Positions 1 through 64,000 of a stretch of 64,000 nt of DNA are shown piece after piece (within the stretch, counting starts at the first letter, position 1; each line of letters starts with the position of its first letter). The DNA comes from Streptomyces sulfonofaciens (GTDB lineage Bacteria; Actinomycetota; Actinomycetes; Streptomycetales; Streptomycetaceae). Both the position numbers and the translations under genes were made by a program. The notes beneath the pieces are model-generated. The model had not been told where the DNA came from and did not search any database. It saw nothing but the letters and a program-made list of their open reading frames with translations. The stretch spans positions 472,155 through 536,154 of the forward strand of contig NZ_BNCD01000003.1 in assembly GCF_014656295.1 (NCBI RefSeq). The letters are read 5' to 3'.

Positions 1-1
1 C

Positions 2-1384
2 TCAGCAGGACCGGGCCCCGGTGTGCACTGCGAGGGCCGTGTTGGCGGACAGCGTCGCCGTGAGGCGGCCCGAGGAGTCGACCGTCACCGGGCTGCCGTT
101 CTGGACGTTGCAGTAGCCGCCGGCGGGCAGGGACGTCTGGAACGTACGGGTCAGCGGCGCCGACTCGTGGTTGATCGCCACGAAGCCCCTGCCGCCCCGG
201 CCGAACGCGATCGCGTTGTTGCCGTTGTCCCACCAGTTGGTGACCGGCTCGTCCCCCACGGTGTTGCGGAAGGCGACCATGCTCTGGACCTCCGGCCAGT
301 GGTGCTGGCACTTCCAGCCGTCCGCGTAGCAGGCGCGCACCGTGCCGCCGTTCGGCGGTCCCGCGTCGTTGTCACTGAACTCGTAGCCGGAGTGCACGTC
401 GGGTGCCCCGTAGGGCCAGGCGAGCATGAAGACGTTCGCCAGGGTGTAGTTCGCGCCGTCCTTGTAGGTGAGCGTGGAGCCGTTCCGCTCGGTGTCCCAG
501 TTGTCGACGAAGACGCCGGCCCGGCCACTGGGCAGATAGCCCCAGCCCTCCCCGAAGTTGTTCAGGTACGCCAGTTTCTCGCCGGTGAAGACGCGCTTGA
601 GGTCGCGGCCGTAGCGGAACTCCTGGACGTCCCCGTTGGGCAGGTACTCGCCCGGCTGGACCGCCTCCCCGTCGCCGTAGATCACTTCCTGCTTGATGTA
701 GACGTTCGGGTTGCTCAGCCGGGACTTGATGGCCCCGATGTCCTCGGTGGGGATGTGCTTGGCCCCGTCGATGCGGAAGCCGTCGACACCGAGCGAGAGG
801 AGGTCGTCGAGGTACTGCGCCAGCCGGTCGCGCACATAGGGCTCGCCGGTGTCCAGGTCGGCCAGGCCCACCAGTTCGCAGTGCTGGACGTTGAAGCGGT
901 CGGCGTAGTCGTCGACCGGGGACGTGCAGTCGTCCATGTCCTGGGGCTGGTAGATCCCCGGGTAGGTGTACTTGGTGTACGAGGAGCCGCCGGTGCCGGT
1001 GCCGGAGCCCGCGGACATGTGGTTCACCACGGCGTCCGCGACGACCTTCACACCCGCCGCGTGGCAGGTGTCGATCATGTTCTTGAAGGCGGTCCTGTCG
1101 CCCAGCCGCCCCGCGATCCGGTAGCTGACCGGCTGGTACGAGGTCCACCACTGGTTGCCCTGGATGTGCTCGGTGGCCGGGGACACCTCCACGTATCCGT
1201 AGCCGGCCGGGCCGAGGGTGCGGGTGCACTCCCCGGCGACCGAGGCGTACGTCCATTCGAAGAGCTCGGCGGTGACGTCCTTGGCCCCCGGCGGGGCCGC
1301 GTCGGCGGCGCCGGGCGGGACGAGGACCGCGGCCGCCGCGCCCGCCACGACGGCGAGCGCGGCTGCCAGGGATCTGCGGGCCAT
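2..1384 (-). CDS. aml: Secreted alpha-amylase (GH13)
   Basis: Endo-acting starch hydrolase, exported; its maltodextrin products feed the malEFG importer next door. The 460-residue product starts with a Sec signal peptide (Arg-Arg then a hydrophobic Ala/Val stretch, cleavage likely after the AADA region near residue 28). GH13 regions are visible in order: DAVVNH near 116, GFRIDGAKH near 200 with the nucleophile Asp, a Glu in QEVIYG near 232, and FVDNWD near 289 with the third catalytic Asp. Trp sits where many amylases have His in region IV; I believe this is common in Streptomyces enzymes. No C-terminal starch-binding (CBM20) domain follows. The ATG at 1384 has an AGGAGG about 6 nt upstream; the longer reading frame has no signal peptide at its start. 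The stop codon lies at 2-4. Confidence 0.93.
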
Positions 1385-1500
1385 GGTTCCTCCTGCACGT
1401 GGGTGCGCGGACCGCACGGGATGCGTGCGGGTGAGGTGCGGGTGTGGGTGGGGCCAGACCGCAGGGACAACGCGCCATGCCCGTAAGGCCACTGAAGATT

Positions 1501-1621
1501 CTTGCAGCAAGCCGTCAACCGGCTGCCGCACCCGAGACCGTACGATCGTCGTACGGGCCGGTCAACCCTTGCGGCAAAGGGAGTTGAGGGGAAGTCGACT
1601 CGCTGCAAGGTCTTTCGCAAC
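1501..1621 (-). promoter_or_regulatory. aml promoter with candidate MalR operators
   Basis: Read on the minus strand, TTGACC (1565-1560) and TACGGT (1542-1537) are separated by 17 bp, a good housekeeping-type promoter for aml. Around it lie CTTGCAGCAAG (1501-1511, a perfect inverted repeat), CTTGCGGCAAAG (1568-1579, abutting the -35) and a 20-bp element at 1602-1621 that recurs exactly, in the other orientation, upstream of malE. An 8-bp inverted repeat (1538-1556) overlaps the -10. Repeats of this kind are known in Streptomyces amylase promoters and are bound by MalR; binding here is inferred. The rest of the 436-bp gap (1622-1820) shows no gene. Confidence 0.7.
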
Positions 1622-1820
1622 TGCTTTCAGCAGTGCTAACTTCTCCGCACTCCGATCCGGTCGGCCGGTGGTCCTGACTGCCCCACGGCAGGGCCTCACG
1701 CGCCCGGCCGGCCGGACCGGTGACGGGCCCGCGGACACGGCGCACGGACGCCCCGCGTCCGCGCGCCGCCGCCCTCAGGCGCCGGGCGCCGCCCCCGGTG
1801 CCGCTCGGCGGTGCCGCTCG

Positions 1821-3602
1821 TCAGTCGGTGGTCCACCAGGCCGTGGTGTCGCCGGGCAGCAGCGCCGTGCCGTCCTCGTACACGGTGATCCGGTCCGTCG
1901 AGCTGGACAGCATCAGGCGTCCGTGGGCGGGCACGCGGACCGGCGTAGCGGTGGTGTTCGCGGTGCACACGAAGCCCTGCCCGCCGCTTCGCCCGGGGGG
2001 TGTCCTGCGGTAGACGAGCGTGCCCCGCGGCCCTTGCAGCCACTCGACCGCGTCACCGGCGCCCAGCGCCGGATGCGCACGGCGGGCGGCGAGCGCGGCA
2101 CGGTACAGCTCCAGCGTGGAGCCGGGCACCCCGGTCTGGGCCTGCACGCTGAGCTCACCCCAGCCGGACGGCTGCGGCAGCCAGGAACCGCCCTCGCCGA
2201 AGCCGTGCGAGGGCCCGTCCACGGCCCACGGGATCGGCACCCGGCAGCCGTCGCGGAAGCCGTCCTGGCCCGCCGCGCGGAAGAACGACGGGTCCTGCCG
2301 CACCTCGTCGGGCAGGTCCACGACGTCCGGAAGGCCCAGTTCCTCGCCCTGGTAGAGGTAGGCGGAGCCGGGCAGGGCGAGCATCAGCAGCGTCGCGGCG
2401 CGCGCCCTGCGCAGCCCGAGCGCCGGATCACCGGGGGTGCGAAGCTGGGTGCCGAGGCCGGGCGGGTTGGCGTAGCGGGTGGTGTGCCGGGTGACGTCGT
2501 GGTTGGAGAGCACCCAGGTCGCCGGTGCGCCGACGGGGCGCATGGCGTCCAGCGAGCGGTCGATGATCTCGCGCAGGTCCGCCGCGTCCCAGTAGGCGCT
2601 CAGGTACTGGAAGTTGAAGGCCTGGTGGAGTTCGTCGGGGCGTACGTAGTTGGCGGTGCGCTCGACGGTCGGCGTCCATGCCTCGGCGACGAAGACCTTC
2701 GCGCCCGTGCTCAGCCGCCGCCCCCGCGGGGAGGCCCCTTCCGGGCTCCGCTCCGCGTACTCGTCCAGGATGCGCCGCCAGGCGCGGTAGATCTCGTGGA
2801 CGCCGTCCTGGTCGAAGAACGGCACGGTGTCGTTGCCGAGCAGCCTGAGCTGGTCGTGGGCGCCGAGGTCGGGCAGCCCGTCGGCCTTCACCAGGCCGTG
2901 GGCCACGTCGACGCGGAAGCCGTCCACGCCCATGTCCAGCCAGAACCGCAGGATGGAGCGGAACTCGTCGTGCACCGCCGGGTGGTCCCAGTTGAGGTCG
3001 GGCTGCTCGGGCGCGAAGAGGTGGAGGTACCACTCGCCGGGCGCCCCGTCCGGCTCGGTGACCCGGGTCCAGGCGGGACCGCCGAAGATGGACTCCCAGT
3101 CGTTCGGCGGCTGCTCGCCGTCCGCGCCCTTGCCCGGCCGGAAGTGGTAGCGCTCGCGCAGCGGCGATCCGGGGCCCTGGGCGAGGGCGCGCCTGAACCA
3201 CTCGTGCCGGTCGGAGGAGTGGTTGGGCACGAGGTCGACGATGATGCGCAGGCCGAGGTCGTGGGCGTCGCGGATCACCGCGTCGGCGTCGAGCAGGGTG
3301 CCGAACATGGGGTCCACCGCGCGGTAGTCGGCGACGTCGTAGCCGGCGTCGGCCTGCGGCGAGGCGTAGAAGGGACTGAGCCACACCGCGTCGACGCCCA
3401 GCTCGCGCAGGTACGGGAGCCGGGAGCGTACCCCTTCGAGGTCGCCCATTCCGTCGGCGTTGCTGTCGGCGAAGCTGCGGGGGTAGACCTGGTAGATCAC
3501 CGCGTCGCGCCACCAGTCGCGGTGCGTCGCGGCGGCGGGTGCGGTGGCGGCGGTGTGCGGCTGGTCGGCAGTGTGCTGCGGGTCGGCGGTGTGCTGACTC
3601 AT
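1821..3602 (-). CDS. aglA: Alpha-glucosidase (GH13, oligo-glucosidase type)
   Basis: Predicted cytoplasmic exo-glucosidase of 593 residues releasing glucose from imported maltose and maltodextrins. No signal peptide; the variable N-terminus (about 30 residues rich in His, Thr and Ala) precedes the RDAVIYQVYPRSF opening typical of GH13 alpha-glucosidases. Catalytic regions: DLVPNH near 121, GFRVD near 222 with the nucleophile, EAW near 305 as acid/base, SNHD near 363. It follows malG by 110 bp on the same strand, so it is probably the last gene of malE-malF-malG-aglA. The ATG at 3602 has a GGAAG motif just upstream; longer in-frame starts would run back into malG. Specificity for alpha-1,4 versus alpha-1,6 linkages cannot be decided from sequence alone. 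Confidence 0.9.
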   Translation of the reverse strand: MSQHTADPQHTADQPHTAATAPAAATHRDWWRDAVIYQVYPRSFADSNADGMGDLEGVRSRLPYLRELGVDAVWLSPFYASPQADAGYDVADYRAVDPMFGTLLDADAVIRDAHDLGLRIIVDLVPNHSSDRHEWFRRALAQGPGSPLRERYHFRPGKGADGEQPPNDWESIFGGPAWTRVTEPDGAPGEWYLHLFAPEQPDLNWDHPAVHDEFRSILRFWLDMGVDGFRVDVAHGLVKADGLPDLGAHDQLRLLGNDTVPFFDQDGVHEIYRAWRRILDEYAERSPEGASPRGRRLSTGAKVFVAEAWTPTVERTANYVRPDELHQAFNFQYLSAYWDAADLREIIDRSLDAMRPVGAPATWVLSNHDVTRHTTRYANPPGLGTQLRTPGDPALGLRRARAATLLMLALPGSAYLYQGEELGLPDVVDLPDEVRQDPSFFRAAGQDGFRDGCRVPIPWAVDGPSHGFGEGGSWLPQPSGWGELSVQAQTGVPGSTLELYRAALAARRAHPALGAGDAVEWLQGPRGTLVYRRTPPGRSGGQGFVCTANTTATPVRVPAHGRLMLSSSTDRITVYEDGTALLPGDTTAWWTTD

Positions 3603-3712
3603 GGCTTCCTTGGCGTCCGGTGGTGCTGCGTCGGATGGTCGGGTACGTACGTGCGGGACGGACGGTGGCGCACGGGCGCTGGGGGGCGTCAAAGGGGGCG
3701 GCGGGCCGGTGC

Positions 3713-4669
3713 TCAGCCCTTGGTGCCGCCCGCGGTGAGGCCGGTCACCAGGTTCTTCTGCACCAGGTAGAAGACGACGGAGACCGGGACGGCGATCAGG
3801 ACCGCGGTGGCCGCCATGTAGTTCCACTGGGCGTCGTGCTCGCTGATGAAGCTCTGCAGGCCCACGGCGAGCGTGTACTTCTGGTCGTCCAGCATGAACG
3901 TCGACGCGAAGGCCACCTCGCCCCAGGCGGTGATGCAGGTGTAGAAGGCGGCGACGGCGAGGCCGGGCCTGGCCAGCGGCAGGATCAGCCGCCAGAAGGT
4001 GCCGAAGGGCGTCAGACCGTCGACGCGTCCCGCCTCGTCGATCTCGACGGGGATGGTGTCGAAGTAGCCCTTCAGCAGCCAGGCGCTGTAGGGCACGGCG
4101 GTGGAGCAGTAGACGAGGATCAGGGCACCGTAGGTGTCGATGAGCCCCAGGTCGGCGAGGATCACGTACATCGGCACCATCAGGACGGCGACCGGGAACA
4201 TCTGGGTGACCAGCAGGACCCACATCAGCTTGCGGTGGCCCGGGAAGCGCATGCGCGAGACCGCGTAGCCGGTGGTGGCCGCGCAGAGCACGCCGACGAC
4301 CGTGGTGCCGAGCGACACGACGAGGGTGCTCCGGAGCCAGTGGAAGAAGTCGGTGTGCGCCAGTACGAACGTGTAGTTGGAGAGCGCCGCCTTGCCGGGG
4401 ATGCCGCCGGGGTGCAGGTAGTCGTTCTTGTCGGGGCCCAGGGACAGGAAGACCAGCCAGCCGATCGGGAACACCGCGATCACGCTGCCCACGGCCAGCA
4501 CCCCGTGCGAGAGCACGGACGCACCGCGGCCGCGCTCGCCGCGCCGCCGGTTGCGCACCCGGCCGGCCCGCGCCGGGGCGGACGGGGCGGGCGCCCCGGG
4601 CGCGGGAGCGGGCGCGTGCCGGGCGCGGGTCGTCGGGGCGGGGGCCGGTGGCGTGCCTGGCGTACTCAT
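3713..4669 (-). CDS. malG: Maltodextrin ABC permease MalG
   Basis: Second transmembrane subunit of the maltose/maltodextrin importer, 318 residues. The N-terminal 60 residues are a Pro/Ala/Arg-rich cytoplasmic extension, followed by six predicted membrane helices. The ATPase-contact EAA loop is readable as EIDEAGRVDGL near residue 200, and the C-terminus ends in GGTKG as in many MalG/LacG proteins. The ATG at 4669 has a CAGGAG about 8 nt upstream and lies 16 nt after the malF stop, so the two are surely co-transcribed. No ATPase gene lies in the cluster: Streptomyces sugar importers of this type share the MsiK ATPase encoded elsewhere (family knowledge). Confidence 0.93.
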   Translation of the reverse strand: MSTPGTPPAPAPTTRARHAPAPAPGAPAPSAPARAGRVRNRRRGERGRGASVLSHGVLAVGSVIAVFPIGWLVFLSLGPDKNDYLHPGGIPGKAALSNYTFVLAHTDFFHWLRSTLVVSLGTTVVGVLCAATTGYAVSRMRFPGHRKLMWVLLVTQMFPVAVLMVPMYVILADLGLIDTYGALILVYCSTAVPYSAWLLKGYFDTIPVEIDEAGRVDGLTPFGTFWRLILPLARPGLAVAAFYTCITAWGEVAFASTFMLDDQKYTLAVGLQSFISEHDAQWNYMAATAVLIAVPVSVVFYLVQKNLVTGLTAGGTKG

Positions 4670-4685
4670 CGGTCGGGCTCCTGCG

Positions 4686-5696
4686 TCAGACGGCGGGTTG
4701 TGCATTGCGGGCCAGCCAGCGGCGGTAGACGGAGGTGAAGACGATCAGGATCGACAGCAGCAGCACCCCGTACGCGGCGGACTGCGCGTAGTCGCGCGGC
4801 TGCTGGCCGAAGCCGAGCTGGTAGGCCCAGGTGACGAGGATCTGGGCGTCCGGCGCGCCGTGCACGCCGAACAGCAGGTAGATGATGGTGAACTGGTTGA
4901 AGGTCCAGATGACGCCGAGCAGCACCACGGTGGAGCCGACCGAGCTGAGCCCGGGCAGCGTCACGTGCCTGAAGCGCTGCCAGGCGCTCGCGCCGTCCAT
5001 CTCGGCCGCCTCGTACAGCATCGGGTCGATCGCCTGGAGGCCGCCGAGCAGCGAGACCATCATGAACGGCACACCGCACCAGGTGTTGACGAGCACCGCG
5101 GCGGCGCGCTGGAAGAAGGTGCTCTCCAGCCACTGCGGCTGCGGCAGGTGCAGCGAACCGAGCACCGTGTTGACGAGCCCGGAGTCGGCGAGCAGGATCC
5201 GCCAGGAGAAGACGGTGACGAAGGTCGGCACGGCCCACGGCAGGATCAGCAGCATCCGGTAGACGGTGCGGCCGCGGAGCTTCTGGTTGAGCAGCAGCGC
5301 GAGCCCGAGCCCGATCAGGTAGTGCAGGGCCACGCAGAGCGCCGTCCACACGACGGTCCACACGAAGTGGGACCAGAAGCGGTCCCAGGCGGTCGGCCCC
5401 CACAGGATGTCGGCGTAGTTGTCTAGGCCGACGAAGCGGTAGGTGGCGTCGATGTGGTTGACGCCGATGGTGCGGGCCGAGTTGAGGCTGTTGGCGTCGG
5501 TGAGGGTCAGATAGAGGCCGCGCGCCAGCGGGTAGCCCACCAGCACGCCGAGCACGACGACGACCGGCGCGACCATCGCGTACGCGTACCAGTGGGTGCG
5601 GTACCCGTGTTTCAGGCGCGTCAGGAGGCCGGGGCGCGGCGGGCGGCCGGCGCCGCGGCCGGTGTCCGCTGCCGCGCGCTGGACGGCGACTGTCAT
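4686..5696 (-). CDS. malF: Maltodextrin ABC permease MalF
   Basis: First transmembrane subunit of the maltodextrin importer, 336 residues. The N-terminal helix (around residues 37-58, rich in Val and Leu) is followed by five more hydrophobic segments and the EAA loop LYEAAEMDGASAW near residue 228, the docking site for the shared ATPase. It lacks the large periplasmic loop of enteric MalF, as is usual in Gram-positive systems. The ATG at 5696 has AGAAGG about 8 nt upstream. It follows malE by 109 bp containing a strong hairpin and precedes malG by 16 nt. Confidence 0.93.
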   Translation of the reverse strand: MTVAVQRAAADTGRGAGRPPRPGLLTRLKHGYRTHWYAYAMVAPVVVVLGVLVGYPLARGLYLTLTDANSLNSARTIGVNHIDATYRFVGLDNYADILWGPTAWDRFWSHFVWTVVWTALCVALHYLIGLGLALLLNQKLRGRTVYRMLLILPWAVPTFVTVFSWRILLADSGLVNTVLGSLHLPQPQWLESTFFQRAAAVLVNTWCGVPFMMVSLLGGLQAIDPMLYEAAEMDGASAWQRFRHVTLPGLSSVGSTVVLLGVIWTFNQFTIIYLLFGVHGAPDAQILVTWAYQLGFGQQPRDYAQSAAYGVLLLSILIVFTSVYRRWLARNAQPAV

Positions 5697-5746
5697 GGCG
5701 TTGCACCTTCTGGGAGTCGGCCCCGGGTCCCGGCCCGGGCGGGGAA

Positions 5747-5802
5747 GCCGGGACCGCCGGGCCCGCCCGCCCCCGTGCGGCGGGCGGACCCGGCGGTCCG
5801 GC
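5747..5802 (-). terminator. Strong intergenic hairpin between malE and malF
   Basis: Arms at 5747-5771 and 5779-5802 pair over about 22 positions with one or two mismatches and a 7-nt loop. No T-run follows. Such hairpins after the binding-protein gene of an ABC operon usually protect the upstream mRNA or partly terminate, giving more binding protein than permease. That role is inferred from position. Confidence 0.65.
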
Positions 5803-5805
5803 TGG

Positions 5806-7077
5806 TCACTTGCTGAAGCCGGGCAGCAGCTTGGCCATCGCGAGCTCGGCGTTGCCGAGGCCCGCCTTCAGGGACTCCTTGCCGCCCGCGACCTTCGGCA
5901 GCTCGCTGTCGAGCGGGGTCCACAGGGAGCTGTACTCGGGCAGCGCGGGGCGCGGGCGCGCGACGGGCAGGACTTTCTGGAACCCTGCGATGCCCGGGTC
6001 GGTCCTGACCCGGCCGGTGTAGGCGTCCCCGCGGGTCGGCAGGGTGGAGTTCCTCAGCGCGATCTGCTCCTGCGACGCCTTCGAGGTCATGAACCTCACG
6101 AACGTCAGCGCGGCCTTCTGGTGCGCCGCGTCGGACCCGGCGTAGACGGAGAGGTTGTGGCCGCCGGTCGGCGCGCCGGGCTTGCCGGCCGAGCCGGCGG
6201 GAACGGGGGCGATGCCGAGGTCGGCCCTGTCCTTGAACGCCGTGCCCTTGTAGAAGTTGGTGATCTCCCACGGGCCCTGGACGATCGCGGCGACCTTGCC
6301 GCTCTCGAAGGCGTCCTGCTGGTGGGCGTAGGCGTCGGCGGTGGTGTCGGCCGCGTGCAGGCCCTTGCCGTCGAAGAGGCCCTGCCAGGTCGTGAAGGCC
6401 CTGACCGCGGGGGCGCTCCCGACGGTGATCTTCTTGGCGCCGGCGTCGACGGTGTCGGTGCCCTCGCCGTAGAGGAAGGGCTGGGCGTAGTAGCCGGCGG
6501 TGGAGCCCCAGTAGCCGTCGGCGCCGGTCCTGTCCTTGATCCTGGCGGCGTCCGCCTTGAGGTGGGTCCAGTCGGCGGGCGGCCGGTCGATGCCCGCCTT
6601 GCGGAAGAGGTCCTTGTTGTAGACGAGCGCGAGCGTGTCGGTGACGAGGGGAACCCCGTACGTCTTCCCCTGGAACCGCGCCTGCTTGATCAGGTTCGGC
6701 TCGAAGTCGCCCTGTTCGGCGAGGGCGTCGGTGCCGTCCAGCGGCAGCAGGTAGCCCTGCTTGGCGAAGGCGGGGGTCCAGCCGACCTCGGCACGCAGCA
6801 CGTCCGGGGCGCCCTTGCTGCCCGCCGCCGTGTCGAACTTGTTCTGCGCCTGGTCGAAGGGGACGTTGACGTACTTGACCTTGATGTCCGGGTGGGCCTT
6901 CTCGAACTTCTCGACCAGGGCCTGGTAGGTGGGTGCCTCGTTGGTGGCGTTGGACGTGTCCCACCAGGTGATGGTGGTCGGTCCCGAACTGCCGCTGCCG
7001 CCGTCGCTTCCGCCGCACGCCGTCGCCGCGAGGGCGAGGGACGCCACCAGTGCGGTGGCCGCTGTGCCACGCCGCAT
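5806..7077 (-). CDS. malE: Maltodextrin-binding lipoprotein MalE
   Basis: Extracellular solute-binding protein (family 1) that captures maltose and maltodextrins for MalFG; 423 residues. A short signal peptide ends in a lipobox-like ATAC with Cys near residue 21, followed by a Gly/Ser linker, so it is predicted to be lipid-anchored outside the membrane. The mature part has the typical opening (ITWWDTSN, then PDIKVKYVNVPFD) and the conserved GPWEITNF stretch near residue 266. The ATG at 7077 has an AAGGAGA 4-5 nt upstream. First gene of the malEFG-aglA unit; a MalR-type site overlaps its likely promoter. Confidence 0.94.
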   Translation of the reverse strand: MRRGTAATALVASLALAATACGGSDGGSGSSGPTTITWWDTSNATNEAPTYQALVEKFEKAHPDIKVKYVNVPFDQAQNKFDTAAGSKGAPDVLRAEVGWTPAFAKQGYLLPLDGTDALAEQGDFEPNLIKQARFQGKTYGVPLVTDTLALVYNKDLFRKAGIDRPPADWTHLKADAARIKDRTGADGYWGSTAGYYAQPFLYGEGTDTVDAGAKKITVGSAPAVRAFTTWQGLFDGKGLHAADTTADAYAHQQDAFESGKVAAIVQGPWEITNFYKGTAFKDRADLGIAPVPAGSAGKPGAPTGGHNLSVYAGSDAAHQKAALTFVRFMTSKASQEQIALRNSTLPTRGDAYTGRVRTDPGIAGFQKVLPVARPRPALPEYSSLWTPLDSELPKVAGGKESLKAGLGNAELAMAKLLPGFSK

Positions 7078-7214
7078 GAGATCTCCTTGAAGGGTCAGAA
7101 GCCCGTGGGCCCGGGGACCGCCCGTCCGCTCCCCTGCCGCCGGCTGCCGTGCCTGTGGTGCGTGTCGTACGTGCCGGGGTGCCCCGGCACGCACTGCCGG
7201 CGCCGGGCGACGTG

Positions 7215-7254
7215 AACGTAACAGCGCCGCATTCGTTGCGAAAGACCTTGCAGC
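7215..7254 (-). promoter_or_regulatory. malE promoter overlapped by MalR-type element
   Basis: On the minus strand TTTCGC (7243-7238) and TACGTT (7220-7215) are 17 bp apart. The 20-bp element shared exactly with the aml upstream region lies at 7235-7254 and covers the -35, the arrangement expected for repression when maltose is absent. The promoter is a pattern call; the shared element is directly visible. Confidence 0.6.
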
Positions 7255-7372
7255 AAAAAAATGAAAGGAGGCCCGATGGTTACCGCCCCGTGATCCGGCC
7301 TCGGGCCCGAACTGGCGTCGTGTGCCTGGCGGGAGGCGCCGAGGAGGGGCGCAGACGGAGCCTGATCGGCTT

Positions 7373-7442
7373 CTGCAAGAGTCTGCAAGCTCTTGCCACA
7401 ATGCCGTCACACAGGGATCATCGACCCCTTGACCCTTGCAAG
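7373..7442. promoter_or_regulatory. Further CTGCAAG/CTTGCAAG boxes between malE and malR
   Basis: CTGCAAG occurs at 7373-7379 and 7383-7389, exactly 10 bp apart. The arms GCAAGAG (7375-7381) and CTCTTGC (7390-7396) form an inverted repeat around them. A perfect CTTGCAAG palindrome lies at 7435-7442. These resemble the boxes at aml and malE and may serve MalR autoregulation. The remaining sequence up to malR at 7740 carries only simple repeats. Confidence 0.5.
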
Positions 7443-7522
7443 AGCGGCCTCCGCACCCGGCACCCCCGAAGAGGCAGCGGCCGCCGCACGGGAACGACCG
7501 CACACCACTCCCGCACGACCAC

Positions 7523-7587
7523 CCACCGCACCACCGCACCACCGCACCACCGCACCACCCAGTGAGCAACCACCCAGTGAGCAACCA
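7523..7587. repeat. Tandem repeats upstream of malR
   Basis: Four perfect copies of the octamer CCACCGCA (7523-7554) are followed by two perfect copies of a 15-bp unit starting CCCAGTGAG (7558-7572, 7573-7587). They lie about 150 bp before the malR start. No function is evident. Confidence 0.8.
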
Positions 7588-7739
7588 CGACGGCGCCCGG
7601 CCAGGCAGGCGAAGGCGGCGCCGGCTCAGGCGCAAAGGCAGGCGCGATGACGCAGCAGCCCACCGCGGGGCGCACAACGACCCGCACTCGACGACCGGTT
7701 GGTGGGCAGACCGGACCCCGCCCGGTAAGGTCCACCCCT

Positions 7740-8825
7740 GTGACCGTACGGCTCGCCGACATCGCAGCCCAGGCGGGGGTCAGCGAGGCGACCGTCAGCC
7801 GGGTGCTGAACGGCAGGCCCGGGGTCGCCGCGACCACCCGCCAGTCCGTGCTGGCCGCCCTGGACGTGCTCGGATACGAGCGCCCGGTACGGCTGCGCCG
7901 GCGCAGCGAGGGCCTGGTCGGCCTGATCACGCCCGAGCTGGAGAACCCGATCTTCCCGGCGCTCGCGCAGGTCATCGGCCAGGCGCTGACCCGGCAGGGC
8001 TACACGCCCGTGCTGGCCACCCAGACGCCGGGCGGCTCCACCGAGGACGAGCTGACCGAGATGCTGGTGGACCGCGGCGTGGCCGGGATCATCTTCGTCT
8101 CCGGCCTGCACGCGGACACCACCGCGGACACCCAGCGCTACGACCAGCTACGTGCCCAGGGCGTGCCGTTCGTACTGGTCGACGGCTTCTCGCCGAAGGT
8201 GCAGGCGCCGTTCATCTCTCCGGACGACCGGGCCGCGACGCATCTCGCGGTGACCCATCTGGTCTCACTCGGGCACACCGGGATCGGGCTGGCCCTCGGG
8301 CCGAAGCGGTTCGTCCCGGTGCAGCGGAAGATCGAGGGCTTCGTGCGGGCCGTGCAGGACCAGCTCGGCCTGACCGCCGAGGACATCCACGCCCGTCTGG
8401 TCCAGCACTCCCTCTACACGCTGGAGGGCGGTCAGGCGGCGGCCGCCGCGCTGATGGACCGGGGCTGCACGGCGATCGTGTGCGCCAGCGACATGATGGC
8501 GCTGGGCGCGATCCGGGCGGCACGGCAGCGCGGCCTGGAGGTGCCCGGCGACGTCTCGGTGGTCGGCTTCGACGACTCCCCGCTGATCGCCTTCACCGAC
8601 CCGCCGCTGACCACGGTCCGTAAGCCGGTGCCCGCGATGGGTCAGGCCGCGGTGCGCACCCTGCTGGAGGAGATCGGCGGGACTCCCGCACCGCACAGCG
8701 AGTTCGTCTTCATGCCCGAGCTGGTGGTGCGCGGATCCACGGCGTCCGTCCCGCCGACCGGTTCGAGCGGTCCCACCGGTACCAGAACACCTGGACCAGG
8801 TGACCGAAAAAACCGTAAAGCCTAG
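7740..8825 (+). CDS. malR: LacI-family repressor MalR
   Basis: DNA-binding repressor of maltodextrin genes, 361 residues from the GTG at 7740. The N-terminal HTH is textbook LacI (VRLADIAAQAGVSEATVSRV, then VLNGRPGV, residues about 3-28) followed by a type I periplasmic-binding-like sensor domain ending with the VPGDVSVVGFDDSP segment. An in-frame ATG lies 93 bp upstream, but the extra residues are low-complexity Thr/Arg/Pro, and the family begins directly at the HTH. It is divergent from malE; the boxes in the 662-bp gap are its likely operators. A maltose-type inducer is assumed from the family. Confidence 0.9.
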   Translation: MTVRLADIAAQAGVSEATVSRVLNGRPGVAATTRQSVLAALDVLGYERPVRLRRRSEGLVGLITPELENPIFPALAQVIGQALTRQGYTPVLATQTPGGSTEDELTEMLVDRGVAGIIFVSGLHADTTADTQRYDQLRAQGVPFVLVDGFSPKVQAPFISPDDRAATHLAVTHLVSLGHTGIGLALGPKRFVPVQRKIEGFVRAVQDQLGLTAEDIHARLVQHSLYTLEGGQAAAAALMDRGCTAIVCASDMMALGAIRAARQRGLEVPGDVSVVGFDDSPLIAFTDPPLTTVRKPVPAMGQAAVRTLLEEIGGTPAPHSEFVFMPELVVRGSTASVPPTGSSGPTGTRTPGPGDRKNRKA

Positions 8826-8894
8826 ATGATGCATTCCTGGCCCAGTGCGGGGGATCCTCGGTAGGAGAACCGCTTTCTGGCAGAATCTCCGCCT

Positions 8895-9908
8895 ATGGGT
8901 GACTCAACCGTGACCGCTGTGGAAGATCCACACAAGAACTTCGTCTCACCCATGCTGGACCGTCCACGGGGCGTCCGGGGCGCGCGTCGGGCACTCGGGA
9001 GCTGGCGCGCGGACCCGGCGGGCACCACCCGGACGGTCCTGCTGCGGGCGCGCACGCCCCGCAGGCCGCACCTGTGGTTCGAGGTGCTGCTGATCGCCGC
9101 GAGTTACTGGGTCTACTCGATGATCCGCAGCGTCGTGCCGGAGCAGCGCGGCCAGGCGATGCGGAACGCCGACTGGCTGTGGGAGCTGGAGCGCCGCCTC
9201 GGGATCGCCGTGGAGAGCGCCGTCAACAAGGGCGTGGACTCGGTCAACTGGCTGATCGTGGGGATGAACTACTACTACGCCACGCTGCACTTCGTGGTCA
9301 CCATCGGCGTGCTGGCCTGGCTGTACCGACGGCATCCCGGCCGTTACTCCGCGACGCGCCTGGTCCTGCTGGTGACCACCGGATCGGCCCTGGTCGGCTA
9401 CTACCTGTATCCGCTCGCACCGCCGCGGTTGATAAGCCGCAGCATGTTCGTGGACACGGTGGTGACCCACCGGACGTGGGGCTCGCTCGGCTCGGACAGC
9501 CTGAAGGACGTCTCGAACCAGTACGCGGCGATGCCGTCCATGCACGTGGGGTGGGCGCTGTGGTGCGGTCTCACCGTCTTCGCGCTGTCGAAGGTGCCCT
9601 GGGTGCGGGTGCTCGCGCTGGTCTACCCGGCGATCACGGTCGTCGTGATCGTGGCCACCGCCAACCACTTCTGGCTGGACGCGGTGGGCGGGATCATCTG
9701 CCTGGCCTGCGGATACCTGGTGGCGCGCTGGTGGTACGGCGCCTGGCCCTACGCCCTGCCCCGCCGCGTCCCGCGGCCCGGCCCGTCCAGAAGGGCCGCC
9801 GCCTCCGTCCCGGTCACCGCGGGTTCGCCGCGCGTGCGCCCCACCGGCTGTACCAACCTGGAGACGGTCGAACTCGTCCGGCGCGCCGCACGCCGGACCA
9901 GAGGCTGA
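8895..9908 (+). CDS. PAP2-superfamily integral membrane protein
   Basis: Membrane phosphatase or phospholipid head-group transferase of the PAP2/AUR1-like type, 337 residues. The N-terminal 60 residues are basic and soluble, followed by about six hydrophobic segments. The three active-site motifs are visible: YPLAPPR near 175, a PSMHVGW motif near 217 and ATANHFWLD near 255 with the catalytic His. These fit the inositolphosphotransferase-like branch (PAP2_3) better than classical phosphatidate phosphatases. The substrate is unknown. No strong Shine-Dalgarno precedes the ATG at 8895, and a downstream GTG is possible. It is co-directional with malR after 69 bp. Confidence 0.82.
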   Translation: MGDSTVTAVEDPHKNFVSPMLDRPRGVRGARRALGSWRADPAGTTRTVLLRARTPRRPHLWFEVLLIAASYWVYSMIRSVVPEQRGQAMRNADWLWELERRLGIAVESAVNKGVDSVNWLIVGMNYYYATLHFVVTIGVLAWLYRRHPGRYSATRLVLLVTTGSALVGYYLYPLAPPRLISRSMFVDTVVTHRTWGSLGSDSLKDVSNQYAAMPSMHVGWALWCGLTVFALSKVPWVRVLALVYPAITVVVIVATANHFWLDAVGGIICLACGYLVARWWYGAWPYALPRRVPRPGPSRRAAASVPVTAGSPRVRPTGCTNLETVELVRRAARRTRG

Positions 9909-9988
9909 GCCGCGGCCGCCGGGGCGCCGAGCCCGCTGCCGGCCACCGCGCCGGGGCGCCCGCCCCGGACCACCCCCGCCCGGCCCCC

Positions 9989-10027
9989 GCCCGGCGGGTG
10001 GCGCGGGCGCCCGGCGGGTGGCGCGGG
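9989..10027. repeat. 20-bp tandem duplication in a convergent intergenic gap
   Basis: A 19-bp unit beginning GCCCGGCGGG is repeated perfectly at 9989-10007 and 10009-10027, one base apart. It lies between the PAP2 gene and the stop of the FAD/Fe-S dehydrogenase gene. The gap is very GC-rich and may terminate from both sides. Confidence 0.75.
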
Positions 10028-10037
10028 TGTGACCGGC

Positions 10038-12908
10038 TCAGGCGGTGGCCTCGTCGAGGAGTTCCAGGACGTGCCGGTAGGGGCGGCCGGTCGCCCGGCT
10101 CATCCCCATCTCGCAGGTGCGGTTGCAGGAGGCGTACGCGTCGTAGGTGCGCGCGGTGACCTCGGCGGCCTGGGCTGCGGTCGCCGCCGCGGTGACCTCG
10201 GGGTGCAGCAGGCCCCGGTCGCCGGCGAACGCGCAGCAGCCCCAGCTCTCGGGCACGGTGACGTCCTCGCTGAGGGCCCCGGCCACGGTGCGCAGCGCGC
10301 CGTCGATGCCGAGGTGGACGGTGGAGCACGTGGGGTGCAGGGCGAGGCTGCCGAGCCGGCGGGGCTCGGGCAGCGCGGGCAGCAGGTGCTCGGCGGTGAA
10401 GGCCACGCTGTCGACGAAGCGCAGGGCACCGAAGCGGGACCCCTCGGACGCCGGCAGGGCGCCGAGTAGCTGCTCCAGGCCGTGGGTGCAGGAGGACGCG
10501 TCGCAGACCACGGGCAGCCGGCCGTTCTCCGATGCCTCCAGGAGCACCTCCAGCGTGCGCTCGGCCATGGTGCGGTGACCGGCGGTGTAGCCCTTGGACT
10601 GCCAGGGGGTGCCGCAGCACAGATCGGCCAGGCCGGCCGGCACGGTCACCGGAACCCCGGCACGCTCGCACAGCCTGAGGAAGGCGGCCGCGGAGCCCGC
10701 CGCGTGCGCCGCGGCGGCGCCGCCCCGCTCGGGGGCGAAGACGCTGCCGATGCAGGCCGCGAAGAACACCGCCCGCGCGCCGGTGGGCCGCCGGGCCGCG
10801 GGCCTGGCCGGGCCGCCGCGCGGGATGTCGTCCGACCAGGCGGGCACGAGGTCGGTGGCGCCCAGGGAGCGGACCGCCTTGGTGGCGGCGCGCGCGACGG
10901 GCGCGGGAATGGCGCCCGCGGTGTTCAACGCGGCCCGCACGCCCTTGACCGCACTCCCCCAGTGCCGGGCCGCGGCGGCACCGGCGCGCTGGGCCCCGGC
11001 CCCGTGGCGTTCGGCTCGCAGCCGCTTCATCACCGCGCCGGTGTCGATGGCCACCGGGCAGGAGACCACGCACAGGCTGTCGGCGGCGCAACTGTCGACG
11101 GCCGCGTAGGCGTAGTCGGCCTCCAGGGTGCGGCGCCGCTCGTCGTCCCCGGCGGCCGTCGCGAGCGCGATCTCCCGGCTGAGCGCGATGCGCTGGCGGG
11201 GGGTCGTCGTCGCGTCCGCGGTGGGGCAGACGGGCTCGCAGTAGCCGCACTCGACGCAGGCGTCCACGGCGGGGTCGACCTCGGGAACGCTCTTGAGGCT
11301 GCGCAGGTGGACGGCGGGGTCGTCCGCCAGGAGCACCCCGGGGTTGAGCACCGCGTGCGGGTCGCACAGGCGCTTGAGCTCCCGCATGACCTCGTACAGC
11401 TCGTCGCCGTACTGGCGGCGCACGAAGGGCGCCATGGCGCGGCCGGTGCCGTGTTCCGCCTTGAGGGTGCCGCCTGCGTCCAGGACGAGGTCGACCATGT
11501 CGTCGGTGAACCGGGCGTACCGCTCGGTCTGCGCGGTGGAGTCGAAACTCTGCGTGAGCATGAAGTGGAGGTTGCCGTCCCGGGCGTGGCCGAAGATCAC
11601 CGCGTCCTGGTAGCCGTGCCGGTCGAACAGGCCGATGAGCCCCTCGCAGGTGCCGGTCAGCCGGTCCAGGGGCACCGCGATGTCCTCCAGCAGGGCGGTG
11701 GTGCCGGGGCGGCGCGCCCCGGCGACCGCGGTGTACAGGCCCTTGCGCAGGTGCCAGAGCGCGGCCCTGGCAGCCGGGTCGCGGGTGAGGGCGGTGCCGG
11801 TGACCGCGGGCAGGCGGTCCAGCACGGGCCGTGCCGCGGCGACCGTCGCGTCGAGCGCCCGGGCGTCGTCCTCGGCGAACTCGACAAGCAGCGCGGCGTG
11901 CCGCTCCACCCGCAGCCCGCGCAGGTCGGCCACCGGGTCCGGGGCACGCTGCGCCACCCGCAGGGAGGCCGCGTCCAGCAGTTCGGCGGTGCGGGCGCCG
12001 GCGGCCAGCAGGGCGGGCAGGGCGTCGGTGGCCTCGGCCAGGCCCGGCAGCACCAGCAGGCCGGTGGCGGTGTGCGGCAGGACGGGGACGGTGCGGAAGA
12101 CGGCCTCGCCGACGAAGCCCAGCGTGCCCTCGCTGCCGATCATGAGGTGGGTGAGGATGTCGACCGGGTCCGTGTGGTCGAGGAACGAGTTGAGCCCGTA
12201 GCCCATGGTGTTCTTCATCGCGAACAGCCGCTCGACGGCGGCGCGGGAGGCGGCCGAGGCACGGATCCGCTCGCGCAGCCGGAGCAGTCCCGCGTGCAGC
12301 TCGGGCTCGGCGGCCCGCAGGGCCCCGTCCGCGTCCGGTGCCGCGGAGTCGACCACCGTGCCCGAGGGCAGCACGAACTGGAGGGACTCCATGGTCCGGT
12401 AGGCGTTGTCCTGCGTACCGCAGTTCATACCGCTGGAGTTGTTGGCCACCAGGCCGCCGATGGTGCAGGCGGCCTCGCTCGCCGGGTCGGGGCCGAGGCG
12501 GCGGCCGTGCGGGGCGAGGCGGGCGTTGGCCTGGCGTACGGTCAGGCCCGGTTGCAGCCGGATGCGCCGGCCCCCGTCGAGGACCTCGGCGGCGCGCCAG
12601 TGGCTGCGCACGTCCACCAGGATGCCCTCGCCGCCGGCCTGCCCGGACAGGCTGGTGCCGCCGGAGCGCAGTGTCAGCGGCAGTCCCGCCGCGCGCGCCC
12701 CGGCCATCAGCGCGCCCACCTCGGCGGCCGACGCGGCGCGCACCACGGCCTGCGGGGTGAACAGGTACGGCGAGGCGTCGTGGGCGGCGGCGGCCGTGCG
12801 GGGTAGGTCGGTCGTCACCCGTGCCGGGTCGCTCACGCACGAGGCCAGCAGGCCGGCCAGGCCGGCTGCCCGGCGGACCGCGGCGGATGGGGCGTCGGAG
12901 GGGCTCAT
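10038..12908 (-). CDS. FAD-binding and Fe-S oxidoreductase, D-lactate dehydrogenase-like
   Basis: Predicted respiratory 2-hydroxyacid dehydrogenase of 956 residues that joins three modules: an FAD-binding_4 domain (RSGGTSLSGQA near 80, GLVANNSSG near 150), an FAD-oxidase C-terminal domain to about 490, two 4Fe-4S motifs (CVECGYCEPVCP near 550; CxxxSLCVVSCP near 605), and a C-terminal GlpC/LldE-like CCG region (ACIGSVF near 717, CCGTPWQSKG near 763, HPTCST near 856, WGCCAF near 890). Single-chain versions of GlcD plus GlcF occur among D-lactate and D-2-hydroxyglutarate dehydrogenases. Its place behind anmK and opposite murQ makes D-lactate released from MurNAc-6-phosphate the likely substrate (inference). 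ATG at 12908 with GAGGA 5 nt upstream. Last gene of the minus-strand operon. Confidence 0.87.
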   Translation of the reverse strand: MSPSDAPSAAVRRAAGLAGLLASCVSDPARVTTDLPRTAAAAHDASPYLFTPQAVVRAASAAEVGALMAGARAAGLPLTLRSGGTSLSGQAGGEGILVDVRSHWRAAEVLDGGRRIRLQPGLTVRQANARLAPHGRRLGPDPASEAACTIGGLVANNSSGMNCGTQDNAYRTMESLQFVLPSGTVVDSAAPDADGALRAAEPELHAGLLRLRERIRASAASRAAVERLFAMKNTMGYGLNSFLDHTDPVDILTHLMIGSEGTLGFVGEAVFRTVPVLPHTATGLLVLPGLAEATDALPALLAAGARTAELLDAASLRVAQRAPDPVADLRGLRVERHAALLVEFAEDDARALDATVAAARPVLDRLPAVTGTALTRDPAARAALWHLRKGLYTAVAGARRPGTTALLEDIAVPLDRLTGTCEGLIGLFDRHGYQDAVIFGHARDGNLHFMLTQSFDSTAQTERYARFTDDMVDLVLDAGGTLKAEHGTGRAMAPFVRRQYGDELYEVMRELKRLCDPHAVLNPGVLLADDPAVHLRSLKSVPEVDPAVDACVECGYCEPVCPTADATTTPRQRIALSREIALATAAGDDERRRTLEADYAYAAVDSCAADSLCVVSCPVAIDTGAVMKRLRAERHGAGAQRAGAAAARHWGSAVKGVRAALNTAGAIPAPVARAATKAVRSLGATDLVPAWSDDIPRGGPARPAARRPTGARAVFFAACIGSVFAPERGGAAAAHAAGSAAAFLRLCERAGVPVTVPAGLADLCCGTPWQSKGYTAGHRTMAERTLEVLLEASENGRLPVVCDASSCTHGLEQLLGALPASEGSRFGALRFVDSVAFTAEHLLPALPEPRRLGSLALHPTCSTVHLGIDGALRTVAGALSEDVTVPESWGCCAFAGDRGLLHPEVTAAATAAQAAEVTARTYDAYASCNRTCEMGMSRATGRPYRHVLELLDEATA

Positions 12909-12983
12909 GGGTCCTCGGGTGGTGGGTGCGGGCGGGGGACGGGGCGGCGGTCGGCGGGGCGGTCCGCCGGAGCCGGTGGGCGA

Positions 12984-14159
12984 TCAGCCGGATCCGGTGA
13001 TCCGCATCAGGCGCGGGGGCCGGGCGGCGGGTTCGGGCAGCCGCAGCGGGTGCCGGCCCGGTGTGATGCTGCCCAGCACGGTGGCCCGGCGGGCGCCGGT
13101 GCCGGAAGGCAGGGTACCGGGCAGGCCGTGGACCGTGAGGAACCCGAGGACGGCGAAGGCCAGCGCCTCCTTGGCGTCGGAGGGCAGGCCGAGATCGCCG
13201 CTGGGGCGGATGGCCACGCCCGGCAGTTCCTCGGCGATCATGCGCATCAGCACCGGGTTGTGTGCGCCGCCGCCGGAGACCACGAGCTGGGTGACCCGGT
13301 GGGCGCGGCACGCGTCGGCCACGGTGACGGCGGTCAGCCTGGCCAGGGTGGCCAGGACGTCGTCGGGGCGGGGCGTGGGCACCGCGGTCAGGGCCCGCAG
13401 GAGGTACGGCAGGTGGAAGTGCTCCTTGCCGGTGCTCTTCGGGGCCGGCCTGCGGTAGTAGGGGTCGTCGAGGAGCAGTTCCAGCAGCTCGGTGCTGACC
13501 TGCCCGGCGGCTGCCCCGCGGCCCTGTGCGTCGTACTCGGCGGCGCCGTCGGTGAAGTGCCGTACGGCGGCGTCCAGCAGGGCGTTGGCGGGACCGGTGT
13601 CGAAGGCCAGCGGGTCGGCGCCGGGCGCGACGACGGTGACGTTCGCGATGCCGCCCAGGTTCAGCGCGGCGGGGGTGCCGGGCAGGGCGGCGAGGAGCAG
13701 GGTGTCGGTCATGCCGACCAGCGGTGCCCCCTGGCCGCCGGCGGCGACGTCCCGGGAGCGCAGGTCGGAGACCACCGGCAGGCCGGTGGCCTCCGCGATC
13801 CAGGCCGGCTCGCCGAGTTGCAGCGTGCCGCGTACGGCGCCGTCCTCGACCCAGTGGTACATCGTCTGGCCGTGCGAGACCACCAGGTCGGCGGCGCCGG
13901 CGCACAGCTCCCGCTGGGCGCGCCCCGCGGCATCGGCGAACGCCTGGCCGATGCCGGTGTCCAGTGCGCAGACGTCGTGCGCGCTGGTGGCCGACGGCGG
14001 CAGGGTGGCGCCGATGAGGGCGCGCAGGTCGTCCGGGTACGGCACCGAGAGATGGCCGAGGGGCCGCATCACGAGGGTGTCGCCGTCCAGGGCCAGGTCG
14101 GCGGCGGCCGCCTCGATCGCGTCGTAGGAGGTGCCCGACATCAGGCCGATCACACGCAC
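12984..14159 (-). CDS. anmK: Anhydro-N-acetylmuramic acid kinase
   Basis: Converts 1,6-anhydro-MurNAc plus ATP to MurNAc-6-phosphate, the substrate of MurQ; cytoplasmic. The 391-residue length fits the family. Visible signatures are the N-terminal phosphate loop (VIGLMSGTSYD, residues 3-13), a DLRSRDVAAGGQGAPLV segment near 140-157, an LNLGGIANVT motif near 180 and LVVSGGGAHNP near 295. The annotated start is GTG at 14159, 6 nt after AGGAGG; the ATG further upstream would add an unrelated Pro/Arg/His extension. Between the symporter (151 bp) and the FAD/Fe-S dehydrogenase (75 bp) on the same strand. Confidence 0.93.
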   Translation of the reverse strand: MRVIGLMSGTSYDAIEAAAADLALDGDTLVMRPLGHLSVPYPDDLRALIGATLPPSATSAHDVCALDTGIGQAFADAAGRAQRELCAGAADLVVSHGQTMYHWVEDGAVRGTLQLGEPAWIAEATGLPVVSDLRSRDVAAGGQGAPLVGMTDTLLLAALPGTPAALNLGGIANVTVVAPGADPLAFDTGPANALLDAAVRHFTDGAAEYDAQGRGAAAGQVSTELLELLLDDPYYRRPAPKSTGKEHFHLPYLLRALTAVPTPRPDDVLATLARLTAVTVADACRAHRVTQLVVSGGGAHNPVLMRMIAEELPGVAIRPSGDLGLPSDAKEALAFAVLGFLTVHGLPGTLPSGTGARRATVLGSITPGRHPLRLPEPAARPPRLMRITGSG

Positions 14160-14310
14160 GGCGCCTCCTGGATGCGGTGCGCGGCGGTGGGGGCGGGGGC
14201 GCACGGCGGAGCCGGGCGGGGCTGCTGCATGGTCTCTCCGGTGCGGTGCGGATGGGGCGGGCACGCGGGCCTGCGCGCCCCGGGTCCTGCCCCGGGGCGC
14301 GCGGGCCGTG

Positions 14311-15882
14311 TCACTCGCGGCCGGCCGGCGCGGCGAGGCGGTCGGGCCCTTCGCCGGCCCCGGCGGCCGGCACCGCGGCGGCGCGCTCCTGCGGTGCGCG
14401 GTGGAACAGGCTCATCAGGCCGCCGACCGCGAGGGTGACCAGCACGCCGATCGGCACCAGCCACTGGGCCGCGATCGCCGTCGGGACGGTGGCCCCGGCC
14501 ACGGTGACGTCGATCTTCACCCAGCGCACGATGTAGGTCATGACGGCCACCGTGACCAGGAAGGCCACGATGGAGTCCACCTCGTTGGCGCGCCGGATCA
14601 GCCGGCCGAGCAGGAACGCGCCGAGCAGCGCCCCGTAGGTGTAGCCCGCGATGGCCAGGCCCGTCAGGTAGACGTTGCCGGTGCTGGTGCTGAAGGCGCA
14701 GGCGAAGACGGCCATCAGCGCCGCCCACACCAGCGTCATCACCCGGGCGAGCTTCAGCAGGGCCGCGTCGGAGGGCGTCCTGCGGAAGAAGCTGTGGATG
14801 ATGTCGGCGACCGTCGAGTTCGACATGGAGTTCAGCGCCGCGGACAGCGAGCCCATGGCGGCGCCGAGGATGCCGGCCACCAGCAGGCCGGAGATCACCA
14901 CGGGCAGGCCGTGCAGGATGAAGTTCGGGTAGAGGTTGTCGGAGCTGGCCAGCCCGAGGTCCTTGAAGCTCCTGCCCTTGTTGTAGGACCACAGCAGCGC
15001 GCCGACCAGGGAGAAGGCCGCGAACTGGATGGTGACGAAGACACCCGAGGCGATCATGGCCTTCTGGCCGTCGCGGAGCGTCCTGGTGGTCAGGATCCGC
15101 TGGACCATGAGCTGGTCGGAGCCGTGGCTGGCCATGGCGAAGATGGCGCCGCCGATGATGGCCGTCGGCAGGGCGAAGGAGCTGGTGAGGATGTGGGCGG
15201 GCGTGAAGTCGGTGTCGAAGAGCCTGAACTGCCCGGCGTGCAGGGCGTCGGAGAAGCCCGCGCCGCCGACATGGCCGGAGAGCACGGCGATGGCGAGGAT
15301 CGCGCCGCCGAAGTAGAGGAACATCTGGATGGCGTCGGTCCAGATGACCGCCTTGATGCCGCCGAGGTAGGTGTAGACGACGGTGATCACGGTGAGCACG
15401 ACGATGATGAGCCGGTAGCCGGCGTGCACGCCGAACTCGTCGAGCAGCAGCTTGATCGGGATCGCGGAGGCGAACAGCCGCACGCCCTCGGCGAGCAGGC
15501 GGGTGAAGACGAAGGTGACCGAGGCGAGCCCCTGGAGCTTCAGCCCGAACCTGTCCCCCAGGTACTGGTAGGCGCTGACGAACCCGCCGCGCTTGTAGAG
15601 CGGGATGAGGACGCCGGCCACGACGACGCGGCCGACGACGTAGCCCAGCGCGAGCTCGACGTTGCCGAACGCCTGGCCGCTGTAGGCGCCGCCGGGGACG
15701 CTGATCACGGTCAGCACGCTGGTCTCGGTGGCCACCACGGAGAACGCGACGGTCCACCACGGCATATGGCCCTCGCCGATGAAATAGCTCTTGGCCGTTC
15801 TCTGCCGGCCGGCCAGGCGCAGCCCGATCACGGCGATCGCGATCAGATAGACGATGACCACCACGAGGTCGAGTTGGCGCAC
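14311..15882 (-). CDS. Sodium:solute symporter (SSS family), probable amino-sugar importer
   Basis: Integral membrane cation-coupled importer of 523 residues with about 13 hydrophobic segments. SSS hallmarks: the opening VIVYLIAIAVIGL helix, SYFIGEG near 34, a helix with SVVATETSVLTV near 50, and the sodium-site region around GSDQLMVQRIL near 260. I place the start at GTG 15882, 5 nt after AGGAG; the GTG at 15888 overlaps that site. It starts 9 bp after the kinase stop, so the two are probably translationally coupled. Context suggests MurNAc, anhydro-MurNAc or a related wall sugar as substrate. SSS members also carry sialic acid and other solutes, so the substrate is inferred. Confidence 0.87.
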   Translation of the reverse strand: MRQLDLVVVIVYLIAIAVIGLRLAGRQRTAKSYFIGEGHMPWWTVAFSVVATETSVLTVISVPGGAYSGQAFGNVELALGYVVGRVVVAGVLIPLYKRGGFVSAYQYLGDRFGLKLQGLASVTFVFTRLLAEGVRLFASAIPIKLLLDEFGVHAGYRLIIVVLTVITVVYTYLGGIKAVIWTDAIQMFLYFGGAILAIAVLSGHVGGAGFSDALHAGQFRLFDTDFTPAHILTSSFALPTAIIGGAIFAMASHGSDQLMVQRILTTRTLRDGQKAMIASGVFVTIQFAAFSLVGALLWSYNKGRSFKDLGLASSDNLYPNFILHGLPVVISGLLVAGILGAAMGSLSAALNSMSNSTVADIIHSFFRRTPSDAALLKLARVMTLVWAALMAVFACAFSTSTGNVYLTGLAIAGYTYGALLGAFLLGRLIRRANEVDSIVAFLVTVAVMTYIVRWVKIDVTVAGATVPTAIAAQWLVPIGVLVTLAVGGLMSLFHRAPQERAAAVPAAGAGEGPDRLAAPAGRE

Positions 15883-15890
15883 GCTCACTC

Positions 15891-16895
15891 CTAAACAACG
15901 GCCGGTGGTGCCACCGGTGGGGACGAGGGGGTGGAAGGCGGCGCGGTTCGCCGCCGCAGGCGGGTGACATGGGGCTCGTGCGGAGCTGAGGAGGTGAGGG
16001 CCAGCAGGCGCGCGCCGTCCAGCGGGCCGCCGAGCGGTGGCCTCGGGTGCAGCCGTCCGGAGGCGGTGACGGCGGCGGTGAGCGGCTCCATCAGCACGTC
16101 GCCGAGTGCCGTCAGGCCGCCCGTGACGGCGACGGGCAGGCCCTCGTCGCCGCCGCCGATCCGGTGGGCGGCCGCGACCACGGCCGCGCCGAGTGCCGTG
16201 GCGGCGTCCAGGACGACGGCGCGGGCGGCCTCGTCGCCCTCGGCGGCGGCACGGGCCACCACGGGCGCGAAGGAGGCGGCGGTCCTGGCCGGACTGCCGT
16301 CCTCGTGCAGGGCGAGCGGCAGCCGGTCGGGGCTGCCGAACCGGTCGACGGCGGCGGCCAGCAGCGTGGTGGCCGGCCCGCGCCCGTCGTGCGCGCGCAG
16401 CGCGGCCCGCAGCCCGGCGGCCCCGATCCACGCGCCGCCGCCTTCGTCGCCGAGCCAGGGGCCCCAGCCGTCGACGCGTGCGTACGTGCCGTCGTCCCCG
16501 ATGCCGACCGCGACGGAACCGGTGCCCGCGGCCAGCACCACCCCGGGGCCGCCGCCGAGCGCACCGGCGTGCGCGGTGACCGCGTCACTGGTGACGGCCG
16601 TCTCGTCCGCGGACAGGTCGTCGAGCAGCAGAGCGGCCAGGGCACGCGCCGCGGCGGGCGCGGACGCGGCACCGGCGGCGCCCACGCAGACCGTGCCCGG
16701 CCGCACGCCGTGCTCCCGCTCGATGAGCGGGAGCACGGCGGCGAGCACGGCGGCGCGGGCGCTCTGCACACCGTCGCCGGTGGCCAGGCCGGGAGCGCCC
16801 GGCACCTCGTTGACGTCCGAGGGAGCACCGGTGCCGGTCCACAGCACGGCCCGGCAACCGGTCTTCCCCAGGTCCACCGCCACAGCAGCAGTCAT
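15891..16895 (-). CDS. BadF/BadG-type amino-sugar kinase (MurK/NagK-like)
   Basis: ATP-dependent sugar kinase of the ASKHA fold, 334 residues. Visible: phosphate-1 loop AVDLGKTGCRA (residues 6-16), phosphate-2 LAAGTGSVAVG near 120, the WGPWLGDEGGGAWIG segment near 143 that is typical of eukaryote-type GlcNAc kinases, and a C-terminal VAVTGGLTALGD adenosine motif near 265. Members of this family phosphorylate GlcNAc, and MurK of Clostridium phosphorylates both MurNAc and GlcNAc. Next to murQ and anmK, MurNAc and/or GlcNAc 6-kinase is the best guess. The C-terminal 40 residues are Pro/Ser/Arg-rich and probably disordered. ATG at 16895 with AGAGGG upstream; first gene of the operon. Confidence 0.85.
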   Translation of the reverse strand: MTAAVAVDLGKTGCRAVLWTGTGAPSDVNEVPGAPGLATGDGVQSARAAVLAAVLPLIEREHGVRPGTVCVGAAGAASAPAAARALAALLLDDLSADETAVTSDAVTAHAGALGGGPGVVLAAGTGSVAVGIGDDGTYARVDGWGPWLGDEGGGAWIGAAGLRAALRAHDGRGPATTLLAAAVDRFGSPDRLPLALHEDGSPARTAASFAPVVARAAAEGDEAARAVVLDAATALGAAVVAAAHRIGGGDEGLPVAVTGGLTALGDVLMEPLTAAVTASGRLHPRPPLGGPLDGARLLALTSSAPHEPHVTRLRRRTAPPSTPSSPPVAPPAVV

Positions 16896-16982
16896 ACGGC
16901 ACGCCCTCTTGCTCGTCCGACGGGGATCCGGCGCGTCGGGCAGTCAGGGACCGGACGGCTCGGCGCGGATCGCGGTGCAGCG

Positions 16983-17012
16983 AGTATCGGAAGGCCGAGC
17001 TGCGTATGTCAA
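16983..17012 (-). promoter_or_regulatory. Promoter of the kinase-symporter-anmK-dehydrogenase operon
   Basis: On the minus strand TTGACA (17012-17007, perfect consensus) and GATACT (16988-16983) are separated by 18 bp. The predicted start lies near 16976, about 80 nt before the kinase ATG. Confidence 0.7.
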
Positions 17013-17045
17013 TAAGTAACTTCCCGTAATGAAGCACGTAATTTT
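17013..17045. promoter_or_regulatory. Shared AT-rich operator between divergent promoters
   Basis: This 33-bp AT-rich stretch fills the space between the two -35 boxes. It contains AAGTAACTT (an odd-centre palindrome), then two CGTAAT repeats 12 bp apart (17025 and 17037), with CTTC/GAAG half-sites around the first. It is the obvious binding site for the RpiR-type regulator encoded at 17100. Binding is inferred. Confidence 0.55.
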
Positions 17046-17074
17046 TTGACGCACCCCCTCGCCGTCGCTAGTCT
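17046..17074 (+). promoter_or_regulatory. Promoter of rpiR-murQ
   Basis: TTGACG (17046-17051) and TAGTCT (17069-17074) are 17 bp apart, a near-ideal vegetative promoter. A start near 17081 would give a roughly 19-nt leader containing the AGGAGG. Confidence 0.75.
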
Positions 17075-17099
17075 GTCGCCCTCCACCCAGGAGGGATCC

Positions 17100-18050
17100 A
17101 TGGCCCAGCAGGTCTCACCCCGCACCCCGGCGCACCCGGCGGACAACGCGACGCCCGCCGACACCCTGGCCCGCATCCGCGCCGCGCGGCCGTCACTGGC
17201 TCCCTCGGAACGCCGGGTGGCCGACGCCGTCCTGGCCGATCCCGCCCAGGCCGCTGAGCTGTCCATCGGCGCGCTCGGCAAGCGGGCGAACACCTCGGCG
17301 GCCACCGTGATGCGGTTCTGCCGGACCATCGGCCTCGGCAACTATCCGCAGCTTCGCCTGGCGCTGGCGGCCGCCGCCGCCCGCGAGCACGCCCTCGGCG
17401 GTGAGCGGCCGCCGGCGGGCACCGACATAAGCGCCACCGACACGCTGGACCAGATCGTCAGCAAGATCATCTACAACGAGGTCCGCGCCCTGGAGGAGTC
17501 CGGCGCCGAACTGGACGTCGTTGCGCTCGGCCACGCGGTCGACGCCGTGGCGGGCGCCCGGCGGGTCGACATCTTCGGCGTCGGCGCCAGCGCGTTCGTC
17601 GGGCAGGACCTGCACCAGAAGCTCCACCGCATCGGCCGCATGGCCTTCATCTGGACCGACATGCACGCGGCCCTCACCGCCGTCGCCCTGCTCGGCCCCG
17701 GCGACGTCGCGCTGGCCATCTCGCACTCCGGTGAGACCGAGGACACCGTCGAGCCCCTCCAGGCCGCCGCGGAGCGCGGCGCCACCACGATCGCCCTCAC
17801 CAACTACCCGCACTCCCCGCTCGCGGAGAGCGCCGACTTCGCACTGACCACCTGCGCCCGCGAGACCCCGTTCCGCTCCGGCGCGACCGTCAGCCGCATC
17901 GCCCAGCTCGCCGTCATCGACTGCCTGTTCGTCGGTGTGGCACAGCGCTCCTTCGAGGCCACCACCGCCGCGCTGGAGAAGACCTACGGAGCCGTCCAGC
18001 GCCGCGGGCGCCGCCACCAGCCGGCGCGGCGCGCACCCGCCGGCGACTGA
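17100..18050 (+). CDS. RpiR/MurR-family transcriptional regulator with SIS domain
   Basis: Phosphosugar-sensing regulator, 316 residues. The N-terminal HTH_6 domain (around residues 22-95) includes the SIGALGKRANTSAATVMRFC recognition region; the C-terminal SIS domain (about 130-270) has the DIFGVGASAFVGQD and AISHSGETEDT phosphosugar-binding loops. E. coli MurR, of the same family, senses MurNAc-6-phosphate and controls murQ; this gene precedes murQ by 41 bp. ATG at 17100 lies 5 nt after an AGGAGGG; an upstream in-frame ATG would start inside the promoter. Likely represses or activates both arms of the divergent cluster through the 17013-17045 operator. Confidence 0.9.
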   Translation: MAQQVSPRTPAHPADNATPADTLARIRAARPSLAPSERRVADAVLADPAQAAELSIGALGKRANTSAATVMRFCRTIGLGNYPQLRLALAAAAAREHALGGERPPAGTDISATDTLDQIVSKIIYNEVRALEESGAELDVVALGHAVDAVAGARRVDIFGVGASAFVGQDLHQKLHRIGRMAFIWTDMHAALTAVALLGPGDVALAISHSGETEDTVEPLQAAAERGATTIALTNYPHSPLAESADFALTTCARETPFRSGATVSRIAQLAVIDCLFVGVAQRSFEATTAALEKTYGAVQRRGRRHQPARRAPAGD

Positions 18051-18091
18051 CGGCAACGCGAAGAGAACCACCCGGAAAGGACGATCGCGCC

Positions 18092-18988
18092 GTGGACCTC
18101 AGCACACTCGGCACCGAGAGCCGCAACGAGCGGACCGCGGAACTGGACCGTATGCCGGTCGCCGAACTGCTCTCCGTCATGAACGCCGAGGACCTCACCG
18201 TCGCCGCCGCGGTCCGCGACGCGCTCCCGCGGATCGGCGCCGCCGTCGAGGCGATCACCGCATCCCTGCGGCAGGGCGGCCGGCTGGTGTACCTGGGGGC
18301 CGGCACCAGCGGCCGGATCGGATTGCTCGACGCCGTGGAGTGCCCGCCGACCTTCGGCACGGCGCCCGAGCAGGTGGTGGGCCTGCTGTCCGGTGGGCCG
18401 GGCGCGTTCGCCAGGGCGGTCGAGGGCGCCGAGGACGACGCAGGCGCCGCGGCCGCCGATCTCGACGGGATCGGGGTCGGCAGCCGGGACACCGTCGTCG
18501 GTCTCGCGGCCAGCGGCCGCACTCCCTATGTGGTGGGCGGCCTGCGGCACGCCCGCGCCGCCGGTGCCCGCACGGTGTCCGTGGCGTGCAACCGCGACGC
18601 CGTCATCAGCCGGCACGCGGACATCGCCATCGAGGTGCCGACCGGCCCCGAGGTGCTGACCGGGTCGACGCGGCTGAAGGCCGGGACCGCCCAGAAGCTG
18701 GTCTGCAACATGCTCTCCACCGCCTCCATGGTCCGCGTGGGCAAGGTGTACGGGAACCTGATGGTCGACGTCAGGGCCAGCAACGACAAGCTCGTCGACC
18801 GGGCCCGCCGCATGGTGGCCGAGGCCGCGGGGACCGACCCGGACACCGCGGCCCGCGCCCTGGCCGCCGCCGGGGGCCACGCCAAGACCGCCATCGTGAT
18901 GCTGCTGGGGCGCTGCACGCCCGAGGAGGGCGCCCGGCGGCTGGAGCGCGCGGACGGCGACGTCCGGGCCGCCGTCGACCGCTCCTGA
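18092..18988 (+). CDS. murQ: N-acetylmuramic acid 6-phosphate etherase
   Basis: Cleaves the lactyl ether of MurNAc-6-phosphate to give GlcNAc-6-phosphate and D-lactate; cytoplasmic. Length (298 residues) and motifs fit the family: LGAGTSGRIGLLDAVECPPT near 69-88 with a conserved Glu, a GAEDD acid patch near 113, VGLAASGRTPYVVGGL near 135, and RLKAGTAQKLVCNMLST near 192. Start is GTG at 18092 with GGAAAGG about 10 nt upstream. It follows the RpiR gene in the same transcript and ends before a perfect stem-loop. GlcNAc-6-phosphate would enter NagA/NagB metabolism encoded elsewhere. Confidence 0.96.
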   Translation: MDLSTLGTESRNERTAELDRMPVAELLSVMNAEDLTVAAAVRDALPRIGAAVEAITASLRQGGRLVYLGAGTSGRIGLLDAVECPPTFGTAPEQVVGLLSGGPGAFARAVEGAEDDAGAAAADLDGIGVGSRDTVVGLAASGRTPYVVGGLRHARAAGARTVSVACNRDAVISRHADIAIEVPTGPEVLTGSTRLKAGTAQKLVCNMLSTASMVRVGKVYGNLMVDVRASNDKLVDRARRMVAEAAGTDPDTAARALAAAGGHAKTAIVMLLGRCTPEEGARRLERADGDVRAAVDRS

Positions 18989-19000
18989 CGACCCGGCGAG

Positions 19001-19042
19001 GTGGTCCGGGGCAGGTCCGAGACCACCGCAGCCCCGGACCAC
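19001..19042. terminator. Stem-loop after murQ
   Basis: Perfect 12-bp arms (19001-19012 and 19031-19042, GTGGTCCGGGGC and its complement) with an 18-nt loop start 12 bp after the murQ stop. No T-run, as usual in Streptomyces. It can serve murQ and the convergent glnE. Confidence 0.75.
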
Positions 19043-19133
19043 GCGCCGCACGCACTGCACGCTGCCCCGGGCCGGGCGCCCCGGGCACCAAGGTCCCCGT
19101 GGACGCGGCCGGGACCCGCAGCCGCCGGCGCGG

Positions 19134-22127
19134 CTAGGACTCGTAGAAGCGCGACTCCACCACGGCGCGCGCCCGGCGCGTGGTGCGCCGGTAGTCCTCC
19201 AGCATGTCCCCGGCGTGCCCGGGCCCGTACCCGAGGTACCGCGCCACCGCGGCCAGCTCCCTGACCTCCGTCGGGAACGTGTCGCCCGCCCGCCCCCGCA
19301 CCAGCATCACCGCGTTGCGCACCCGGGTCGCCAGCACCCAGGCCTCGTCCAGTGTCGACGCGTCCCGCTCGGTCAGCAGTCCCGCCCCGCGCGCCGCGGC
19401 GAGCGCCTGCCGGGTCCTCGGGGTCCTGAGCGACGGCTCGTGGCCGCCGTGCCGCAGTTGCAGCAGTTGCACCGTCCACTCGACGTCGGAGAGGCCGCCC
19501 CGGCCGAGCTTGGTGTGCAGCGCCGGATCGGCGCCGCGCGGCAGCCGCTCCGACTCCATGCGCGCCTTGAGCCGCCGGATCTCCCGCACCGCGTCCTCAC
19601 CGAGCCCGGCGGCGGGGTAGCGCAGCCGGTCGGCCAGGCGCAGGAAGCGCCGCGCCAGGTCCTCGTCGCCCGCGACGTACTGCGCCCGCAGCAGCGCCTG
19701 CGACTCCCACACCAGCGACCAGCGGCGGTAGTACGCCTCGTACGACTTCAGCGTGCGCACCAGCGGCCCCGACTTGCCCTCCGGCCGCAGCCCCGTGTCG
19801 ATCAGCAGCGGCGGGTCGGCGCTCGGCAGTTGCAGCAGCCTGCGCATCTCCTCGACGACGGTGTGCGCGGCACGGCCCGCCTCCTGCTCGTCGACGCCCT
19901 CGCGCGGCTCGTGCACGAAGACGACGTCCGCGTCGGAGCCGTAGCCCAGCTCGTGGCCGCCGAAGCGGCCCATGCCGATCACGGCGAACCGGGTCGGCAG
20001 CTCGTCGCCCCAGCGGTCGCGGACCACGGCCCGCAGCGTTCCCGCCAGGGTCGCCGCCGTCAGGTCGGAGACGGCGCCGCCGACCAGGTCCACCAGCGTC
20101 CCCGGATCGCCTCCCGCGGGCCTCTCCTCGGTGCCGTAGGAGCCGATGAGGTCCGCGGCCGCGGTACGGAACAGCTCACGGCGGCGGACCGCCCGGGCCG
20201 CGGTGACACCCTGCGCGGCACCCTCGGCGCGGCCCACCGCGGACAGGATCTCCTGCTCGAGCTGGGCCCGCTCGCGCGGTTCGAGGCCGCCCGGGCCGCC
20301 GAGCAGGGCGACCGCCTCGGGGGCGCGCATCAGCAGGTCGGGGGCGAGCCGGCCGGCGGAGAGCACCCGGGCGAGGTTCTCGGCCGCCGCGCCCTCGTCG
20401 CGCAGCAGCCTGAGGTACCAGGGCGTCTTGCCGAGCGCGTCGGAGACCTTGCGGAAGTTCAGCAGCCCGGCGTCCGGATCGGCGGAGTCCGCGAACCAGC
20501 CGAGCAGCACCGGCAGCAGGGTGCGCTGGATGGCCGCCTTGCGGGTCACGCCGGAGGCCAGCGCCTCCAGGTGCCGCAGCGCCGTGCCCGGGTCGGCGTA
20601 CCCGAGCGCGACCATCCGCTCCCGGGCCGCACCGGTGCTCAGCCTGGTCTCGCCGGGCGCGAGCTGGGCGACCGCGTCCAGCAGCGGGCGGTAGAAGAGC
20701 TTCTCGTGCAGCCGTCGGACGACGGAGGTGTGGCGCCGCCACGCCCGGCCGAGGTCGGTGATGGGCTCGGTGCGCATGCCGAGCGAGCGGCCGATGCGCC
20801 GCAGGTCGGCCTCGTCCTCCGGCACCAGATGGGTCCTGCGCAGCCGGTGGAGCTGGATGCGGTGCTCCATCGAGCGCAGGAAGCGGTAGGCGTCGTCGAG
20901 CTGCACGGCGTCCACCCGGCCGACGTAGCCGCCCGCGGCGAGCGCCTTGAGCGCGTTCAGGGTGGTGCCGCTGCGCAGGGTGGTGTCGGCGCGGCCGTGC
21001 ACGAGCTGGAGAAGCTGGACGGCGAACTCGACGTCCCTGAGGCCGCCGGGGCCGAGCTTCAGCTCCCGCTCGACCTCCCCCGCCGGGATGTTCTCCACGA
21101 TCCGGCGGCGCATCTTCTGCACGTCGGCGACGAAGTTCTCGCGCTCCGCGGCCTGCCAGACGAGGGGGGAGACCGCCGCCATGTACGCGGCACCCAGCTC
21201 GGCGTCGCCGGCGACCGGGCGGGCCTTGAGCAGCGCCTGGAACTCCCAGGTCTTCGCCCAGCGCTGGTAGTAGGCGAGATGGCTGGCGAGGGTGCGCACC
21301 AGCGGGCCGTTGCGGCCCTCCGGGCGCAGGTTGGCGTCCACCGGCCAGATCGAGCCCTCCACCGTCGTCTCGGAGCAGATCCGCATCAGCAGCGAGGCCA
21401 GCCGGATCGCGGCCTGGACCGCCTTGTCCTCGTCGGCGCCCTCGACCGGGTCCGCCACGAAGACCACGTCGACGTCGGAGACGTAGTTGAGCTCGTGGCC
21501 GCCGCACTTGCCGAGCGCGATCACGGAGAGCCGGCACAGGGCGGCGTCCTCGGGGATCCGCTCCGCTGCGAGGGCGAGCGCGGCACGCAGCGTGGCGGTG
21601 GCGAGGTCGGCGAGCTCCGCCGCGGTCTCGGCGACGTCGGTGGTGCCGCAGACGTCGCGGGCCGCGATGGACAGCAGGCAGCGCCGGTAGGCGACGCGCA
21701 GCGTGACGGGGTCGTCGGCCCCGGCGAGGCCCCGTTCGAACTCCGCCACGCCCGGGTGCAGGTCCTCCTGCTCGTAGGTGACCAGGGCCTGCCAGTCGCC
21801 GGGGTGCCTGGCCAGGTGGTCGCCCAGCGCCTCGGAGGCGCCGAGCACCCCGATCAGCCGGTCGCGCAGCGGCTTGGCGGCGACCAGGGTGTCCAGCAGC
21901 GCCCGGCGCCCTGTGGCGTCCGGCTGGGCCTCCACCAGGCGGCCGAGGCCGCGCAGCGCGAGGTCGGGATCGGCGGCGCCGCCGAGCGCGTCCAGCAGGA
22001 CGGGATCGGTGCGCACGGCGGCGAGCGGGCCGGACGCCAGCAGCCGCTCGGCGGCGGACGGGTCGGTGAAGCCGAGCCGCAGCAGCCGTGTGAAGGTACT
22101 GCTCCTGCGCCCTTGCGGCACCGTCAT
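19134..22127 (-). CDS. glnE: Bifunctional glutamine synthetase adenylyltransferase/deadenylylase
   Basis: Controls class I glutamine synthetase (GlnA) by adding or removing AMP on a tyrosine. The 997-residue product has the duplicated nucleotidyltransferase architecture: an N-terminal half with GKCGGHELNYVSDVDVVFV near 206-224 (adenylyl removal) and a C-terminal half with GMGRFGGHELGYGSDADVVF near 718-737 (adenylyl transfer), each followed by a PII-uridylyl-like helical domain. Both halves keep the G-G-x-E-L-x(2)-x-S-D-x-D core, so both activities should be present. ATG at 22127, 9 nt after AGGAGG. Transcribed towards murQ. The 231-bp gap to the next gene (22128-22358) holds promoters only. 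Confidence 0.96.
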   Translation of the reverse strand: MTVPQGRRSSTFTRLLRLGFTDPSAAERLLASGPLAAVRTDPVLLDALGGAADPDLALRGLGRLVEAQPDATGRRALLDTLVAAKPLRDRLIGVLGASEALGDHLARHPGDWQALVTYEQEDLHPGVAEFERGLAGADDPVTLRVAYRRCLLSIAARDVCGTTDVAETAAELADLATATLRAALALAAERIPEDAALCRLSVIALGKCGGHELNYVSDVDVVFVADPVEGADEDKAVQAAIRLASLLMRICSETTVEGSIWPVDANLRPEGRNGPLVRTLASHLAYYQRWAKTWEFQALLKARPVAGDAELGAAYMAAVSPLVWQAAERENFVADVQKMRRRIVENIPAGEVERELKLGPGGLRDVEFAVQLLQLVHGRADTTLRSGTTLNALKALAAGGYVGRVDAVQLDDAYRFLRSMEHRIQLHRLRRTHLVPEDEADLRRIGRSLGMRTEPITDLGRAWRRHTSVVRRLHEKLFYRPLLDAVAQLAPGETRLSTGAARERMVALGYADPGTALRHLEALASGVTRKAAIQRTLLPVLLGWFADSADPDAGLLNFRKVSDALGKTPWYLRLLRDEGAAAENLARVLSAGRLAPDLLMRAPEAVALLGGPGGLEPRERAQLEQEILSAVGRAEGAAQGVTAARAVRRRELFRTAAADLIGSYGTEERPAGGDPGTLVDLVGGAVSDLTAATLAGTLRAVVRDRWGDELPTRFAVIGMGRFGGHELGYGSDADVVFVHEPREGVDEQEAGRAAHTVVEEMRRLLQLPSADPPLLIDTGLRPEGKSGPLVRTLKSYEAYYRRWSLVWESQALLRAQYVAGDEDLARRFLRLADRLRYPAAGLGEDAVREIRRLKARMESERLPRGADPALHTKLGRGGLSDVEWTVQLLQLRHGGHEPSLRTPRTRQALAAARGAGLLTERDASTLDEAWVLATRVRNAVMLVRGRAGDTFPTEVRELAAVARYLGYGPGHAGDMLEDYRRTTRRARAVVESRFYES

Positions 22128-22358
22128 GTTCGCCGGCCTCCTGTTCCGATCAAGGTCGATGGTCCCTGAGCCTACGACGGGAGCAAGCCGTTCCGCCCCG
22201 CGCGGGTGCCGCCTTTACCAGGCACAAACCATGTTTTCCGGGCACTATCGAAGAGGTGCCCGAACGGCCCGTGCCACAACCGGGCGACCGGGGCCGACGA
22301 TTCCCGGCCCCCCGTGCAGTCTGCCCCTCGACCGTCCCGAGCGTCAGGAGGACCGGAC

Positions 22359-22916
22359 ATGCCGCACCCCGCACCGCACCCCGCCCCCGGCGGGGCCGCC
22401 TTCCCCATGGCCACCGCGCCCGCCGGCGAGCTGGACGCCCGCTACAGCAGCCCGGAGGCCGTCCCCGTCCCCTGGCCGGAGGCCCTGCGCAGGCTGGAGC
22501 GGGCCGAGCTGTTCTGGATCTCGACGGTACGCCCCGACGGCCGCCCGCACGTCACCCCGCTGCTGGCCGTCTGGGACGCCGGGGCGCTGCACTTCTCCAC
22601 CGGAGCCCGCGAGCGCAAGGCCAGGAACCTGGCCGAGAACCCTCAGGTGGTCCTGACCACGGGCACCGGCACCTGGGCCGAAGGCTACGACCTCACCGTC
22701 GAGGGCGAGGCGGTCAGGATCACGGACGACGCCCGGCTGCGGGCCCTCGCGGACGCCTGGGAACGCAAGTACGGCGCGGTGTGGCGCTTCGAGGTGCGCG
22801 ACGGCGCCTTCGTGAGCCGGGAGGGCCCGGCCCTGGTCTTCGCGGTCGCCCCGCGCACCGCGTTCGGCTTCGGCAAGGGGGACACGTTCAGCCAGACCCG
22901 CTGGCGCTTCTCCTGA
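22359..22916 (+). CDS. Pyridoxamine 5'-phosphate oxidase-fold protein
   Basis: Split-barrel flavin- or F420-binding protein, 185 residues. After a Pro/Ala-rich start the core runs from about residue 45 (LFWISTVRPDGRPHVTPLLA, then HFSTGARERKARNL and VVLTTGTGTW), the classic PNPOx-like beta-barrel. The C-terminal phrases VFAVAPRTAFGFGKGD and QTRWRF occur in many actinobacterial general-stress FMN proteins, some of which use F420. Exact cofactor and substrate are unknown. ATG at 22359 is preceded by CAGGAGGA at 5-6 nt. Divergent from glnE and apparently monocistronic. Confidence 0.82.
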   Translation: MPHPAPHPAPGGAAFPMATAPAGELDARYSSPEAVPVPWPEALRRLERAELFWISTVRPDGRPHVTPLLAVWDAGALHFSTGARERKARNLAENPQVVLTTGTGTWAEGYDLTVEGEAVRITDDARLRALADAWERKYGAVWRFEVRDGAFVSREGPALVFAVAPRTAFGFGKGDTFSQTRWRFS

Positions 22917-23012
22917 GCCGCCCCGAGACCCCCGGGACGCGAAGCCCCGCGGCCCCGCGGGCAGGCGCCGCGAGCGGCCCCGCGGGCAGGCGCCGCGCAC
23001 CGCGCCCCGGAC

Positions 23013-23034
23013 GTTCACCCTTTCTTCATGCCCG
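23013..23034 (+). promoter_or_regulatory. Candidate PHO box
   Basis: Two adjacent 11-bp units (23013-23023 starting GTTCACC, 23024-23034 starting CTTCATG) match the Streptomyces PhoP pattern of direct repeats beginning G/T-TTCAYC. They lie about 85 bp before a secreted acid phosphatase gene, the kind of gene PhoP activates. Binding is inferred. Confidence 0.55.
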
Positions 23035-23117
23035 CTGGGGAGTGGCGTACGGCAGGGGCATCTTGGCGTGAGCATGCTCTGCAGGCCCTTTCCGACTCTC
23101 CCCACCGGAGGTCCATC

Positions 23118-24005
23118 GTGTCCGGCAGAAACGCCTTCCGCCGCGGTCGTTACGCCCTCGTCTCCGCCCTCGCCCTCACCGCGGGTGCCCTGGGGCTGTG
23201 GAGCGGGGTCGGCGGATCGTCGACGGCGCAGGCCGCCGCCGGGGTGCCCACCCCCGACCACGTGGTCGTAGCGGTCTTCGAGAACCATGCGTACGGCCAG
23301 GTCATCGGGTCGTCCAGCGCCCCGTACATCAACTCGCTGGCGAAGGGCGGTGCCAACCTCACGCAGGCGCACGCCGAGACCCACCCGAGCCAGCCCAACT
23401 ACATGGCGCTGTTCTCCGGCTCCACCCAGGGCATCACGGACGACAGTTGCTACACGCCCGGCTTCAGCAGCGCGCCCAACCTGGCCTCCCAGCTCATCGC
23501 CGCGGGCAGGAGCTGGGGCAGCTACAACGAGTCGCTGCCCAGCCAGGGCTCCACGACCTGCAACAGCGGCGACTACGCACGCAAGCACAACCCGTGGTTC
23601 GGCTTCAGCAACGTCCCGACCTCGTCGGCGAAGACGTTCGCGCAGTTCCCGAGCGACTTCACGCAGCTCCCGCAGGTGTCCTTCGTGGTGCCGAACCTCT
23701 GCAGCGACATGCACGACTGCTCCGTGTCCACCGGTGACACCTGGCTGAAGAACCACCTGGGCGCCTACGCGACCTGGGCGAAGACCCACAACAGCCTGCT
23801 GGTGGTCACCTTCGACGAGGACAACTCGCTCAGCGGCAACCGCATCCCCACCGTGCTCTACGGGCAGCAGGTGACGCCCGGGGCCAGCTCGACGACCACG
23901 TACAACCACTACGACCTGCTGCGCACGCTGGAGGACATGCACGGCCTGGGTCACGCCGGCAACGCCGCCTCGGGCAAGGACATCACCGGCGTCTGGACGT
24001 CCTGA
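23118..24005 (+). CDS. Secreted acid phosphatase / phosphoesterase family protein
   Basis: Exported alkaline-phosphatase-fold hydrolase, 295 residues. A signal peptide (basic RGRY, then a hydrophobic Ala/Leu stretch) is predicted to be cut after STAQA near residue 40. The mature protein begins with the HVVVAVFENHAYGQVIG metal/nucleophile region, continues with THPSQPNYMALFSG, and has VVTFDEDNS near 233 and NHYDLLRTLED near 266, the pattern of the acid phosphatase/phosphatidylinositol-3-phosphatase family. It should release phosphate from extracellular phosphomonoesters. Start is GTG at 23118, 7 nt after GGAGG. First gene of a three-gene run behind a candidate PHO box. Confidence 0.88.
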   Translation: MSGRNAFRRGRYALVSALALTAGALGLWSGVGGSSTAQAAAGVPTPDHVVVAVFENHAYGQVIGSSSAPYINSLAKGGANLTQAHAETHPSQPNYMALFSGSTQGITDDSCYTPGFSSAPNLASQLIAAGRSWGSYNESLPSQGSTTCNSGDYARKHNPWFGFSNVPTSSAKTFAQFPSDFTQLPQVSFVVPNLCSDMHDCSVSTGDTWLKNHLGAYATWAKTHNSLLVVTFDEDNSLSGNRIPTVLYGQQVTPGASSTTTYNHYDLLRTLEDMHGLGHAGNAASGKDITGVWTS

Positions 24006-24007
24006 CC

Positions 24008-25357
24008 GTGTACGTCGCGGACAGCCGCGCCTCCGGCGCGCCGTCCGCGGACGGCACCGCCCGGGCCCCCGACCGGCCCGGGCGGCGCCGTGCCGCGGTC
24101 GCCCCCACCGTGCTGGCGCTCGGCACGGTCAGTCTGATCACCGATGTCTCCTCGGAGATGGTCAGCGCCGTCCTGCCGCTGTACCTGGTGGCGGGCCTCG
24201 GACTCTCCCCGCTCGGCTTCGGCCTGCTCGACGGCGTCTACAACGGCGTCTCGGCGCTGGTCCGGCTGGTCGGCGGGCACCTCGCCGACCGCGGCAGGGG
24301 CCGCCACAAGGCGGTCGCGGCCCTCGGCTACGGCCTGTCGGCGGTGTGCAAGCCGCTGCTGCTCGTCGTCCACGGCCTGCCGCTGATCGGTGCCGTGCTC
24401 GCCGCCGACCGCACCGGCAAGGGCCTGCGCACCGCGCCGCGCGACGCGCTGATCTCGCTGTCCAGTGCGCCCGGCGCCCAGGGCCGCGCCTTCGGTGTGC
24501 ACCGCGCCATGGACACCACGGGCGCCCTGCTCGGCCCGCTCGCCGCCTTCCTGGTGCTGCGTGCGACGACCGACGGGTACGACGCGGTGTTCACGGTGAG
24601 CTTCTGCGTGGCCGCCGTGGGCGTCCTGGTGCTGGTGCTGTTCGTCCCCGGCCCCGCGCGGCCGCCCGCGGCACCCGCACGGGGCCGGGGGCCCGCACCC
24701 GCGGCGGCGCGGCCCACCCTGCGCGCCGCGCTGGCGCTGCTGCGCCGCCCCGAGATCCGGCGGATCGCGCTGTGCGCGCTGCTGCTCGGGCTCGCGACCG
24801 TCAGCGACTCGTTCGTCTACCTGCTGCTGCAACGCAGGCTGGGGGTGCCCGAGGGGTGGTTCGCGCTGCTGCCGCTCGGCACCGCGGCCGCCTTCCTGCT
24901 GCTCGCCGTGCCGCTCGGGCGGCTCGCGGACCGCGTGGGGCGGCGCACGGTGTTCCTCGGGGGGCACGTCGCCCTGCTCGGCGCCTACGGGCTGCTGCTC
25001 ACGGCCGGGCCCGGCGGCGTCCTGCCGTTCGCCGGGCTGCCGTACGCGGTCCTGCTGCTGCACGGCACCTTCTACGCCGCCACCGACGGGGTCCTGATGG
25101 CCGCCGCGTCCCAGAGCGTGCCGGCCGCCCTGCGCTCGTCCGGCCTCGCCCTGGTGCAGACGGGCCAGTCCTTCGCCCGCTTCGTGTGCTCGCTCGCCTT
25201 CGGCGCCGCCTGGACGGCCTGGGGCGACCGCACCGCGCTGGGCGCCTTCACCGTCCTGCTCGCCTGCTGCCTGCTGGCCGTCGGCCGGGCACCGCGCGGG
25301 ACGCCCACCACCGCCCCGCCCGCCACGGGCACCACCTCCGAGGAGGCCCCCGCATGA
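24008..25357 (+). CDS. MFS transporter
   Basis: Twelve-helix major facilitator, 449 residues. Features seen: a 35-residue basic N-terminal tail, SLITDVSSEMVSAVLPLYL as helix 1, the loop 2-3 motif GGHLADRGRGRHK near 95, ADRTGKGLRTAPRDALI near 137, and a second half starting after a Pro/Ala/Arg linker near 215-245. The DVSSEM and GKGLRTAPRDAL motifs are shared with a conserved MFS subgroup of unknown substrate. GTG at 24008 starts 2 nt after the phosphatase stop and the end overlaps the next ATG, so the three genes form one operon. A phosphate-related cargo is only a guess from context. Confidence 0.85.
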   Translation: MYVADSRASGAPSADGTARAPDRPGRRRAAVAPTVLALGTVSLITDVSSEMVSAVLPLYLVAGLGLSPLGFGLLDGVYNGVSALVRLVGGHLADRGRGRHKAVAALGYGLSAVCKPLLLVVHGLPLIGAVLAADRTGKGLRTAPRDALISLSSAPGAQGRAFGVHRAMDTTGALLGPLAAFLVLRATTDGYDAVFTVSFCVAAVGVLVLVLFVPGPARPPAAPARGRGPAPAAARPTLRAALALLRRPEIRRIALCALLLGLATVSDSFVYLLLQRRLGVPEGWFALLPLGTAAAFLLLAVPLGRLADRVGRRTVFLGGHVALLGAYGLLLTAGPGGVLPFAGLPYAVLLLHGTFYAATDGVLMAAASQSVPAALRSSGLALVQTGQSFARFVCSLAFGAAWTAWGDRTALGAFTVLLACCLLAVGRAPRGTPTTAPPATGTTSEEAPA

Positions 25358-26385
25358 CCACCCGGGCCCGTGTGCTCGTCCTCGTCTGCACGATCGTCCT
25401 GCTCGCGGCCGTCGCCACCGCCTCCGTGCTGCACGCGGCGGCCCGCTCCGAGCGCAAGGACCGCGCCCGGCCGGGCGGCCCCGGCGTCAGCGCGGGCCGG
25501 GTCGCCCTGGTGGGCGGGGGCGGCGGCCGGATCGTCTTCAGGAACATGGCCTGGGGACCGCACCGCGACGAGCTGAGCAGTGTGCCGGCGGACCGGCCCG
25601 GCGCTGGGCGCACCGCCTCCGGCGTGCGCTGCCTGCGCTTCCACGCCGCCGCGGGCACCGGCATCTGCCTCCAGGCGGTGCACGGCGCCGTCCAGGACAG
25701 CTACCGTGCGGTGGTCCTCGACTCCCGGCTGCACGTGAGGGCGCACTACGCCGTGGGCGGCGTCCCGTCCCGCGCCCGTGTCTCGCCGAGCGGCCGACTG
25801 GCCACCTGGACGGTCTTCGTGGACGGCGACTCCTACGCGAACAGCACCTTCTCGACCCGTGCCACCGTCCTCGACACCCGCACCGGAAAGTTGATCCCGT
25901 CCCTGGAGGAGTTCCGGGTGGTCAGGGACGGCCGTCCCTACCACGCCGCCGACGTCAACTTCTGGGGCGTCACCTTCGCCGCCGACGACCGCCACTTCTA
26001 CGCCACACTGGCCACGCAGGGCAGGACCTACCTGGTCCGCGGCGACCTGGCCACCCGGACGGTGACGACGGTGCACGACAACGTCGAGTGCCCGTCCCTG
26101 TCCCCCGACGGAACCCGCATCGCCTTCAAGAAGCGCGTCAAGGGCCTGCCCGCGGACGCGCCCTGGCGGCTGTACGTCCTCGACCTGCGCACCGGCCGCG
26201 AGACCGCGCTCGCCGAGACCCGCAACGTCGACGACCAGGCGCTGTGGCGCGACGACAGCACCCTCGCGTACGCGCTGCCCGGCGACTACGGCGCCGACCT
26301 CTACACCGTGCCCGCCGACGGCAGCGGCGCCCCGCGCCTGCTGATGAAGGCGGCACTGGCACCGGTGTACCTCGGCACAGGCTGA
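25354..26385 (+). CDS. Membrane-anchored TolB-like beta-propeller protein
   Basis: Unknown function, 343 residues. One N-terminal hydrophobic helix (VLVLVCTIVLLAAVATA, residues 7-23) acts as an uncleaved anchor or signal. The outside part has WD40/PD40-like repeats: VSPSGRLATWTVF near 145, WGVTFAADDRHFYATL near 205, CPSLSPDGTRIAFKKR near 248 and VPADGSGAPRLL near 322. The ATG overlaps the MFS stop (ATGA) and has GAGGAGG 7 nt upstream. It may be a sensor, scaffold or partner of the phosphatase. Confidence 0.78.
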   Translation: MTTRARVLVLVCTIVLLAAVATASVLHAAARSERKDRARPGGPGVSAGRVALVGGGGGRIVFRNMAWGPHRDELSSVPADRPGAGRTASGVRCLRFHAAAGTGICLQAVHGAVQDSYRAVVLDSRLHVRAHYAVGGVPSRARVSPSGRLATWTVFVDGDSYANSTFSTRATVLDTRTGKLIPSLEEFRVVRDGRPYHAADVNFWGVTFAADDRHFYATLATQGRTYLVRGDLATRTVTTVHDNVECPSLSPDGTRIAFKKRVKGLPADAPWRLYVLDLRTGRETALAETRNVDDQALWRDDSTLAYALPGDYGADLYTVPADGSGAPRLLMKAALAPVYLGTG

Positions 26386-26412
26386 ACCCGCCGCCCCGGG
26401 GCGGGGCAGCGG

Positions 26413-26440
26413 GCCGGGGCCGGCTTCCGCGGGCCCCGGC
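26413..26440. terminator. Stem-loop between convergent genes
   Basis: Perfect 9-bp arms GCCGGGGCC (26413-26421) and its complement (26432-26440) with a 10-nt loop, 27 bp after the propeller gene stop and facing the glutamine synthetase-like gene. Confidence 0.6.
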
Positions 26441-26535
26441 GGGGAGGCCGGGGGCGGCAGGCGCGGTGACGGGAGGCCGGGGCCGCCCGGCCCCGCCCGG
26501 AGGGGCAGGGCCGGGGACGGGCCTTCGGGCTGCCG

Positions 26536-27897
26536 CTACAGCACCGGCAGGCTCTTGCGCAGCTCGAACGCGGTGACCTCGGAGCGGTACTCCTCCCACT
26601 CCTGCTTCTTGTTGCGCAGGAAGAAGCCGAAGACGTGCTCGCCGAGGGTCTCCGCGACCAGCTCGCTGTGCTCCATCAGGGAGATCGCCTCGCCGAGGTT
26701 CTGCGGCAGCGGCTCGATGCCCATGGCGCGGCGCTCGGCGTCGGTGAGGGCCCAGACGTCGTCGTCGGCGCCGGGGCCGAGCTCGTAGTTCTCCTCGATG
26801 CCCTTCAGACCCGCGGCGAGCAGCAGGGCGTAGGAGAGGTAGGGGTTGCAGCCGCTGTCCAGCGAGCGGACCTCGACCCGGGCCGAGCCGGTCTTGCCGG
26901 GCTTGTACATCGGGACCCGGATGAGGGCCGAGCGGTTGTTGTGGCCCCAGCAGATGTACGAGGGGGCCTCGCCCCCGGCGCCCGCCGGGCGCTCGGCCCC
27001 GCCCCAGATGCGCTTGTAGGAGTTCACCCACTGGTTGGTGACCGCGGAGACCTCCGCGGCGTGCCGCAGCAGGCCCGCGATGAAGGACCGGCCGACCTTG
27101 GAGAGCTGGTACTCGGCGCCCGACTCGTAGAAGGCGTTGCGGTCGCCCTCGAAGAGGGAGAGGTGGGTGTGCATGCCGGAGCCCGGGTACTCCGAGAACG
27201 GCTTCGGCATGAAGGTGGCCTGCACCCCCTGCTCCAGCGCCACCTGCTTCATGATCAGACGGAACGTCATGATGTTGTCGGCGGTGGAGAGCGCGTCGGC
27301 GTACCGCAGGTCGATCTCCTGCTGGCCGGGGGCGCCCTCGTGGTGGGAGAACTCCACCGAGATGCCCATGGACTCCAGCATGGTGATCGCCTGGCGGCGG
27401 AAGTCCATGCCGACGTTCTGCGGGGTGTGGTCGAAGTAGCCGGAGGAGTCGGCCGGGGTGGGGCGGGAGCCGTCCACCGGCTTGTCCTTCAGCAGGAAGA
27501 ACTCGATCTCGGGGTGGGTGTAGAAGGTGAAGCCGAGGTCGGAGGTCTTGGCGAGGGCGCGCTTGAGGACGTAGCGCGGGTCGGCGAAGGACGGGGAGCG
27601 GTCCGGCATGAGGATGTCGCAGAACATCCGGGCGGTGCCCGGGGCCTCCGCGCGCCAGGGCAGGACCTGGAACGTCGCGGGATCCGGCTTGGCGATCATG
27701 TCGGACTCGTAGACCCGGGCGAACCCCTCGATCGCCGAGCCGTCGAACCCGATGCCCTCGTCGAAGGCCTGCTCCAGCTCGGCGGGAGCGACCGCGACGG
27801 ACTTGAGGAAGCCGAGAACATCCGTGAACCACAGGCGTACGAACCGGATGTCGCGCTCCTCCAAGGTCCGGAGCACGAATTCCTGTTGCTTATCCAT
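26536..27897 (-). CDS. glnA2: Glutamine synthetase-like protein, GlnA2 type (gamma-glutamylpolyamine synthetase)
   Basis: ATP-dependent gamma-glutamyl ligase of the GS fold, 453 residues. The sequence opens MDKQQEFVLRTLEERDIRF, as I recall for Streptomyces coelicolor GlnA2, an enzyme reported to glutamylate polyamines rather than ammonia. GS elements: GFDGSAIEGF near 57, HPEIEFFLL near 131, HHEGAPGQQEIDLRY near 193, GSGMHTHLSL near 248 and NNRSALIRVP near 318. The C-terminal stretch NYELGPGADDDVW does not match the adenylylated tyrosine loop of class I-beta GlnA, so GlnE control is unlikely. ATG at 27897 has GGAAG about 7 nt upstream. Transcribed towards the propeller gene. Confidence 0.88.
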   Translation of the reverse strand: MDKQQEFVLRTLEERDIRFVRLWFTDVLGFLKSVAVAPAELEQAFDEGIGFDGSAIEGFARVYESDMIAKPDPATFQVLPWRAEAPGTARMFCDILMPDRSPSFADPRYVLKRALAKTSDLGFTFYTHPEIEFFLLKDKPVDGSRPTPADSSGYFDHTPQNVGMDFRRQAITMLESMGISVEFSHHEGAPGQQEIDLRYADALSTADNIMTFRLIMKQVALEQGVQATFMPKPFSEYPGSGMHTHLSLFEGDRNAFYESGAEYQLSKVGRSFIAGLLRHAAEVSAVTNQWVNSYKRIWGGAERPAGAGGEAPSYICWGHNNRSALIRVPMYKPGKTGSARVEVRSLDSGCNPYLSYALLLAAGLKGIEENYELGPGADDDVWALTDAERRAMGIEPLPQNLGEAISLMEHSELVAETLGEHVFGFFLRNKKQEWEEYRSEVTAFELRKSLPVL

Positions 27898-28293
27898 AGT
27901 CGACTTCCACCCATCCTTGCTGGTCAGGCTCGCGTGCAACGACGCCATGGGGAACATCGATGCGTATGAGCATCCCACCACGCCATTTCGGGCACATTGC
28001 AGGCGATCACCTGAACGTGCTGTGTCTGCTTCCTATCCGGTTCTCTTCGGCCCGGCTCTCGTCCGCTCCCGCCGGTCTCCCGCCCGGCTCGTGTGGTGGC
28101 CCATGCCCTCATTGTGGGGCACTCCGGCGCTCTTGATCGAGCCGGGATTCGCGCGGGTCGCCGGGCCCGGCACCGCACCGTGCCGCGATCGGCGGGAGAG
28201 GGCCCGCGGCGGCCCGCACGGGGCCCCGCGACGGTCCCACTACCATCAGCAGGCCCGCTCCTTTCTCCTTACATATGAAGGACACACCACGCC
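27898..28293. promoter_or_regulatory. 396-bp divergent intergenic region
   Basis: Contains no credible gene. A near-palindrome, CAGGCGATCACCTG with one mismatched pair, lies at 28000-28013 upstream of the GlnA2-type gene. TACCAT at 28240-28245 is a possible -10 for the DUF3105 gene, whose ATG has AAGGA about 12 nt upstream. I see no clear GlnR-type site. Confidence 0.4.
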
Positions 28294-29061
28294 ATGGGTT
28301 CCGCCAAGAGCAGTGGCACCACCGCGTCGCGCACCGCGCCGACAGCCGACGGCCCCCGCGAAGGGGACGTGCGCGGCGGCGGCCGGCGCCGCGCCCCGAT
28401 CCTGCGCCGGGGCACGCCGGTCGGGGCCGCCGGCACCGTCAGCACCGTCCTGTGCGGGATGCTGGTCCTCGCGGCCTGCTCACCGGACGCGGGCTCCGGG
28501 GACGCGAAGGGCTCCGGTGCCGGGCGGGCGGAGGCGTCGGCGGCGCCGTCCGCGACCGCTGCCGGGGGCCCGGGAGGGCGGCAGGGCGGCAAGGGGGGCG
28601 CGCCCGCGTTCACGGTGGGTCCGGACGGTGTGACGTCCTGGAACCCCGGCGGCCTCGGCCGGGAGCACGTCACCAAGCCCGTGCACTACCCGATGATCCC
28701 GCCGGTGGGCGGCGACCACGCCCCCGTCTGGATGAACTGCAACGGCGACGTCTACACCGAGGCCGTGCCCGACGTGAACGCCGTGCACTCGCTGGAGCAC
28801 GGTGCCGTCTGGGTCACCTACACCGGCAGGGCGGACCCCGCGGACGTGCGGAAGCTGGCGGCGCTGGTGGCCAGGACGCCGTACTCGCTGATGAGTCCGT
28901 ACCCCGCTCAGAAGGCGCCGATCATGCTCACCGCCTGGGGCAGGCAGCGCACGGTCGGCGGGGCGGACGACCCGGCCGTGGGGGCGTTCTTCGCCGACTT
29001 CGTGCAGGGCCCGCAGACGCCCGAGCCGGGCGCGCCCTGCACCGGGGGCCTGGCGCGGTGA
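28294..29061 (+). CDS. DUF3105 exported (lipo)protein
   Basis: Function unknown, 255 residues. A long basic N-terminus leads to a hydrophobic stretch ending in a lipobox (LVLAAC, Cys near residue 62), then a low-complexity Gly/Ala/Ser linker to about 105. The conserved DUF3105 core follows: HYPMIPPVGGDHAPVWMNCN near 130-149, HSLEHGAVWVTY near 165-176 and LMSPYP near 200. The conserved His, Met and Cys residues suggest metal binding. The GTGA overlap with the DUF305 gene shows translational coupling; the two exported proteins probably act together. Confidence 0.85.
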   Translation: MGSAKSSGTTASRTAPTADGPREGDVRGGGRRRAPILRRGTPVGAAGTVSTVLCGMLVLAACSPDAGSGDAKGSGAGRAEASAAPSATAAGGPGGRQGGKGGAPAFTVGPDGVTSWNPGGLGREHVTKPVHYPMIPPVGGDHAPVWMNCNGDVYTEAVPDVNAVHSLEHGAVWVTYTGRADPADVRKLAALVARTPYSLMSPYPAQKAPIMLTAWGRQRTVGGADDPAVGAFFADFVQGPQTPEPGAPCTGGLAR

Positions 29062-29738
29062 GGCGGCGCGGAGCCGCCCGTGCCGCCGCCGTCGCCGCGG
29101 TGCTCCTCGCGGCGGCCGGCGGCTTCGCGCTGGGCGACGCGCACGGCTCGGGCGGCGCCGCGCCCGGGCGGGGCGCCGCGGCCGGGGGCGCCCCGGCGGC
29201 CCGCGGCGGGCAAACGGTGCCGGCGGCCGACTCCCCGGACGCCGGCTTCGCCCGCGACATGGCGGTCCACCACCAGCAGGCCGTGGAGCTGTCGTACGTG
29301 GTGCGCGACCGCACCCGCGACGAGGAGGTCAGGCGCCCCGCGTACGACATCGCGCAGACCCAGGCGAACCAGCGCGGCATGCTGCTGGGCTGGCTGGACC
29401 TGTGGGGGCTGCCGAAGGTGTCGGCCGACCCGCCGATGGCCTGGATGGGCATGGGCGCCGCGGAGCCCGGCCGCGACGGTGCCCTGATGCCGGGCATGGC
29501 GACGACGGCCCAGCTCGACCGGCTGCGCACGGCGAGCGGCAGGCAGGCCGAGATCCTGTACCTGCGGCTGATGACGGCCCATCACCGCGGCGGCGTCCAC
29601 ATGGCGGGGGCCTGCGCCGCCGCCTGCGCCACCCCGGCCGCGAAGCGCCTGGCGCAGGGCATCGTGACGGCGCAGCAGTCGGAGATCGGCGCGATGGCGG
29701 AGCTGTTGCGCGAGCGGGGCGCGGAGCCGCCCGCCTGA
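29058..29738 (+). CDS. DUF305 exported protein
   Basis: Helical-bundle DUF305 protein of 226 residues, likely outside the cell. N-terminal signal or anchor (basic RRRGAARAAA then hydrophobic Ala/Leu) and a Gly/Ala-rich spacer to about 50. The duplicated DUF305 signature is clear: FARDMAVHHQQAVELS near 65-80 and TAHHRGGVHMAGAC near 172-185, with a Met-rich middle (MAWMGMGAAEPG, ALMPGMAT). The His/Met pattern is typical of metal-binding relatives, and cyanobacterial CopM is a DUF305 copper protein (family knowledge). Start is GTG at 29058, overlapping the DUF3105 stop. Confidence 0.87.
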   Translation: MRRRGAARAAAVAAVLLAAAGGFALGDAHGSGGAAPGRGAAAGGAPAARGGQTVPAADSPDAGFARDMAVHHQQAVELSYVVRDRTRDEEVRRPAYDIAQTQANQRGMLLGWLDLWGLPKVSADPPMAWMGMGAAEPGRDGALMPGMATTAQLDRLRTASGRQAEILYLRLMTAHHRGGVHMAGACAAACATPAAKRLAQGIVTAQQSEIGAMAELLRERGAEPPA

Positions 29739-30107
29739 GCGCTCCGGCGCCCGATCCGCCCTCCCCGCCGCGCCACCACGCCCCCGCACACCGCTACGCC
29801 CTCGCGCGCCACCACACCCCCGGCCGCACGCCACCGCACCCCCGGCCGGCACGCGGTCCGCCGGCTCCCCCACCGCGCACCGCCCACCCGCCGGGCACCT
29901 GCCGTGCGCCGCGTGTGCAGGCACCCGGTGCGACGGAACCGCAACCTGCGCGAAACCGGCAGGCACCGCCAAATCGGCCCCGGTCAACCGTTCCTTGGGC
30001 TCTTCTTGGTTCTCCCGTTCCCCTGACGTGAACCGTTCATGGCAAGAGTGATCTCTTGCGTGTGCGCTCCTGCGTCACACGAAACGAACTGCACCGCAGG
30101 GGGTTCC
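29739..30107. promoter_or_regulatory. Intergenic region with inverted repeat before the S53 peptidase gene
   Basis: The first 200 bp are CCACC/CACCC-rich simple sequence with no gene. GCAAGAG (30042-30048) and CTCTTGC (30053-30059) form a perfect 7-bp inverted repeat with a 4-bp spacer, about 50 bp before the peptidase start. The same arms, with an 8-bp spacer, occur at 7375-7396 near malR. Its regulator is unknown. Confidence 0.45.
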
Positions 30108-32087
30108 ATGAGATCCAACCGCGCCGCCGTGCGCACCAGTGTGAGTCTGGCGGCGGCACTGCCGCTGCTCACCGGTGCCCTGGCGCTCGGCATACCCGCG
30201 GCCCACGCGGACCAGAACCCGGGCGCCCGCGACACGCTCAGGGGCAGCACCAGGCCGCTCTGGGCCACCGGCACGTCCGACCGGGGCGCCACGGCGAACG
30301 GCAGCAGGGTCGAGGCCCGGGTCTACCTGGCCGGACGCGACGCGCAGGGCCTGGCCGCGTACGCACGTGCCGTGTCCGACCCCGACTCGGCGTCGTACGG
30401 CAGGTTCCTCTCCGCCGCACAGGCGCAGGAACGCTTCGGCGCCACGGACGAGCAGGTGGGTGCCGTCACGTCCTGGCTCAAGGGCGCCGGGTTCACCGTC
30501 ACCGCCACCACCCGGCACTACATCGCGGTGTCGGGTGACGTGAGCGCCGCCGAGAAGGCGTTCGGCACCCAGTTGCACAACTACCGCAAGGGCAGCAGGA
30601 CCTACCGCGCGCCGCAGCACGCCGCCACCGTGCCGGCCTCCCTGAACGGCGCCGTCCTCACCGTCACCGGCCTGGACACCGCGCCCCACAAGGCCGACCA
30701 CAAGGACGAGCTGCCGCCGCCGGACGCGGTCTTCCGCAACGCCGGCCCCTTCTCGTCCTCCTACGGCTCGAACACCGCCACCACCCTGCCCGAGGCGTAC
30801 GGATCCAAGGTCCCCTACGCGACCAAGGGCTACACCGGCGAGCAGCTCCGCGCCGCGTACGGGGCGGGCAAGCGGACCGGCAAGGGCGTCACCGTGGCCA
30901 TCACCGACGCCTACGCCTCGCCCACCATCGAGCAGGACGCCGCCCAGTACGCCAAGCGCAACGGCGACGCGCGCTACCAGGGCGGCCAGCTCACCCAGGC
31001 GCTGCCGGGCGAGTACACCCACACGGGAGCCGACGACTGCGACGCGGCCGGCTGGTACGGCGAGGAGTCGCTGGACGTGGAGGCGGTGCACGCTCTCGCG
31101 CCCGCCTCGAACATCGTCTACGTCGGCGCCGCGTCCTGCTACGACGACGACCTGCTCGACTCGCTCAGCAAGGTCGTCGACAGCCACCTCGCCGACATCG
31201 TCTCCAACTCGTGGGGCGACATCGAGGAGAACCAGACCCCGGACGTCGCCGCGGCCTACGACCAGGTCTTCCAGCTCGGCGCCATCGAGGGCATCGGCTT
31301 CTACTTCTCCTCCGGCGACAACGGCGACGAGGTCGACCACACCGGGACGAAACAGGTCGACGTGCCGGCCAGCTCGGCCTGGGTGACCTCGGTGGGCGGC
31401 ACGGCGCTCGCCGTGGGCCGGGGCGACACCTACGAGTGGGAGACGGGCTGGGGCACCGACAAGGCCGCGCTGTCCGAGGACGGCAAGAGCTGGAACGGCC
31501 TCCCCGGCACGTTCAACGGCGGCGCGGGCGGCGGCACCAGCAAGCACGTGGCGCAGCCCTTCTACCAGAAGGGCGTCGTCCCGGACTCGCTCGCCAAGGC
31601 CAACGGTGCCACGCCGATGCGCACGGTGCCGGACATCGCGGCGATAGCGGACCCCAACACCGGGTTCCTGGTCGGCCAGACCCAGACGTTCCCCGACGGG
31701 TCCCAGCAGTACAGCGAGTACCGCATCGGCGGCACCTCGCTGGCGGCGCCGACGGTCGCGGGCATCCAGGCGCTGGCCCAGCAGGCGCACGGCGGGCGGC
31801 CGCTCGGGTTCGCCAACCCGGCGATCTACGACCGCTACGGTTCGAAGCTGTACCACGACGTCACGGACCACCCGGTGAAGGGCGCGGAGGGCCTCGCCGT
31901 GGCCCGGGTGGACTACGCGAACAGCTACGACGACTCCGAGGGCCTGCTCACGTCGCTGCGCACCCTCGGCAAGGACACCTCGCTGTCCGCGGTGAACGGC
32001 TATGACGACGTCACCGGCGTCGGCTCGCCCGCCCCCGGCTACGTCGAGTCGTACGGCACGCGGCCGGAGCACGGTCACGGCCACTGA
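30108..32087 (+). CDS. Secreted S53 serine-carboxyl peptidase (sedolisin/kumamolisin-like)
   Basis: Exported acid-type endopeptidase, 659 residues. A signal peptide ends at the AHA region near residue 34. A Pro-kumamolisin activation domain spans about 45-195 (YLAGRDAQGLAAYARAVSDP, then SYGRFLSAAQAQERFGA). The catalytic domain follows from about 245: the E-x-x-x-D pair in GEESLDVEAVHALAP near 318-323, oxyanion Asp in SNSWGD near 371, nucleophile Ser in GGTSLAAP near 542, and the C-terminal calcium site YDDVTGVGSP near 637. The proenzyme should self-activate outside. The ATG at 30108 follows a run of Gs; the upstream in-frame ATG would disrupt the signal peptide. Confidence 0.93.
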   Translation: MRSNRAAVRTSVSLAAALPLLTGALALGIPAAHADQNPGARDTLRGSTRPLWATGTSDRGATANGSRVEARVYLAGRDAQGLAAYARAVSDPDSASYGRFLSAAQAQERFGATDEQVGAVTSWLKGAGFTVTATTRHYIAVSGDVSAAEKAFGTQLHNYRKGSRTYRAPQHAATVPASLNGAVLTVTGLDTAPHKADHKDELPPPDAVFRNAGPFSSSYGSNTATTLPEAYGSKVPYATKGYTGEQLRAAYGAGKRTGKGVTVAITDAYASPTIEQDAAQYAKRNGDARYQGGQLTQALPGEYTHTGADDCDAAGWYGEESLDVEAVHALAPASNIVYVGAASCYDDDLLDSLSKVVDSHLADIVSNSWGDIEENQTPDVAAAYDQVFQLGAIEGIGFYFSSGDNGDEVDHTGTKQVDVPASSAWVTSVGGTALAVGRGDTYEWETGWGTDKAALSEDGKSWNGLPGTFNGGAGGGTSKHVAQPFYQKGVVPDSLAKANGATPMRTVPDIAAIADPNTGFLVGQTQTFPDGSQQYSEYRIGGTSLAAPTVAGIQALAQQAHGGRPLGFANPAIYDRYGSKLYHDVTDHPVKGAEGLAVARVDYANSYDDSEGLLTSLRTLGKDTSLSAVNGYDDVTGVGSPAPGYVESYGTRPEHGHGH

Positions 32088-32190
32088 GGTGGCCCTGCAC
32101 GGCGGGTGACGGCCCGCACGTCGGCGCCGTGCCGCGGGGCCCGGGCGTGGGCCGCACCACACCCGGGCCACATCGCGTCGCTCTGACGAT

Positions 32191-32196
32191 TACACT
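32191..32196 (+). promoter_or_regulatory. -10 box of a leaderless nadE transcript
   Basis: TACACT ends 6 nt before the GTG start of nadE, and no Shine-Dalgarno is present. Transcription would begin at or next to the start codon, a common arrangement in Streptomyces. Confidence 0.6.
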
Positions 32197-32202
32197 GGCG
32201 GG

Positions 32203-33957
32203 GTGCCTCAACTTCGCCTCGCCCTGAATCAGATCGACTCGACCGTCGGCGATCTCACCCAGAACGCCGAGGCGGTCGTCCGCTGGACCCGGCACTCCGC
32301 CGAGCAGGGAGCCCACCTGGTGGCGTTCCCCGAGCTCGCGCTGACCGGCTACCCCGTGGAGGACCTGGCCCTGCGCTCGTCCTTCGTCGAGGCGTCCCGC
32401 GACGCGCTGCACGCGCTCGCCGGGAGACTGGTCGACGAGGGCCTCGGGGAGCTGCCGGTGGTCGTCGGCTACCTCGACCGCAGCGAGTCGGCCCAGCCCC
32501 GGTACGGGCAGCCGGCCGGCTCTCCGCAGAACGCGGCGGCCGTGCTGCACCGCGGACGGGTCGTTCTCACCTTCGCCAAGCACCACCTGCCCAACTACGG
32601 CGTCTTCGACGAGTTCCGCTACTTCGTGCCCGGCGACACACTGCCCGTCGTGCGGGTGCACGGCATCGACGTCGCGCTCGCGATCTGCGAGGACCTGTGG
32701 CAGGACGGCGGCCGGGTCCCGGCCACCCGGAGCGCGGGCGCCGGCCTGCTGCTCTCCATCAACGCCTCCCCGTACGAGGCGAAGAAGGACGACACCCGTC
32801 TCGAACTGGTCCGCAAGCGGGCGCAGGAGGCGGGCTGCACGACCGCGTACCTGGCCATGATCGGCGGGCAGGACGAGCTGGTCTTCGACGGCGACTCGAT
32901 CGTCGTGGACCGCGACGGCGCGGTGGTCGCACGGGCGCCGCAGTTCTCGGAGGGCTGCGTGGTGCTGGACCTGGACCTGCCCGCCGCCGCGCCCGAGCCG
33001 CCCTCGGGTGTCGTCGACGACGGCCTGCGCATCGACCACGTGACGCTGTCCGCGGAGCCGCTCCCGCCGTACCCGGCCGAGCTGGCCGGCGGGTACGCCG
33101 AACGGCTCGACGACGACGAGGAGGTGTACTCGGCGCTGGTGGTGGGGCTGCGCGCGTACGTCGCGAAGAACGGCTTCCGCTCGGTGCTGATCGGGCTCTC
33201 CGGCGGCATCGACTCCGCGCTGACCGCCGCCATCGCCTGCGACGCGCTCGGCGCCCAGCACGTCTACGGCGTGTCGATGCCGTCCAAGTACTCCTCGCAG
33301 CACTCCAGGGACGACGCGGCGGAGCTGGCGCGGCGCACCGGGCTCAACTTCCGCACCGTGCCGATCGAACCTATGTTCGATGCGTATATGGCGTCGATGG
33401 AGCTGTCCGGCCTGGCCGAGGAGAACCTCCAGGCGCGGCTGCGCGGCACGCTCCTGATGTCGATCTCCAACCAGGAGGGCCAGATCGTGCTGGCCCCCGG
33501 CAACAAGTCCGAGCTCGCCGTCGGCTACTCGACGCTGTACGGCGACGCGGTCGGGGCGTACGGGCCGATCAAGGACGTCTACAAGACCGCGGTCTTCCGG
33601 CTGGCCGAGTGGCGCAACCGCGCCGCGCGGGACCGGGGGCAGACGCCGCCGATCCCGGAGAACTCGATCAGCAAGCCGCCGAGCGCGGAGCTGCGGCCGG
33701 GGCAGGTCGACACGGACTCGCTGCCCGACTACCCGGTGCTCGACGCGATCCTGGACCGCTACGTGGACCACGACCAGGGCGCGGACGTGATCGTGGCCGC
33801 CGGGTTCGACCCGGAGCTCGTGGCCCGGACGCTGCGGATGGTGGACCGGGCGGAGTACAAGCGGCGGCAGTACCCGCCGGGGACGAAGATCTCCGCGAAG
33901 GGGTTCGGGAAGGACCGGCGTCTTCCGATCACAAACCACTGGCGCGAGAGCGCCTGA
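32203..33957 (+). CDS. nadE: Glutamine-dependent NAD+ synthetase
   Basis: Makes NAD+ from nicotinic acid adenine dinucleotide, ATP and glutamine. The 584-residue product has an N-terminal nitrilase-type glutaminase domain with its triad visible (Glu in AFPELALTGYP near 46, Lys in FAKHHLPNYG near 127, Cys in AICEDLW near 163) and a C-terminal ammonia-dependent ligase domain from about 300 with the pyrophosphatase loop LSGGIDSALTAAI near 333. Length and domain order fit two-domain actinobacterial NadE. The GTG at 32203 is probably translated from a leaderless mRNA. Convergent with the phosphoesterase gene; the 203-bp gap is GC-rich with no clear gene. Confidence 0.95.
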   Translation: MPQLRLALNQIDSTVGDLTQNAEAVVRWTRHSAEQGAHLVAFPELALTGYPVEDLALRSSFVEASRDALHALAGRLVDEGLGELPVVVGYLDRSESAQPRYGQPAGSPQNAAAVLHRGRVVLTFAKHHLPNYGVFDEFRYFVPGDTLPVVRVHGIDVALAICEDLWQDGGRVPATRSAGAGLLLSINASPYEAKKDDTRLELVRKRAQEAGCTTAYLAMIGGQDELVFDGDSIVVDRDGAVVARAPQFSEGCVVLDLDLPAAAPEPPSGVVDDGLRIDHVTLSAEPLPPYPAELAGGYAERLDDDEEVYSALVVGLRAYVAKNGFRSVLIGLSGGIDSALTAAIACDALGAQHVYGVSMPSKYSSQHSRDDAAELARRTGLNFRTVPIEPMFDAYMASMELSGLAEENLQARLRGTLLMSISNQEGQIVLAPGNKSELAVGYSTLYGDAVGAYGPIKDVYKTAVFRLAEWRNRAARDRGQTPPIPENSISKPPSAELRPGQVDTDSLPDYPVLDAILDRYVDHDQGADVIVAAGFDPELVARTLRMVDRAEYKRRQYPPGTKISAKGFGKDRRLPITNHWRESA

Positions 33958-34160
33958 CGCCCGCCCGCGCCCGCCTCGCGCCTGCCCAGGCCCCGGCCGC
34001 CGCGCGCGTGCTCGGCGCCGGCGCCTCCCCGCGGGACCTGCCCCGCGCCCGCGGAGGAGGGCGTCGGCGCGGCGCCCTGCTGCCCGGCGCGGGGGCGATG
34101 CGCGGGGCCCCGCGGCCGGTGCGGGCGGGCTCCGGCACGGTCGCCGGGGCTCCGGCGCGG

Positions 34161-35186
34161 TCAGAGCTTCAGGGTGGCGGCCAGCGGCAGGTGGTCGCTG
34201 GGGGTGCGGGGCAGGGTCCACGAGCGGACCGGAGTGATCCCCCTGACCATGATCTGGTCGATCCGCGCCATCGGGAACGACGCGGGCCAACTGAAGCCGA
34301 AGCCGTCCCCGGCCGCCCCCTGCGTCGACCGCATCTGCGCCGTCACCCCGTTCAGGGCCCGGTCGTTCATCGTGCCGTTGAGGTCGCCGAGCAGCACCAC
34401 GCGCTCAAGCGGCTCCCGGGCGATCGCCTCACCGAGGGCGTCCGCGCTCTCGTCCCGCTGGCTGGCCGTGAATCCGGCGTCCACCTTGACCCGCACCGAC
34501 GGCAGGTGCGCCACGTAGACGGCCACGCGCCCGGCCGGCGAGCCGACCGAGGTGCGCAGGGCCCGCGTCCAGCCCAGTTTGATGTCCACCGGCTCGGTGC
34601 CGCTCAGCGGGTACTTGCTCCACAGGCCCACGGTGCCCTGCACCACGTGGTAGCGGTAGGTGCCGGCCAGCGCCTTCTCGTACACCGGGAGCGCCGTCGC
34701 CGTCAGCTCCTCAAGCGCCACCAGGTCCGCCCCTGCCGCGGCCACGTCCCTGGCGGTGCCGGACGGGTCGGGGTTGTCCGCGTTGACGTTGTGCGTGGCG
34801 ACGGTCAGATCACCGCCGGTGCCGGTCCGGTCCACGACCAGCCCGCCGAACAGGTTCAGCCACACGGCCACCGGCAGCACCAGCGCGAGGAGCGCACTCA
34901 CGGACCTGCGCGCCAGCGCCGCGACGAGCAGCAGCGGCACCAGGACGCCGAACCAGGGCAGGAAGGTCTCCGAGAGGCTGCCCAGGTTGCCCACGGTGTT
35001 CGGGATCTGCGCGTGCAGGAGCATCACCAGCGCGAGGGCCACCGCCAGCGCCGCCACGACCAGGCCGCGGCGCCACATTCCCGCCCTGCCGCCGCGCCGC
35101 CAGCCGCCGAACACGCGCCCGAAGCGGGACCCGCGGCGTCCGTCCCCCGTGTCGCTGCCCGTCTCCGTCACGTACGCCTGCGCCAT
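34161..35186 (-). CDS. Membrane-anchored endonuclease/exonuclease/phosphatase-family protein
   Basis: 341 residues. Three hydrophobic helices (about 37-57, 66-86, 88-110) anchor a C-terminal EEP domain presumably facing outside. EEP motifs: VATHNVNADNPDP near 122, LVALEELTATALP near 147, LGDLNGTMNDRAL near 265, RIDQIMVRG near 306 and SDHLPLAATL at the C-terminus, covering the metal-binding Glu/Asp and catalytic His. The substrate may be nucleic acid, a phospholipid head group or an inositol phosphate; sequence alone does not decide. I use the ATG at 35186, preceded by a GGGG tract; upstream in-frame starts lack a better ribosome site. Confidence 0.82.
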   Translation of the reverse strand: MAQAYVTETGSDTGDGRRGSRFGRVFGGWRRGGRAGMWRRGLVVAALAVALALVMLLHAQIPNTVGNLGSLSETFLPWFGVLVPLLLVAALARRSVSALLALVLPVAVWLNLFGGLVVDRTGTGGDLTVATHNVNADNPDPSGTARDVAAAGADLVALEELTATALPVYEKALAGTYRYHVVQGTVGLWSKYPLSGTEPVDIKLGWTRALRTSVGSPAGRVAVYVAHLPSVRVKVDAGFTASQRDESADALGEAIAREPLERVVLLGDLNGTMNDRALNGVTAQMRSTQGAAGDGFGFSWPASFPMARIDQIMVRGITPVRSWTLPRTPSDHLPLAATLKL

Positions 35187-35665
35187 TCCCCATGCCTCAC
35201 TGCCTGCCGTGCACGCCATCCCCACCCCAGACCCTAGGCGATCAACACGACCGCCCCTGCCGTGCGGTGGAGTCCTTCGTGGCCGTCCCCACCCCCCGTC
35301 ATATCGCACCGTCGGGGGCCATATCGCCAGGCAGGGCGGGAACAGCCGTACGAACAGGAGGACGAGGCGGCCCGGAACCCGGGTTCCGGGCCGAGGTGTT
35401 GTCGGACGCTCTGTGACAGAACAGACACACTTGCTCCACCGGATCCCGTCCTCGCGGGCCGTGCCGGCGGTCTGCCGGGCGGAATCCGGCCGGCGGGGCC
35501 CTGGGCCGGCTGCCCGGCGCCTGCGCGCGGTGCTTTCCGTGCGGCGGGTGCGGGTGTGACGCGGGTCCCCCGGGGCCCTAGCCCCCCGTCGGCACGTGGT
35601 GCCACCATGGGGGTGGTCCGGAGACGCCGTGAGGGCGCTTCGAGATGACAGAAGGAGCCGTTGCG
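35187..35665. repeat. 479-bp divergent gap with a 26-bp perfect palindrome
   Basis: No supported gene; a 128-codon open frame on the plus strand is Pro/Arg/Gly-rich and looks spurious. The region 35368-35393 is a perfect 26-bp palindrome centred on CCC|GGG (half-site CGGCCCGGAACCC). It could be an operator for a dimeric regulator or a cruciform-type transcription stop, and it lies about 180 bp upstream of the EEP gene and 270 bp upstream of panB. Confidence 0.6.
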
Positions 35666-36550
35666 ATGACGCAGATTCCGGCTGCCCAGAAGCCAGCCCC
35701 GATCGGCGGGCAGAAGTCCGACAGCAGCAGGGCGCTGTACGGCGGCAAGGGCACGCGCCGCATCACCGTACGCGACATCACCACCGCCAAGGAGCGCGGC
35801 GAGAAGTGGCCGATGCTCACCGCCTACGACGCGATGACCGCGTCCGTCTTCGACGAGGCCGGGATCCCCGTGATGCTCGTCGGCGACTCGATGGGCAACT
35901 GCCACCTGGGCTACGAGACGACCGTGCCCGTCACCCTCGACGAGATGGCCATGCTCTGCGCCGCCGTGGTCCGCGGCACCAGCCGCGCGCTGATCGTCGG
36001 CGACCTGCCCTTCGGGACCTACCAGGAGGGGCCGGCGCAGGCCCTGCGCAGCGCCCTGCGCCTGGTGAAGGACGCCGGCGTGGGGGCCGTGAAGCTGGAG
36101 GGCGGCGAGCGCTCCCACCGCCAGATCGAGCTGCTGGTCGAGTCCGGCATCCCGGTCATGGCGCACATCGGGCTGACCCCGCAATCCGTGAACACGATGG
36201 GCTACCGCGTCCAGGGCCGCGGCGAGGAGGCGGCGCAGCAGTTGCTGCGGGACGCCAAGGCGGTGCAGGACGCGGGTGCGTTCGCCGTCGTGCTGGAGCT
36301 GGTGCCGGCCGAGCTCGCGGCCGAGGTGACCCGGGTGCTGCACATCCCCACGGTGGGCATCGGGGCCGGCGCCCAGTGCGATGCCCAGGTCCTGGTCTGG
36401 ACCGACATGATGGGACTGACGGCCGGGAAGATGCCGAGGTTCGTGAAGCAGTACGCGGATGTGCGGCGCGTCATGTCGAATGCGGCCCAGGCGTTCGCGG
36501 AGGATGTGGTGGGCGGCGCCTTCCCCGCGGAGGAGCACGCCGTCCACTGA
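35666..36550 (+). CDS. panB: 3-methyl-2-oxobutanoate hydroxymethyltransferase
   Basis: First step of pantothenate synthesis: transfers a hydroxymethyl group from methylene-tetrahydrofolate to alpha-ketoisovalerate, giving ketopantoate. The 294-residue product has the PanB barrel motifs: LTAYDAMTASVFDEAGI near 46, LVGDSMGNCHLGYETTVP near 68 with the metal Asp, VKLEGG near 138, HIGLTPQSVN near 165, VLELVPAELA near 207 with the catalytic Glu, and IGAGAQCDAQVLV near 232. Two ATGs are possible; I choose 35666 because AGAAGGAG lies 8 nt upstream, whereas 35645 has none. A stem-loop follows the stop. Confidence 0.95.
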   Translation: MTQIPAAQKPAPIGGQKSDSSRALYGGKGTRRITVRDITTAKERGEKWPMLTAYDAMTASVFDEAGIPVMLVGDSMGNCHLGYETTVPVTLDEMAMLCAAVVRGTSRALIVGDLPFGTYQEGPAQALRSALRLVKDAGVGAVKLEGGERSHRQIELLVESGIPVMAHIGLTPQSVNTMGYRVQGRGEEAAQQLLRDAKAVQDAGAFAVVLELVPAELAAEVTRVLHIPTVGIGAGAQCDAQVLVWTDMMGLTAGKMPRFVKQYADVRRVMSNAAQAFAEDVVGGAFPAEEHAVH

Positions 36551-36589
36551 CGGAGCCCCCCGCTCCGACCGAGCCACTGCGGCACCACG

Positions 36590-36623
36590 GCAGCCCGTCG
36601 ATCTTCCCCCGTCGACGGGCTGC
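36590..36623 (+). terminator. panB stem-loop
   Basis: Perfect 12-bp arms (36590-36601, GCAGCCCGTCGA, and 36612-36623) with a 10-nt loop containing TCTTCCCCC, 39 bp after the panB stop. Confidence 0.75.
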
Positions 36624-36761
36624 TGCCGTTCGGGCCCGCTGTACCCGCGGGCACGGGCGCACCGCGGGTACCGGGACGCCGGTGCGAGGACGGCCGGCGC
36701 GCGCGGCCGCCCGCGCCCCGTGCCCGGCACGTCCGGGCCCTGCCCGACGGGGTGTCCGCGG

Positions 36762-36805
36762 CTCGTCGGCGGGCTGTCGGCGGACTGTCGGCGGGTTGTC
36801 GGTGC
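36762..36805 (+). repeat. Four 11-bp direct repeats before the ABC operon
   Basis: Units at 36762-36772, 36773-36783, 36784-36794 and 36795-36805 share the core TCGGCGG/TCGGTG with TGTCGG in three of them. The period of 11 places each copy on one helical face, 20 bp before the ATG of the ATPase gene. An operator function is suggested by spacing and position only. Confidence 0.65.
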
Positions 36806-36824
36806 CGCCTGGCACCTTGGCGGC

Positions 36825-37847
36825 ATGACACGCAACGACAAGAGCCCCGGCGGCCGTGGTGCCACCGTCATCACCGTGCGGGGGCTGGTCAAGCACTACG
36901 GCGGGACCAGGGCGCTGGACGGCGTCGACCTGGAGGTCGGCGAGGGCACCGTGCTCGGCGTGCTCGGCCCGAACGGCGCCGGCAAGACCACCCTCGTACG
37001 CATCCTGTCCACCCTGATCGTGCCCGACTCGGGCACCGCCACCGTCGCCGGCTACGACGCCGTGCGCCAGCCCCGGCAGCTCCGCCGCGTGATCGGCCTC
37101 ACCGGTCAGTACGCCTCGGTCGACGAGAAGCTCTCGGGCCGCGAGAACCTCTACCTCATCGGCCGCCTGCTCGACCTGTCCGGCAGGACGGCACGACGGC
37201 GCGCGGACGAGCTGCTGGAGCGGTTCTCCCTCACCGAGGCCGCCAGGCGCCCCGCGCACACCTACTCCGGCGGTATGCGCCGCCGCCTCGACCTGGCCGC
37301 CTCCATGATCGGTCAGCCCGCCGTGCTCTACCTGGACGAGCCCACCACCGGACTCGACCCGCGCACCCGCAACGAGGTCTGGAGCGAGGTCAGGCGGATG
37401 GTCGGCGACGGCGTCACCGTGCTGCTCACCACCCAGTACATGGAGGAGGCCGAGCAACTGGCCGGCGAGCTCACCGTCATGGACCGCGGCAGGATCATCG
37501 CCGGCGGCCGGATCGACGAGCTCAAGGCCCGCGTCGGCGGGCGCACCCTGCGGATCAGGCCCTCCGACCCGCTCCAGCTCCGCCCGACGGCGGCCGCACT
37601 CGACGAATTCGGCCTGACCGGGCACGGCCGGGCCGGTGTGGACACCGAGTCCGGCACCGTGCTCGTGCCGATCCTCAGCGACGACCAACTGACCGCCGTG
37701 GTCGGCGCGCTCTCCGCGCGCGGCGTCGCGCTCTCCTCCATCAGCACCGAACTCCCCAGCCTCGACGAGGTCTTCCTGTCCCTCACCGGACACAGGGCCG
37801 GCGTGGCCGAGGACCCCGCACCCGCTCTCGAAGAGGTCGCCGTATGA
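36825..37847 (+). CDS. ABC transporter ATP-binding protein (DrrA type)
   Basis: Cytoplasmic ATPase of a drug- or metabolite-exporting ABC-2 system, 340 residues. Walker A LGPNGAGKTT near 48, signature YSGGMRRRLDLA near 146, Walker B VLYLDEPTTGLDP near 168, and the H-loop position occupied by Q in TTQYMEEAEQLA near 205, as is usual for DrrA-like proteins. The C-terminal 90 residues (TLRIRPSDPLQL, then LPSLDEVFLSLTGH) match the DrrA extension. No strong Shine-Dalgarno precedes the ATG at 36825. Its stop overlaps the permease start (ATGA). The degraded AfsR-like regulator next door may once have controlled the pair. Confidence 0.93.
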   Translation: MTRNDKSPGGRGATVITVRGLVKHYGGTRALDGVDLEVGEGTVLGVLGPNGAGKTTLVRILSTLIVPDSGTATVAGYDAVRQPRQLRRVIGLTGQYASVDEKLSGRENLYLIGRLLDLSGRTARRRADELLERFSLTEAARRPAHTYSGGMRRRLDLAASMIGQPAVLYLDEPTTGLDPRTRNEVWSEVRRMVGDGVTVLLTTQYMEEAEQLAGELTVMDRGRIIAGGRIDELKARVGGRTLRIRPSDPLQLRPTAAALDEFGLTGHGRAGVDTESGTVLVPILSDDQLTAVVGALSARGVALSSISTELPSLDEVFLSLTGHRAGVAEDPAPALEEVAV

Positions 37848-38659
37848 CTACCGCACTGCTCACCCGGTCCGCCGCGGCCGAGGGCCGGATCGGCCTGCGC
37901 GCCCACGCGCGCCACACCGGGGCCCTGGTCCGCCGCAACCTGCTGTGGATCAGGCAGGACCCGGAGTCGATGTTCGACGCGGTGCTGATGCCCATCGTCT
38001 TCACGCTGCTGTTCGTGTTCGTCTTCGGCGGCGCGATCGCGGGCAAGGGCAACCAGGACGCGTACGTCGGGTACGTGGTGCCCGGCCTGATGGCCATGAT
38101 GGGCATGAACCTCGCCATGGGCGTGGGCACCGGCTTCAACCAGGACTTCCAGAGCGGGGTGATGGACCGCTTCCGGTCGCTGCCGATCGCCCGCTCCTCG
38201 GTCCTGATCGCCAAGATCGTGGTCGAGATAGGCAGGATGCTGGTGGCCACGGCGATCCTGCTGGCGGTGGGCTTCCTGCTCGGCCTGTCGGTGGCGAGCG
38301 TGCCGGGCCTGTTCGCGGCGATCGGCCTCGCGCTGGTCTTCGGCTCGTCGATCATGTGGATCTTCCTGACCATGGGCGTCACGATGAAGAACGCCCAGGC
38401 CATCCAGGGAATGGGGTTCCTCGTCCTGATGCCGCTTCAGTTCGGTTCCTCGATCTTCGCTCCGACGTCGTCCATGCCGGGCTGGCTGCAGGCGTTCACC
38501 GACTACAACCCGCTGTCGTCGCTGGCCGACGCCGCCCGGGGCCTGATGAACGGCGGCGCGCCCATCGCCCACGACGTACTGGTCACGCTGGTCTGGTCGG
38601 TCGTCATCACCCTGGTGATGGCACCGGTCGCCATCCACAAGTTCCGCACCAAGAGCTGA
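37844..38659 (+). CDS. ABC-2 type permease (DrrB type)
   Basis: Membrane partner of the preceding ATPase, 271 residues with six predicted helices. ABC2_membrane features: the N-terminal LVRRNLLWIRQDPESMFDAV segment (about 28-47), LPIARSSVLIAKIVVE near 118, and the C-terminal MPGWLQAFTDYNPLSSLAD region near 213, typical of DrrB and daunorubicin-resistance permeases. The pair would form a homodimeric exporter; the cargo is unknown. A bulged terminator follows. Confidence 0.92.
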   Translation: MTTALLTRSAAAEGRIGLRAHARHTGALVRRNLLWIRQDPESMFDAVLMPIVFTLLFVFVFGGAIAGKGNQDAYVGYVVPGLMAMMGMNLAMGVGTGFNQDFQSGVMDRFRSLPIARSSVLIAKIVVEIGRMLVATAILLAVGFLLGLSVASVPGLFAAIGLALVFGSSIMWIFLTMGVTMKNAQAIQGMGFLVLMPLQFGSSIFAPTSSMPGWLQAFTDYNPLSSLADAARGLMNGGAPIAHDVLVTLVWSVVITLVMAPVAIHKFRTKS

Positions 38660-38660
38660 C

Positions 38661-38722
38661 CCCCGCGGTGTCCCGCGGACCGCACGGCCGGGCCGTGACC
38701 GCTTTGCCGGCACCTGCGGGGG
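38661..38722. terminator. Nested stem-loop after the ABC permease gene
   Basis: CCCCGCGGTG (38661-38670) pairs with CACC-T-GCGGGG (38711-38721) with one bulged base, enclosing an inner CACGGCC/GGCCGTG dyad (38683-38697). It sits between convergent reading frames. Confidence 0.6.
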
Positions 38723-38723
38723 C

Positions 38724-39633
38724 TCACAGCAGGGCGGTGGCTTCTTCCAGGCGGAGGCCGCCGCCCTCGGCGTACGCGGCCGCGTACTCCTCGTCGCCGA
38801 GCACGGCCCGGCTGGCCGCCTCGACCTGTTCGGTGATCTGCCTCTCCAGCACGGAGGCCCGGTGCCCGGGCGGCAACTGACGGCGGGCTGCGCCCAGCAG
38901 CCGGGCGGCGTCCCGCGCCCGCGCCCCGCCGTCCAGCGCGGTGAGCGCGATGGCGCCGTTGGTCAGGAAGACCGCCGGCAGTTGCGGCGCGACCACCCGG
39001 GCCAGCGGGTCCAGGGAGCGGTCGATGGTCTCCCGCGTGGTGCGCAGGCCCCGCCCGTACTCCCCGTCCACCATGTCGATCCACGCCTGGATGCCCGCCA
39101 TGATCCCGTCGAAGACCACGAACCCGGTGGTGCCGAAGCCCTCGCGCAGCAGCCGCAGGTGCTCGCGCGCCTCCGCGGCGCGGCCGGTGCGGCTCAGCAG
39201 CATGGCGAGGAAGAGCCGCGCGGCGGGCGTCGCCTCGTGGCCGACGTGCCGGCCGGCGGCGATCACGGCGCGCGTCATCTCCTCACCGCGCTCCTCCTCG
39301 CCCATCTCCACCAGCGCGGCCGCCATCCGCACGGTGAGCACCGCGCCCTGCGCACGGGCGCCCAGTTCCCCGGTGTGCGCACGCGCCGCTCGGTAGTCCT
39401 CCAGGGCACCGGATGGCCCTGCGCAGCCGTCCCACGAGCGCCTGGAGCGCTCCGCCCGCATCGGCCGGCGGCCGGTCCCCCCACACCTCGGCCACCAGGA
39501 CGGACGCGGGGACGGTACGGCCCGGCCGGAGCGCGAGCACGGTGAGCAGGGCACGCAGGCGGGCCCCGCCGACCGGGAGGGGCGTACCGTCGGCGCGCAG
39601 GGCCCGGGTGGTGCCGAGAATGCGGTAGCGCAC
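38724..39633 (-). pseudogene. Remnant of an AfsR/SARP-type regulator with internal deletion and frameshift
   Basis: The GTG at 39633 starts a clean SARP-like winged-helix N-terminus (VRYRILGTTRALRADG, then VLVAEVWGDRPP and LQALVGRLRRAI) that stays open to about 39405. At that point homology jumps to a different frame, which begins GALEDYRAARAHTGELGARA and continues as a helical TPR-like C-terminal segment to the stop at 38724. A full-length protein of this class has the rest of the BTAD domain, an NB-ARC ATPase and TPRs between these parts; only about 300 codons remain. Both parts keep high third-position GC, so the deletion looks recent. GACAAT 6 nt before the GTG suggests a leaderless promoter survives. 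Confidence 0.78.
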
Positions 39634-39925
39634 GGCCCCATTGTCCCCGGTCCGCGCTGTGGCCTTGGTCACTGTCCTCCCCCTGCCCGGGCCGGCGGCG
39701 CATCGCCGCGGCCCCTCCCCGTCTCCACGGGCCCCGGCCGACTCTCCCCGGCGCAGCCCGGCCCTTCCCGCCCCCGGGGCCCCGCCCGGGCCCCGCCCGG
39801 GAACCACCCTCGTACCCCGGCACGTTCCGGTTGCGTCCCGTGCCCGTTGCCGGGGCCGCGGCCGGTACAGGTAGCTTCGGACATCCGTATCGCCACCGCA
39901 CCCCCGCCCCCAGGAGCCCCGCCTC

Positions 39926-40735
39926 ATGACCACCGCCACCACCCGCCGCCCGGGCGAGCGGAGGATCAGCCCCGTCTTCCTCGGCATCGTGGCCGTCATG
40001 GCCGCCGCGGGCTGGGCCGCCTGGACCGGCGCCACCAGCGGCGACGGCACGGGCCTGGCCGTCTTCGTGTTCGTCACCGCCGCCTGGGTCGTCTCACTCT
40101 GCCTGCACGAGTACGCGCACGCCCGTACCGCGCTGCACAGCGGCGACATCTCCGTCGGCGCCAAGGGCTACCTCACGCTCAACCCCGTGAAGTACACCCA
40201 TGCGGTGCTCAGCATCGTCCTCCCCGTGCTCTTCGTCATCATGGGCGGCATCGGGCTGCCCGGCGGTGCCGTCTTCATCGAGCGCGGCCGTATCCGGGGC
40301 CGCTGGCGGCACAGCCTGATCTCGGCCGCGGGACCGCTGACGAACGTGCTCTTCGCCGTCGTCTGCACCGCCCCGTTCTGGCTGGGCCTGCTGGACGGCG
40401 TACCGGCCCCGTTCCGCTACGCCCTCGGCTTCCTCGCCCTCCTCCAGGTGACGGCCGCGATCCTGAACTTCCTGCCGGTGCCGGGGCTCGACGGGTACGG
40501 GGTACTGGAACCCTGGCTGTCGCACGGGGTGCGCCGCCAGGTGGAGCCCTTCGCGCCGTTCGGGCTGCTCGCCGTCTTCGCCGTGCTGTGGATCCCGTCG
40601 GTGAACGGCGTCTTCTTCGACGTCATCGACGCGGTGCTGCGCGCGCTCGGCGTGCACGAGTGGGACACCTACTGGGGCCAGCAGCTCTACCGCTTCTGGC
40701 AGGGCACGCCGTTCGTTCCGCCGCTGAACGGATAG
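39926..40735 (+). CDS. Site-2 protease-like (M50) membrane metallopeptidase
   Basis: Multi-pass membrane protein of 269 residues with about six hydrophobic segments. The zinc motif HEYAH (residues 61-65, in SLCLHEYAHARTAL) lies in an early helix, and the second conserved M50 element NFLPVPGLDGYGVL near 180 supplies the metal Asp. SAAGPLTNVLFAVV near 133 is also typical of S2P homologues. It lacks PDZ and CBS domains, so it is a minimal family member. The substrate is unknown; such proteases usually cut membrane-bound anti-sigma factors or peptides. ATG at 39926 has AGGAG about 8 nt upstream. The 292-bp gap to the pseudogene (39634-39925) holds only promoters. Confidence 0.87.
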   Translation: MTTATTRRPGERRISPVFLGIVAVMAAAGWAAWTGATSGDGTGLAVFVFVTAAWVVSLCLHEYAHARTALHSGDISVGAKGYLTLNPVKYTHAVLSIVLPVLFVIMGGIGLPGGAVFIERGRIRGRWRHSLISAAGPLTNVLFAVVCTAPFWLGLLDGVPAPFRYALGFLALLQVTAAILNFLPVPGLDGYGVLEPWLSHGVRRQVEPFAPFGLLAVFAVLWIPSVNGVFFDVIDAVLRALGVHEWDTYWGQQLYRFWQGTPFVPPLNG

Positions 40736-40915
40736 GGACGGGCGGGCCCAGGGCCCACGGCGCCCGGCTCCCGGCCCACGGCTCCCGCGCGCCGCAGCGG
40801 CCGGCTCTGCTGCGGGGTGCCGTACCGGCTCGTACGGGACATGACCGCCGACACAGGCCCCGCACGGTGGCGGAGCCCCGGTGTGCCCGCGCGTTCCCCG
40901 CACTTGCCGATCGTT

Positions 40916-41320
40916 TCAGAGCGGGGTTCGTAGGCGGCGGACGCATACGAGGCTTCAGGCCGGTTCGAGCAGGCCCTGGTGGATGTCGGCGCGTCGCTCG
41001 TAGCGCATGCGGACTCGCTCGAACCGGTGCAGCCAGGCCAAGGCTCGCTCGACCACCCGGCGGACCTCGCCCGGTCCGGAACCGTGGGCGGCGCCGCGTC
41101 GGTCGATCATGGGCTTGATGCCACGTTTCCACGGCAGGCGGCGGTACTCGTCGACGTCGTGGCCCCGGTCGGCGTACAGCCGCCGGGGCCGGCGGCGAGG
41201 GCGACCCCGCAGACCCCGGATCGGCGGCACCGCGTCCAGCAGTGGCGGGAGCTGGGTGGCATCGTGCCGGGTGCCCCCGGTGAGCGTGACGGCGAGCGGC
41301 GTTCCGTGACGGCGGTGATC
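40916..41320 (-). mobile_element. C-terminal remnant of an IS5-family transposase
   Basis: Reading the minus strand from about 41320, the frame gives HGTPLAVTLTGGTRHDATQL, then LYADRGHDVDEYRRL, HGSGPGEVRRVVERALAWLH and RRADIHQGLLEPA, the DDE-domain end of IS5-family transposases common in Streptomyces. A TGA at 40955-40957 interrupts it; the frame then continues SLVCVRRLRTPL to a stop at 40916. The N-terminal half and left end are missing, so it cannot move. It abuts the 3' end of the NAGPA/metallophosphatase gene, suggesting an old insertion or recombination at this border. Confidence 0.85.
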
Positions 41321-41379
41321 AACCGCCCGGTGAGGGGCGCCGGGACCCGCGGCCCCGGCGCCCCCGCGGTGCGCGTCGG

Positions 41380-44300
41380 CTACCGCACCGTCAGCCGTAC
41401 GCTGCCCGAGACGCCGCCGCTGGTCACCGAGACCGTGACGGTGCCCGGACGGCGGGCGGTGAGTCGGCCGGTGATCCGGTCCACCGCGGCCACCCGGCTG
41501 TCGCTGGAGGACCAGACGTGTGAGGCCGGGTCGGCGATCGGCATGGTGAGCTCCGGCAGGTTGTCGCCGCCGGTCTGGGTGCCCGTCGCCGTCAGTGTCA
41601 CCTTCTCGCCGGCGGCCGGCGTGGTCGTCGGCGCCGTGACCTCGATCGACGCGAGCGCCGGCTCCACCGAGAACTGGATCCGGCCGTCCGAGGAGGCGTG
41701 CACCAGACCGAAGTGGTAGAAGCCGCCCTCGTTCGAGGGCGCGTAGGCCGGCATGCCGAGGTCGGCGAACGTGAGCTGCGGAATGCCGCCCTCGGCCGTG
41801 CTGACGCTCCGGCCCTCGGGGTCGAGGATCTGCTCGGAGAATCCCCGTGCATGGCCGTACAGCATGATCACATGCTGCCGCGGGTGCGTCTGCTGGTACC
41901 GCTGCACCAGACGCAGGTACATCCGGGCCTCCCAGCGGTCGGTGAACTGGCTGTTCTTCGCCGCGTGCGGGTCGTACGCCGGCATGTGCGTGGTCACCAG
42001 CACGTCCTCGGCGGTGGTGGCGGTCAGTTGCTGCACCAGCCACGCGTACTGCGCGGCCTCGGGCTGCTGGAACGGGTCCGAGGACTGCAGGCTGCCGTGC
42101 GAGTTGTCCGTGACGATCACCCGGGCCGGGCCCTCGGTGTAGGCGTAGTGGGTGTCGCCGAACGTCTGCCCGTAGTTGCCGTTCTCGGCGTCGGCGCCCT
42201 GCGTGATCTCGTGGTTGCCCACGATGTCCCGGGCCGGGATGCCGAGCGCGTCCATCTTCGACTTGGCGAACTGCAGGTCGGGCAGCTTCCCGTCGTCGGA
42301 CATGTCACCCAGGAACTGGGCCGCGTCCGGCCGGGCCCGGGGGCTCAGGGACGGCAGCCGTTTCGCGATCGAGTCCATGACGCGGCTGCTCACCGAGCCC
42401 GGGTCGGACGCCAGCAGATGTGCGTCGTCGCCGGTCAGGAAGGTGCTGCCGGTCTTCGTGAACGCGGCGGAGTCCTCCTCGAACGTCAGCCATGACGGGT
42501 TCTCCGGGATCGCCCGGTACGCCGGCGCGGTCACCGGCCGGGGCGAGTACAGCGCCTGCAGCCCGGCCACGTTCAGGGCACCGCTGCTCGTCACGCTCGG
42601 GTTGATCGCGAGGAAGTCGACGAAGGAGATCGTCAGCGGGAACTGCAGGCCCGCGGGCAGCTCTGCCACGGCGAGCTGCCAGCCGTGCCAGGTGACATAG
42701 GTCGGGTACAGGGTGGTCTTCACGCCGTCCACGCCGATGTACGCCTCGGCGAGCTCGATGCCGGAGCCGTCGCCCTTGATCCACACCCCGATGCCGGTGG
42801 GGTTCTGCCCGTCGTCGCTCGTCGTCGTCTTCAGCGTCTTGGCGGACGACAGGACGAGCTGCTTGACGCCGGAGCCCGCGGGCATCGTGTAGTCCAGCCT
42901 CAGCGACCCGGACTCCGTGGAGCCGGGCGGCACATCGCCGGGCGCGGCGCTCAGGGCGGCCGGCTTCCCGGTGGTGTTGTTGCTGATGCGCCAGACGTCG
43001 GTGCTCGTCATCGGGTCGATGGTCTTGCTGACACTGCCGACCGCGATGGACGCCGTGGCGGTCGCCCCGCCGGCCGACGCGGTGACCTTGGCCAGTCCGC
43101 TCGCGGTGCGGTCGGCCGTGAAGAGGCCCTGGGCGTCGACGGTGCCGAGCGAGGCCGGCTCGACCGTCCAGTGCACGGCCTCGGCGGGGATCCGGACGGC
43201 CCCGCCGTGCCCCGCGGTGCCCGAGACGGTGAGCTGCTGGGTGGCGCCGTTCGCGAGGTCGGGGGCGTCCGGGGAGACGGTGAGGGTGTCGAGCCGGTCG
43301 ACCACGGTCAGCTTCCGTGAGGTCTTCGCCCTGCCGTCGTCCGCGACGATCCGCCCGCTGCCGGCCCGGTGCGCGGTCAGCTTCCCGTCGGAGACGGTGG
43401 CGAGCGAGGCGGGCCGGACCCTCACGTGCACGGCACCCGCGGCCGGGTTCCCCGCGGAGTCGGTGGCGTAGGCCGGGAGCGGCACGGTGCCGCCCGGGAC
43501 CGTCGTGAGGTCCTCGCCGCCGTTCACGACGACCTTCGTCGCGGGCCCCGGCCGGTCGGCGGTCGAGTAGAAGAAGATGCCGTTGGCGACCGGGCGCTCG
43601 GTGTTGCCGGGCAGGTCGGACGGCGTGTTGGCCACGGTGGCCTGGTGAGCGCCGGGGACCCGGGTCGCCATCGTGGTGGAGCCGCCGCCGTCGAACAGCA
43701 GGGCGGTCCAGGCGCCGTGCGCGGCCATGTAGCCGGCGGCCTGCTCCGGGGTGACGCCGAAGGCCGTGCCGGTGCCGCCGTGCCCGTCGATGGTCACGAC
43801 GATGGCGTGCCTGCCGTCCTTGGTGAGGCCGACGGCGGTCTCCGGGTTGGCGCCGCTGGGCGGGGTGCCCGTCGGGTCCTTGTAGACGTTGCCGTCCTTC
43901 ACCAGCGTCGTCACCCCGCTGACCAACTGCCGCAGGTCGTTGTCGGGGGAGATGCGGGTGGTCAGGGCGACCTGGTCGCCGGGGTGCAGGGTGTCGGCGA
44001 GCCACTGCCCGCCCGTCCCGCCGCCCAGCAGGCCGATCTGTCCCGCCGTCAGCCTGTCCACCGACGTCACACCGGTCCGTACGGTGTCGACGGTGAAGGA
44101 GCCGCCCGGGGCTGCGTGCCCGAGGACGAGGGTGCCCGCGCTCAGCCCCGGCGTGTCGCCCAGGTCGGGGGTGACCTCGGTGATGCCGTTCGACGCGATG
44201 TCGTCCACCGTGTTGACGGAGGTGAGCGGGTGCGAGGCGGAACCGTCCGTGATGGTGCCGCTGAAGGTCTCGGGGCCCATCACCATGCTGCCGTCCCGCC

Positions 44301-44850
44301 GGATGCCGAGCTGGGAGGCGAATCCGGTCCTCGGCGTCTTCAGCAACCGCCCGTCGGAGATCACCCCGCCCAGCGGGCGCCCACTGGCGTGGATGTCGAA
44401 GTAGTCGCCGTTCACACCGGCGACGGCGCCAGTCCGGTTGGCCATCGACGACACCGTCTCGTCGGCGGGGTTCGTCAGGGTGTCCCCGGCCTCCACCACA
44501 CCGACCCGCAGGTTGGGGTCGGTGAGGTCGGCCGTCAGCACCTGGGTGTGCTGACGGCCGCCGACGGTGTCGTACGTCTCCGCGTAGTGCCGCAGGCCGC
44601 GGGTCACCGTGTCGGTGGGCGTCCTGCTGACGTCCACCACCTGCGGCCAGTTCTCCGGCGTCGGCGGCAGCCACGCGCCACCGGTGGCCCGGCCCGCCGG
44701 CTCCCCGCCGGCCGGCTGGTCCGCCGAGGCCGCGCCGGCGGCCACGGCCCCGCCGGCCACCAGTACGGACAGTGCCGCGGCCACGGCCGTGTGGCGCGCG
44801 GCGGCCCGTATGCGTCTTCTGGGTCTTCCGCGTCTTCCGCGAAGGTTCAT
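41380..44850 (-). CDS. Secreted NAGPA / Ig-like / calcineurin-type metallophosphatase multidomain protein
   Basis: A 1156-residue exported protein. Order: Arg-rich signal peptide (hydrophobic AVAAALSVLVAGGAVA near 22-38); phosphodiester glycosidase (NAGPA) domain about 115-415 with NRTGAVAGVNGDYFD, LGIRRDGSMV and LLFDGGGSTTMA; Ig-like/Big_2-type modules about 440-610; a jelly-roll-like region to about 790; a metallophosphatase domain about 790-1060 with LGDMSDDG near 847, VGNHEIT near 878, VTTHMPAYD near 953 and YGHARG near 1000; and a C-terminal Big_2-like domain. The last motif reads GHAR rather than GHxH, so one metal ligand may differ. It may process phosphodiester-linked sugars of wall polymers. 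ATG at 44850 or 44856, both behind GAGGA. Confidence 0.87.
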   Translation of the reverse strand: MNLRGRRGRPRRRIRAAARHTAVAAALSVLVAGGAVAAGAASADQPAGGEPAGRATGGAWLPPTPENWPQVVDVSRTPTDTVTRGLRHYAETYDTVGGRQHTQVLTADLTDPNLRVGVVEAGDTLTNPADETVSSMANRTGAVAGVNGDYFDIHASGRPLGGVISDGRLLKTPRTGFASQLGIRRDGSMVMGPETFSGTITDGSASHPLTSVNTVDDIASNGITEVTPDLGDTPGLSAGTLVLGHAAPGGSFTVDTVRTGVTSVDRLTAGQIGLLGGGTGGQWLADTLHPGDQVALTTRISPDNDLRQLVSGVTTLVKDGNVYKDPTGTPPSGANPETAVGLTKDGRHAIVVTIDGHGGTGTAFGVTPEQAAGYMAAHGAWTALLFDGGGSTTMATRVPGAHQATVANTPSDLPGNTERPVANGIFFYSTADRPGPATKVVVNGGEDLTTVPGGTVPLPAYATDSAGNPAAGAVHVRVRPASLATVSDGKLTAHRAGSGRIVADDGRAKTSRKLTVVDRLDTLTVSPDAPDLANGATQQLTVSGTAGHGGAVRIPAEAVHWTVEPASLGTVDAQGLFTADRTASGLAKVTASAGGATATASIAVGSVSKTIDPMTSTDVWRISNNTTGKPAALSAAPGDVPPGSTESGSLRLDYTMPAGSGVKQLVLSSAKTLKTTTSDDGQNPTGIGVWIKGDGSGIELAEAYIGVDGVKTTLYPTYVTWHGWQLAVAELPAGLQFPLTISFVDFLAINPSVTSSGALNVAGLQALYSPRPVTAPAYRAIPENPSWLTFEEDSAAFTKTGSTFLTGDDAHLLASDPGSVSSRVMDSIAKRLPSLSPRARPDAAQFLGDMSDDGKLPDLQFAKSKMDALGIPARDIVGNHEITQGADAENGNYGQTFGDTHYAYTEGPARVIVTDNSHGSLQSSDPFQQPEAAQYAWLVQQLTATTAEDVLVTTHMPAYDPHAAKNSQFTDRWEARMYLRLVQRYQQTHPRQHVIMLYGHARGFSEQILDPEGRSVSTAEGGIPQLTFADLGMPAYAPSNEGGFYHFGLVHASSDGRIQFSVEPALASIEVTAPTTTPAAGEKVTLTATGTQTGGDNLPELTMPIADPASHVWSSSDSRVAAVDRITGRLTARRPGTVTVSVTSGGVSGSVRLTVR

Positions 44851-45089
44851 CGTCATCGTTCCTCGGATCACTTGCCGAAAATCTTCGGCAATGGCTCAGA
44901 GGACACCATGTCGGTTACTTCGGGATGGAGTAAGAGAGGACGACAGGACACCTTCGGGTCGCACCGAGTTCACCCGGACCCCGCAGTGGCGTGGGGAACC
45001 GCCCGAGAAGCCGGAGCGATGCCGCAGGGCCGCCCCCGGCCCCACGGAACCGGCTCTGTCGCCGGGCCCACCGCCAGGTGGGAAACCAG

Positions 45090-45291
45090 TCACCGCACCG
45101 GCTCGTCCCGGAGCCCGAACCGCGAGACGTACCCGGCGAACGCGGCCCGCCGCTCCTCCGCGTCCAGCCCCCACGTCCGAGAGCCGGTAGCCGACACGCA
45201 GGTTCCCGAGCCGCTCCGCCCAGTACTTGCCGACCGCGGCGGCCGGGTCCGGACGGAAGGACGCGTTCCGACCAGCGGCAGGTGGAGTCAC
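45090..45291 (-). pseudogene. Frameshifted small gene of unknown function
   Basis: From a GTG at 45291 one frame reads VTPPAAGRNASFRPDP, then VGKYWAERLGNLRVGYRLSD. After a run of five Gs (plus-strand Cs at 45168-45172) coding-like sequence resumes in another frame as GLDAEERRAAFAGYVSRFG, ending at a TGA at 45090. Removing one G would give a protein of about 66 residues. I do not recognise the family. It could be real decay or a sequencing error in the homopolymer. Confidence 0.5.
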
Positions 45292-45393
45292 GGTGACCGG
45301 CCCGATGACCGGCCCCGCGGGGCCGAAGCGCCCGCTGCACCTGCGGACGTGGACCCGAGAACGCCGACCGCCGCGGCGGAGCAGGCCGTTGCC

Positions 45394-45744
45394 ATGGCCT
45401 CCGGGCCATGGCCCAGGTACGTGGAGGTACCGGCCCTGATCAGCGAGCTACGCGAATGCGTCGCGCTCATGGTCGCCGAGAGCGCCCCACGCGTCCCCGC
45501 ACTGCCCTCGGCGTCTGAACGGTCCGCCGCCACGGGCACGTTGACGGAGGCTCGCCCCCGTAGGGGGCTCGACGCCGGCGAGAGCTTGCAGTCGTCCGCG
45601 GACCAGGCCCGTTCACCGGCCGTGATCCTGCGAGAGGTGCCCGCGCTGCACACGCGCCGCCATGAGCGAAAAGGGCTCCTGCCCCCGTCACGGTCCGCGA
45701 CGTCCCCCGTCCGGCGGTCCCGCGCGGGGCGGCGGCAGCGGTAA
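45394..45744 (+). CDS. Small ORF, possible DUF6415-like remnant
   Basis: 116 codons from ATG 45394 to TAA. The middle part (YVEVPALISELRECVALMVA, then TLTEARPRRGLDAGESLQ) has the helical layout and the ARRRL-x-AGE-like core I associate with small DUF6415-type proteins of Streptomyces. Expected ARRRLDAG reads ARPRRGLDAG, and the last 30 residues become Arg/Ser-rich, so the 3' end may be damaged. No clear Shine-Dalgarno. The family call is tentative. Confidence 0.35.
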   Translation: MASGPWPRYVEVPALISELRECVALMVAESAPRVPALPSASERSAATGTLTEARPRRGLDAGESLQSSADQARSPAVILREVPALHTRRHERKGLLPPSRSATSPVRRSRAGRRQR

Positions 45745-45756
45745 GCAGGACGACAG

Positions 45757-45791
45757 CAGTGAGCAGTGAGCAGTGAGCAGTGAGCAGTGAG
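45757..45791. repeat. Heptanucleotide microsatellite (CAGTGAG)x5
   Basis: Five perfect copies of CAGTGAG lie just after the possible DUF6415-like ORF and about 75 bp before a small Cys-rich ORF. Copy-number change would alter spacing rather than a reading frame here. Confidence 0.9.
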
Positions 45792-45865
45792 CAGGGCGAA
45801 CGAAGGACGCCCCGACGCGCAGCGGGGAGCAGGGGCGTACACGGCCGACCGGGAAAGAGGTACAC

Positions 45866-46042
45866 ATGGCTGCCGCGACGATGGAGCGCCGTGCGGAAGT
45901 GCACGGCGAACTGAACCACTCCTGCACCTCCCAGTGCCCGAACCCGTGCCCCGCCGCGCGCAACCAAACCGGCCGGCCGCCGACCGCCTTTCCGCCGCCC
46001 CCAACGGTGTTCCGTGTCGCGACCCGCCCCCTGGCAGGGTAG
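45866..46042 (+). CDS. Candidate 58-residue Cys-rich small protein
   Basis: A short ORF with a good ribosome site (AAAGAGG, 5 nt before ATG 45866) ending in TAG at 46040. The N-terminal part is charged (MERRAEVHGEL), the centre is Cys-rich (NHSCTSQCPNPCPAARN, four Cys if the spacing is extended) and the C-terminus is Pro-rich. No export signal. It resembles a precursor peptide in shape, but no modifying enzyme lies nearby, so it may equally be a small metal-binding or non-functional ORF. Not a recognised family. Confidence 0.35.
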   Translation: MAAATMERRAEVHGELNHSCTSQCPNPCPAARNQTGRPPTAFPPPPTVFRVATRPLAG

Positions 46043-46094
46043 GAAGGCGGCGGGGGGGAACCGGCCGCCTTGCCGTATGTGGGGAGCATCCATC

Positions 46095-46421
46095 GTGACG
46101 CAGGACGAAGACACCGAGACGATCATCCAGTGGATCCTGTCCTACCCCGTGCTGGCGCAGCACCTCCGGGAGATCGCCGCGGACGGCATGCTCGGGTCCA
46201 ACGAGGACCCGGACCAGGAGCTGGTGTGCACGGTGGCCGATCTGCTGAGACCGTCGCGCAGTCCCCTCTGGGCGGACGTCCTGCGGGCCACCGGGGTACC
46301 GGCCGCACGCGCGGACGCCCTCTGGTACGGGCTGGGCGGGGAGGCCAGCGGACGGATCTACGCCGTCCAGTGGCCGCTGGTCCGGCTGGCGCTCTCCGGG
46401 CGGCGCGCCCTCCTCGGCTGA
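46095..46421 (+). CDS. Conserved-looking hypothetical protein
   Basis: 108 residues, soluble and mostly helical, not recognised. Notable stretches are ETIIQWILSYPVLAQHLREI near 8-27, DQELVCTVADLLRP near 46 and WADVLRATGVPAARADALWY near 64. Coding-type third-position GC is strong. I choose GTG 46095, 9 nt after GGGGAG; ATG 46077 is an in-frame alternative. Convergent with the small membrane protein gene, separated by a stem-loop. Confidence 0.6.
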   Translation: MTQDEDTETIIQWILSYPVLAQHLREIAADGMLGSNEDPDQELVCTVADLLRPSRSPLWADVLRATGVPAARADALWYGLGGEASGRIYAVQWPLVRLALSGRRALLG

Positions 46422-46450
46422 TCCGCTCGGGCGTCCCGCGCCCGGCCGCC

Positions 46451-46469
46451 GAGCCCGCGGGGCGGGCTC
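46451..46469. terminator. Stem-loop at convergent gene ends
   Basis: GAGCCCGC (46451-46458) and its complement (46462-46469) form a perfect 8-bp stem with a 3-nt loop; the right arm overlaps the stop codon of the minus-strand gene. Confidence 0.55.
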
Positions 46470-46653
46470 AGGCCGCCCGCGCGCTCCCGCGATCGGCCTT
46501 CGCACGGCGCGCGTAGTACCAGGTCATATTGGACGTGACCCCGGCCAGCAGCACCCAGACGACACCGAGCCAACTGCCCCGGACGAAGCAGACCACGGCC
46601 GCGGCGACGGCGAGGACGCAGAGGGCGAGGGCGTAGCGGGCGAGGCGGGGCAT
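46468..46653 (-). CDS. Small two-helix membrane protein
   Basis: 61 residues with two hydrophobic segments (ALALCVLAVAAAVVCFV, about 8-24, and LGVVWVLLAGVTSN, about 29-42) and a basic C-terminal tail (YYARRAKADRG). Function unknown; similar small proteins accompany housekeeping genes in Streptomyces. ATG at 46653 with AGGAG about 9 nt upstream. Lies downstream of npdG on the same strand after 134 bp. Confidence 0.65.
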   Translation of the reverse strand: MPRLARYALALCVLAVAAAVVCFVRGSWLGVVWVLLAGVTSNMTWYYARRAKADRGSARAA

Positions 46654-46787
46654 GGGGGGCGGCTCCTGTCCGGTACGGCGAGCTGGCGGGGCGTTCTGCG
46701 GGGCGCGGCCAGAGGCGCAGCCCGTGGACCAGTGTCCCCCATGCCCGCGGCGGACGCCCGCCCGGTCCCCGGTCGGCGTGCCCGCGC

Positions 46788-47516
46788 CTACACGTCGGTC
46801 AGCCGCAGCCCCGCATGGGCCTTGTACCGGCGGTTGACGGAGATCAGGTTGGCGACCAGGGACTCGACCTGGTGGGCGTTGCGCAGCCGCCCGGCGAAGA
46901 CCCCCCGCATACCGGGGATCCGGGCGGCGAGCGCCTGTACGAGGTCGGTGTCGGCGCGCGACTCGCCGAGCACCATCACATCGGTGTCGATCCGTTCGAC
47001 GGACGGGTCCTGGAGCAGCACCGCGGAGAGGTGGTGGAAGGCGGCCGTGACGCGGGACTCCGGCAGCAGGGCGGCGGCCTGCTCGGCGGCGCTGCCCTCC
47101 TCGGGCACAATCGCGTAGGCGCCCTTCTTGTCGAAGCCGAGCGGGTTGACGCAGTCCACCACCAGCTTGCCCGCCAGGTCCTCGCGGAGCGCTTCGAGGG
47201 TCGCCGCGTGGCCGTCCCAGGGGACCGCCACGATGACGACGTCGCTGCGCCGCGCGCACTCGGCGTTCTCCGCGCCCTGCACACCGGAGCCCAGTTCGTC
47301 GGCGGCGGCCCTGGCGCGGTCGGCGGACCGCGATCCGATGAGCACGTGCTGGCCGGCCCTGGCCAGCCGGTAGGCGAGCCCGCGTCCCTGGTCTCCCGTG
47401 CCGCCGAGAACCCCGACCACCAGGCCGGACACATCGGGAAGGTCCCAGGGGTCCTTGGCGGGGGGCTTGGCCGCAGGGGTGCCGGATGCGGGTGCGGAGG
47501 CGTCAGGAGAAGTCAT
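46788..47516 (-). CDS. npdG: NADPH-dependent F420 reductase
   Basis: Transfers hydride between NADP(H) and the deazaflavin F420, supplying reduced F420; cytoplasmic, 242 residues. After a 30-residue Ala/Pro-rich tail, the Rossmann domain shows VGVLGGTGDQGRGLAYRLA near 34-52, IGSRSADRA near 60 for NADP phosphate, and VVDCVNPLGFDKKGAY near 118, followed by the FHHLSAVLL and IPGMRGVFAGRLRNAHQVES regions characteristic of NpdG/FNO proteins. No Shine-Dalgarno is seen; TAGGCT ends 6 nt before the ATG, suggesting a leaderless mRNA. Confidence 0.93.
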   Translation of the reverse strand: MTSPDASAPASGTPAAKPPAKDPWDLPDVSGLVVGVLGGTGDQGRGLAYRLARAGQHVLIGSRSADRARAAADELGSGVQGAENAECARRSDVVIVAVPWDGHAATLEALREDLAGKLVVDCVNPLGFDKKGAYAIVPEEGSAAEQAAALLPESRVTAAFHHLSAVLLQDPSVERIDTDVMVLGESRADTDLVQALAARIPGMRGVFAGRLRNAHQVESLVANLISVNRRYKAHAGLRLTDV

Positions 47517-47672
47517 GGCCAGAGCCTATGCGCTGATCGCACGCCCGGCACCGGGGGCCCTGGGCAGCCCGTCCCGGGCGATTCGGCCCCGGGTGCGAGG
47601 GGGCCCACCTTCGGGCGACGCGCAGGGGAAACGTCCGCCGGGCCCCGGTCGGCCGCGGCAGCATACGGGCCC

Positions 47673-48308
47673 ATGGATGCCGTACGGGTCGCGCTGCTGC
47701 GCGAGATGCTGGCCGGGTCCGAGTGGCTCGGCGCCACCCGCCGGTTCGCTGGCGCGCTGCGCGGCTCGGTCGTGCCGCGCGGCGGCGGGCTGCTGCTGGT
47801 GGGCACCGAGGAGTACGAGCCGTGGCACCTGGCCGCGCACCTGCTGGACGAGGCCGCGTGGTCGGGCACGCCCGAGCTGTCCCCGACGCTCGTCCGGCAC
47901 CGGGTCGGGCCGGGTGCCCCGGCCCATCTGGCCGTGGGCCTCGGCCGTATCGAGGCTGCACGGCGCGGCGAGACCCTATTGGTGGTGGCACCGCAGGAGC
48001 CGGCCGCCGGGCTGCTCGAGCGCCTGCACGACGCCCGCAGGGCCGGCACGACGCTGCTGGCCCTCACGGGCGACACGGACCCGGACGCGGCGGACGGGCA
48101 CCCGGGCCGCGCCGAGCTCCAGGCGCTGGCCCACGAGGCACTGGCGGTGCCGCGGGACGCCGGGCTCGACCTGGAGACCGTGCAGCACCTGGTCAGCGCG
48201 GCGGCCGGCGAGAACGCCCTGCCCACGCCGCGCGGCCTGCGCCGCCTACGCGCCCACCTCTCGCACGTCGCCGACCATCTGACCGCCCCGCCGCCGGGAG
48301 CGTGGTGA
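47673..48308 (+). CDS. Conserved actinobacterial hypothetical protein
   Basis: 211 residues, no export signal and no recognised catalytic motif. The phrases [16 protein letters not shown] near 5, [20 protein letters not shown] near 46 and [13 protein letters not shown] near 125 are coherent coding sequence, and third-position GC is high. The layout (alpha/beta with a Rossmann-like middle) hints at a ligand-binding fold. Divergent from npdG by 156 bp. CATACG ends 5 nt before the ATG, possibly another leaderless promoter. Confidence 0.7.
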
Positions 48309-48420
48309 CACCGGGGCGGGAACGTGCCGGCCCACCGGGCCCGCCCCGCGCCCGCGGCGCCCCGGCGGCGGCGCGGGCGCCGCGCTCCGGCCAGGACCTG
48401 CGCCGCCGATCACCGGCCCG

Positions 48421-48672
48421 TCACCCGCCGTGCGATCCGCCGCCCGGCGCCCCCGGGGAGTCCTGCGGGTCCTCGTCCCCCCACCGCGGGTCGGTGTCCC
48501 ACTCACGATTGCGCTCGGAGACCGTCTCCAGGGCGTGTTCCGCCTCCGCACGGGTCGCGTAGGGACCCAGGCGGTTCTTGGCGGGGCACTCGGGGCCCTC
48601 CTCGGCCTTGTGGTGCTTGAGGCAGTAGTACCACTCGCCCGGTTTCCCGACCGTCCGCTTCTTGAATGCCAT
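48421..48672 (-). CDS. Small conserved actinobacterial protein
   Basis: 83 residues. The conserved-looking core is [20 protein letters not shown] near 10-29, [20 protein letters not shown] near 33-52, then [11 protein letters not shown]. The C-x(2)-H-H...C arrangement may bind zinc, and the second part resembles a short SPOR-like helix. Gly/Pro-rich C-terminus. Function unknown. ATG at 48672 with GGAG upstream; divergent from map (84 bp). Confidence 0.75.
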
Positions 48673-48743
48673 CACGGGCTCCTCATCGCCGGTCCTCGAC
48701 GCGGTGTCACATCCGGCTGCCATGGTGCCCCGGAACCGCTGGA

Positions 48744-48749
48744 TACACT
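48744..48749 (+). promoter_or_regulatory. -10 box of leaderless map transcript
   Basis: TACACT ends 7 nt before the map ATG and there is no ribosome-binding site, so transcription likely starts at the AUG. Confidence 0.6.
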
Positions 48750-48756
48750 CGCTGAT

Positions 48757-49614
48757 ATGTCTGGCCAGTCACTGCTCGTACCAGGGGAGCTCTCTCCCAC
48801 CCGTTCCGTACCGGGAAACATCCGGCGTCCCGAGTACGTGGGCAAGCCCGCGCCCACGCCGTACACCGGGCCCGAGGTCCAGGACGGCGAGACGATCGAG
48901 CGCATGCGCACGGCGGGCCGGATCGCCGCGCGTGCCATGGCCGAGGCGGCGGCGGCGATCGCTCCCGGCGTCACCACCGACGAGCTGGACCGGATCGCCC
49001 ACACGTATATGTGCGACCACGGCGCCTACCCGTCCACACTCGGCTACCGCGGCTTCCCGAAGTCCCTGTGCACCTCCGTCAACGAGGTCATCTGCCACGG
49101 CATTCCGGACTCGACGGTGCTGGAGGACGGCGACATCGTCAACCTCGACGTCACGGCGTACGTCGGCGGGGTGCACGGCGACACCAACGCCACCTACCTC
49201 GTCGGTGCCGTCGACGAGCGTTCGGCGCTGCTGGTGGAGCGCACCCGCGAGGCCCTGGACCGTGCGATCAGGGCGGTGAAGCCGGGCCGGCAGATCAATG
49301 TGATCGGCCGCGTCATCGAGTCGTACGCCAAGCGCTTCGGATACGGAGTGGTGCGGGACTTCACCGGGCACGGCATCAACACCTCGTTCCACTCCGGGCT
49401 GATCATCCCGCACTACGACCATCCCGGGGCGACCACCGTGATGCAGCCGGGCATGACGTTCACCATCGAGCCGATGCTCACGCTGGGCACCTACGAGTAC
49501 GAGACGTGGGACGACGGCTGGACGGTCGTCACCAAGGACCGCGAGCGCACGGCCCAGTTCGAGCACACGCTCGTCGTCACGGCGAGCGGTGCGGAGGTCC
49601 TGACACTGCCCTGA
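48757..49614 (+). CDS. map: Methionine aminopeptidase type I
   Basis: Removes the initiator methionine from nascent proteins; cytoplasmic, 285 residues. The pita-bread domain holds His in VICHGIPD near 112, the metal Asp pair in [19 protein letters not shown] near 130-148, His in FTGHGIN near 205, Glu in FTIEPM near 239 and Glu in QFEHT near 270. The first 45 residues ([10 protein letters not shown], then [11 protein letters not shown]) are the N-terminal extension typical of actinobacterial MetAP1c. Leaderless start. A tandem duplication and a perfect stem-loop follow the stop. Confidence 0.96.
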
Positions 49615-49643
49615 GCGGCGCGGCCCGCCCGGAGCGCCGCGCT

Positions 49644-49687
49644 CCTGCGCGCAGCACCGCCCACGCCTGCGCGCAGCACCGCCCACG
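49644..49687. repeat. 22-bp perfect tandem duplication
   Basis: A 22-bp unit beginning CCTGCGCGCAGCACC occurs at 49644-49665 and again at 49666-49687, directly after map. Each copy contains a CTGCGCGCAG palindrome. Confidence 0.85.
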
Positions 49688-49692
49688 GTTCT

Positions 49693-49731
49693 GCGGGGCG
49701 CCCGCGGGAGCAGGTCCGGCGGGCGCCCCGC
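49693..49731. terminator. Stem-loop between map and the SulP gene
   Basis: Perfect 13-bp arms (49693-49705 starting GCGGGGCGCC, and 49719-49731) with a 13-nt loop, between convergent genes; a likely bidirectional terminator. Confidence 0.8.
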
Positions 49732-49737
49732 CCCGGG

Positions 49738-51195
49738 CTAGGTGATCCTCACCGGATCGGTACCGGTGGCGCTGTGCCGCTGCGCCCACGCCTGCAGCGC
49801 GGTCCGGCAGGCGTGGTCCAGGTGGTGCAGGCCCGACAGGTCCAGCTCGACGGGCCGGTCCTGCGGCAGCGCCTCAAGGCTCTCCAGGAGCTTCGGCAGC
49901 CGGAGGAACGTCGCGTTGCCCAGCAGCCGCACCTGGACAGGCCCGGCACCCTTGTCGGTGACCTCCAGACGGACCTGCGACGCCTCCCAGGCCGCCTTGG
50001 CGACGGCCAGGCCCAGCCCGATGAGCACGCCCTCGAACATGCTCACCATCACGATGGACACCGCCGTGACCGCGAGGATCAGCACCTCGCCACGGCGCTC
50101 CCGCCACAGCCCCAGCACCTGCCGCGCCGGAATCAGTTTGAACCCGGCGTGGACCAGCACCGCAGCCAGTGCAGGAAGCGGGATCAGCGTGAGCGCGGAC
50201 GGCAGCAGCGCCGCGAACAGCAGCAGCCAGACGCCGTGCAGCACCCGCGAGAGCTTGGTGCGCGCGCCCGCCCGCACATTTGCGGAGCTGCGCACGATCA
50301 CCGCGGTCATCGGCAGGGCGCCGAGCAGCCCGCAGACCGTGTTGCCGGCCCCCTGGGCCATCAGTTCGCGGTTGTAGTGGGTCCGCGGCCCGTGGTGCAT
50401 CCGGTCCACGGCGGCCGCGCTGAACAGGCTCTCCGCCGAGGCGATCAGGGTGAAGGCCAGCACGGTGCCGATCACGCCCGGCTCGACGAGCCGGCCGAGA
50501 TCGGCGAGTGCGGGTGGCTGCACGGCCGCGAGCAGACCGTCCACCCGCACCTCGGCCACGGGCAGGCCGAGGGCCAGCGAGACGAGGGTGGCCATCGCCA
50601 CGGCGGCGAGCGGACCGGGCACCGCACGCACCCGGGCCGGCAGCCGCTGCCAGAGCACCAGCACCGCGATGGTGGCCGCGCCGAGCAGCAGCGAGGCCCG
50701 CGCGGAGGTGGAGACCACCGCGTCGGCGAGCATCCCCGGCAGGCCGATGATCTTGTCGGGTCCTGAGTCGGGGGCCTTGGCCCCGGCCATCGAGTAGAGC
50801 TGTCCCGCGATCAGGACGAGCCCGATCCCGGTGAGCATGCCCTCGACCACCGACACCGAGATCGCCCGGAACCAGCGCCCCCAGCCCAGGGCGCCGAGCA
50901 GGAGCTGGAACAGGCCGGTGGCCAGCACCACCGCGCCGAGCACCGACAGGCCGTGGTCGCGGGTTGCCTCGAAGACCAGGACGGTCAGTCCCGCCGCGGG
51001 CCCCGACACCTGGAGGCTGCTGCCCGGCAGCAACCCGGTGACCAGGCCGCCGACGATGCCGGTGATCAGGCCGAGTTCCGCGGGCACCCCGGAGGCGACG
51101 GCGATGCCGACGCACAGCGGCAGGGCCACCAGGAAGACGACCCAGGACGCTGCGAAGTCCTGCCGCCAGTGGGCGGCGTGCACCCGGGTCCTCAC
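49738..51195 (-). CDS. SulP-family anion transporter with STAS domain
   Basis: Membrane anion carrier (sulfate, bicarbonate or carboxylate), 485 residues. The transport domain of 10-14 helices begins near residue 14 (ASWVVFLVALPLCVGIAVAS), has VSGPAAGLTVLVF near 65, the conserved NRELMAQGAGNTVCGLLGALP near 273 and ILAVTAVSIVMVSMFEGVLIG near 370. The C-terminal STAS domain (about 395-485) includes ELDLSGLHHLDHACRTALQ. No carbonic anhydrase gene is adjacent, so the anion is uncertain. The start is uncertain: GTG 51195 fits the family, but no clear Shine-Dalgarno precedes it and an earlier start is possible. Confidence 0.87.
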   Translation of the reverse strand: MRTRVHAAHWRQDFAASWVVFLVALPLCVGIAVASGVPAELGLITGIVGGLVTGLLPGSSLQVSGPAAGLTVLVFEATRDHGLSVLGAVVLATGLFQLLLGALGWGRWFRAISVSVVEGMLTGIGLVLIAGQLYSMAGAKAPDSGPDKIIGLPGMLADAVVSTSARASLLLGAATIAVLVLWQRLPARVRAVPGPLAAVAMATLVSLALGLPVAEVRVDGLLAAVQPPALADLGRLVEPGVIGTVLAFTLIASAESLFSAAAVDRMHHGPRTHYNRELMAQGAGNTVCGLLGALPMTAVIVRSSANVRAGARTKLSRVLHGVWLLLFAALLPSALTLIPLPALAAVLVHAGFKLIPARQVLGLWRERRGEVLILAVTAVSIVMVSMFEGVLIGLGLAVAKAAWEASQVRLEVTDKGAGPVQVRLLGNATFLRLPKLLESLEALPQDRPVELDLSGLHHLDHACRTALQAWAQRHSATGTDPVRIT

Positions 51196-51544
51196 GGCGA
51201 CCCGAGCGAGTCGGTGCCCGGCCGGAGGGCGGGCACGGTACCGATGGGGCAGGCCGCCGCGGCGGGCGCGGCGGAGTCGGGGCGGACGGGTGTCCCGGGG
51301 CCGGCGGGGCCGCGGGAGCGGCGCCGCCTGCGTATGTGTGCGTGCTCGGTCAGTGACTGCAATGTGGTGTGCCTCCAGCGCGCTCCGCCGCACGGCGGGC
51401 GCCTCGTCTGGGAAGGGGTGTCGCGGAAGGCGGGCGGGCACGCGCGCACGGCGGACCGGTGCGTCGTCGGACCGGTCCGGGCGGCGGGCACGCCGACCCG
51501 GGGGCGGGCACGGCCGTCAGCGGGGACGCCGGGCCGCCGGGCCG
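51196..51544. other. 349-bp gap upstream of the SulP gene
   Basis: Open frames here are Arg/Pro-rich and unconvincing. A TTGCAG-like -35 with a weak CATACG-like -10 on the minus strand near 51330-51362 might serve the SulP gene, but the spacing is poor. I see no other supported element. Confidence 0.35.
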
Positions 51545-51940
51545 TCAGTGGCGGAAGACCTGGAGCAGGGTGAGGCGCTGGGCCGCGGGTGCGCTCCGGG
51601 ACGGCGTGCCGCCGCCCTCGGGCCGGGGGTGCCGGGCACCCGGGTGCTGCGCGGTGCCGCGCACCCGGTGGCCGTGCCCGGGGGCGTGGAGGGTGCCGGT
51701 GCCGTCGCGGCGGCGTGCCTGGCCGCCGGTGCGGACGACCTCGTCCTTGACCAGCTCGCCCTCGCCGCCGGAGCGGCTGGTGCCGCCGCCGCTCCCGCCG
51801 CCCGCGCCGTTCGCCGGCCCCTGGGTGGTGGTGGCGGTGGCGGCCTGTGCCGTGGCCGCGGCGGTGACGCAGCCGGCCACCAGGAGCAGCAGCACGCTCG
51901 CCATCGCGACGAGGACGCGGACACCAGCGCTCCTGGCCAT
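51545..51940 (-). CDS. Small putative lipoprotein
   Basis: 131 residues. The signal sequence ends in a lipobox (LLLLVAGC, Cys near 24), followed by an Ala/Thr/Gly/Ser-rich low-complexity spacer and a His/Arg/Gly-rich tail (LHAPGHGHRVRGTAQHPGARH). No domain recognised; the composition suggests a disordered surface protein. ATG at 51940 with GGGGGGAT upstream. The weak complexity of the mature part lowers confidence that it is functional. Confidence 0.6.
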   Translation of the reverse strand: MARSAGVRVLVAMASVLLLLVAGCVTAAATAQAATATTTQGPANGAGGGSGGGTSRSGGEGELVKDEVVRTGGQARRRDGTGTLHAPGHGHRVRGTAQHPGARHPRPEGGGTPSRSAPAAQRLTLLQVFRH

Positions 51941-52122
51941 GCCCTCATCCCCCCGGTGTGCATGCCGACGACGTCCGGTGACGGCACGGGTCCGCGCACC
52001 CGCAGACGCCGGCCGGTCGTCCGGCCGCTGCCGCTGCGCACACCTTGCATGACATCAAGCCATGACAACCAGAGGCGGCATCGCAAACGCGCCATGCCCC
52101 GCAGGGCCCGGAGAGTGCCAGG

Positions 52123-52962
52123 TCAGGGGGTGTGAGGGGGCGCGCTCAAGGGGCGCTCAAGGATCACTCGCCCGCCCAGCTCGATCTGTCCGCCGGGGCC
52201 GGGCGCCGTGAGGATCTGGGATCCGCGGCCCTGGCGGATGTTGAGGGCACGGCCGAGTTCCGCGGTGAGCAGCAGGGCCCCGGCACCGGTCGGCCCCGTC
52301 GCCCCGGTCGCCCCGGTCGCCCCGTCGTCGGCCGGGCCGTCGGCGCGGCCGGGGAGGGCACGTGCCCTGACGCGGCCCGCCCGTTCGTCCTCCCAGGCCC
52401 AGGCGTACTCCCCGCGCCCGGCCGCGGGGGCCGAGGCGGCCGGCGGCGGGGCTGGCAGCGCGTCGACCTCCGCGGCCGACGCGTACCGCCGCAGGGTGCC
52501 CTGCCGGTGCCCCGGGGGCACGGCGGGCGTCGGCGCGGCCCACTCCGGGTGGGCCTCGATCCAGGTGAACTCGCCGTCGCAGCGGGCGCCCACCACGCCC
52601 GCGGGGGTGATGAGTTCGGGCAGGTCGAGCAGCCAGGCGGCACCGACGCAGCAGTGCCCGGCGAACGCCGCGCGGAGCGTGGGCGTGTAGAGGTCGATCG
52701 CGCCGCGTTCGGGGTCGTCGACGAAGACGGTGCAGTTGCGGCCGAGTCGGGCCGCGAGCGCCTGACGGCCGGCGGTGCCGGGCACGGCCGAGCCGTCCCT
52801 GACGACCCCGAGGCCCTCGCCACCGCGGCCGTCGGGCCCGCAGAACACCCGAAGGACGTCAAGGGTGCCGAGGGCGCCGGGTCCACCGAGGCCGTCGAGT
52901 CCGCCGAACGCGGCGCGGGCGCCCGCGCCGCGTTCGGCGCGCGGCCGATCGGGTTCGCTCAC
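52123..52962 (-). CDS. PhzF-family isomerase-like protein
   Basis: 279 residues of the diaminopimelate-epimerase/PhzF fold. Seen: DVLRVFCGPDGRGGEGLGVV near 33 in place of the usual DVF-x(n)-GNPLAVV, NCTVFVDDPERGAIDLYTPT near 75, AFAGHCCVGAAWLL near 97 (the GH element of PhzF), and a C-terminal LLLTAELGRALNIRQGRGSQ near 225, the R-Q-G-R-GS-x(2) signature of the family. The catalytic Glu of PhzF is probably the EGLG position, but alignment is uncertain. Repeated GAT codons in the linker give a short ATGATG-type peptide repeat. GTG at 52962 has no Shine-Dalgarno; TTCAAT lies 6 nt upstream. Divergent from efeO. Confidence 0.78.
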   Translation of the reverse strand: MSEPDRPRAERGAGARAAFGGLDGLGGPGALGTLDVLRVFCGPDGRGGEGLGVVRDGSAVPGTAGRQALAARLGRNCTVFVDDPERGAIDLYTPTLRAAFAGHCCVGAAWLLDLPELITPAGVVGARCDGEFTWIEAHPEWAAPTPAVPPGHRQGTLRRYASAAEVDALPAPPPAASAPAAGRGEYAWAWEDERAGRVRARALPGRADGPADDGATGATGATGPTGAGALLLTAELGRALNIRQGRGSQILTAPGPGGQIELGGRVILERPLSAPPHTP

Positions 52963-53181
52963 CGGGGAATTGAAACACCCGTACGGCCGGGGCGGCAGCC
53001 GCTCCCCGCCGATCGGTGGAACGCGTCTCTCCGGGCGGTGGTCGAGCGCCGGGATTCTTGACCGGATAACGATCCCTTGACCTCGACATGACCGCGCCTT
53101 GGCAAACCTGTTACCACTTTGTGTCCACGGCGTATGCACGGGTTCCCATGAGAGACGAATCACTGCACATACGGGTGTTAC

Positions 53182-53216
53182 TGAGGTAAGCCTCAGATAA
53201 CTTAGGCGTGCCTCAC
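53182..53216. promoter_or_regulatory. Two iron-box-like sites upstream of efeO
   Basis: TGAGG-TAAG-CCTCA (53182-53195) and TTAGGC-GTG-CCTCAC (53202-53216) both resemble the TTAGGTTAGGCTAACCTAA site bound by DmdR1/IdeR-type iron regulators. They lie about 75-105 bp before efeO, in the 327-bp divergent gap (52963-53289) that holds no gene. Confidence 0.65.
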
Positions 53217-53289
53217 TATCCGTCCGGATTCCGTCCATCGCCGAGCGGTCCCCCGGTGGCCGCCCACCTGACCCGCACTGGAGCCCCGT

Positions 53290-54435
53290 ATGCGAGCCGC
53301 CAGACTCTCCGCAGTCACCGCCGCCACCGCCGCCACGGCACTGGCCTGCGTCACCGGGTGCACGCAGAAGAGCGGTGCCGACAGCGGCGACGCCATCAAG
53401 GTCACCGCGGCGGACACCCGTTGCGACACGTCGGCCGAGCGGACGCCGGCCGGGCAGGTCACGCTCTCGATCGAGAACAAGGGCTCCCAGGCGACCGAGG
53501 TGGAGATCCTCTTCCCGGACGACCGGATCGTCTCCGAGAAGGAGAACATAGGCCCCGGCACCCACTACACCCTGACCGCGGAGATCAAGGCCGGCTCGTA
53601 CGAGATCGCCTGCCGGCCGGGCATGAAGGGGCACGGCGTACGGCAGAAGCTCACCGTGACGGGCGGGGGCGGGAGCACCGCCCGGGACCCCGGGGCGGAC
53701 CGGGCGGTGGCCGCGTACCGGACCTACGTGCAGGAGCAGGCCGACCAGACCCTGCCGAAGGTGAAGGTCTTCGCGGACGCCGTCGAGAAGGGCGACCTGG
53801 AAGCCGCGAAGAAGGCGTACGCGCCGTCGCGGATCGGCTGGGAGCGCACCGAGCCGGTCGCCGAGTCGTTCGGCGACATCGACCCCGAGGTCGACACCCG
53901 CGCGGACGGCCTGGAGGCCGGGCAGAAGTGGACCGGCTGGCACCGCCTGGAGAAGGCCCTCTGGCAGGACGGGAGGATCGGCCCGGCGGAGAAGCAGCTC
54001 GCCGGTCAGCTCGTGAAGAACCTGACCGACTGGCAGGCCCGGGTCGGCAAGGCCGTGATCACCCCGAGCTCGATGGCCAACGGCGCCAAGGAACTCCTCG
54101 ACGAGGTCGCCACCGGCAAGGTCACCGGCGAGGAGGACCGCTACTCGCACACGGACCTGGTCGACTTCAAGGCCAACGTGGAGGGCGCGCAGAAGGCGTA
54201 CGAGCTACTGAAGCCGGTGGCCGCACGGCACGACGCGGCGCTGACCAAGGAGCTCGACAAGCAGTTCACGGCCCTGAACAGGCTGCTCGACACGTTTTCC
54301 AAGGGTGCCCCGGGTTCGTACACGTTCACGTCGTACGACAAGGTGGACAAGGCGGACCGCAAGGAGCTGTCGGACGCGGTCAACGCGCTGGCGGAGCCGC
54401 TGTCCAAGCTCGCCGCCGCGGTGGTCGCCCGGTAG
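53290..54435 (+). CDS. efeO: EfeO iron-uptake lipoprotein
   Basis: Extracytoplasmic iron-binding component of the EfeUOB system, 381 residues. Signal peptide with lipobox VTGC (Cys near 25). An N-terminal cupredoxin-like domain (about 35-125) keeps the Asp/Glu/Cys/Met residues DTRCDTSAE near 40 and IACRPGMKGHG near 103. The M75/imelysin-like helical domain (about 135-380) carries the signature GWHRLEKALW near 215, with the HxxE metal motif. ATG at 53290, GGAG about 8 nt upstream. First gene of efeO-efeB-efeU behind the iron boxes. Confidence 0.93.
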   Translation: MRAARLSAVTAATAATALACVTGCTQKSGADSGDAIKVTAADTRCDTSAERTPAGQVTLSIENKGSQATEVEILFPDDRIVSEKENIGPGTHYTLTAEIKAGSYEIACRPGMKGHGVRQKLTVTGGGGSTARDPGADRAVAAYRTYVQEQADQTLPKVKVFADAVEKGDLEAAKKAYAPSRIGWERTEPVAESFGDIDPEVDTRADGLEAGQKWTGWHRLEKALWQDGRIGPAEKQLAGQLVKNLTDWQARVGKAVITPSSMANGAKELLDEVATGKVTGEEDRYSHTDLVDFKANVEGAQKAYELLKPVAARHDAALTKELDKQFTALNRLLDTFSKGAPGSYTFTSYDKVDKADRKELSDAVNALAEPLSKLAAAVVAR

Positions 54436-54523
54436 CCGGGCGGCGCCGCGGGCCACGGCGTGCCCCGGCGCCCTCGTTCGGTCCGCACACCGAGCAGTTC
54501 ACCGAGTCGATCAGGCAGGAGCC

Positions 54524-55954
54524 ATGGCGGAAGAGGTCGCAGCAGGCGCCGGGCAGCAGGGCGCCCAGGAGACCCCCGGGGCGGCAGGGCCCGAGCGGGG
54601 GGACACCGCGGCGGGCCCGCGGGACCAGGGGATTGCGTCGGACGGCCCCGCGGCGGGCGGGTCCGCGGCGGGCGGGTCCGCGGCGGGCGGGTCCGCCACG
54701 AGCGGCGCCGACGGTGGCCGCCCGCGGACCCCCTCGCGGCGCGCCCTGCTCGGCTGGGGCGGTGCCGGCCTCGCGCTGGGCGCCGCGGCGGCGGGCGGTG
54801 CCACGGCCGCGGTGGAGTCGGGCGGCGGGGGGCCCGGCGCGGCGGACGCCGCCGCCGTGCCGTTCCACGGTCCGCACCAGGCCGGCATCGCCACCGCCGT
54901 CCAGGACCGGCTGCACTTCGCGGCGTTCGACGTGAAGACCACCGACCGCGCCGAGTTCGTCCGACTGCTCAAGGACTGGACGGCCGCGGCGGCCCGGATG
55001 ACCGGCGGGCACACGGTGGGCCACGGTGCCTTCGGCGAGCTGCCGGAGGCACCGCCGGACGACACCGGCGAGGCCCTCGGCCTCCCGCCGTCCCGGCTCA
55101 CCCTGACCCTGGGCTTCGGCCCGTCCCTCTTCACGAAGTTCGGCCTGGCCGACCGGCGTCCCGACGCGCTGGTCGACCTGCCGAAGTTCCCCGGCGACAA
55201 CCTGGACCCGGCACGCAGCGGCGGCGACCTGTGCATCCAGGCCTGCGCGGACGACCCGCAGGTGGCGGTGCACGCGATCCGCAACCTGGCCAGGATCGGC
55301 TTCGGCACGGTGGCGATCCGCTGGTCCCAGCTCGGCTTCGGCAAGACCTCCTCGACCACGCCCGACGCGCAGACACCGCGCAATCTGATGGGCTTCAAGG
55401 ACGGCACCCGCAACATCGCGGGCACCGACACCAAGCGCCTGGACACCCACGTCTGGGTCGGCGCGCAGGACGGTCCGCACTGGATGACCGGCGGCTCCTA
55501 CCTGGTGGCGCGCCGGATCCGGATGAACATCGAGACCTGGGACCGCACCTCGTTGCAGGAGCAGGAGGACGTCTTCGGCCGGGACAAGGGCGAGGGGGCG
55601 CCGGTCGGCAAGGCCAAGGAGCACGACGAGCCGTTCCTGAAGGCCATGAAGCCCACCGCGCACGTACGGCTCGCGCACCCGGACTCCAACCAGGGCGCGA
55701 CCATCCTGCGCCGCGGCTACTCCTTCACGGACGGCACCGACGGCCTGGGCCGCCTGGAGGCGGGCCTGTTCTTCCTCGCCTACCAGCGGGACGTGCGCAA
55801 GGGCTTCATACCGGTGCAGCGGCACCTGGCGCGCCAGGACGCGCTGAACGAGTACATCCAGCACGTCGGCTCCGCCGTCTTCGCGATCCCCCCGGGTGTG
55901 CGGGACGGCCGGGACTGGTGGGGCAGCACGCTGTTCGGCAAGAGCGACGACTGA
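54524..55954 (+). CDS. efeB: EfeB, Tat-exported DyP-type heme peroxidase
   Basis: Heme peroxidase of the Efe system that oxidises ferrous iron or frees heme iron outside the membrane; 476 residues. A 65-residue Gly/Ala-rich N-terminus contains three perfect 15-bp repeats (54649-54693; SAAGG units) before a twin-arginine motif SRRALLGWGGAGLALGAAAA near 73. DyP motifs: LTLGFGPSLFTKF near 190, GFKDGTRN near 290 (the GxxDG motif with distal Asp), and HVRLAHPDSNQG near 385 in the proximal His region. AGGAG precedes the ATG at 54524. Sits 88 bp after efeO and 11 bp before efeU. Confidence 0.93.
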   Translation: MAEEVAAGAGQQGAQETPGAAGPERGDTAAGPRDQGIASDGPAAGGSAAGGSAAGGSATSGADGGRPRTPSRRALLGWGGAGLALGAAAAGGATAAVESGGGGPGAADAAAVPFHGPHQAGIATAVQDRLHFAAFDVKTTDRAEFVRLLKDWTAAAARMTGGHTVGHGAFGELPEAPPDDTGEALGLPPSRLTLTLGFGPSLFTKFGLADRRPDALVDLPKFPGDNLDPARSGGDLCIQACADDPQVAVHAIRNLARIGFGTVAIRWSQLGFGKTSSTTPDAQTPRNLMGFKDGTRNIAGTDTKRLDTHVWVGAQDGPHWMTGGSYLVARRIRMNIETWDRTSLQEQEDVFGRDKGEGAPVGKAKEHDEPFLKAMKPTAHVRLAHPDSNQGATILRRGYSFTDGTDGLGRLEAGLFFLAYQRDVRKGFIPVQRHLARQDALNEYIQHVGSAVFAIPPGVRDGRDWWGSTLFGKSDD

Positions 55955-55965
55955 GAGGACGGGCC

Positions 55966-56949
55966 GTGTTCGGCAACTATCTGATCGGGCTGCGCGAGGG
56001 CCTGGAGGCGAGCCTCGTCGTCTGCATCCTCATCGCCTATCTGGTGAAGACCGGGCGGCGGGACGCCCTGCGGCCCGTCTGGACGGGTGTGGCGGTGGCC
56101 ATCGTGCTGGCGCTGGCCTTCGGCTGCGCGCTGACGTTCGGCTCGCAGGAGCTGACGTTCGAGGCGCAGGAGGGCCTGGGCGGCTCGCTGTCGGTCATCG
56201 CGGTCGGCCTGGTGACCTGGATGGTCTTCTGGATGCGCCGCACCGCCCGGCACCTGCGCGCCGAACTGCACGGGAAGCTGGACAGCGCGCTGCGGATGGG
56301 CACCGGGGCCCTGGTCGTCACGGCCTTCCTCGCGGTCGGCCGGGAGGGCCTGGAGACCGCGCTGTTCGTGTGGGCGTCGGTGCGCGCGTCCAGCGACGGC
56401 ACGCACGGACCGCTCATCGGAGTGGTGCTCGGACTGCTGACCGCGGTGCTGCTCGGCTGGCTCTTCTACCGGGGTGCGATCCGTATCAACCTGGCGAAGT
56501 TCTTCACCTGGACCGGGGGCATGCTGGTGGTCGTGGCGGCCGGTGTGCTCGCCTACGGCTTCCACGACCTTCAGGAGGCGGACCTCCTCGGCGGCCTGAA
56601 CCACCTGGCCTTCGACATCAGCGGCACCATCCCGCCGGACAGTTGGTACGGCACGCTCCTCAAGGGCGTGTTCAACTTCCAGCCGGATCCCACGGTGCTC
56701 CAGGCCTGGGTCTGGCTGGTGTACCTGGTCCCGACGCTCGCGCTGTTCCTCCTGCCGGTAGGGTTCGGGCCCGGGAAGGGCGAGGTGAAGGGTTCCGATG
56801 CACACTCTGCGGGCGCCGGGCAGGCGCGGGTTCCGGCTGGTGGGGCGACCGGCGATGACGGCGGCACTGGTGACGGCGCTGTGGGCGACGGCCGGGTGCG
56901 TGACGGTGCACGGGGAGCGGGAGGTCATCCCGTCCGCGACCAGAACTGA
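55966..56949 (+). CDS. efeU: EfeU ferric/ferrous iron permease (FTR1 family)
   Basis: Membrane iron channel partner of EfeO and EfeB, 327 residues with seven predicted helices. Both FTR1 iron motifs are present: GLREGLEASLVV near residue 8 and VGREGLETALFV near 126 (R-E-G-L-E). The last 57 residues (after LFLLPVGFGPGKGEV near 270) are a hydrophilic Gly/Asp-rich tail whose DNA overlaps the start of the next gene in another frame. GTG at 55966, 7 nt after GAGGA. Confidence 0.92.
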   Translation: MFGNYLIGLREGLEASLVVCILIAYLVKTGRRDALRPVWTGVAVAIVLALAFGCALTFGSQELTFEAQEGLGGSLSVIAVGLVTWMVFWMRRTARHLRAELHGKLDSALRMGTGALVVTAFLAVGREGLETALFVWASVRASSDGTHGPLIGVVLGLLTAVLLGWLFYRGAIRINLAKFFTWTGGMLVVVAAGVLAYGFHDLQEADLLGGLNHLAFDISGTIPPDSWYGTLLKGVFNFQPDPTVLQAWVWLVYLVPTLALFLLPVGFGPGKGEVKGSDAHSAGAGQARVPAGGATGDDGGTGDGAVGDGRVRDGARGAGGHPVRDQN

Positions 56950-57817
56950 CGCGGGCGGCGCCCTGAAGGCGTTCGTCACCGCCTACAACAAGGCCGACAA
57001 GGCGTACGACCCGGCGCTGGACGCGAACCGCGTCACCGGCGCCCTGAGCGCCATCAACCAGTCCGGGCTGAAGGCCAAGCACGCCAACAACCCGCGGGGC
57101 AACCCGGACCACACCGACCTCGAACTGACGAACCCGCACTACACCATTCCCAAGATGGCGGGGTGGCCGAAGTTCTTCGTCGTGGAGGCGGACACCGACC
57201 GCGACCGGGACGACGACCCCCGGCTGGACAACAGTTGGCTGCTGGTGTTCACCCGCGGCGGCTCCCACCAGCCGTGGCAGGCGTCGTACCTGACCGTCCT
57301 CTCCCCCGCGGACCTGCCCCGGTTCGCCGTGGGCGAGGACGGCCTCGCCGAGCCCGTGCGAGGCGGCGAGCCGGGCCTCGCCGTGGCGCCGGAACAGCTC
57401 AGCAGCGCCTACACGACGTACCTGGACAAGGGCGGGGAGAAGTTCGCGCCCGGTGCGCAGACCTCCGGGTGGCGCGAGCAGCGCGAGAAGAACGCCACCC
57501 GCCCCGGCCTGTCCACCCAGTACATCGACGAGCCCGTGACGGACGGCGCCTACGCGCCCGTGGGCCTGCGCACCGAGGACGGCGGCGCGCTGGTCTTCTT
57601 CACCAGCCGCCACTTCGAGAAGACGACCGCGGCCAAGGGCGTCAACCTGAACGTCAGCCCCGATGTGAAGGCGCTCACCACCGGCGACGTCAAGCAGTCC
57701 ATCACCCTGGAGCGGATCTCCAACCAGGTGGTGCTCGACCCGCCGAGGACCGCGCGGAACGCCCGGGTGCGGATCCTGAGCCGGATCCAGGGGCTGACGG
57801 GGGCCAAGGGCGAGTGA
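56798..57817 (+). CDS. Putative lipoprotein of unknown function overlapping efeU
   Basis: 339 residues from ATG 56798 (AAGGG 5 nt upstream), exported by a signal with lipobox TAGC (Cys near 34). The mature part is coherent alpha/beta sequence (LKAFVTAYNKADKAYDP near 56, FVVEADTDRDRDDDPRLD near 127, SWLLVFTRGGSHQPWQASYL near 147, VLDPPRTARNARVRILS near 312). It resembles actinobacterial exported DUF8094-like proteins, though I cannot confirm that. It shares 152 nt with the efeU 3' end in a different frame, and third-position GC supports it from about 56800. Role with the Efe system unknown. Confidence 0.82.
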   Translation: MHTLRAPGRRGFRLVGRPAMTAALVTALWATAGCVTVHGEREVIPSATRTDAGGALKAFVTAYNKADKAYDPALDANRVTGALSAINQSGLKAKHANNPRGNPDHTDLELTNPHYTIPKMAGWPKFFVVEADTDRDRDDDPRLDNSWLLVFTRGGSHQPWQASYLTVLSPADLPRFAVGEDGLAEPVRGGEPGLAVAPEQLSSAYTTYLDKGGEKFAPGAQTSGWREQREKNATRPGLSTQYIDEPVTDGAYAPVGLRTEDGGALVFFTSRHFEKTTAAKGVNLNVSPDVKALTTGDVKQSITLERISNQVVLDPPRTARNARVRILSRIQGLTGAKGE

Positions 57818-57823
57818 CGGGCC

Positions 57824-57844
57824 CGGCGCCCTCGTCGGGCGCCG
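57824..57844. terminator. Stem-loop closing the Efe operon
   Basis: CGGCGCCC (57824-57831) and its complement (57837-57844) give a perfect 8-bp stem with a 5-nt loop, 6 bp after the lipoprotein stop and before the convergent gene. Confidence 0.7.
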
Positions 57845-57861
57845 CCCACCGGCCGCGCGGC

Positions 57862-58578
57862 TCAGCCCCGCAGCGGCCAGCTCACGGACAGCGGGTCGCC
57901 GGAGAAGCGCGCCGCCGCGTCGGTCAGCACCTCCAGCAGGGACAGCGGGTCGGGCAGCGGGTGCTCGGGGCCGCGCACCCAGCAGACGCGGTGGCCGTCG
58001 GGCAGCCGGGCCGGCGGCAGGAGGACGTACGACCCCCGGCAGTGCCACCGCAGGCCGGGGTGCTCGTCCATGGTCTCCGGGTGGCAGTCGAGCTCGCACG
58101 GCCACCACTCGTCCTCGTCCTCGGGCGTGCCGCGGGTCAGGGTGAAGAACAGCATCCGCCCGTCGCCCGACTCCGCGACGGGGCCGACCTCGATGCCGGA
58201 GGCGAGCAGCCGGTCCAGGGCCTGGCGCCCGGCCTGGACCGGTACGTCGAGCACATCGTGGACCCGGCCGGTCGCGGTGATGAAGTTGGCCTCCGGCTGG
58301 CTCTCGATCCACCGCTCGACCTGCGCGCGGTCGGTCGTGGACTGGGTCTGCCAGGCGAACGAGACCGGGTGGCGGGCGGGCGTGGGGCAGCCGACGCGGT
58401 CGCACGAGCACCGGTAGCCGTGGGGGTGGGCGGCGGGCGCGAGCGGCAGTCCCGCCCCGGCGGCGGCGAGCAGCAGGGCCGCGCGTCCGCCGTCGTCCCC
58501 GGTCTCCTTGGGGCGGCGCCGCAGCCACTGGGAAATCCTGCCCTGCCCTCCGGCCCACCGGCCGAACTCAGCGCCCAT
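57862..58578 (-). CDS. Bifunctional primase/polymerase-domain protein
   Basis: 238 residues matching the N-terminal Prim-Pol domain that is common in Streptomyces as a stand-alone protein. Features: AALLLAAAGAGLPLAP near 33, a Cys-rich segment YRCSCDRVGCPTPARHPVSF near 55-74, ERWIESQPEANFITATGR near 88, LASGIEVGPVAESGDGRMLF near 124 and RGSYVLLPPARLPDG near 181. The metal Asp/Glu pattern of replicative Prim-Pols is not obvious, and no helicase or phage gene is nearby, so I treat it as a chromosomal gene of unknown role. ATG at 58578 with GAGGGG about 5 nt upstream. Confidence 0.8.
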   Translation of the reverse strand: MGAEFGRWAGGQGRISQWLRRRPKETGDDGGRAALLLAAAGAGLPLAPAAHPHGYRCSCDRVGCPTPARHPVSFAWQTQSTTDRAQVERWIESQPEANFITATGRVHDVLDVPVQAGRQALDRLLASGIEVGPVAESGDGRMLFFTLTRGTPEDEDEWWPCELDCHPETMDEHPGLRWHCRGSYVLLPPARLPDGHRVCWVRGPEHPLPDPLSLLEVLTDAAARFSGDPLSVSWPLRG

Positions 58579-58727
58579 GTATCCCCTCGCTCACCCTCGT
58601 GCCGGCCGTCGCCCGCTGCCCGGGTGTGCACGGAAACGCCGGCAGGTTCCCTTCATCGTCCCATCATCCTGCGCCCCGTGTGGCCCGAGCCCGCATCCGG
58701 GGTGCGGTGCGGCGGGTGCGGGACGGC

Positions 58728-59375
58728 TCAGCGGGGGACCAGGCCGTACAGTGCGTAGTCGACCAGGGTGTCGGCGTAGTCGTGGCTGAGCGGTCCCGTG
58801 CGCTGCAGCCAGCGCTGGGCGAGGGGTGCGACGAACAGCTCCAGGGCGATGCGCGGGTCCAGGTCGGCGCGTACGTCACCGGTCTCACGGGCGGCCCGCA
58901 GCCGTGCCACGTAGAGCTGGAGCTGGGGTTCGAGCAGTTTGGCGACGAAGGTCCGGCCGAGCCGTTCGTTGACGACGCCCTCGGCGGCCAGGGCGCGCGC
59001 GGGCGGCTCGAAGCGGGGGTCGAGGAGTTCGTCGACGGTGGCCCTGAGGACGAATCTGAGGTCGGCCGCGAGGTCCCCGGTGTCCGGGAACACGAAGGGC
59101 CTCTCCCCCGCCTCCTCGGCGGCCTGCTCGCCGAGGTCGAGGAACGCCTCCAGAAGCACCTCGGCCTTCGACGACCACCACCGGTAGATGGTCTGCTTGC
59201 CGACTCCGGCACGGGCGGCGATGCCCTCGACGGTGGTCCTGGGGTAGCCGACCTCGGCGACGAGCGAGAGCGCGGCGGCGTAGATGGCACGCCGGGACCG
59301 CTCGCTGCGGCGCGCGGTGTCGGGGACGGGGGCGGACCTGCGGGTGGGCGGTTGTTTCCGGGACACGGGGGACAT
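58728..59375 (-). CDS. TetR-family regulator
   Basis: 215 residues. The HTH is clear: RRAIYAAALSLVAEVGYPRT near 28-47, then VEGIAARAGVGKQTIYRWW near 49-67. The C-terminal ligand domain has ALAAEGVVNERLGRTFVAK near 125 and a TetR_C-type FVAPLAQRWL near 185. No adjacent operon clearly marks its target: the Prim-Pol gene lies downstream and the B12/SpoIIE pair upstream, all on the same strand. TACATT ends 6 nt before the ATG at 59375, so it is probably leaderless. Confidence 0.9.
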   Translation of the reverse strand: MSPVSRKQPPTRRSAPVPDTARRSERSRRAIYAAALSLVAEVGYPRTTVEGIAARAGVGKQTIYRWWSSKAEVLLEAFLDLGEQAAEEAGERPFVFPDTGDLAADLRFVLRATVDELLDPRFEPPARALAAEGVVNERLGRTFVAKLLEPQLQLYVARLRAARETGDVRADLDPRIALELFVAPLAQRWLQRTGPLSHDYADTLVDYALYGLVPR

Positions 59376-59491
59376 ACGGCGAATGTAACAGCGGCGAGTC
59401 GAGACGGTCCGTCTCCATGGGGCCCCGGTGCCCCCGTACCGGCGCCGCGCCGGCCCCGGCCGCCCCGGGCCTGCGCGGCGGGCCGGCTCGG

Positions 59492-60577
59492 TCACGCCGG
59501 CCGGCCAGGGGCGGTGCGGCGGGCGCCGAGCGCCCCGCGGGCGGCGCGGAGCAGGGCCGCGGCCCGGGGCAGTCCCGTGAGCCGCGCCCCGAGCAGGTCC
59601 AGGGCGGCGGGCACGAAGCCGGCCGGTGCGCCGCGCGCGGCGAGGACGTCCGCCAGCCACTCGGCGAAGCCGGTGAACACGGCTCCGTCGTCGGTGTAGA
59701 CGGCGGCGGCCAGGAACTCGACGGTGCGCGCGAGGTCCTCCGCGGTCTGCTGGAGCCGCCGGTCACCGTGGTCCCTGACGGCCGGGAAGCGCTCCTGGAG
59801 GCCGTCGAGGGCCTCCCGCACCAGGCGGGGGCTGTCAGGGACGAGCCGGACGTACTCGCGGCGGGCCGCGGCGGGCAGGTCGTCGACGGGCGGGTGCGCG
59901 CCGGGCGGGCGCGGCCTGGGCGGCCCCTGGGCCAGCAGGTCCGCGGCCGTGCGGGCGTCGGGCGCCCAGGCGTCGGCGCCGAGCAGCCGGGCGAAGCGGC
60001 CGTCGGCACCGAAGGCGGCGCCGCCGGCCAGCACCGGGACACCGGCGGCCTGGCAGGCGGTGACGGTGAGGTGCGCGGTGGGCAGCCGGACCGGCAGCGA
60101 GGAGGAGAGGGCGACGGCGTCGGGGCCGGTGTGGTGCAGATGCTCGACGAGGTGGGGGACGGGGACCTGGCTGCCCAGGTAGTCGACGTGCCAGCCGCGC
60201 AGCCGCAGGACCTCGGCAAGCAGCCTGGCCGGCAGCGCGTGCCACTCGCCGTCGATGCAGGCCACGGCGATCCGGCCGCGTCCCGCGGTGCCGGCGGCCG
60301 CCGGGTGCGCCGCAACCGCGCTGACGACGTGGTCGTTGATCGCGGTGGCGGCGTGCTCCTGGGCGACGGTCATGCGGTTGGCGGCCCATTCGGCACCGAC
60401 CGTGCGCTGGACCGCCGCCACCAGGTCCAGCAGGACGTCCTCCGCGGGCATGCCGTCCTCCAGCGCGGCCAGGGCGATGCCGCGCGCGGCCTGCTCGTCG
60501 CCGCGCCGCAGGGCGTCCCACAGCACCGCGCGGGCCGCCGCGGGCCCCGCTGCACGGCCGCCGCCCGGCGTGCTCAC
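59492..60577 (-). CDS. Cobalamin (B12)-binding domain regulatory protein
   Basis: 361 residues. The N-terminal half has a B12-binding helical cap (about 15-85; ALRRGDEQAARGIALAALED, MTVAQEHAATAINDHVV) and a Rossmann-type B12 domain (about 95-215; IAVACIDGEWHALPARLLAE with His at the cobalt-ligand position but Pro where DxHxxG has Gly, then DYLGSQVPVPHLVEHLHH and LAGGAAFG). The C-terminal half is helical and unassigned. Such proteins act as light- or B12-responsive partners in signalling. Its GTG overlaps the stop of the SpoIIE-type phosphatase gene (GTGA), so the two are translationally coupled. Confidence 0.85.
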   Translation of the reverse strand: MSTPGGGRAAGPAAARAVLWDALRRGDEQAARGIALAALEDGMPAEDVLLDLVAAVQRTVGAEWAANRMTVAQEHAATAINDHVVSAVAAHPAAAGTAGRGRIAVACIDGEWHALPARLLAEVLRLRGWHVDYLGSQVPVPHLVEHLHHTGPDAVALSSSLPVRLPTAHLTVTACQAAGVPVLAGGAAFGADGRFARLLGADAWAPDARTAADLLAQGPPRPRPPGAHPPVDDLPAAARREYVRLVPDSPRLVREALDGLQERFPAVRDHGDRRLQQTAEDLARTVEFLAAAVYTDDGAVFTGFAEWLADVLAARGAPAGFVPAALDLLGARLTGLPRAAALLRAARGALGARRTAPGRPA

Positions 60578-62301
60578 GGCACGCCCCCGTCCTGTGGCCG
60601 CTGCGGCGCGCAGGCGCCGGAGGCGAGCGGGGGCGAGGTGACGGCGACGACGGCCATGTCGTCGTGCGGGTGCTCGCCGACCCACTGGGCGGCCAGCATC
60701 TGGACGTGTTCGACGACGGCCTCCGCGGGCATTCCTGCGCAGGCGCGCAGCGCGGCCGCCAGCCGCTCGACGCCGAACATGGCGCCGCCCAGCGGACCGC
60801 CCCTGGCCTCGGTGATGCCGTCGCTGAAGAGCAGGCAGGTCTCGCCGGGCGCGAGCTCGACCTCGGCGGACTCGGTCTCGATCTCGTCGAGCACCCCGAC
60901 CAGGGTGCCCCGGGTGCGGGTCTCCTGCACCGTGCCGTCCGCCCGCACGACCAGCGGCGGCGGATGGCCGGCGCTGGTCAGCCGCAGGTGCGCACGGCGC
61001 CCGCGGCGGACCACGGAGGCCAGCACGAGCGTGGCGAAGGAGGTGTCCGGGCCGTCGAGCAGGACGCCGTTCAGCAGTCGGAGCACGCGCGCGTGGTCAC
61101 CGGCCATCGGCAGCAGCGCCTGGAGGGTGGTACGGATCTTGCCGGTGAGGACGGCGGCCTCCAGGCCCTTGCCGCAGACGTCGCCGAGCACGGCGAGCGT
61201 CTCGCCGCCCGCCGCGTTGCCGGGGTGCACGTCGTAGAAGTCGCCCCCGACGCGTTCGGTGCGGCGCCCGGCGCGGTAGCCGCCCGCGAAGTCCACTCCC
61301 CGCACCGGGCGCAGCCGCGGCGGCAGCATCTCGCGCATCAGGGTGGCCGAGACGGCGGCCTGCTCCGCATAGGCCCGCGCTGCCGCGAGCGCCGCACCGG
61401 CACGGGCCGCGAACAGCCGCACGAGCACCTCGTCGTCCTCGGTGAGGGGCGCCCGGTCCGCGCTGCGCAGCAGGATCAGGGCTCCCGAGCAGAGGCCGTG
61501 GCCGGGCAGCGGGGTGATCAGGGCCTCACCGGCGGGCCCCGCGAAGCCGGGGGGTACGGCCCAGCAGGGCAGGGCCGCGGAGTCGACGCGGCGGCTGGGG
61601 CCCGGCGGGAAACCGGACAGGGCCTCGCTCAGGCCGGGTACCTGGCGCGGGTCGCCGTCGGCCCTGCCGTGCCCGGCGTCCCGGCCTGCGGCATGGGCCA
61701 CCCGGTGGTCACGGCCGCCGGTGGCGGCGATCACCACGGCCCCGTCGGCCAGGTGGTCCGCGGCCAGCCGGGCGATGAGCTCCGTGCACCGTTCGGCGTT
61801 CAGGACCGTCGCCAGGGCCTCGGACGTCCTGGCGAGGAACGCGGTGCGCTCACGCTGGTCGCCCAGGTCGGCCCGGGCGCGCTCCAGCGCCGTCTCGGAG
61901 CGCTCCAGTTCCGCTTCGGCGCGCTCCAGCGCCTCCACGGCGCGCCGGCGGGCGGTGTCGTCGGACAGCCACCACAGGATGCGCCCGTCACCGGTGCGGG
62001 CGGGCCGGGCCTCGAAGCTGCGCCCGGCCACCGCCCCGCGGGGCGGGCCCGCGCCGGGGCCGTCCCGCGGATCCGCGAGGCGCCGATGGGCCGCGGCGAG
62101 CCAGGCGGGCGCGACGGCGTCGAGCCTGGCACCCGGGGCGGCGGCCGGCAGGAGGCGGGCCGCGGCGGCGTTCAGCCCGGTGAGAGTGCCTGACGGCGAG
62201 ACGACCAGGGCGGGGAGCCGACTCCCACACGCAGTGCGGCCGCCCGTCGGCCCTGCCGTTCGCGCGCGGGTTCGCAGGAGATCCCATGGAGGTGTCCCCA
62301 C
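60574..62301 (-). CDS. PAS-GAF-SpoIIE-type protein phosphatase (PP2C)
   Basis: About 575 residues. Order: PAS-like domain (SPSGTLTGLNAAAARLLP near 35; ILWWLSDDTARRRAVE near 110), a coiled-coil (ALERAEAELERSETALERA near 125-143), a GAF domain (about 160-330) and the SpoIIE PP2C domain (about 350-560) with GGDFYDVHPG near 373, GDVCGKGLEAAVLTG near 395, TSAGHPPPLVV near 462, LLFSDGITEARGG near 512 and HDDMAVVAV near 553. Metal-binding Asp residues are present, so an active Ser/Thr phosphatase for an anti-sigma-antagonist type target is likely. The start is uncertain: GTG 62301 is the first plausible codon, but the 5' end shows frame ambiguity. Confidence 0.85.
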   Translation of the reverse strand: MGTPPWDLLRTRARTAGPTGGRTACGSRLPALVVSPSGTLTGLNAAAARLLPAAAPGARLDAVAPAWLAAAHRRLADPRDGPGAGPPRGAVAGRSFEARPARTGDGRILWWLSDDTARRRAVEALERAEAELERSETALERARADLGDQRERTAFLARTSEALATVLNAERCTELIARLAADHLADGAVVIAATGGRDHRVAHAAGRDAGHGRADGDPRQVPGLSEALSGFPPGPSRRVDSAALPCWAVPPGFAGPAGEALITPLPGHGLCSGALILLRSADRAPLTEDDEVLVRLFAARAGAALAAARAYAEQAAVSATLMREMLPPRLRPVRGVDFAGGYRAGRRTERVGGDFYDVHPGNAAGGETLAVLGDVCGKGLEAAVLTGKIRTTLQALLPMAGDHARVLRLLNGVLLDGPDTSFATLVLASVVRRGRRAHLRLTSAGHPPPLVVRADGTVQETRTRGTLVGVLDEIETESAEVELAPGETCLLFSDGITEARGGPLGGAMFGVERLAAALRACAGMPAEAVVEHVQMLAAQWVGEHPHDDMAVVAVTSPPLASGACAPQRPQDGGVP

Positions 62302-62504
62302 TGACCGGGGCGCCGACGACGATGCGCAAGACCCTCGCCACGCGGTGTCCGTGAAAGGCGTCTTTCTTCGAACATACCTCCTCACCAGGGCGGAAGAGGC
62401 GATCAGGGACATCCCTTTCACCGGTTCTGTTCTCTCACCTGCGCAACGGCCCTCCGCGCCTCACCATGGTCCTCATCCGTTCCTGCGGTAGTGAGGAGCT
62501 CTCG

Positions 62505-63332
62505 TTGAGCCGACCGCCACGCCACGCCACACCCCGGCGTTATCTGATGTGCCCACCGGCACACTTCAAGGTCACCTACTCCATCAACCCCTGGATGGAC
62601 CCGTCGAAACCGGTCGACGTCCCCCTGGCGCTGGCCCAGTGGGAAGACCTGCGCGACCGCTACCGCGCCCTCGGCCACACCGTGGAGCTGCTGGATCCGA
62701 TCCCGGGCCTGCCCGACATGGTCTTCGCGGCGAACGGCGCGACCGTCGTCGACGGCCGGGTGCTCGGCGCCCGCTTCGCCTTCCAGCAGCGCGGTCTGGA
62801 GGCCGCGGCGCACCTGGCGTGGTTCCGGGCGCACGGCTACCGGGAGGTCCGCGAGCCCGAGCACATCAACGAGGGCGAGGGCGACTTCGCCGTCACCGCC
62901 TCGTACGTCCTGGCCGGACGCGGCTTCAGGGCCAGTCCGCTCTCGCACGGCGAAGCCCAGGAGTTCTTCGGGCGCCCGGTGATCGGCCTCGACCTCGTCG
63001 ACCCGCGCTACTACCACCTGGACACGGCGCTCGCCGTGCTCGACGACGCGGCCGACGAGGTCATGTACTACCCGGGGGCCTTCTCGCCGGGCAGCCGCGC
63101 GGTGCTCGCCCGGCTGTTCCCCGGCGCGGTGCTGGCGACGGAGGCGGACGCGGCGGCCCTGGGCCTGAACGCCGTCTCCGACGGCCTGCACGTGCTGCTG
63201 CCGGCGGCCGCGGTGGGGCTCGCCGGGGCGCTGCGGGAGCGCGGCTACGAGCCGGTGGGGGTGGACCTGAGCGAGCTGCTGAAGGGCGGAGGCAGCGTGA
63301 AGTGCTGCACGCTCGAACTGCGCGGGAGCTGA
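62505..63332 (+). CDS. Dimethylargininase-like amidinohydrolase (DDAH)
   Basis: Predicted to hydrolyse methylarginines (to citrulline and methylamines) or a related guanidine; cytoplasmic, 275 residues with the amidinotransferase fold. Motifs: RRYLMCPPAHFKVTYSINPW near 12, GLPDMVFAANGATVVDGRVL near 69, EGEGDFAV near 125, the catalytic His in VSDGLHVLLP near 228 and the nucleophile Cys in GSVKCCTLEL near 266. I choose the TTG at 62505: GAGGAG lies 6 nt upstream and the family begins close to RRYLMCPP; the upstream ATG at 62466 has no ribosome site. Convergent with the Rsm22 gene, 22 bp apart. Confidence 0.88.
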   Translation: MSRPPRHATPRRYLMCPPAHFKVTYSINPWMDPSKPVDVPLALAQWEDLRDRYRALGHTVELLDPIPGLPDMVFAANGATVVDGRVLGARFAFQQRGLEAAAHLAWFRAHGYREVREPEHINEGEGDFAVTASYVLAGRGFRASPLSHGEAQEFFGRPVIGLDLVDPRYYHLDTALAVLDDAADEVMYYPGAFSPGSRAVLARLFPGAVLATEADAAALGLNAVSDGLHVLLPAAAVGLAGALRERGYEPVGVDLSELLKGGGSVKCCTLELRGS

Positions 63333-63354
63333 CCCGCGGGGCCGCCGGACACCG

Positions 63355-64000
63355 CTATGCGGGGTCGGCGGGCGGCCACGCGTCACCCCAGGCGGCGTCA
63401 CGGGCGGCGCGGTACGCGAAGCCGTGCCGCTTGGTGACGGTGGCCCGGGTCAGCGTGCCGTCCGCCGCGCACAGGTCGAGCAGCACATGGCCCTTGCGGA
63501 TCCCCGGCCTGCGCAGCACCCGGGCCGGCGGCGCCGAGACCGGCAGCGGGGCCCGCACGGCCGCGACGAAGCTGAACTTCTCGTCCTCGTAGGGCAGCGA
63601 GCCCCCCTTCACCTGCCGGTGCAGGGCGGACCTGCTGACCCGCGCCGAGAAGTGGCACCAGTCCGCGCCGGGCACGATGGGGCACGCTCCGCCGTGCGGG
63701 CAGGGGGCGGCGACGCGCAGGCCGGCCCCGGTCAGCCGCTCGCGGGCGGCGAGCACGCGCGCGTAGCCGTCCGGGGTGCCGGGCTCCACCACCACCACGG
63801 CCTGCCCGGCCGCGGCCGCGGCGTCCACCGCGGCGGCCCGGTCCTGCTCGGTCAGTTCCCCGAGGACGTACGAGAGCGTGACGAGGCCGGCGCTGTGCGG
63901 GCCCGGCGCGTCGACGCGGGCGCGCCGCCACTCGGCCGACGCGAGCTGCGGATGGGAGGCGGCGAGCTCGCGGCCCAGGGCAAGGGCGGGCTCGGCCCAG
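63355..64000 (-). CDS. Rsm22-family methyltransferase (partial)
   Basis: C-terminal 214 residues of a SAM-dependent methyltransferase related to mitochondrial ribosomal Rsm22; the start lies beyond the window. The frame is open to position 64000. Signs of the family are [40 protein letters not shown], the Cys cluster [14 protein letters not shown] followed by [20 protein letters not shown], and [13 protein letters not shown]. The Cys residues probably bind metal or an Fe-S cluster. The target is presumably rRNA or the small ribosomal subunit (family knowledge). Confidence 0.88.

Follow-up and report, generated by a model that had tools for sequence, protein, structure and literature searches.

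The window analysed here, a stretch of 64,000 nucleotides from Streptomyces sulfonofaciens, contains a block of six genes that very probably works as an accessory catabolic unit, under local regulation, for the breakdown of muramic sugars freed from cell walls. All six genes lie within 10038-18988 in two divergent operons, as determined from the open reading frames and family profiles, and the original prediction of six genes in two divergent units is borne out at the coordinates listed below, with small start-codon corrections. The AnmK start was moved from 14264 (the listed ORF) to 14153, a start that precedes VIGLMSGT and has a ribosome-binding site, and the regulator was taken to start at ATG 17100 rather than TTG 17046. 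The minus-strand operon carries, in this order, the BadF/NagK-type kinase, the SSS symporter, AnmK and the dehydrogenase, and the plus-strand operon the RpiR/SIS regulator and MurQ. A chance arrangement is excluded, because the block is found again in other species. The features are:

8895..9908, plus strand: flanking PAP2-family membrane protein (PAP2_3; PF14378)
10038..12908, minus strand: FAD/Fe-S fused 2-hydroxyacid dehydrogenase, 956 aa (FAD_binding_4, FAD-oxidase_C, Fer4_8 and CCG matches)
12984..14153, minus strand: anmK, anhydro-N-acetylmuramic acid kinase (NF007146, PF03702)
14311..15888, minus strand: SSS-family symporter, 525 aa (PF00474)
15891..16895, minus strand: BadF/NagK-type sugar kinase (PF01869)
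16983..17012, minus strand: promoter-like TTGACA-N18-GATACT of the kinase-symporter-AnmK-dehydrogenase operon (conserved in the alignment)
17008..17050, no strand: predicted operator; an inverted repeat, GTCAATAAGTAAC-N17-GTAATTTTTTGAC, whose two halves each cover a -35 box
17046..17074, plus strand: promoter-like TTGACG-N17-TAGTCT of the regulator-murQ operon
17100..18050, plus strand: RpiR/SIS-type regulator (HTH_6 and SIS)
18092..18988, plus strand: murQ, MurNAc-6-phosphate etherase, accessory paralogue (TIGR00274)
19134..22127, minus strand: flanking glnE (NF010707, 1376 bits)

Operator and regulator

The inverted repeat at 17008..17050 is, as shown by its conservation, the predicted operator for both operons. 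It measures 43 bp, spans both divergent -35 boxes and is found once in the 8.65 Mb S. sulfonofaciens genome. This single predicted operator across both promoters supports the earlier proposal that the two divergent units are under shared control. The operator is new here, and by itself it retrieves these clusters: a search with it alone recovers them in 22 of 393 Streptomyces genomes. A match was also seen in one IMG/VR contig, with a 12-base spacer, and may be due to chance.

The regulator scores 133 bits against the MurR family (cut-off 408), which is not its best family, and was assigned to the RpiR superfamily only; a true MurR of the E. coli type was rejected, as the score is under the cut-off. 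Its orthologue in the PTS-type operons described below is 70-74% identical. The protein is a putative MurNAc-6P-responsive repressor, which would bind the inverted repeat over both -35 boxes to repress both operons, and would be freed from it by a sugar phosphate, probably MurNAc-6P.

An accessory and modular system

The block is a second, accessory MurNAc system besides a core murQ like SCO4307. The core murQ is present in nearly every one of 101 Streptomyces genomes, including that of S. sulfonofaciens (at G000:C1:159471), where it is 52% identical to the accessory copy; the murQ of the block is found at 80% identity or more in just 3 of the 101. The PAP2 gene and glnE, between which the block stands here, adjoin each other in most relatives, in support of the original suggestion of an insertion.

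Rather than a fixed set, the six genes represent the most complete version of a cluster with a modular make-up. The complete form occurs in only 6 of the 22 operator-defined clusters, so that the prediction of a co-occurring set was overstated, and the smallest form is RpiR-SSS-AnmK. In the Micromonospora clusters the RpiR and BadF genes are absent nearby.

We also considered that the set recycles the cell's own wall instead of scavenging outside material, as a murQ mutant of S. coelicolor accumulates MurNAc-6P without added MurNAc (PMC5061867). This is unlikely, since the core murQ already serves that role and since the gene set is rare and mobile, with its own importer and repressor.

MurQ and the two kinases

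The accessory MurQ scores 378 bits against TIGR00274 (cut-off 302), which makes it an equivalog, and aligns over its full length to the solved MurQ 4lzj. Both the LDA-x-ECPPTFG and the VEGAED motifs are present, which we take to hold the catalytic Glu pair of MurNAc-6P etherase. AnmK likewise belongs to its equivalog family (NF007146, 621 bits, cut-off 440). Among solved structures it comes closest to levoglucosan kinase (213 bits vs 197 bits), but a levoglucosan cluster was rejected, given the AnmK equivalog score above the cut-off and the presence of MurQ. The second kinase has the BcrAD_BadFG fold (PF01869, 92 bits, cut-off 31.5), and its best solved relative is 8zo3, an 'N-acetylmuramic acid/N-acetylglucosamine kinase' (69 bits); it is a putative MurNAc (and GlcNAc) 6-kinase.

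The symporter and its AnmK partner

The symporter belongs to the SSS family (PF00474, 97.6 bits, cut-off 22.8), and its best solved relative is SiaT (5nv9, 154 bits; PMC5931594), whose cargo is an acidic amino sugar. The equivalents of SiaT Asp182, Ser60 and Thr63 are retained, whereas Arg135, which forms the salt bridge to the carboxylate, is replaced by Ala in the alignment, a departure from the SiaT type; the nearest conserved Arg residues lie 3 before and 4 after this position, within TRLLAxGvR. In the Na2 site, the Ser342 position is Gly and the Ser343 position is Ser. The Ala at Arg135 and the Gly at Ser342 argue against a firm assignment of the cargo and the coupling ion.

The SSS gene was paired with anmK in 5 of 5, then in 14 of 16 loci, and then in all 20 operator-defined clusters having an SSS gene, counts that ignore the kinship of the genomes. 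Two SSS relatives (L181 and L183) have no adjacent AnmK, and one SSS-AnmK cluster is carried on a plasmid. Because its constant partner is anmK, and neither murQ nor the dehydrogenase, the most plausible role of the SSS protein is import of anhydro-MurNAc/MurNAc, and the pairing makes it a good candidate for the importer of muramic sugars that is missing in actinobacteria. A lactate carrier was rejected for the same reason, the partner being AnmK and not the dehydrogenase. More broadly, monocarboxylate carriers exist among SSS proteins (MctP, PMC3022706) and the closest solved relative transports sialic acid, but transport of lactate/pyruvate or of another acid sugar, as an outlet or side function, is quite unlikely: many clusters are without murQ and dehydrogenase and yet nearly always have anmK, which indicates that the cargo follows AnmK.

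It is somewhat less improbable that the symporter imports MurNAc only, like Tannerella MurT, and that AnmK processes internally made anhMurNAc, although we still consider this doubtful. The T. forsythia murT-murK-murQ operon has MurT, of the sodium-symporter superfamily, together with a BadF kinase (PMC5790795), and a BadF kinase is present in the S. sulfonofaciens cluster. However, SSS-AnmK occurs without a local BadF kinase in seven loci (L147, L148, L173, L215, L220, L222 and L223) and in Micromonospora; any MurNAc taken up there would depend on a kinase encoded outside the cluster. The earlier view that SSS transport is unusual for these sugars goes too far, since T. forsythia MurT is a precedent (PMC5790795); a PTS MurP-like version with the same dehydrogenase is also found in Streptomyces.

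The dehydrogenase

The top NCBIfam scores of the dehydrogenase are those of YdiJ, a D-2-hydroxyglutarate dehydrogenase (171 bits), and GlcD (158 bits). It is nevertheless very unlikely that the enzyme acts on another 2-hydroxyacid (glycolate, D-2-hydroxyglutarate) and that its position is a coincidence or has some other cause, and both identities were rejected, as the scores are far below the cut-offs of 1350 and 568. In the alignment, the five catalytic/metal residues Arg347, His398, His405, Glu442 and His443 of mammalian LDHD are kept as R388, H441, H448, E485 and H486, and an LDHD-like hydrophobic subsite B is present (L87, Y392, L407, M450), while the D2HGDH Lys for the distal carboxylate corresponds to Leu407 and GlcD Tyr351 to Ala405, as in LDHD (Ala363) (PMC10589216). 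The pocket L87, Y392, A405, L407 and M450 is common to the clade and to lactate-permease-linked enzymes (25/25 and 15/15), and the nearest relatives of the clade adjoin a PF02652 lactate permease.

The clade is a single lineage in the tree (support 99). Among 101 Streptomyces genomes, 5 of 5 clade dehydrogenases adjoin an accessory murQ, vs none of 47 distant paralogues (kinship of the genomes ignored), and among 80 dehydrogenase loci murQ stands beside every clade member (at least 75% identity) with a readable flank. In L104, the dehydrogenase of a murQ-dehydrogenase-NagB-like-MFS-anmK operon was recruited separately, which further supports the link. The same dehydrogenase is found under two unrelated uptake modules, SSS with kinases and a PTS MurP-like transporter, whose best family in L028 and L032 is MurNAc IIBC (NF007152, 348 and 343 bits, below the cut-off of 516); the shared factor is therefore MurQ and its products. 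The proposed link to D-lactate thus has strong comparative support from the murQ adjacency, the lactate-permease relatives and the pocket residues, and the protein appears to be a D-lactate dehydrogenase feeding the respiratory chain, which would make the use of muramic sugars energy-yielding, as originally proposed.

Proposed pathway and significance

In the pathway that we propose, the SSS symporter would bring in 1,6-anhydro-MurNAc, and probably MurNAc too. AnmK and the BadF kinase, both assigned by family, would convert anhMurNAc and MurNAc, respectively, to MurNAc-6P. The D-lactate that MurQ splits off would then be oxidised to pyruvate by the FAD/Fe-S dehydrogenase, whose Fe-S half would relay the electrons to the quinone pool. 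Tentatively, and with slightly less than even confidence, we suggest that the AnmK-adjacent SSS protein is the founding member of a widespread actinobacterial importer class dedicated to 1,6-anhydro-MurNAc, to which the six-gene form adds D-lactate respiration, so that the whole muramic sugar, with its lactyl group, would be burnt under one repressor.

Actinobacteria such as S. coelicolor possess murQ but lack MurP (PMC5061867). For mycobacteria, the MurNAc transporter is still described as unknown in a preprint of 2026 (PMC13041923). With the SSS-AnmK pair there is now a named, testable candidate for the actinobacterial muramic-sugar importer. In C. glutamicum engineered for MurNAc use lactate accumulates, and more Dld was proposed as prevention (PMC6165865); the dehydrogenase link offers a fate for the D-lactate of MurQ. 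The single-copy operator could serve as a ready reporter for muramic-sugar sensing.

Comparison with known systems

The lctP-dehydrogenase operons of Arthrobacter/Pseudarthrobacter (L110, L079) encode a FAD/Fe-S dehydrogenase 55-60% identical to that of the window, with the same pocket residues, but MurQ is replaced there by a lactate permease, in many cases together with a GntR/FCD regulator. The Dld of C. glutamicum is a shorter flavoprotein that, unlike the window enzyme, is not known to have an Fe-S half or a link to murQ. It is a quinone-dependent D-lactate dehydrogenase required for growth on D-lactate (PMC3022706); the conversion of D-lactate to pyruvate is probably common to both.

The E. 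coli murR-murQP divergon (PMC5061867) likewise has a regulator that adjoins MurQ or is transcribed divergently from it, together with an uptake system, and MurNAc-6P as an intermediate. In our cluster, in contrast, an SSS protein and separate kinases replace the PTS MurP, AnmK and the putative D-lactate dehydrogenase are added, and the regulator is co-directional with murQ. The T. forsythia murT-murK-murQ operon (PMC5790795, PMC10465942) shares a sodium-symporter-superfamily importer (MurT being likened by superfamily only), a BadF-family kinase and MurQ, but as described it is without the AnmK, RpiR and D-lactate dehydrogenase of the S. sulfonofaciens cluster. The core murQ locus of S. coelicolor, SCO4305-SCO4308 (PMC5061867), also has an RpiR-type regulator with MurQ; it is a separate paralogue with no MurP, whereas S. 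sulfonofaciens has both the core and the accessory system.

A muramic-sugar gene block in two divergent operons

The six genes predicted for 10038-18988, between the PAP2 gene and glnE, are all present and intact, and their coordinates hold apart from the start codons of AnmK, the SSS symporter and the regulator, which were corrected. They form, as predicted, two divergent units, a four-gene minus-strand operon and a two-gene plus-strand operon, with intra-operon gaps of 2, 157, 75 and 41 bases. The scores of AnmK and MurQ exceed the curated equivalog cut-offs, and the chemistry of both enzymes is known, while the BadF kinase would phosphorylate MurNAc.

Features of the block
15891-16895, minus strand: BadF-type kinase, first gene of the minus-strand operon
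14311-15888, minus strand: SSS symporter, second gene
12984-14153, minus strand: AnmK, third gene
10038-12908, minus strand: FAD/Fe-S dehydrogenase, fourth gene
17008-17050: operator, by pattern match
17100-18050, plus strand: RpiR/SIS regulator, first gene of the plus-strand operon
18092-18988, plus strand: MurQ, second gene

A single-copy operator

Alignment of 14 divergent spacers gave the operator GTCAAWAARTWAC-N17-GTWAYTTWTTGAC, each half of which overlaps the -35 box of one divergent promoter (TTGACA-N18-GATACT or TTGACG-N17-TAGTCT). Both operons are thus predicted to be under one operator, with MurNAc-6P as the probable inducer. The 8.65 Mb genome has a single match to this pattern (reversed control, 0 matches), and 22 of 393 genus genomes have one each (control, 0), always in clusters like that of the window. 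SSS and AnmK are carried by 20 of these 22 clusters; one (L221) is cut by a contig end, and another (L217) has AnmK and an ABC sugar transporter. The co-occurrence of all six genes expected across Streptomyces was found in 6 of the 22. In L217 (5663-11322) the same operator is flanked by the ABC sugar transporter operon on one side and by RpiR-AnmK (52%) on the other, which suggests the same control over a different uptake type. By eye, the dehydrogenase of the PTS-type operons is preceded by a similar promoter whose repeat is weaker, and the Micromonospora clusters, which have no RpiR gene nearby, retain an operator-like stretch ahead of the SSS gene (L048:6942-7133).

Partnership of the symporter with AnmK

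In samples not selected by AnmK, this gene adjoins the SSS gene in 5/5 genus genomes and in 14/16 class-wide relatives at 45-80% identity, the exceptions being L183, with MurQ and BadF instead, and L181, with neither. The pair also stands without local MurQ or dehydrogenase in two genomes with a core murQ elsewhere (G023, L147; G016, L148), and the sole plasmid match (L228, NZ_CP016083.1 533996-537052), from a linear Streptomyces sp. SAT1 plasmid, is an SSS-AnmK pair without regulator, murQ or dehydrogenase. In L185 the order, AnmK-SSS-MurQ-BadF-dehydrogenase, is unlike that of the window. The best solved relative of the SSS protein is the sialic acid symporter SiaT, whose Arg135 and Ser342 equivalents are not retained; a TRLLAxGvR motif is kept in 55 sequences. 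A muramic sugar is the probable cargo; a search of open papers found none joining AnmK, a symporter and anhMurNAc. Locus L029 (6673-13330, genome G022) adds another uptake type for this pathway: anmK-murQ is accompanied there by an RpiR regulator and an ABC transporter of the peptide type.

An accessory system at an insertion site

Among 101 sampled genus genomes 99 have murQ, usually a copy 51-59% identical to that of the window, and only two others have the window type (>=80% identity). The source genome has its own core murQ (G000:C1:159471) with an adjoining regulator, so that the window set is a second system. In 11/16 other genomes PAP2 and glnE converge with less than 1 kb between them; the distance is 2-4.3 kb in 4/16, and in 1/16 they lie far apart. 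Because they are close in those 11, and the site is empty in G020 and G076, the two genomes that carry the full block at another position, the predicted insertion of the block is supported. The junction (9908-19134) may be insertion-prone; 2-4.3 kb of other DNA lies there in G005, G040, G067 and G086. In a near relative (SSS 91%; L222:7992-13802) PAP2 has just RpiR-SSS-AnmK next to it and the side towards glnE is rearranged; the block was either assembled or trimmed at this site.

Association of the dehydrogenase with MurQ

With five orthologues as queries, some 85,000 species genomes were scanned; this gave 80 dehydrogenase loci, divided by an identity gap into a 75-87% group (Streptomyces, Actinacidiphila, Micromonospora and one MAG) and a 55-61% group from many Actinobacteria. 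The former is a single clade (support 99), and murQ adjoins the dehydrogenase at every one of its loci with readable flanks. In the genus sample, accessory murQ adjoins 5/5 clade members versus 0/47 distant paralogues (Fisher p 4e-7, relatedness ignored); among 21 readable operator clusters, an intact local murQ is found in 6/6 with the dehydrogenase versus 2/15 without (Fisher p 0.0005, relatedness ignored). One cluster lacking the dehydrogenase has a 64-residue C-terminal murQ remnant after the regulator (L224:10112-10303). In Leifsonia aquatica, RpiR, BadF kinase and dehydrogenase are grouped without murQ nearby (L091:7981-12748).

Two species (L028/L044 and L032/L057) have a clade dehydrogenase in one operon with another MurQ (53-54%) and with a PTS IIBC that scores best against the MurNAc transporter family, at 348 and 343 bits, below the cut-off of 516. 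Since these dehydrogenases nest within the Streptomyces SSS-type group, the uptake module was swapped while MurQ function and dehydrogenase were kept together. The operon of Arthrobacter sp. B2a2-09 (L104; murQ, dehydrogenase, glucosamine-6P-isomerase-like gene, MFS transporter, anmK) has a dehydrogenase that groups with the lactate-permease-linked enzymes and represents a separate recruitment, albeit on a long branch.

In 15 loci the nearest outgroup enzymes directly follow a gene of the L-lactate permease family (PF02652; three permeases scanned, the remainder assigned by clustering), often with a divergent GntR/FCD regulator. By phmmer alignment, the five catalytic and metal residues of mouse LDHD (PMC10589216) map to Arg388, His441, His448, Glu485 and His486. 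The pocket positions are Leu87, Tyr392, Ala405, Leu407 and Met450, with leucine at the D2HGDH lysine position and alanine at the GlcD tyrosine position; they are identical in 25/25 murQ-linked and 15/15 permease-linked enzymes and different in the genus paralogue. Because lactate is common to the permease and MurQ, and MurQ releases the D form, the enzyme is predicted to oxidise D-lactate; the Fe-S/CCG half points to quinone as the likely acceptor. In the second Fe-S motif (C607-D610-C613-C617, residues 607-617), Asp610 replaces the usual cysteine in all 83 aligned relatives.

Comparison with known systems

Every enzyme is individually of a known kind. The novelty lies in how the genes are arranged, in the pairing of SSS with AnmK across Actinobacteria, in a dedicated, probable D-lactate dehydrogenase that is coupled to MurQ while the uptake modules are exchangeable, and in the operator present as a single copy. 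The core murQ and regulator match S. coelicolor SCO4307/SCO4308, a system in which MurP is missing (PMC5061867). SSS transport, which the original prediction considered unusual for muramic sugars, has a precedent in Tannerella MurT, a MurNAc importer of the sodium-symporter superfamily that adjoins a BadF-type MurK and MurQ (PMC5790795). In C. glutamicum engineered for MurNAc, lactate builds up between growth phases and more Dld was proposed (PMC6165865), a published rationale that fits D-lactate oxidation beside MurQ.

Follow-up and report, generated by a model that had tools for sequence, protein, structure and literature searches.

The gene studied here lies on the minus strand of the window, by which we mean the whole stretch of 64,000 nucleotides of Streptomyces sulfonofaciens DNA that was analyzed. 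It forms a single open frame, in which ATG at 44856 or 44850 is a likelier start than the GTG used for numbering. A GAGG at 44861-44864 precedes both ATG codons, and the first-pass annotation had ended the gene at 44850, one of these two likely starts. When the translation is judged by eye, the N-terminus resembles a signal peptide, and the C-terminus of the 1163-residue protein shows neither an anchor nor a sorting signal. Together, these features suggest probable export, with the accessory domains holding the protein.

Domain order and structural model

Profiles of six modules, built from pieces of close relatives, place the domains in the order NAGPA, Ig-like, Ig-like, jelly roll, phosphoesterase, and Big_2 (Table 1). 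The Big_2 domain at the chain end is a further Ig-like domain beyond Ig-like domains A and B. A Pfam scan of the 1163-residue protein returned NAGPA at 104.7 bits (cut-off 25), Big_2 at 61.1 bits over two stretches (cut-off 22.8), and Metallophos at 21.9 bits, barely above its cut-off of 21.5. The open frame, Pfam, and the module profiles agree with the first-pass annotation that NAGPA, Ig-like modules, and a metallophosphatase share one chain, which is predicted to be secreted. Its domain list holds for these three parts but missed the jelly roll that separates the phosphoesterase from Ig-like domains A and B.

Table 1. Coding features of the locus, in window coordinates
Feature	Position	Strand	Residues	Basis or remark
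Whole gene	41380..44871	minus	1163 aa from GTG	single open frame; stop included
Signal-peptide-like N-terminus	44722..44871	minus		translation; Arg-rich, then hydrophobic, AxA-like site near residue 48-50
NAGPA (phosphodiester glycosidase) domain	43552..44619	minus	85-440	Pfam, module profile, alignment, fold
Ig-like domain A	43294..43539	minus	445-526	module profile, strand pattern in model
Ig-like domain B	43036..43293	minus	527-612	module profile, profile search
Jelly-roll domain	42526..43035	minus	613-782	fold resembles that of FlaA1 (flagellar sheath protein)
Calcineurin-like phosphoesterase domain	41662..42525	minus	783-1070	Pfam, profile, model, fold
Motif V GHAR, replacing GHxH	41845..41856	minus	1006-1009	translation, alignment
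C-terminal Big_2 domain	41383..41655	minus	1073-1163	Pfam, module profile

Structure prediction of both catalytic domains had been proposed as a check on the first reading, and both were modeled with confidence. The model of residues 65-1163 has a mean pLDDT of 90.6 and a pTM of 0.87, and the phosphoesterase alone (783-1072) has a pLDDT of 92.2 and a pTM of 0.92. In a fold comparison, the jelly roll aligned with FlaA1 (9cyn) at Z 19.3 (2.1 Å, 158 aligned), and a profile search with this region matched 10lm (E 3e-4).

Catalytic residues and the motif V substitution

By fold comparison, the NAGPA part of the model resembles BPSS2145 (6ozd, Z 35.6), BACOVA_00430 (3ohg, Z 29.8, rmsd 2.8 over 261), Slr0280 (5h3k, Z 28.0), and vertebrate NAGPA (6pku_B, Z 25.2, rmsd 2.5 over 229). 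The core residues N154, G174, D362, G363, D394, G396, G397, S398, and R426 are kept, and in the 118-122 rows covering these positions they are invariant, with one exception at D362. G372 and G386, also kept here, are likewise among the positions with one exception or none across up to 124 aligned rows. By alignment, then, the NAGPA core of the window protein is intact. At position 344, zebrafish NAGPA and 3ohg have Arg, the subclade of the window protein has Glu, and Catenulispora has Val.

The phosphoesterase domain is a member of the PF00149 calcineurin-like superfamily by both profile and fold. Sequence-profile matching ranked GpdQ (E 1.4e-11) and Rv0805 (E 3.2e-8) at the top, and fold comparison gave GpdQ (2zo9, Z 23.9, 2.4 Å over 223), Rv0805 (3ib7, Z 23.0), Lmo2642 (Z 22.3), and purple acid phosphatases (Z 21.7 and below). 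Motifs I-IV are standard (D816-A-H818, GDMSD 855-859, GNHE 885-888, and H962). The domain thus has motifs I-IV of the canonical GHxH two-metal class (GpdQ, Rv0805, ShfP type) but departs from it at motif V. Loss of catalytic residues on alignment had been named as what would count against the first-pass annotation; the NAGPA core and phosphoesterase motifs I-IV are retained, whereas motif V reads GHAR and one ligand is absent. GpdQ and Rv0805 carry GHxH. By GpdQ numbering, R1009 presumably replaces the histidine that binds the alpha metal, and we take the remaining three ligands of that metal and the four of the beta metal to be kept.

The substitution that the first-pass annotation had pointed out proved to be a trait of the clade. 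An alignment of 54 phosphoesterase rows contained seven same-contig duplicates; the 47 left were divided, by our own grouping, into 33 rows of the window clade and 14 of a distant clade. In the window clade, 28 of the 32 readable rows carry GH[AS]RG[FW] (25 GHAR, 3 GHSR), all 28 with motifs I-IV intact. In three of the others (L004, L058, and L062) the phosphoesterase motifs are visibly broken and the NAGPA motifs intact. The fourth, L072 from Paenibacillus, is divergent; its phosphoesterase part aligns poorly, and it was scored as not GHxR. L054 stops before motif V and is outside the readable rows, and L055 is split across two frames. Motif V of the distant clade is [GA][SA]H[VA]G in 14/14 rows. 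GHxH therefore occurs in none of the 46 readable NAGPA-fused phosphoesterases, a sample seeded with the window's own family rather than all such fusions. As a control, 13 other Metallophos loci of the same genome were searched by regular expression (L130 being the window gene itself). GHxH was found in nine (L118, L119, L121, L122, L124-L126, L128, and L129), motif V was not found near GNHE in L120 and L123, and L127 and L131 were unreadable.

Because GH[AS]R is kept by this majority of the clade, decay is ruled out as the origin of GHAR. We expect that GHAR marks an enzyme active with an altered metal preference or substrate range and not a dead domain. The retained loss of one metal ligand in a NAGPA-fused phosphoesterase seems to be a variant that was not found in print in the papers searched.

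Distribution, neighborhood and upstream region

The close full-length form (47-74% identity) is present in 11 other genomes, or 12 of 61 with its own. Five more genomes have distant fused relatives at 30-32% identity, 20 have partial matches, mostly to the NAGPA part, and 24 have nothing. The full-length relatives in other genomes indicate that the architecture did not arise by chance. A contig search returned 113 relatives, of which 79 loci were kept, with the full form in Streptomyces, Actinacidiphila, Amycolatopsis, Actinoallomurus, Catenulispora, and Lacisediminihabitans. At the sequence level, both catalytic domains are conserved together in several actinobacterial families. NAGPA-Ig-jelly-roll proteins in which a phosphoesterase was not detected occur on Bacillota and Chloroflexi contigs and in Tumebacillus, and NAGPA alone or with Ig-like domains occurs in Eremiobacterota and Pseudonocardia. 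Among plasmid records there are seven matches, of which only that in a Nonomuraea record of 11.9 Mb spans 80% or more of the length; three phage records match, none of them over 80%.

In a NAGPA tree of 78 rows, made by a quick method and with long branches, the fused proteins are split between two clades, each also holding unfused relatives; left out beforehand were seven duplicates, short rows, and 30 selected loci, most of them from Eremiobacterota. In the phosphoesterase tree, which omits L054, L058, L062, and duplicates, the outgroups from the same genome sit on very long branches, and the tree is compatible with a single fusion event as well as with two.

Neighboring genes were compared as open reading frames of at least 90 residues, taken stop to stop, between the window stretch and 23 related loci. 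Across these 24 stretches there was no recurrent neighbor, barring matches to an ABC-transporter gene in four loci, and four Catenulispora-type loci share neighbors among themselves.

A PHO-box-like site at 44957-44974, upstream of the gene, has three mismatches to the PhoP-box consensus. The window holds 12 sites at this level, with 4.8 expected. The best site in each of 47 upstream stretches was then compared with 60 simple shuffles of that stretch. The two-mismatch sites of L003 and L035 were reached by 0/60 shuffles and the three-mismatch site of the window by 3/60. Three-mismatch sites were also found in L055 (2/60), in L015 (3/60), and within a conserved block of six Amycolatopsis loci (2/60 to 5/60), and L034 and L046 have four-mismatch sites reached by 13/60 and 20/60 shuffles, respectively. 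The remaining upstream stretches held nothing above chance. Phosphate-starvation control of the window gene is a lead only, and the neighbors in the 24 stretches and the PhoP-box scan give no firm pointer to the substrate.

Proposed function and relation to known systems

For us the evidence is evenly poised on whether the gene encodes an exported two-enzyme protein that acts on phosphodiester-linked glycans in Gram-positive cell walls. Within this proposal we infer the secretion, the activities, the substrate, and the order of steps. The NAGPA domain would hydrolyze a sugar-1-phosphodiester, freeing the sugar and leaving the phosphate on the next unit; the GpdQ-like phosphoesterase would then hydrolyze the exposed phosphate or a neighboring phosphodiester; and the Ig-like, jelly-roll, and Big_2 domains would hold the chain on the polymer. 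Wall teichoic acid is a candidate substrate. Its alpha-GlcNAc-1-phosphate linkage to MurNAc-6 is the type of bond that NAGPA enzymes cut, and its glycerol-phosphate backbone would supply the type of diester suited to GpdQ-like enzymes. By analogy with ShfP and PhoD (PMC11488536), sugar-phosphodiester cell-wall polymers such as teichoic acids are the most likely target.

The stepwise scheme was judged chemically sound. Counted against the proposal were the marginal Metallophos score, the missing metal ligand, the three broken relatives, Glu344, the lack of conserved neighbors in the 24 stretches, and the weakness of the PHO-box-like site. Stepwise processing, as suggested in the first-pass annotation, gains from the finding that both domains are present, modeled, and conserved together. 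Its order fares less well, given that the nearest relatives of the phosphoesterase are phosphodiesterases and that the domains are separable among relatives. Broken phosphoesterase motifs beside an intact NAGPA domain in three relatives suggest that the two activities are not obligatorily coupled, and a strict order of uncovering followed by dephosphorylation is possible.

It is conceivable, although we are doubtful, that the GpdQ-like phosphodiesterase cuts backbone diesters of the same polymer independently of uncovering by NAGPA. Since the nearest solved relatives by profile and fold, GpdQ and Rv0805, are phosphodiesterases, the domain may cut diesters in parallel, and the proteins with NAGPA, Ig-like, and jelly-roll domains but no detected phosphoesterase (L057, L059, L060, and L068) favor this reading. 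However, the purple acid phosphatases, which are monoesterases, trail by about two to three Z units, so the fold cannot settle whether the domain is a mono- or a diesterase.

We consider it unlikely that the phosphoesterase of the window clade is a pseudo-enzyme, serving as a binding or spacer module while NAGPA alone is active. The absence of GHxH from all 46 readable fused domains would fit such a role, as would L004, L058, and L062, which have lost most of the phosphoesterase motifs while the domain region is still recognized. Against it stand the intact motifs I-IV of the GH[AS]R rows and the constraint on the domain among relatives. In comparisons with six Streptomycetaceae proteins (L034, L003, L046, L036, L038, and L037), the phosphoesterase is 79-85% identical, NAGPA 71-82%, and the two Ig-like domains 59-76%; with a seventh, L044, the phosphoesterase is 63% and NAGPA 50% identical. 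The phosphoesterase is thus the best-conserved catalytic module in the Streptomycetaceae pairs, and the least conserved modules are in most cases the Ig-like domains; L037 shows a less conserved jelly roll. Outside this family (L039-L041), the differences between modules are smaller. The order is reversed in L004, with its broken motifs, where the phosphoesterase is 60% and NAGPA 64% identical, and this overall pattern of conservation speaks for a function of the GHAR domain. The dN/dS values are simple counts on high-GC DNA and are usable only to compare modules. In addition, LpxH of the calcineurin superfamily, an active enzyme, has Arg in place of His in a different motif, block 3 (PMC3087551).

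A foreign target, in which the protein would degrade the walls or exopolysaccharides of competitors or inactivate sugar-phosphodiester antibiotics, is improbable. In its favor, presence is patchy (the close form is in 2/37 genomes of the genus, own included), the neighborhood is not fixed, and a role in conflict has been proposed for a NAGPA-TelC pair of Bacillota (PMC12419801). Against it, no toxin, immunity, or resistance gene was recognized among the ten neighbors scanned.

Returning to the two-enzyme proposal, a more specific version is a long shot. The family would take wall teichoic acid cleanly off peptidoglycan, with NAGPA cutting the GlcNAc-1-phosphate linkage and the phosphoesterase, in which Arg replaces the alpha-metal His ligand, removing the MurNAc-6-phosphate stub; fusion may have happened repeatedly, with GHxH lost each time. 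If the protein does act on teichoic acid linkages, wall polymers could be released or recycled by this route, and the enzyme would be a tool for doing so. Conservation of GHAR makes the protein a convenient case for asking whether a calcineurin-like site can function with a depleted metal site, and the broken domain of L004 is a natural negative control.

The literature search, made largely at the level of search results, found neither an actinobacterial NAGPA-phosphoesterase fusion nor the GHAR change, and no paper found in it names the substrate of any bacterial NAGPA-phosphoesterase fusion. The fusion of NAGPA with a calcineurin-like domain is nevertheless already in print among ShfP-like proteins. 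In the published account (PMC11488536), ShfP (YvnB) of Bacillus subtilis is a secreted calcineurin-like enzyme that is required, as are its catalytic residues, for glycerol release, with lipoteichoic acid as its authors' guess at the glycerol source, and the ShfP radiation of surface calcineurin enzymes is stated to include NAGPA fusions. Two motif V histidines, H1114 and H1116, were mutated there as catalytic targets, which implies that ShfP keeps HxH. By the published domain list, ShfP has a lamin tail domain and no NAGPA, whereas the window protein has NAGPA, a jelly roll, and GHAR, and a lamin tail is absent from its Pfam list at E up to 1. Judged against this published description, the window protein is not a ShfP ortholog, and its link to the wider radiation is the published statement on NAGPA fusions.

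Among characterized folds, vertebrate NAGPA (the uncovering enzyme; 6pkg, 6pki, 6pku, 6pky, and 6u11) and BACOVA_00430 (3ohg) share the fold and core residues of the window NAGPA domain. They differ in having Arg, within an RTAVG/RTSVG stretch, where the window protein has Glu344, and the window protein adds a fused phosphoesterase. The glycerophosphodiesterase GpdQ (2zo9, 3d03, and 2dxl) and Rv0805 (3ib7 and 2hy1) resemble the phosphoesterase in fold and profile, whereas the window domain has GHAR and sits in a multidomain chain predicted to be secreted. WP_003959332.1 of S. clavuligerus (L033), auto-annotated as "phosphodiester glycosidase family protein," also has NAGPA followed by the phosphoesterase. 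Together with the other distant fused relatives (L014-L018, L032, L067, L069-L071, L073, L101, and L103, most with a Big_2 match), it belongs to a separate NAGPA clade with [GA][SA]H[VA]G in place of GHAR. To these systems the analysis adds the anatomy of the subfamily, its conserved GH[AS]R and jelly roll, and those of its members in which the phosphoesterase motifs are broken.

Flanks of the NAGPA-phosphoesterase gene

The window gene is directly abutted on its upstream side by a palindrome with two 8-base arms, no mismatch and a 4-base spacer, which occurs as one copy only across the 8.6 Mb genome when up to one mismatch is allowed and which was found in none of the relatives' upstream stretches searched. 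It is possible that this palindrome acts as an operator or forms a hairpin. On the downstream side, a transposase fragment directly adjoins the gene.

Coordinates of features in the window and in relatives' loci
Feature	Location	Position	Strand	Basis
Transposase fragment, DDE_Tnp_1	window	40955-41350	-	domain match
Palindrome	window	44872-44891		
PhoP-box-like pair	window	23002-23030		consensus match
Phosphoesterase-family gene, PF04185	window	23028-24005	+	domain match
Relative's gene	L004	1498-5214	-	
Relative's gene	L058	3506-7090		
Relative's gene	L062	7875-11720		

Related NAGPA genes

The tabulated relatives' genes retain intact NAGPA motifs and have broken phosphoesterase metal motifs. 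The window's own genome holds two more NAGPA-family places, L113 (contig C14) and L114 (contig C2, also L002), and a search of the latter with the module profile revealed no phosphoesterase module. Each of the Eremiobacterota loci L076, L087, L090, L100, L104 and L110 carries two NAGPA-type open frames in tandem.

PhoP-box-like sites

Elsewhere in the window, two overlapping PhoP-box-like matches, spaced by 11 bases, sit at the start of the PF04185 gene, which is plausibly phosphate-regulated.
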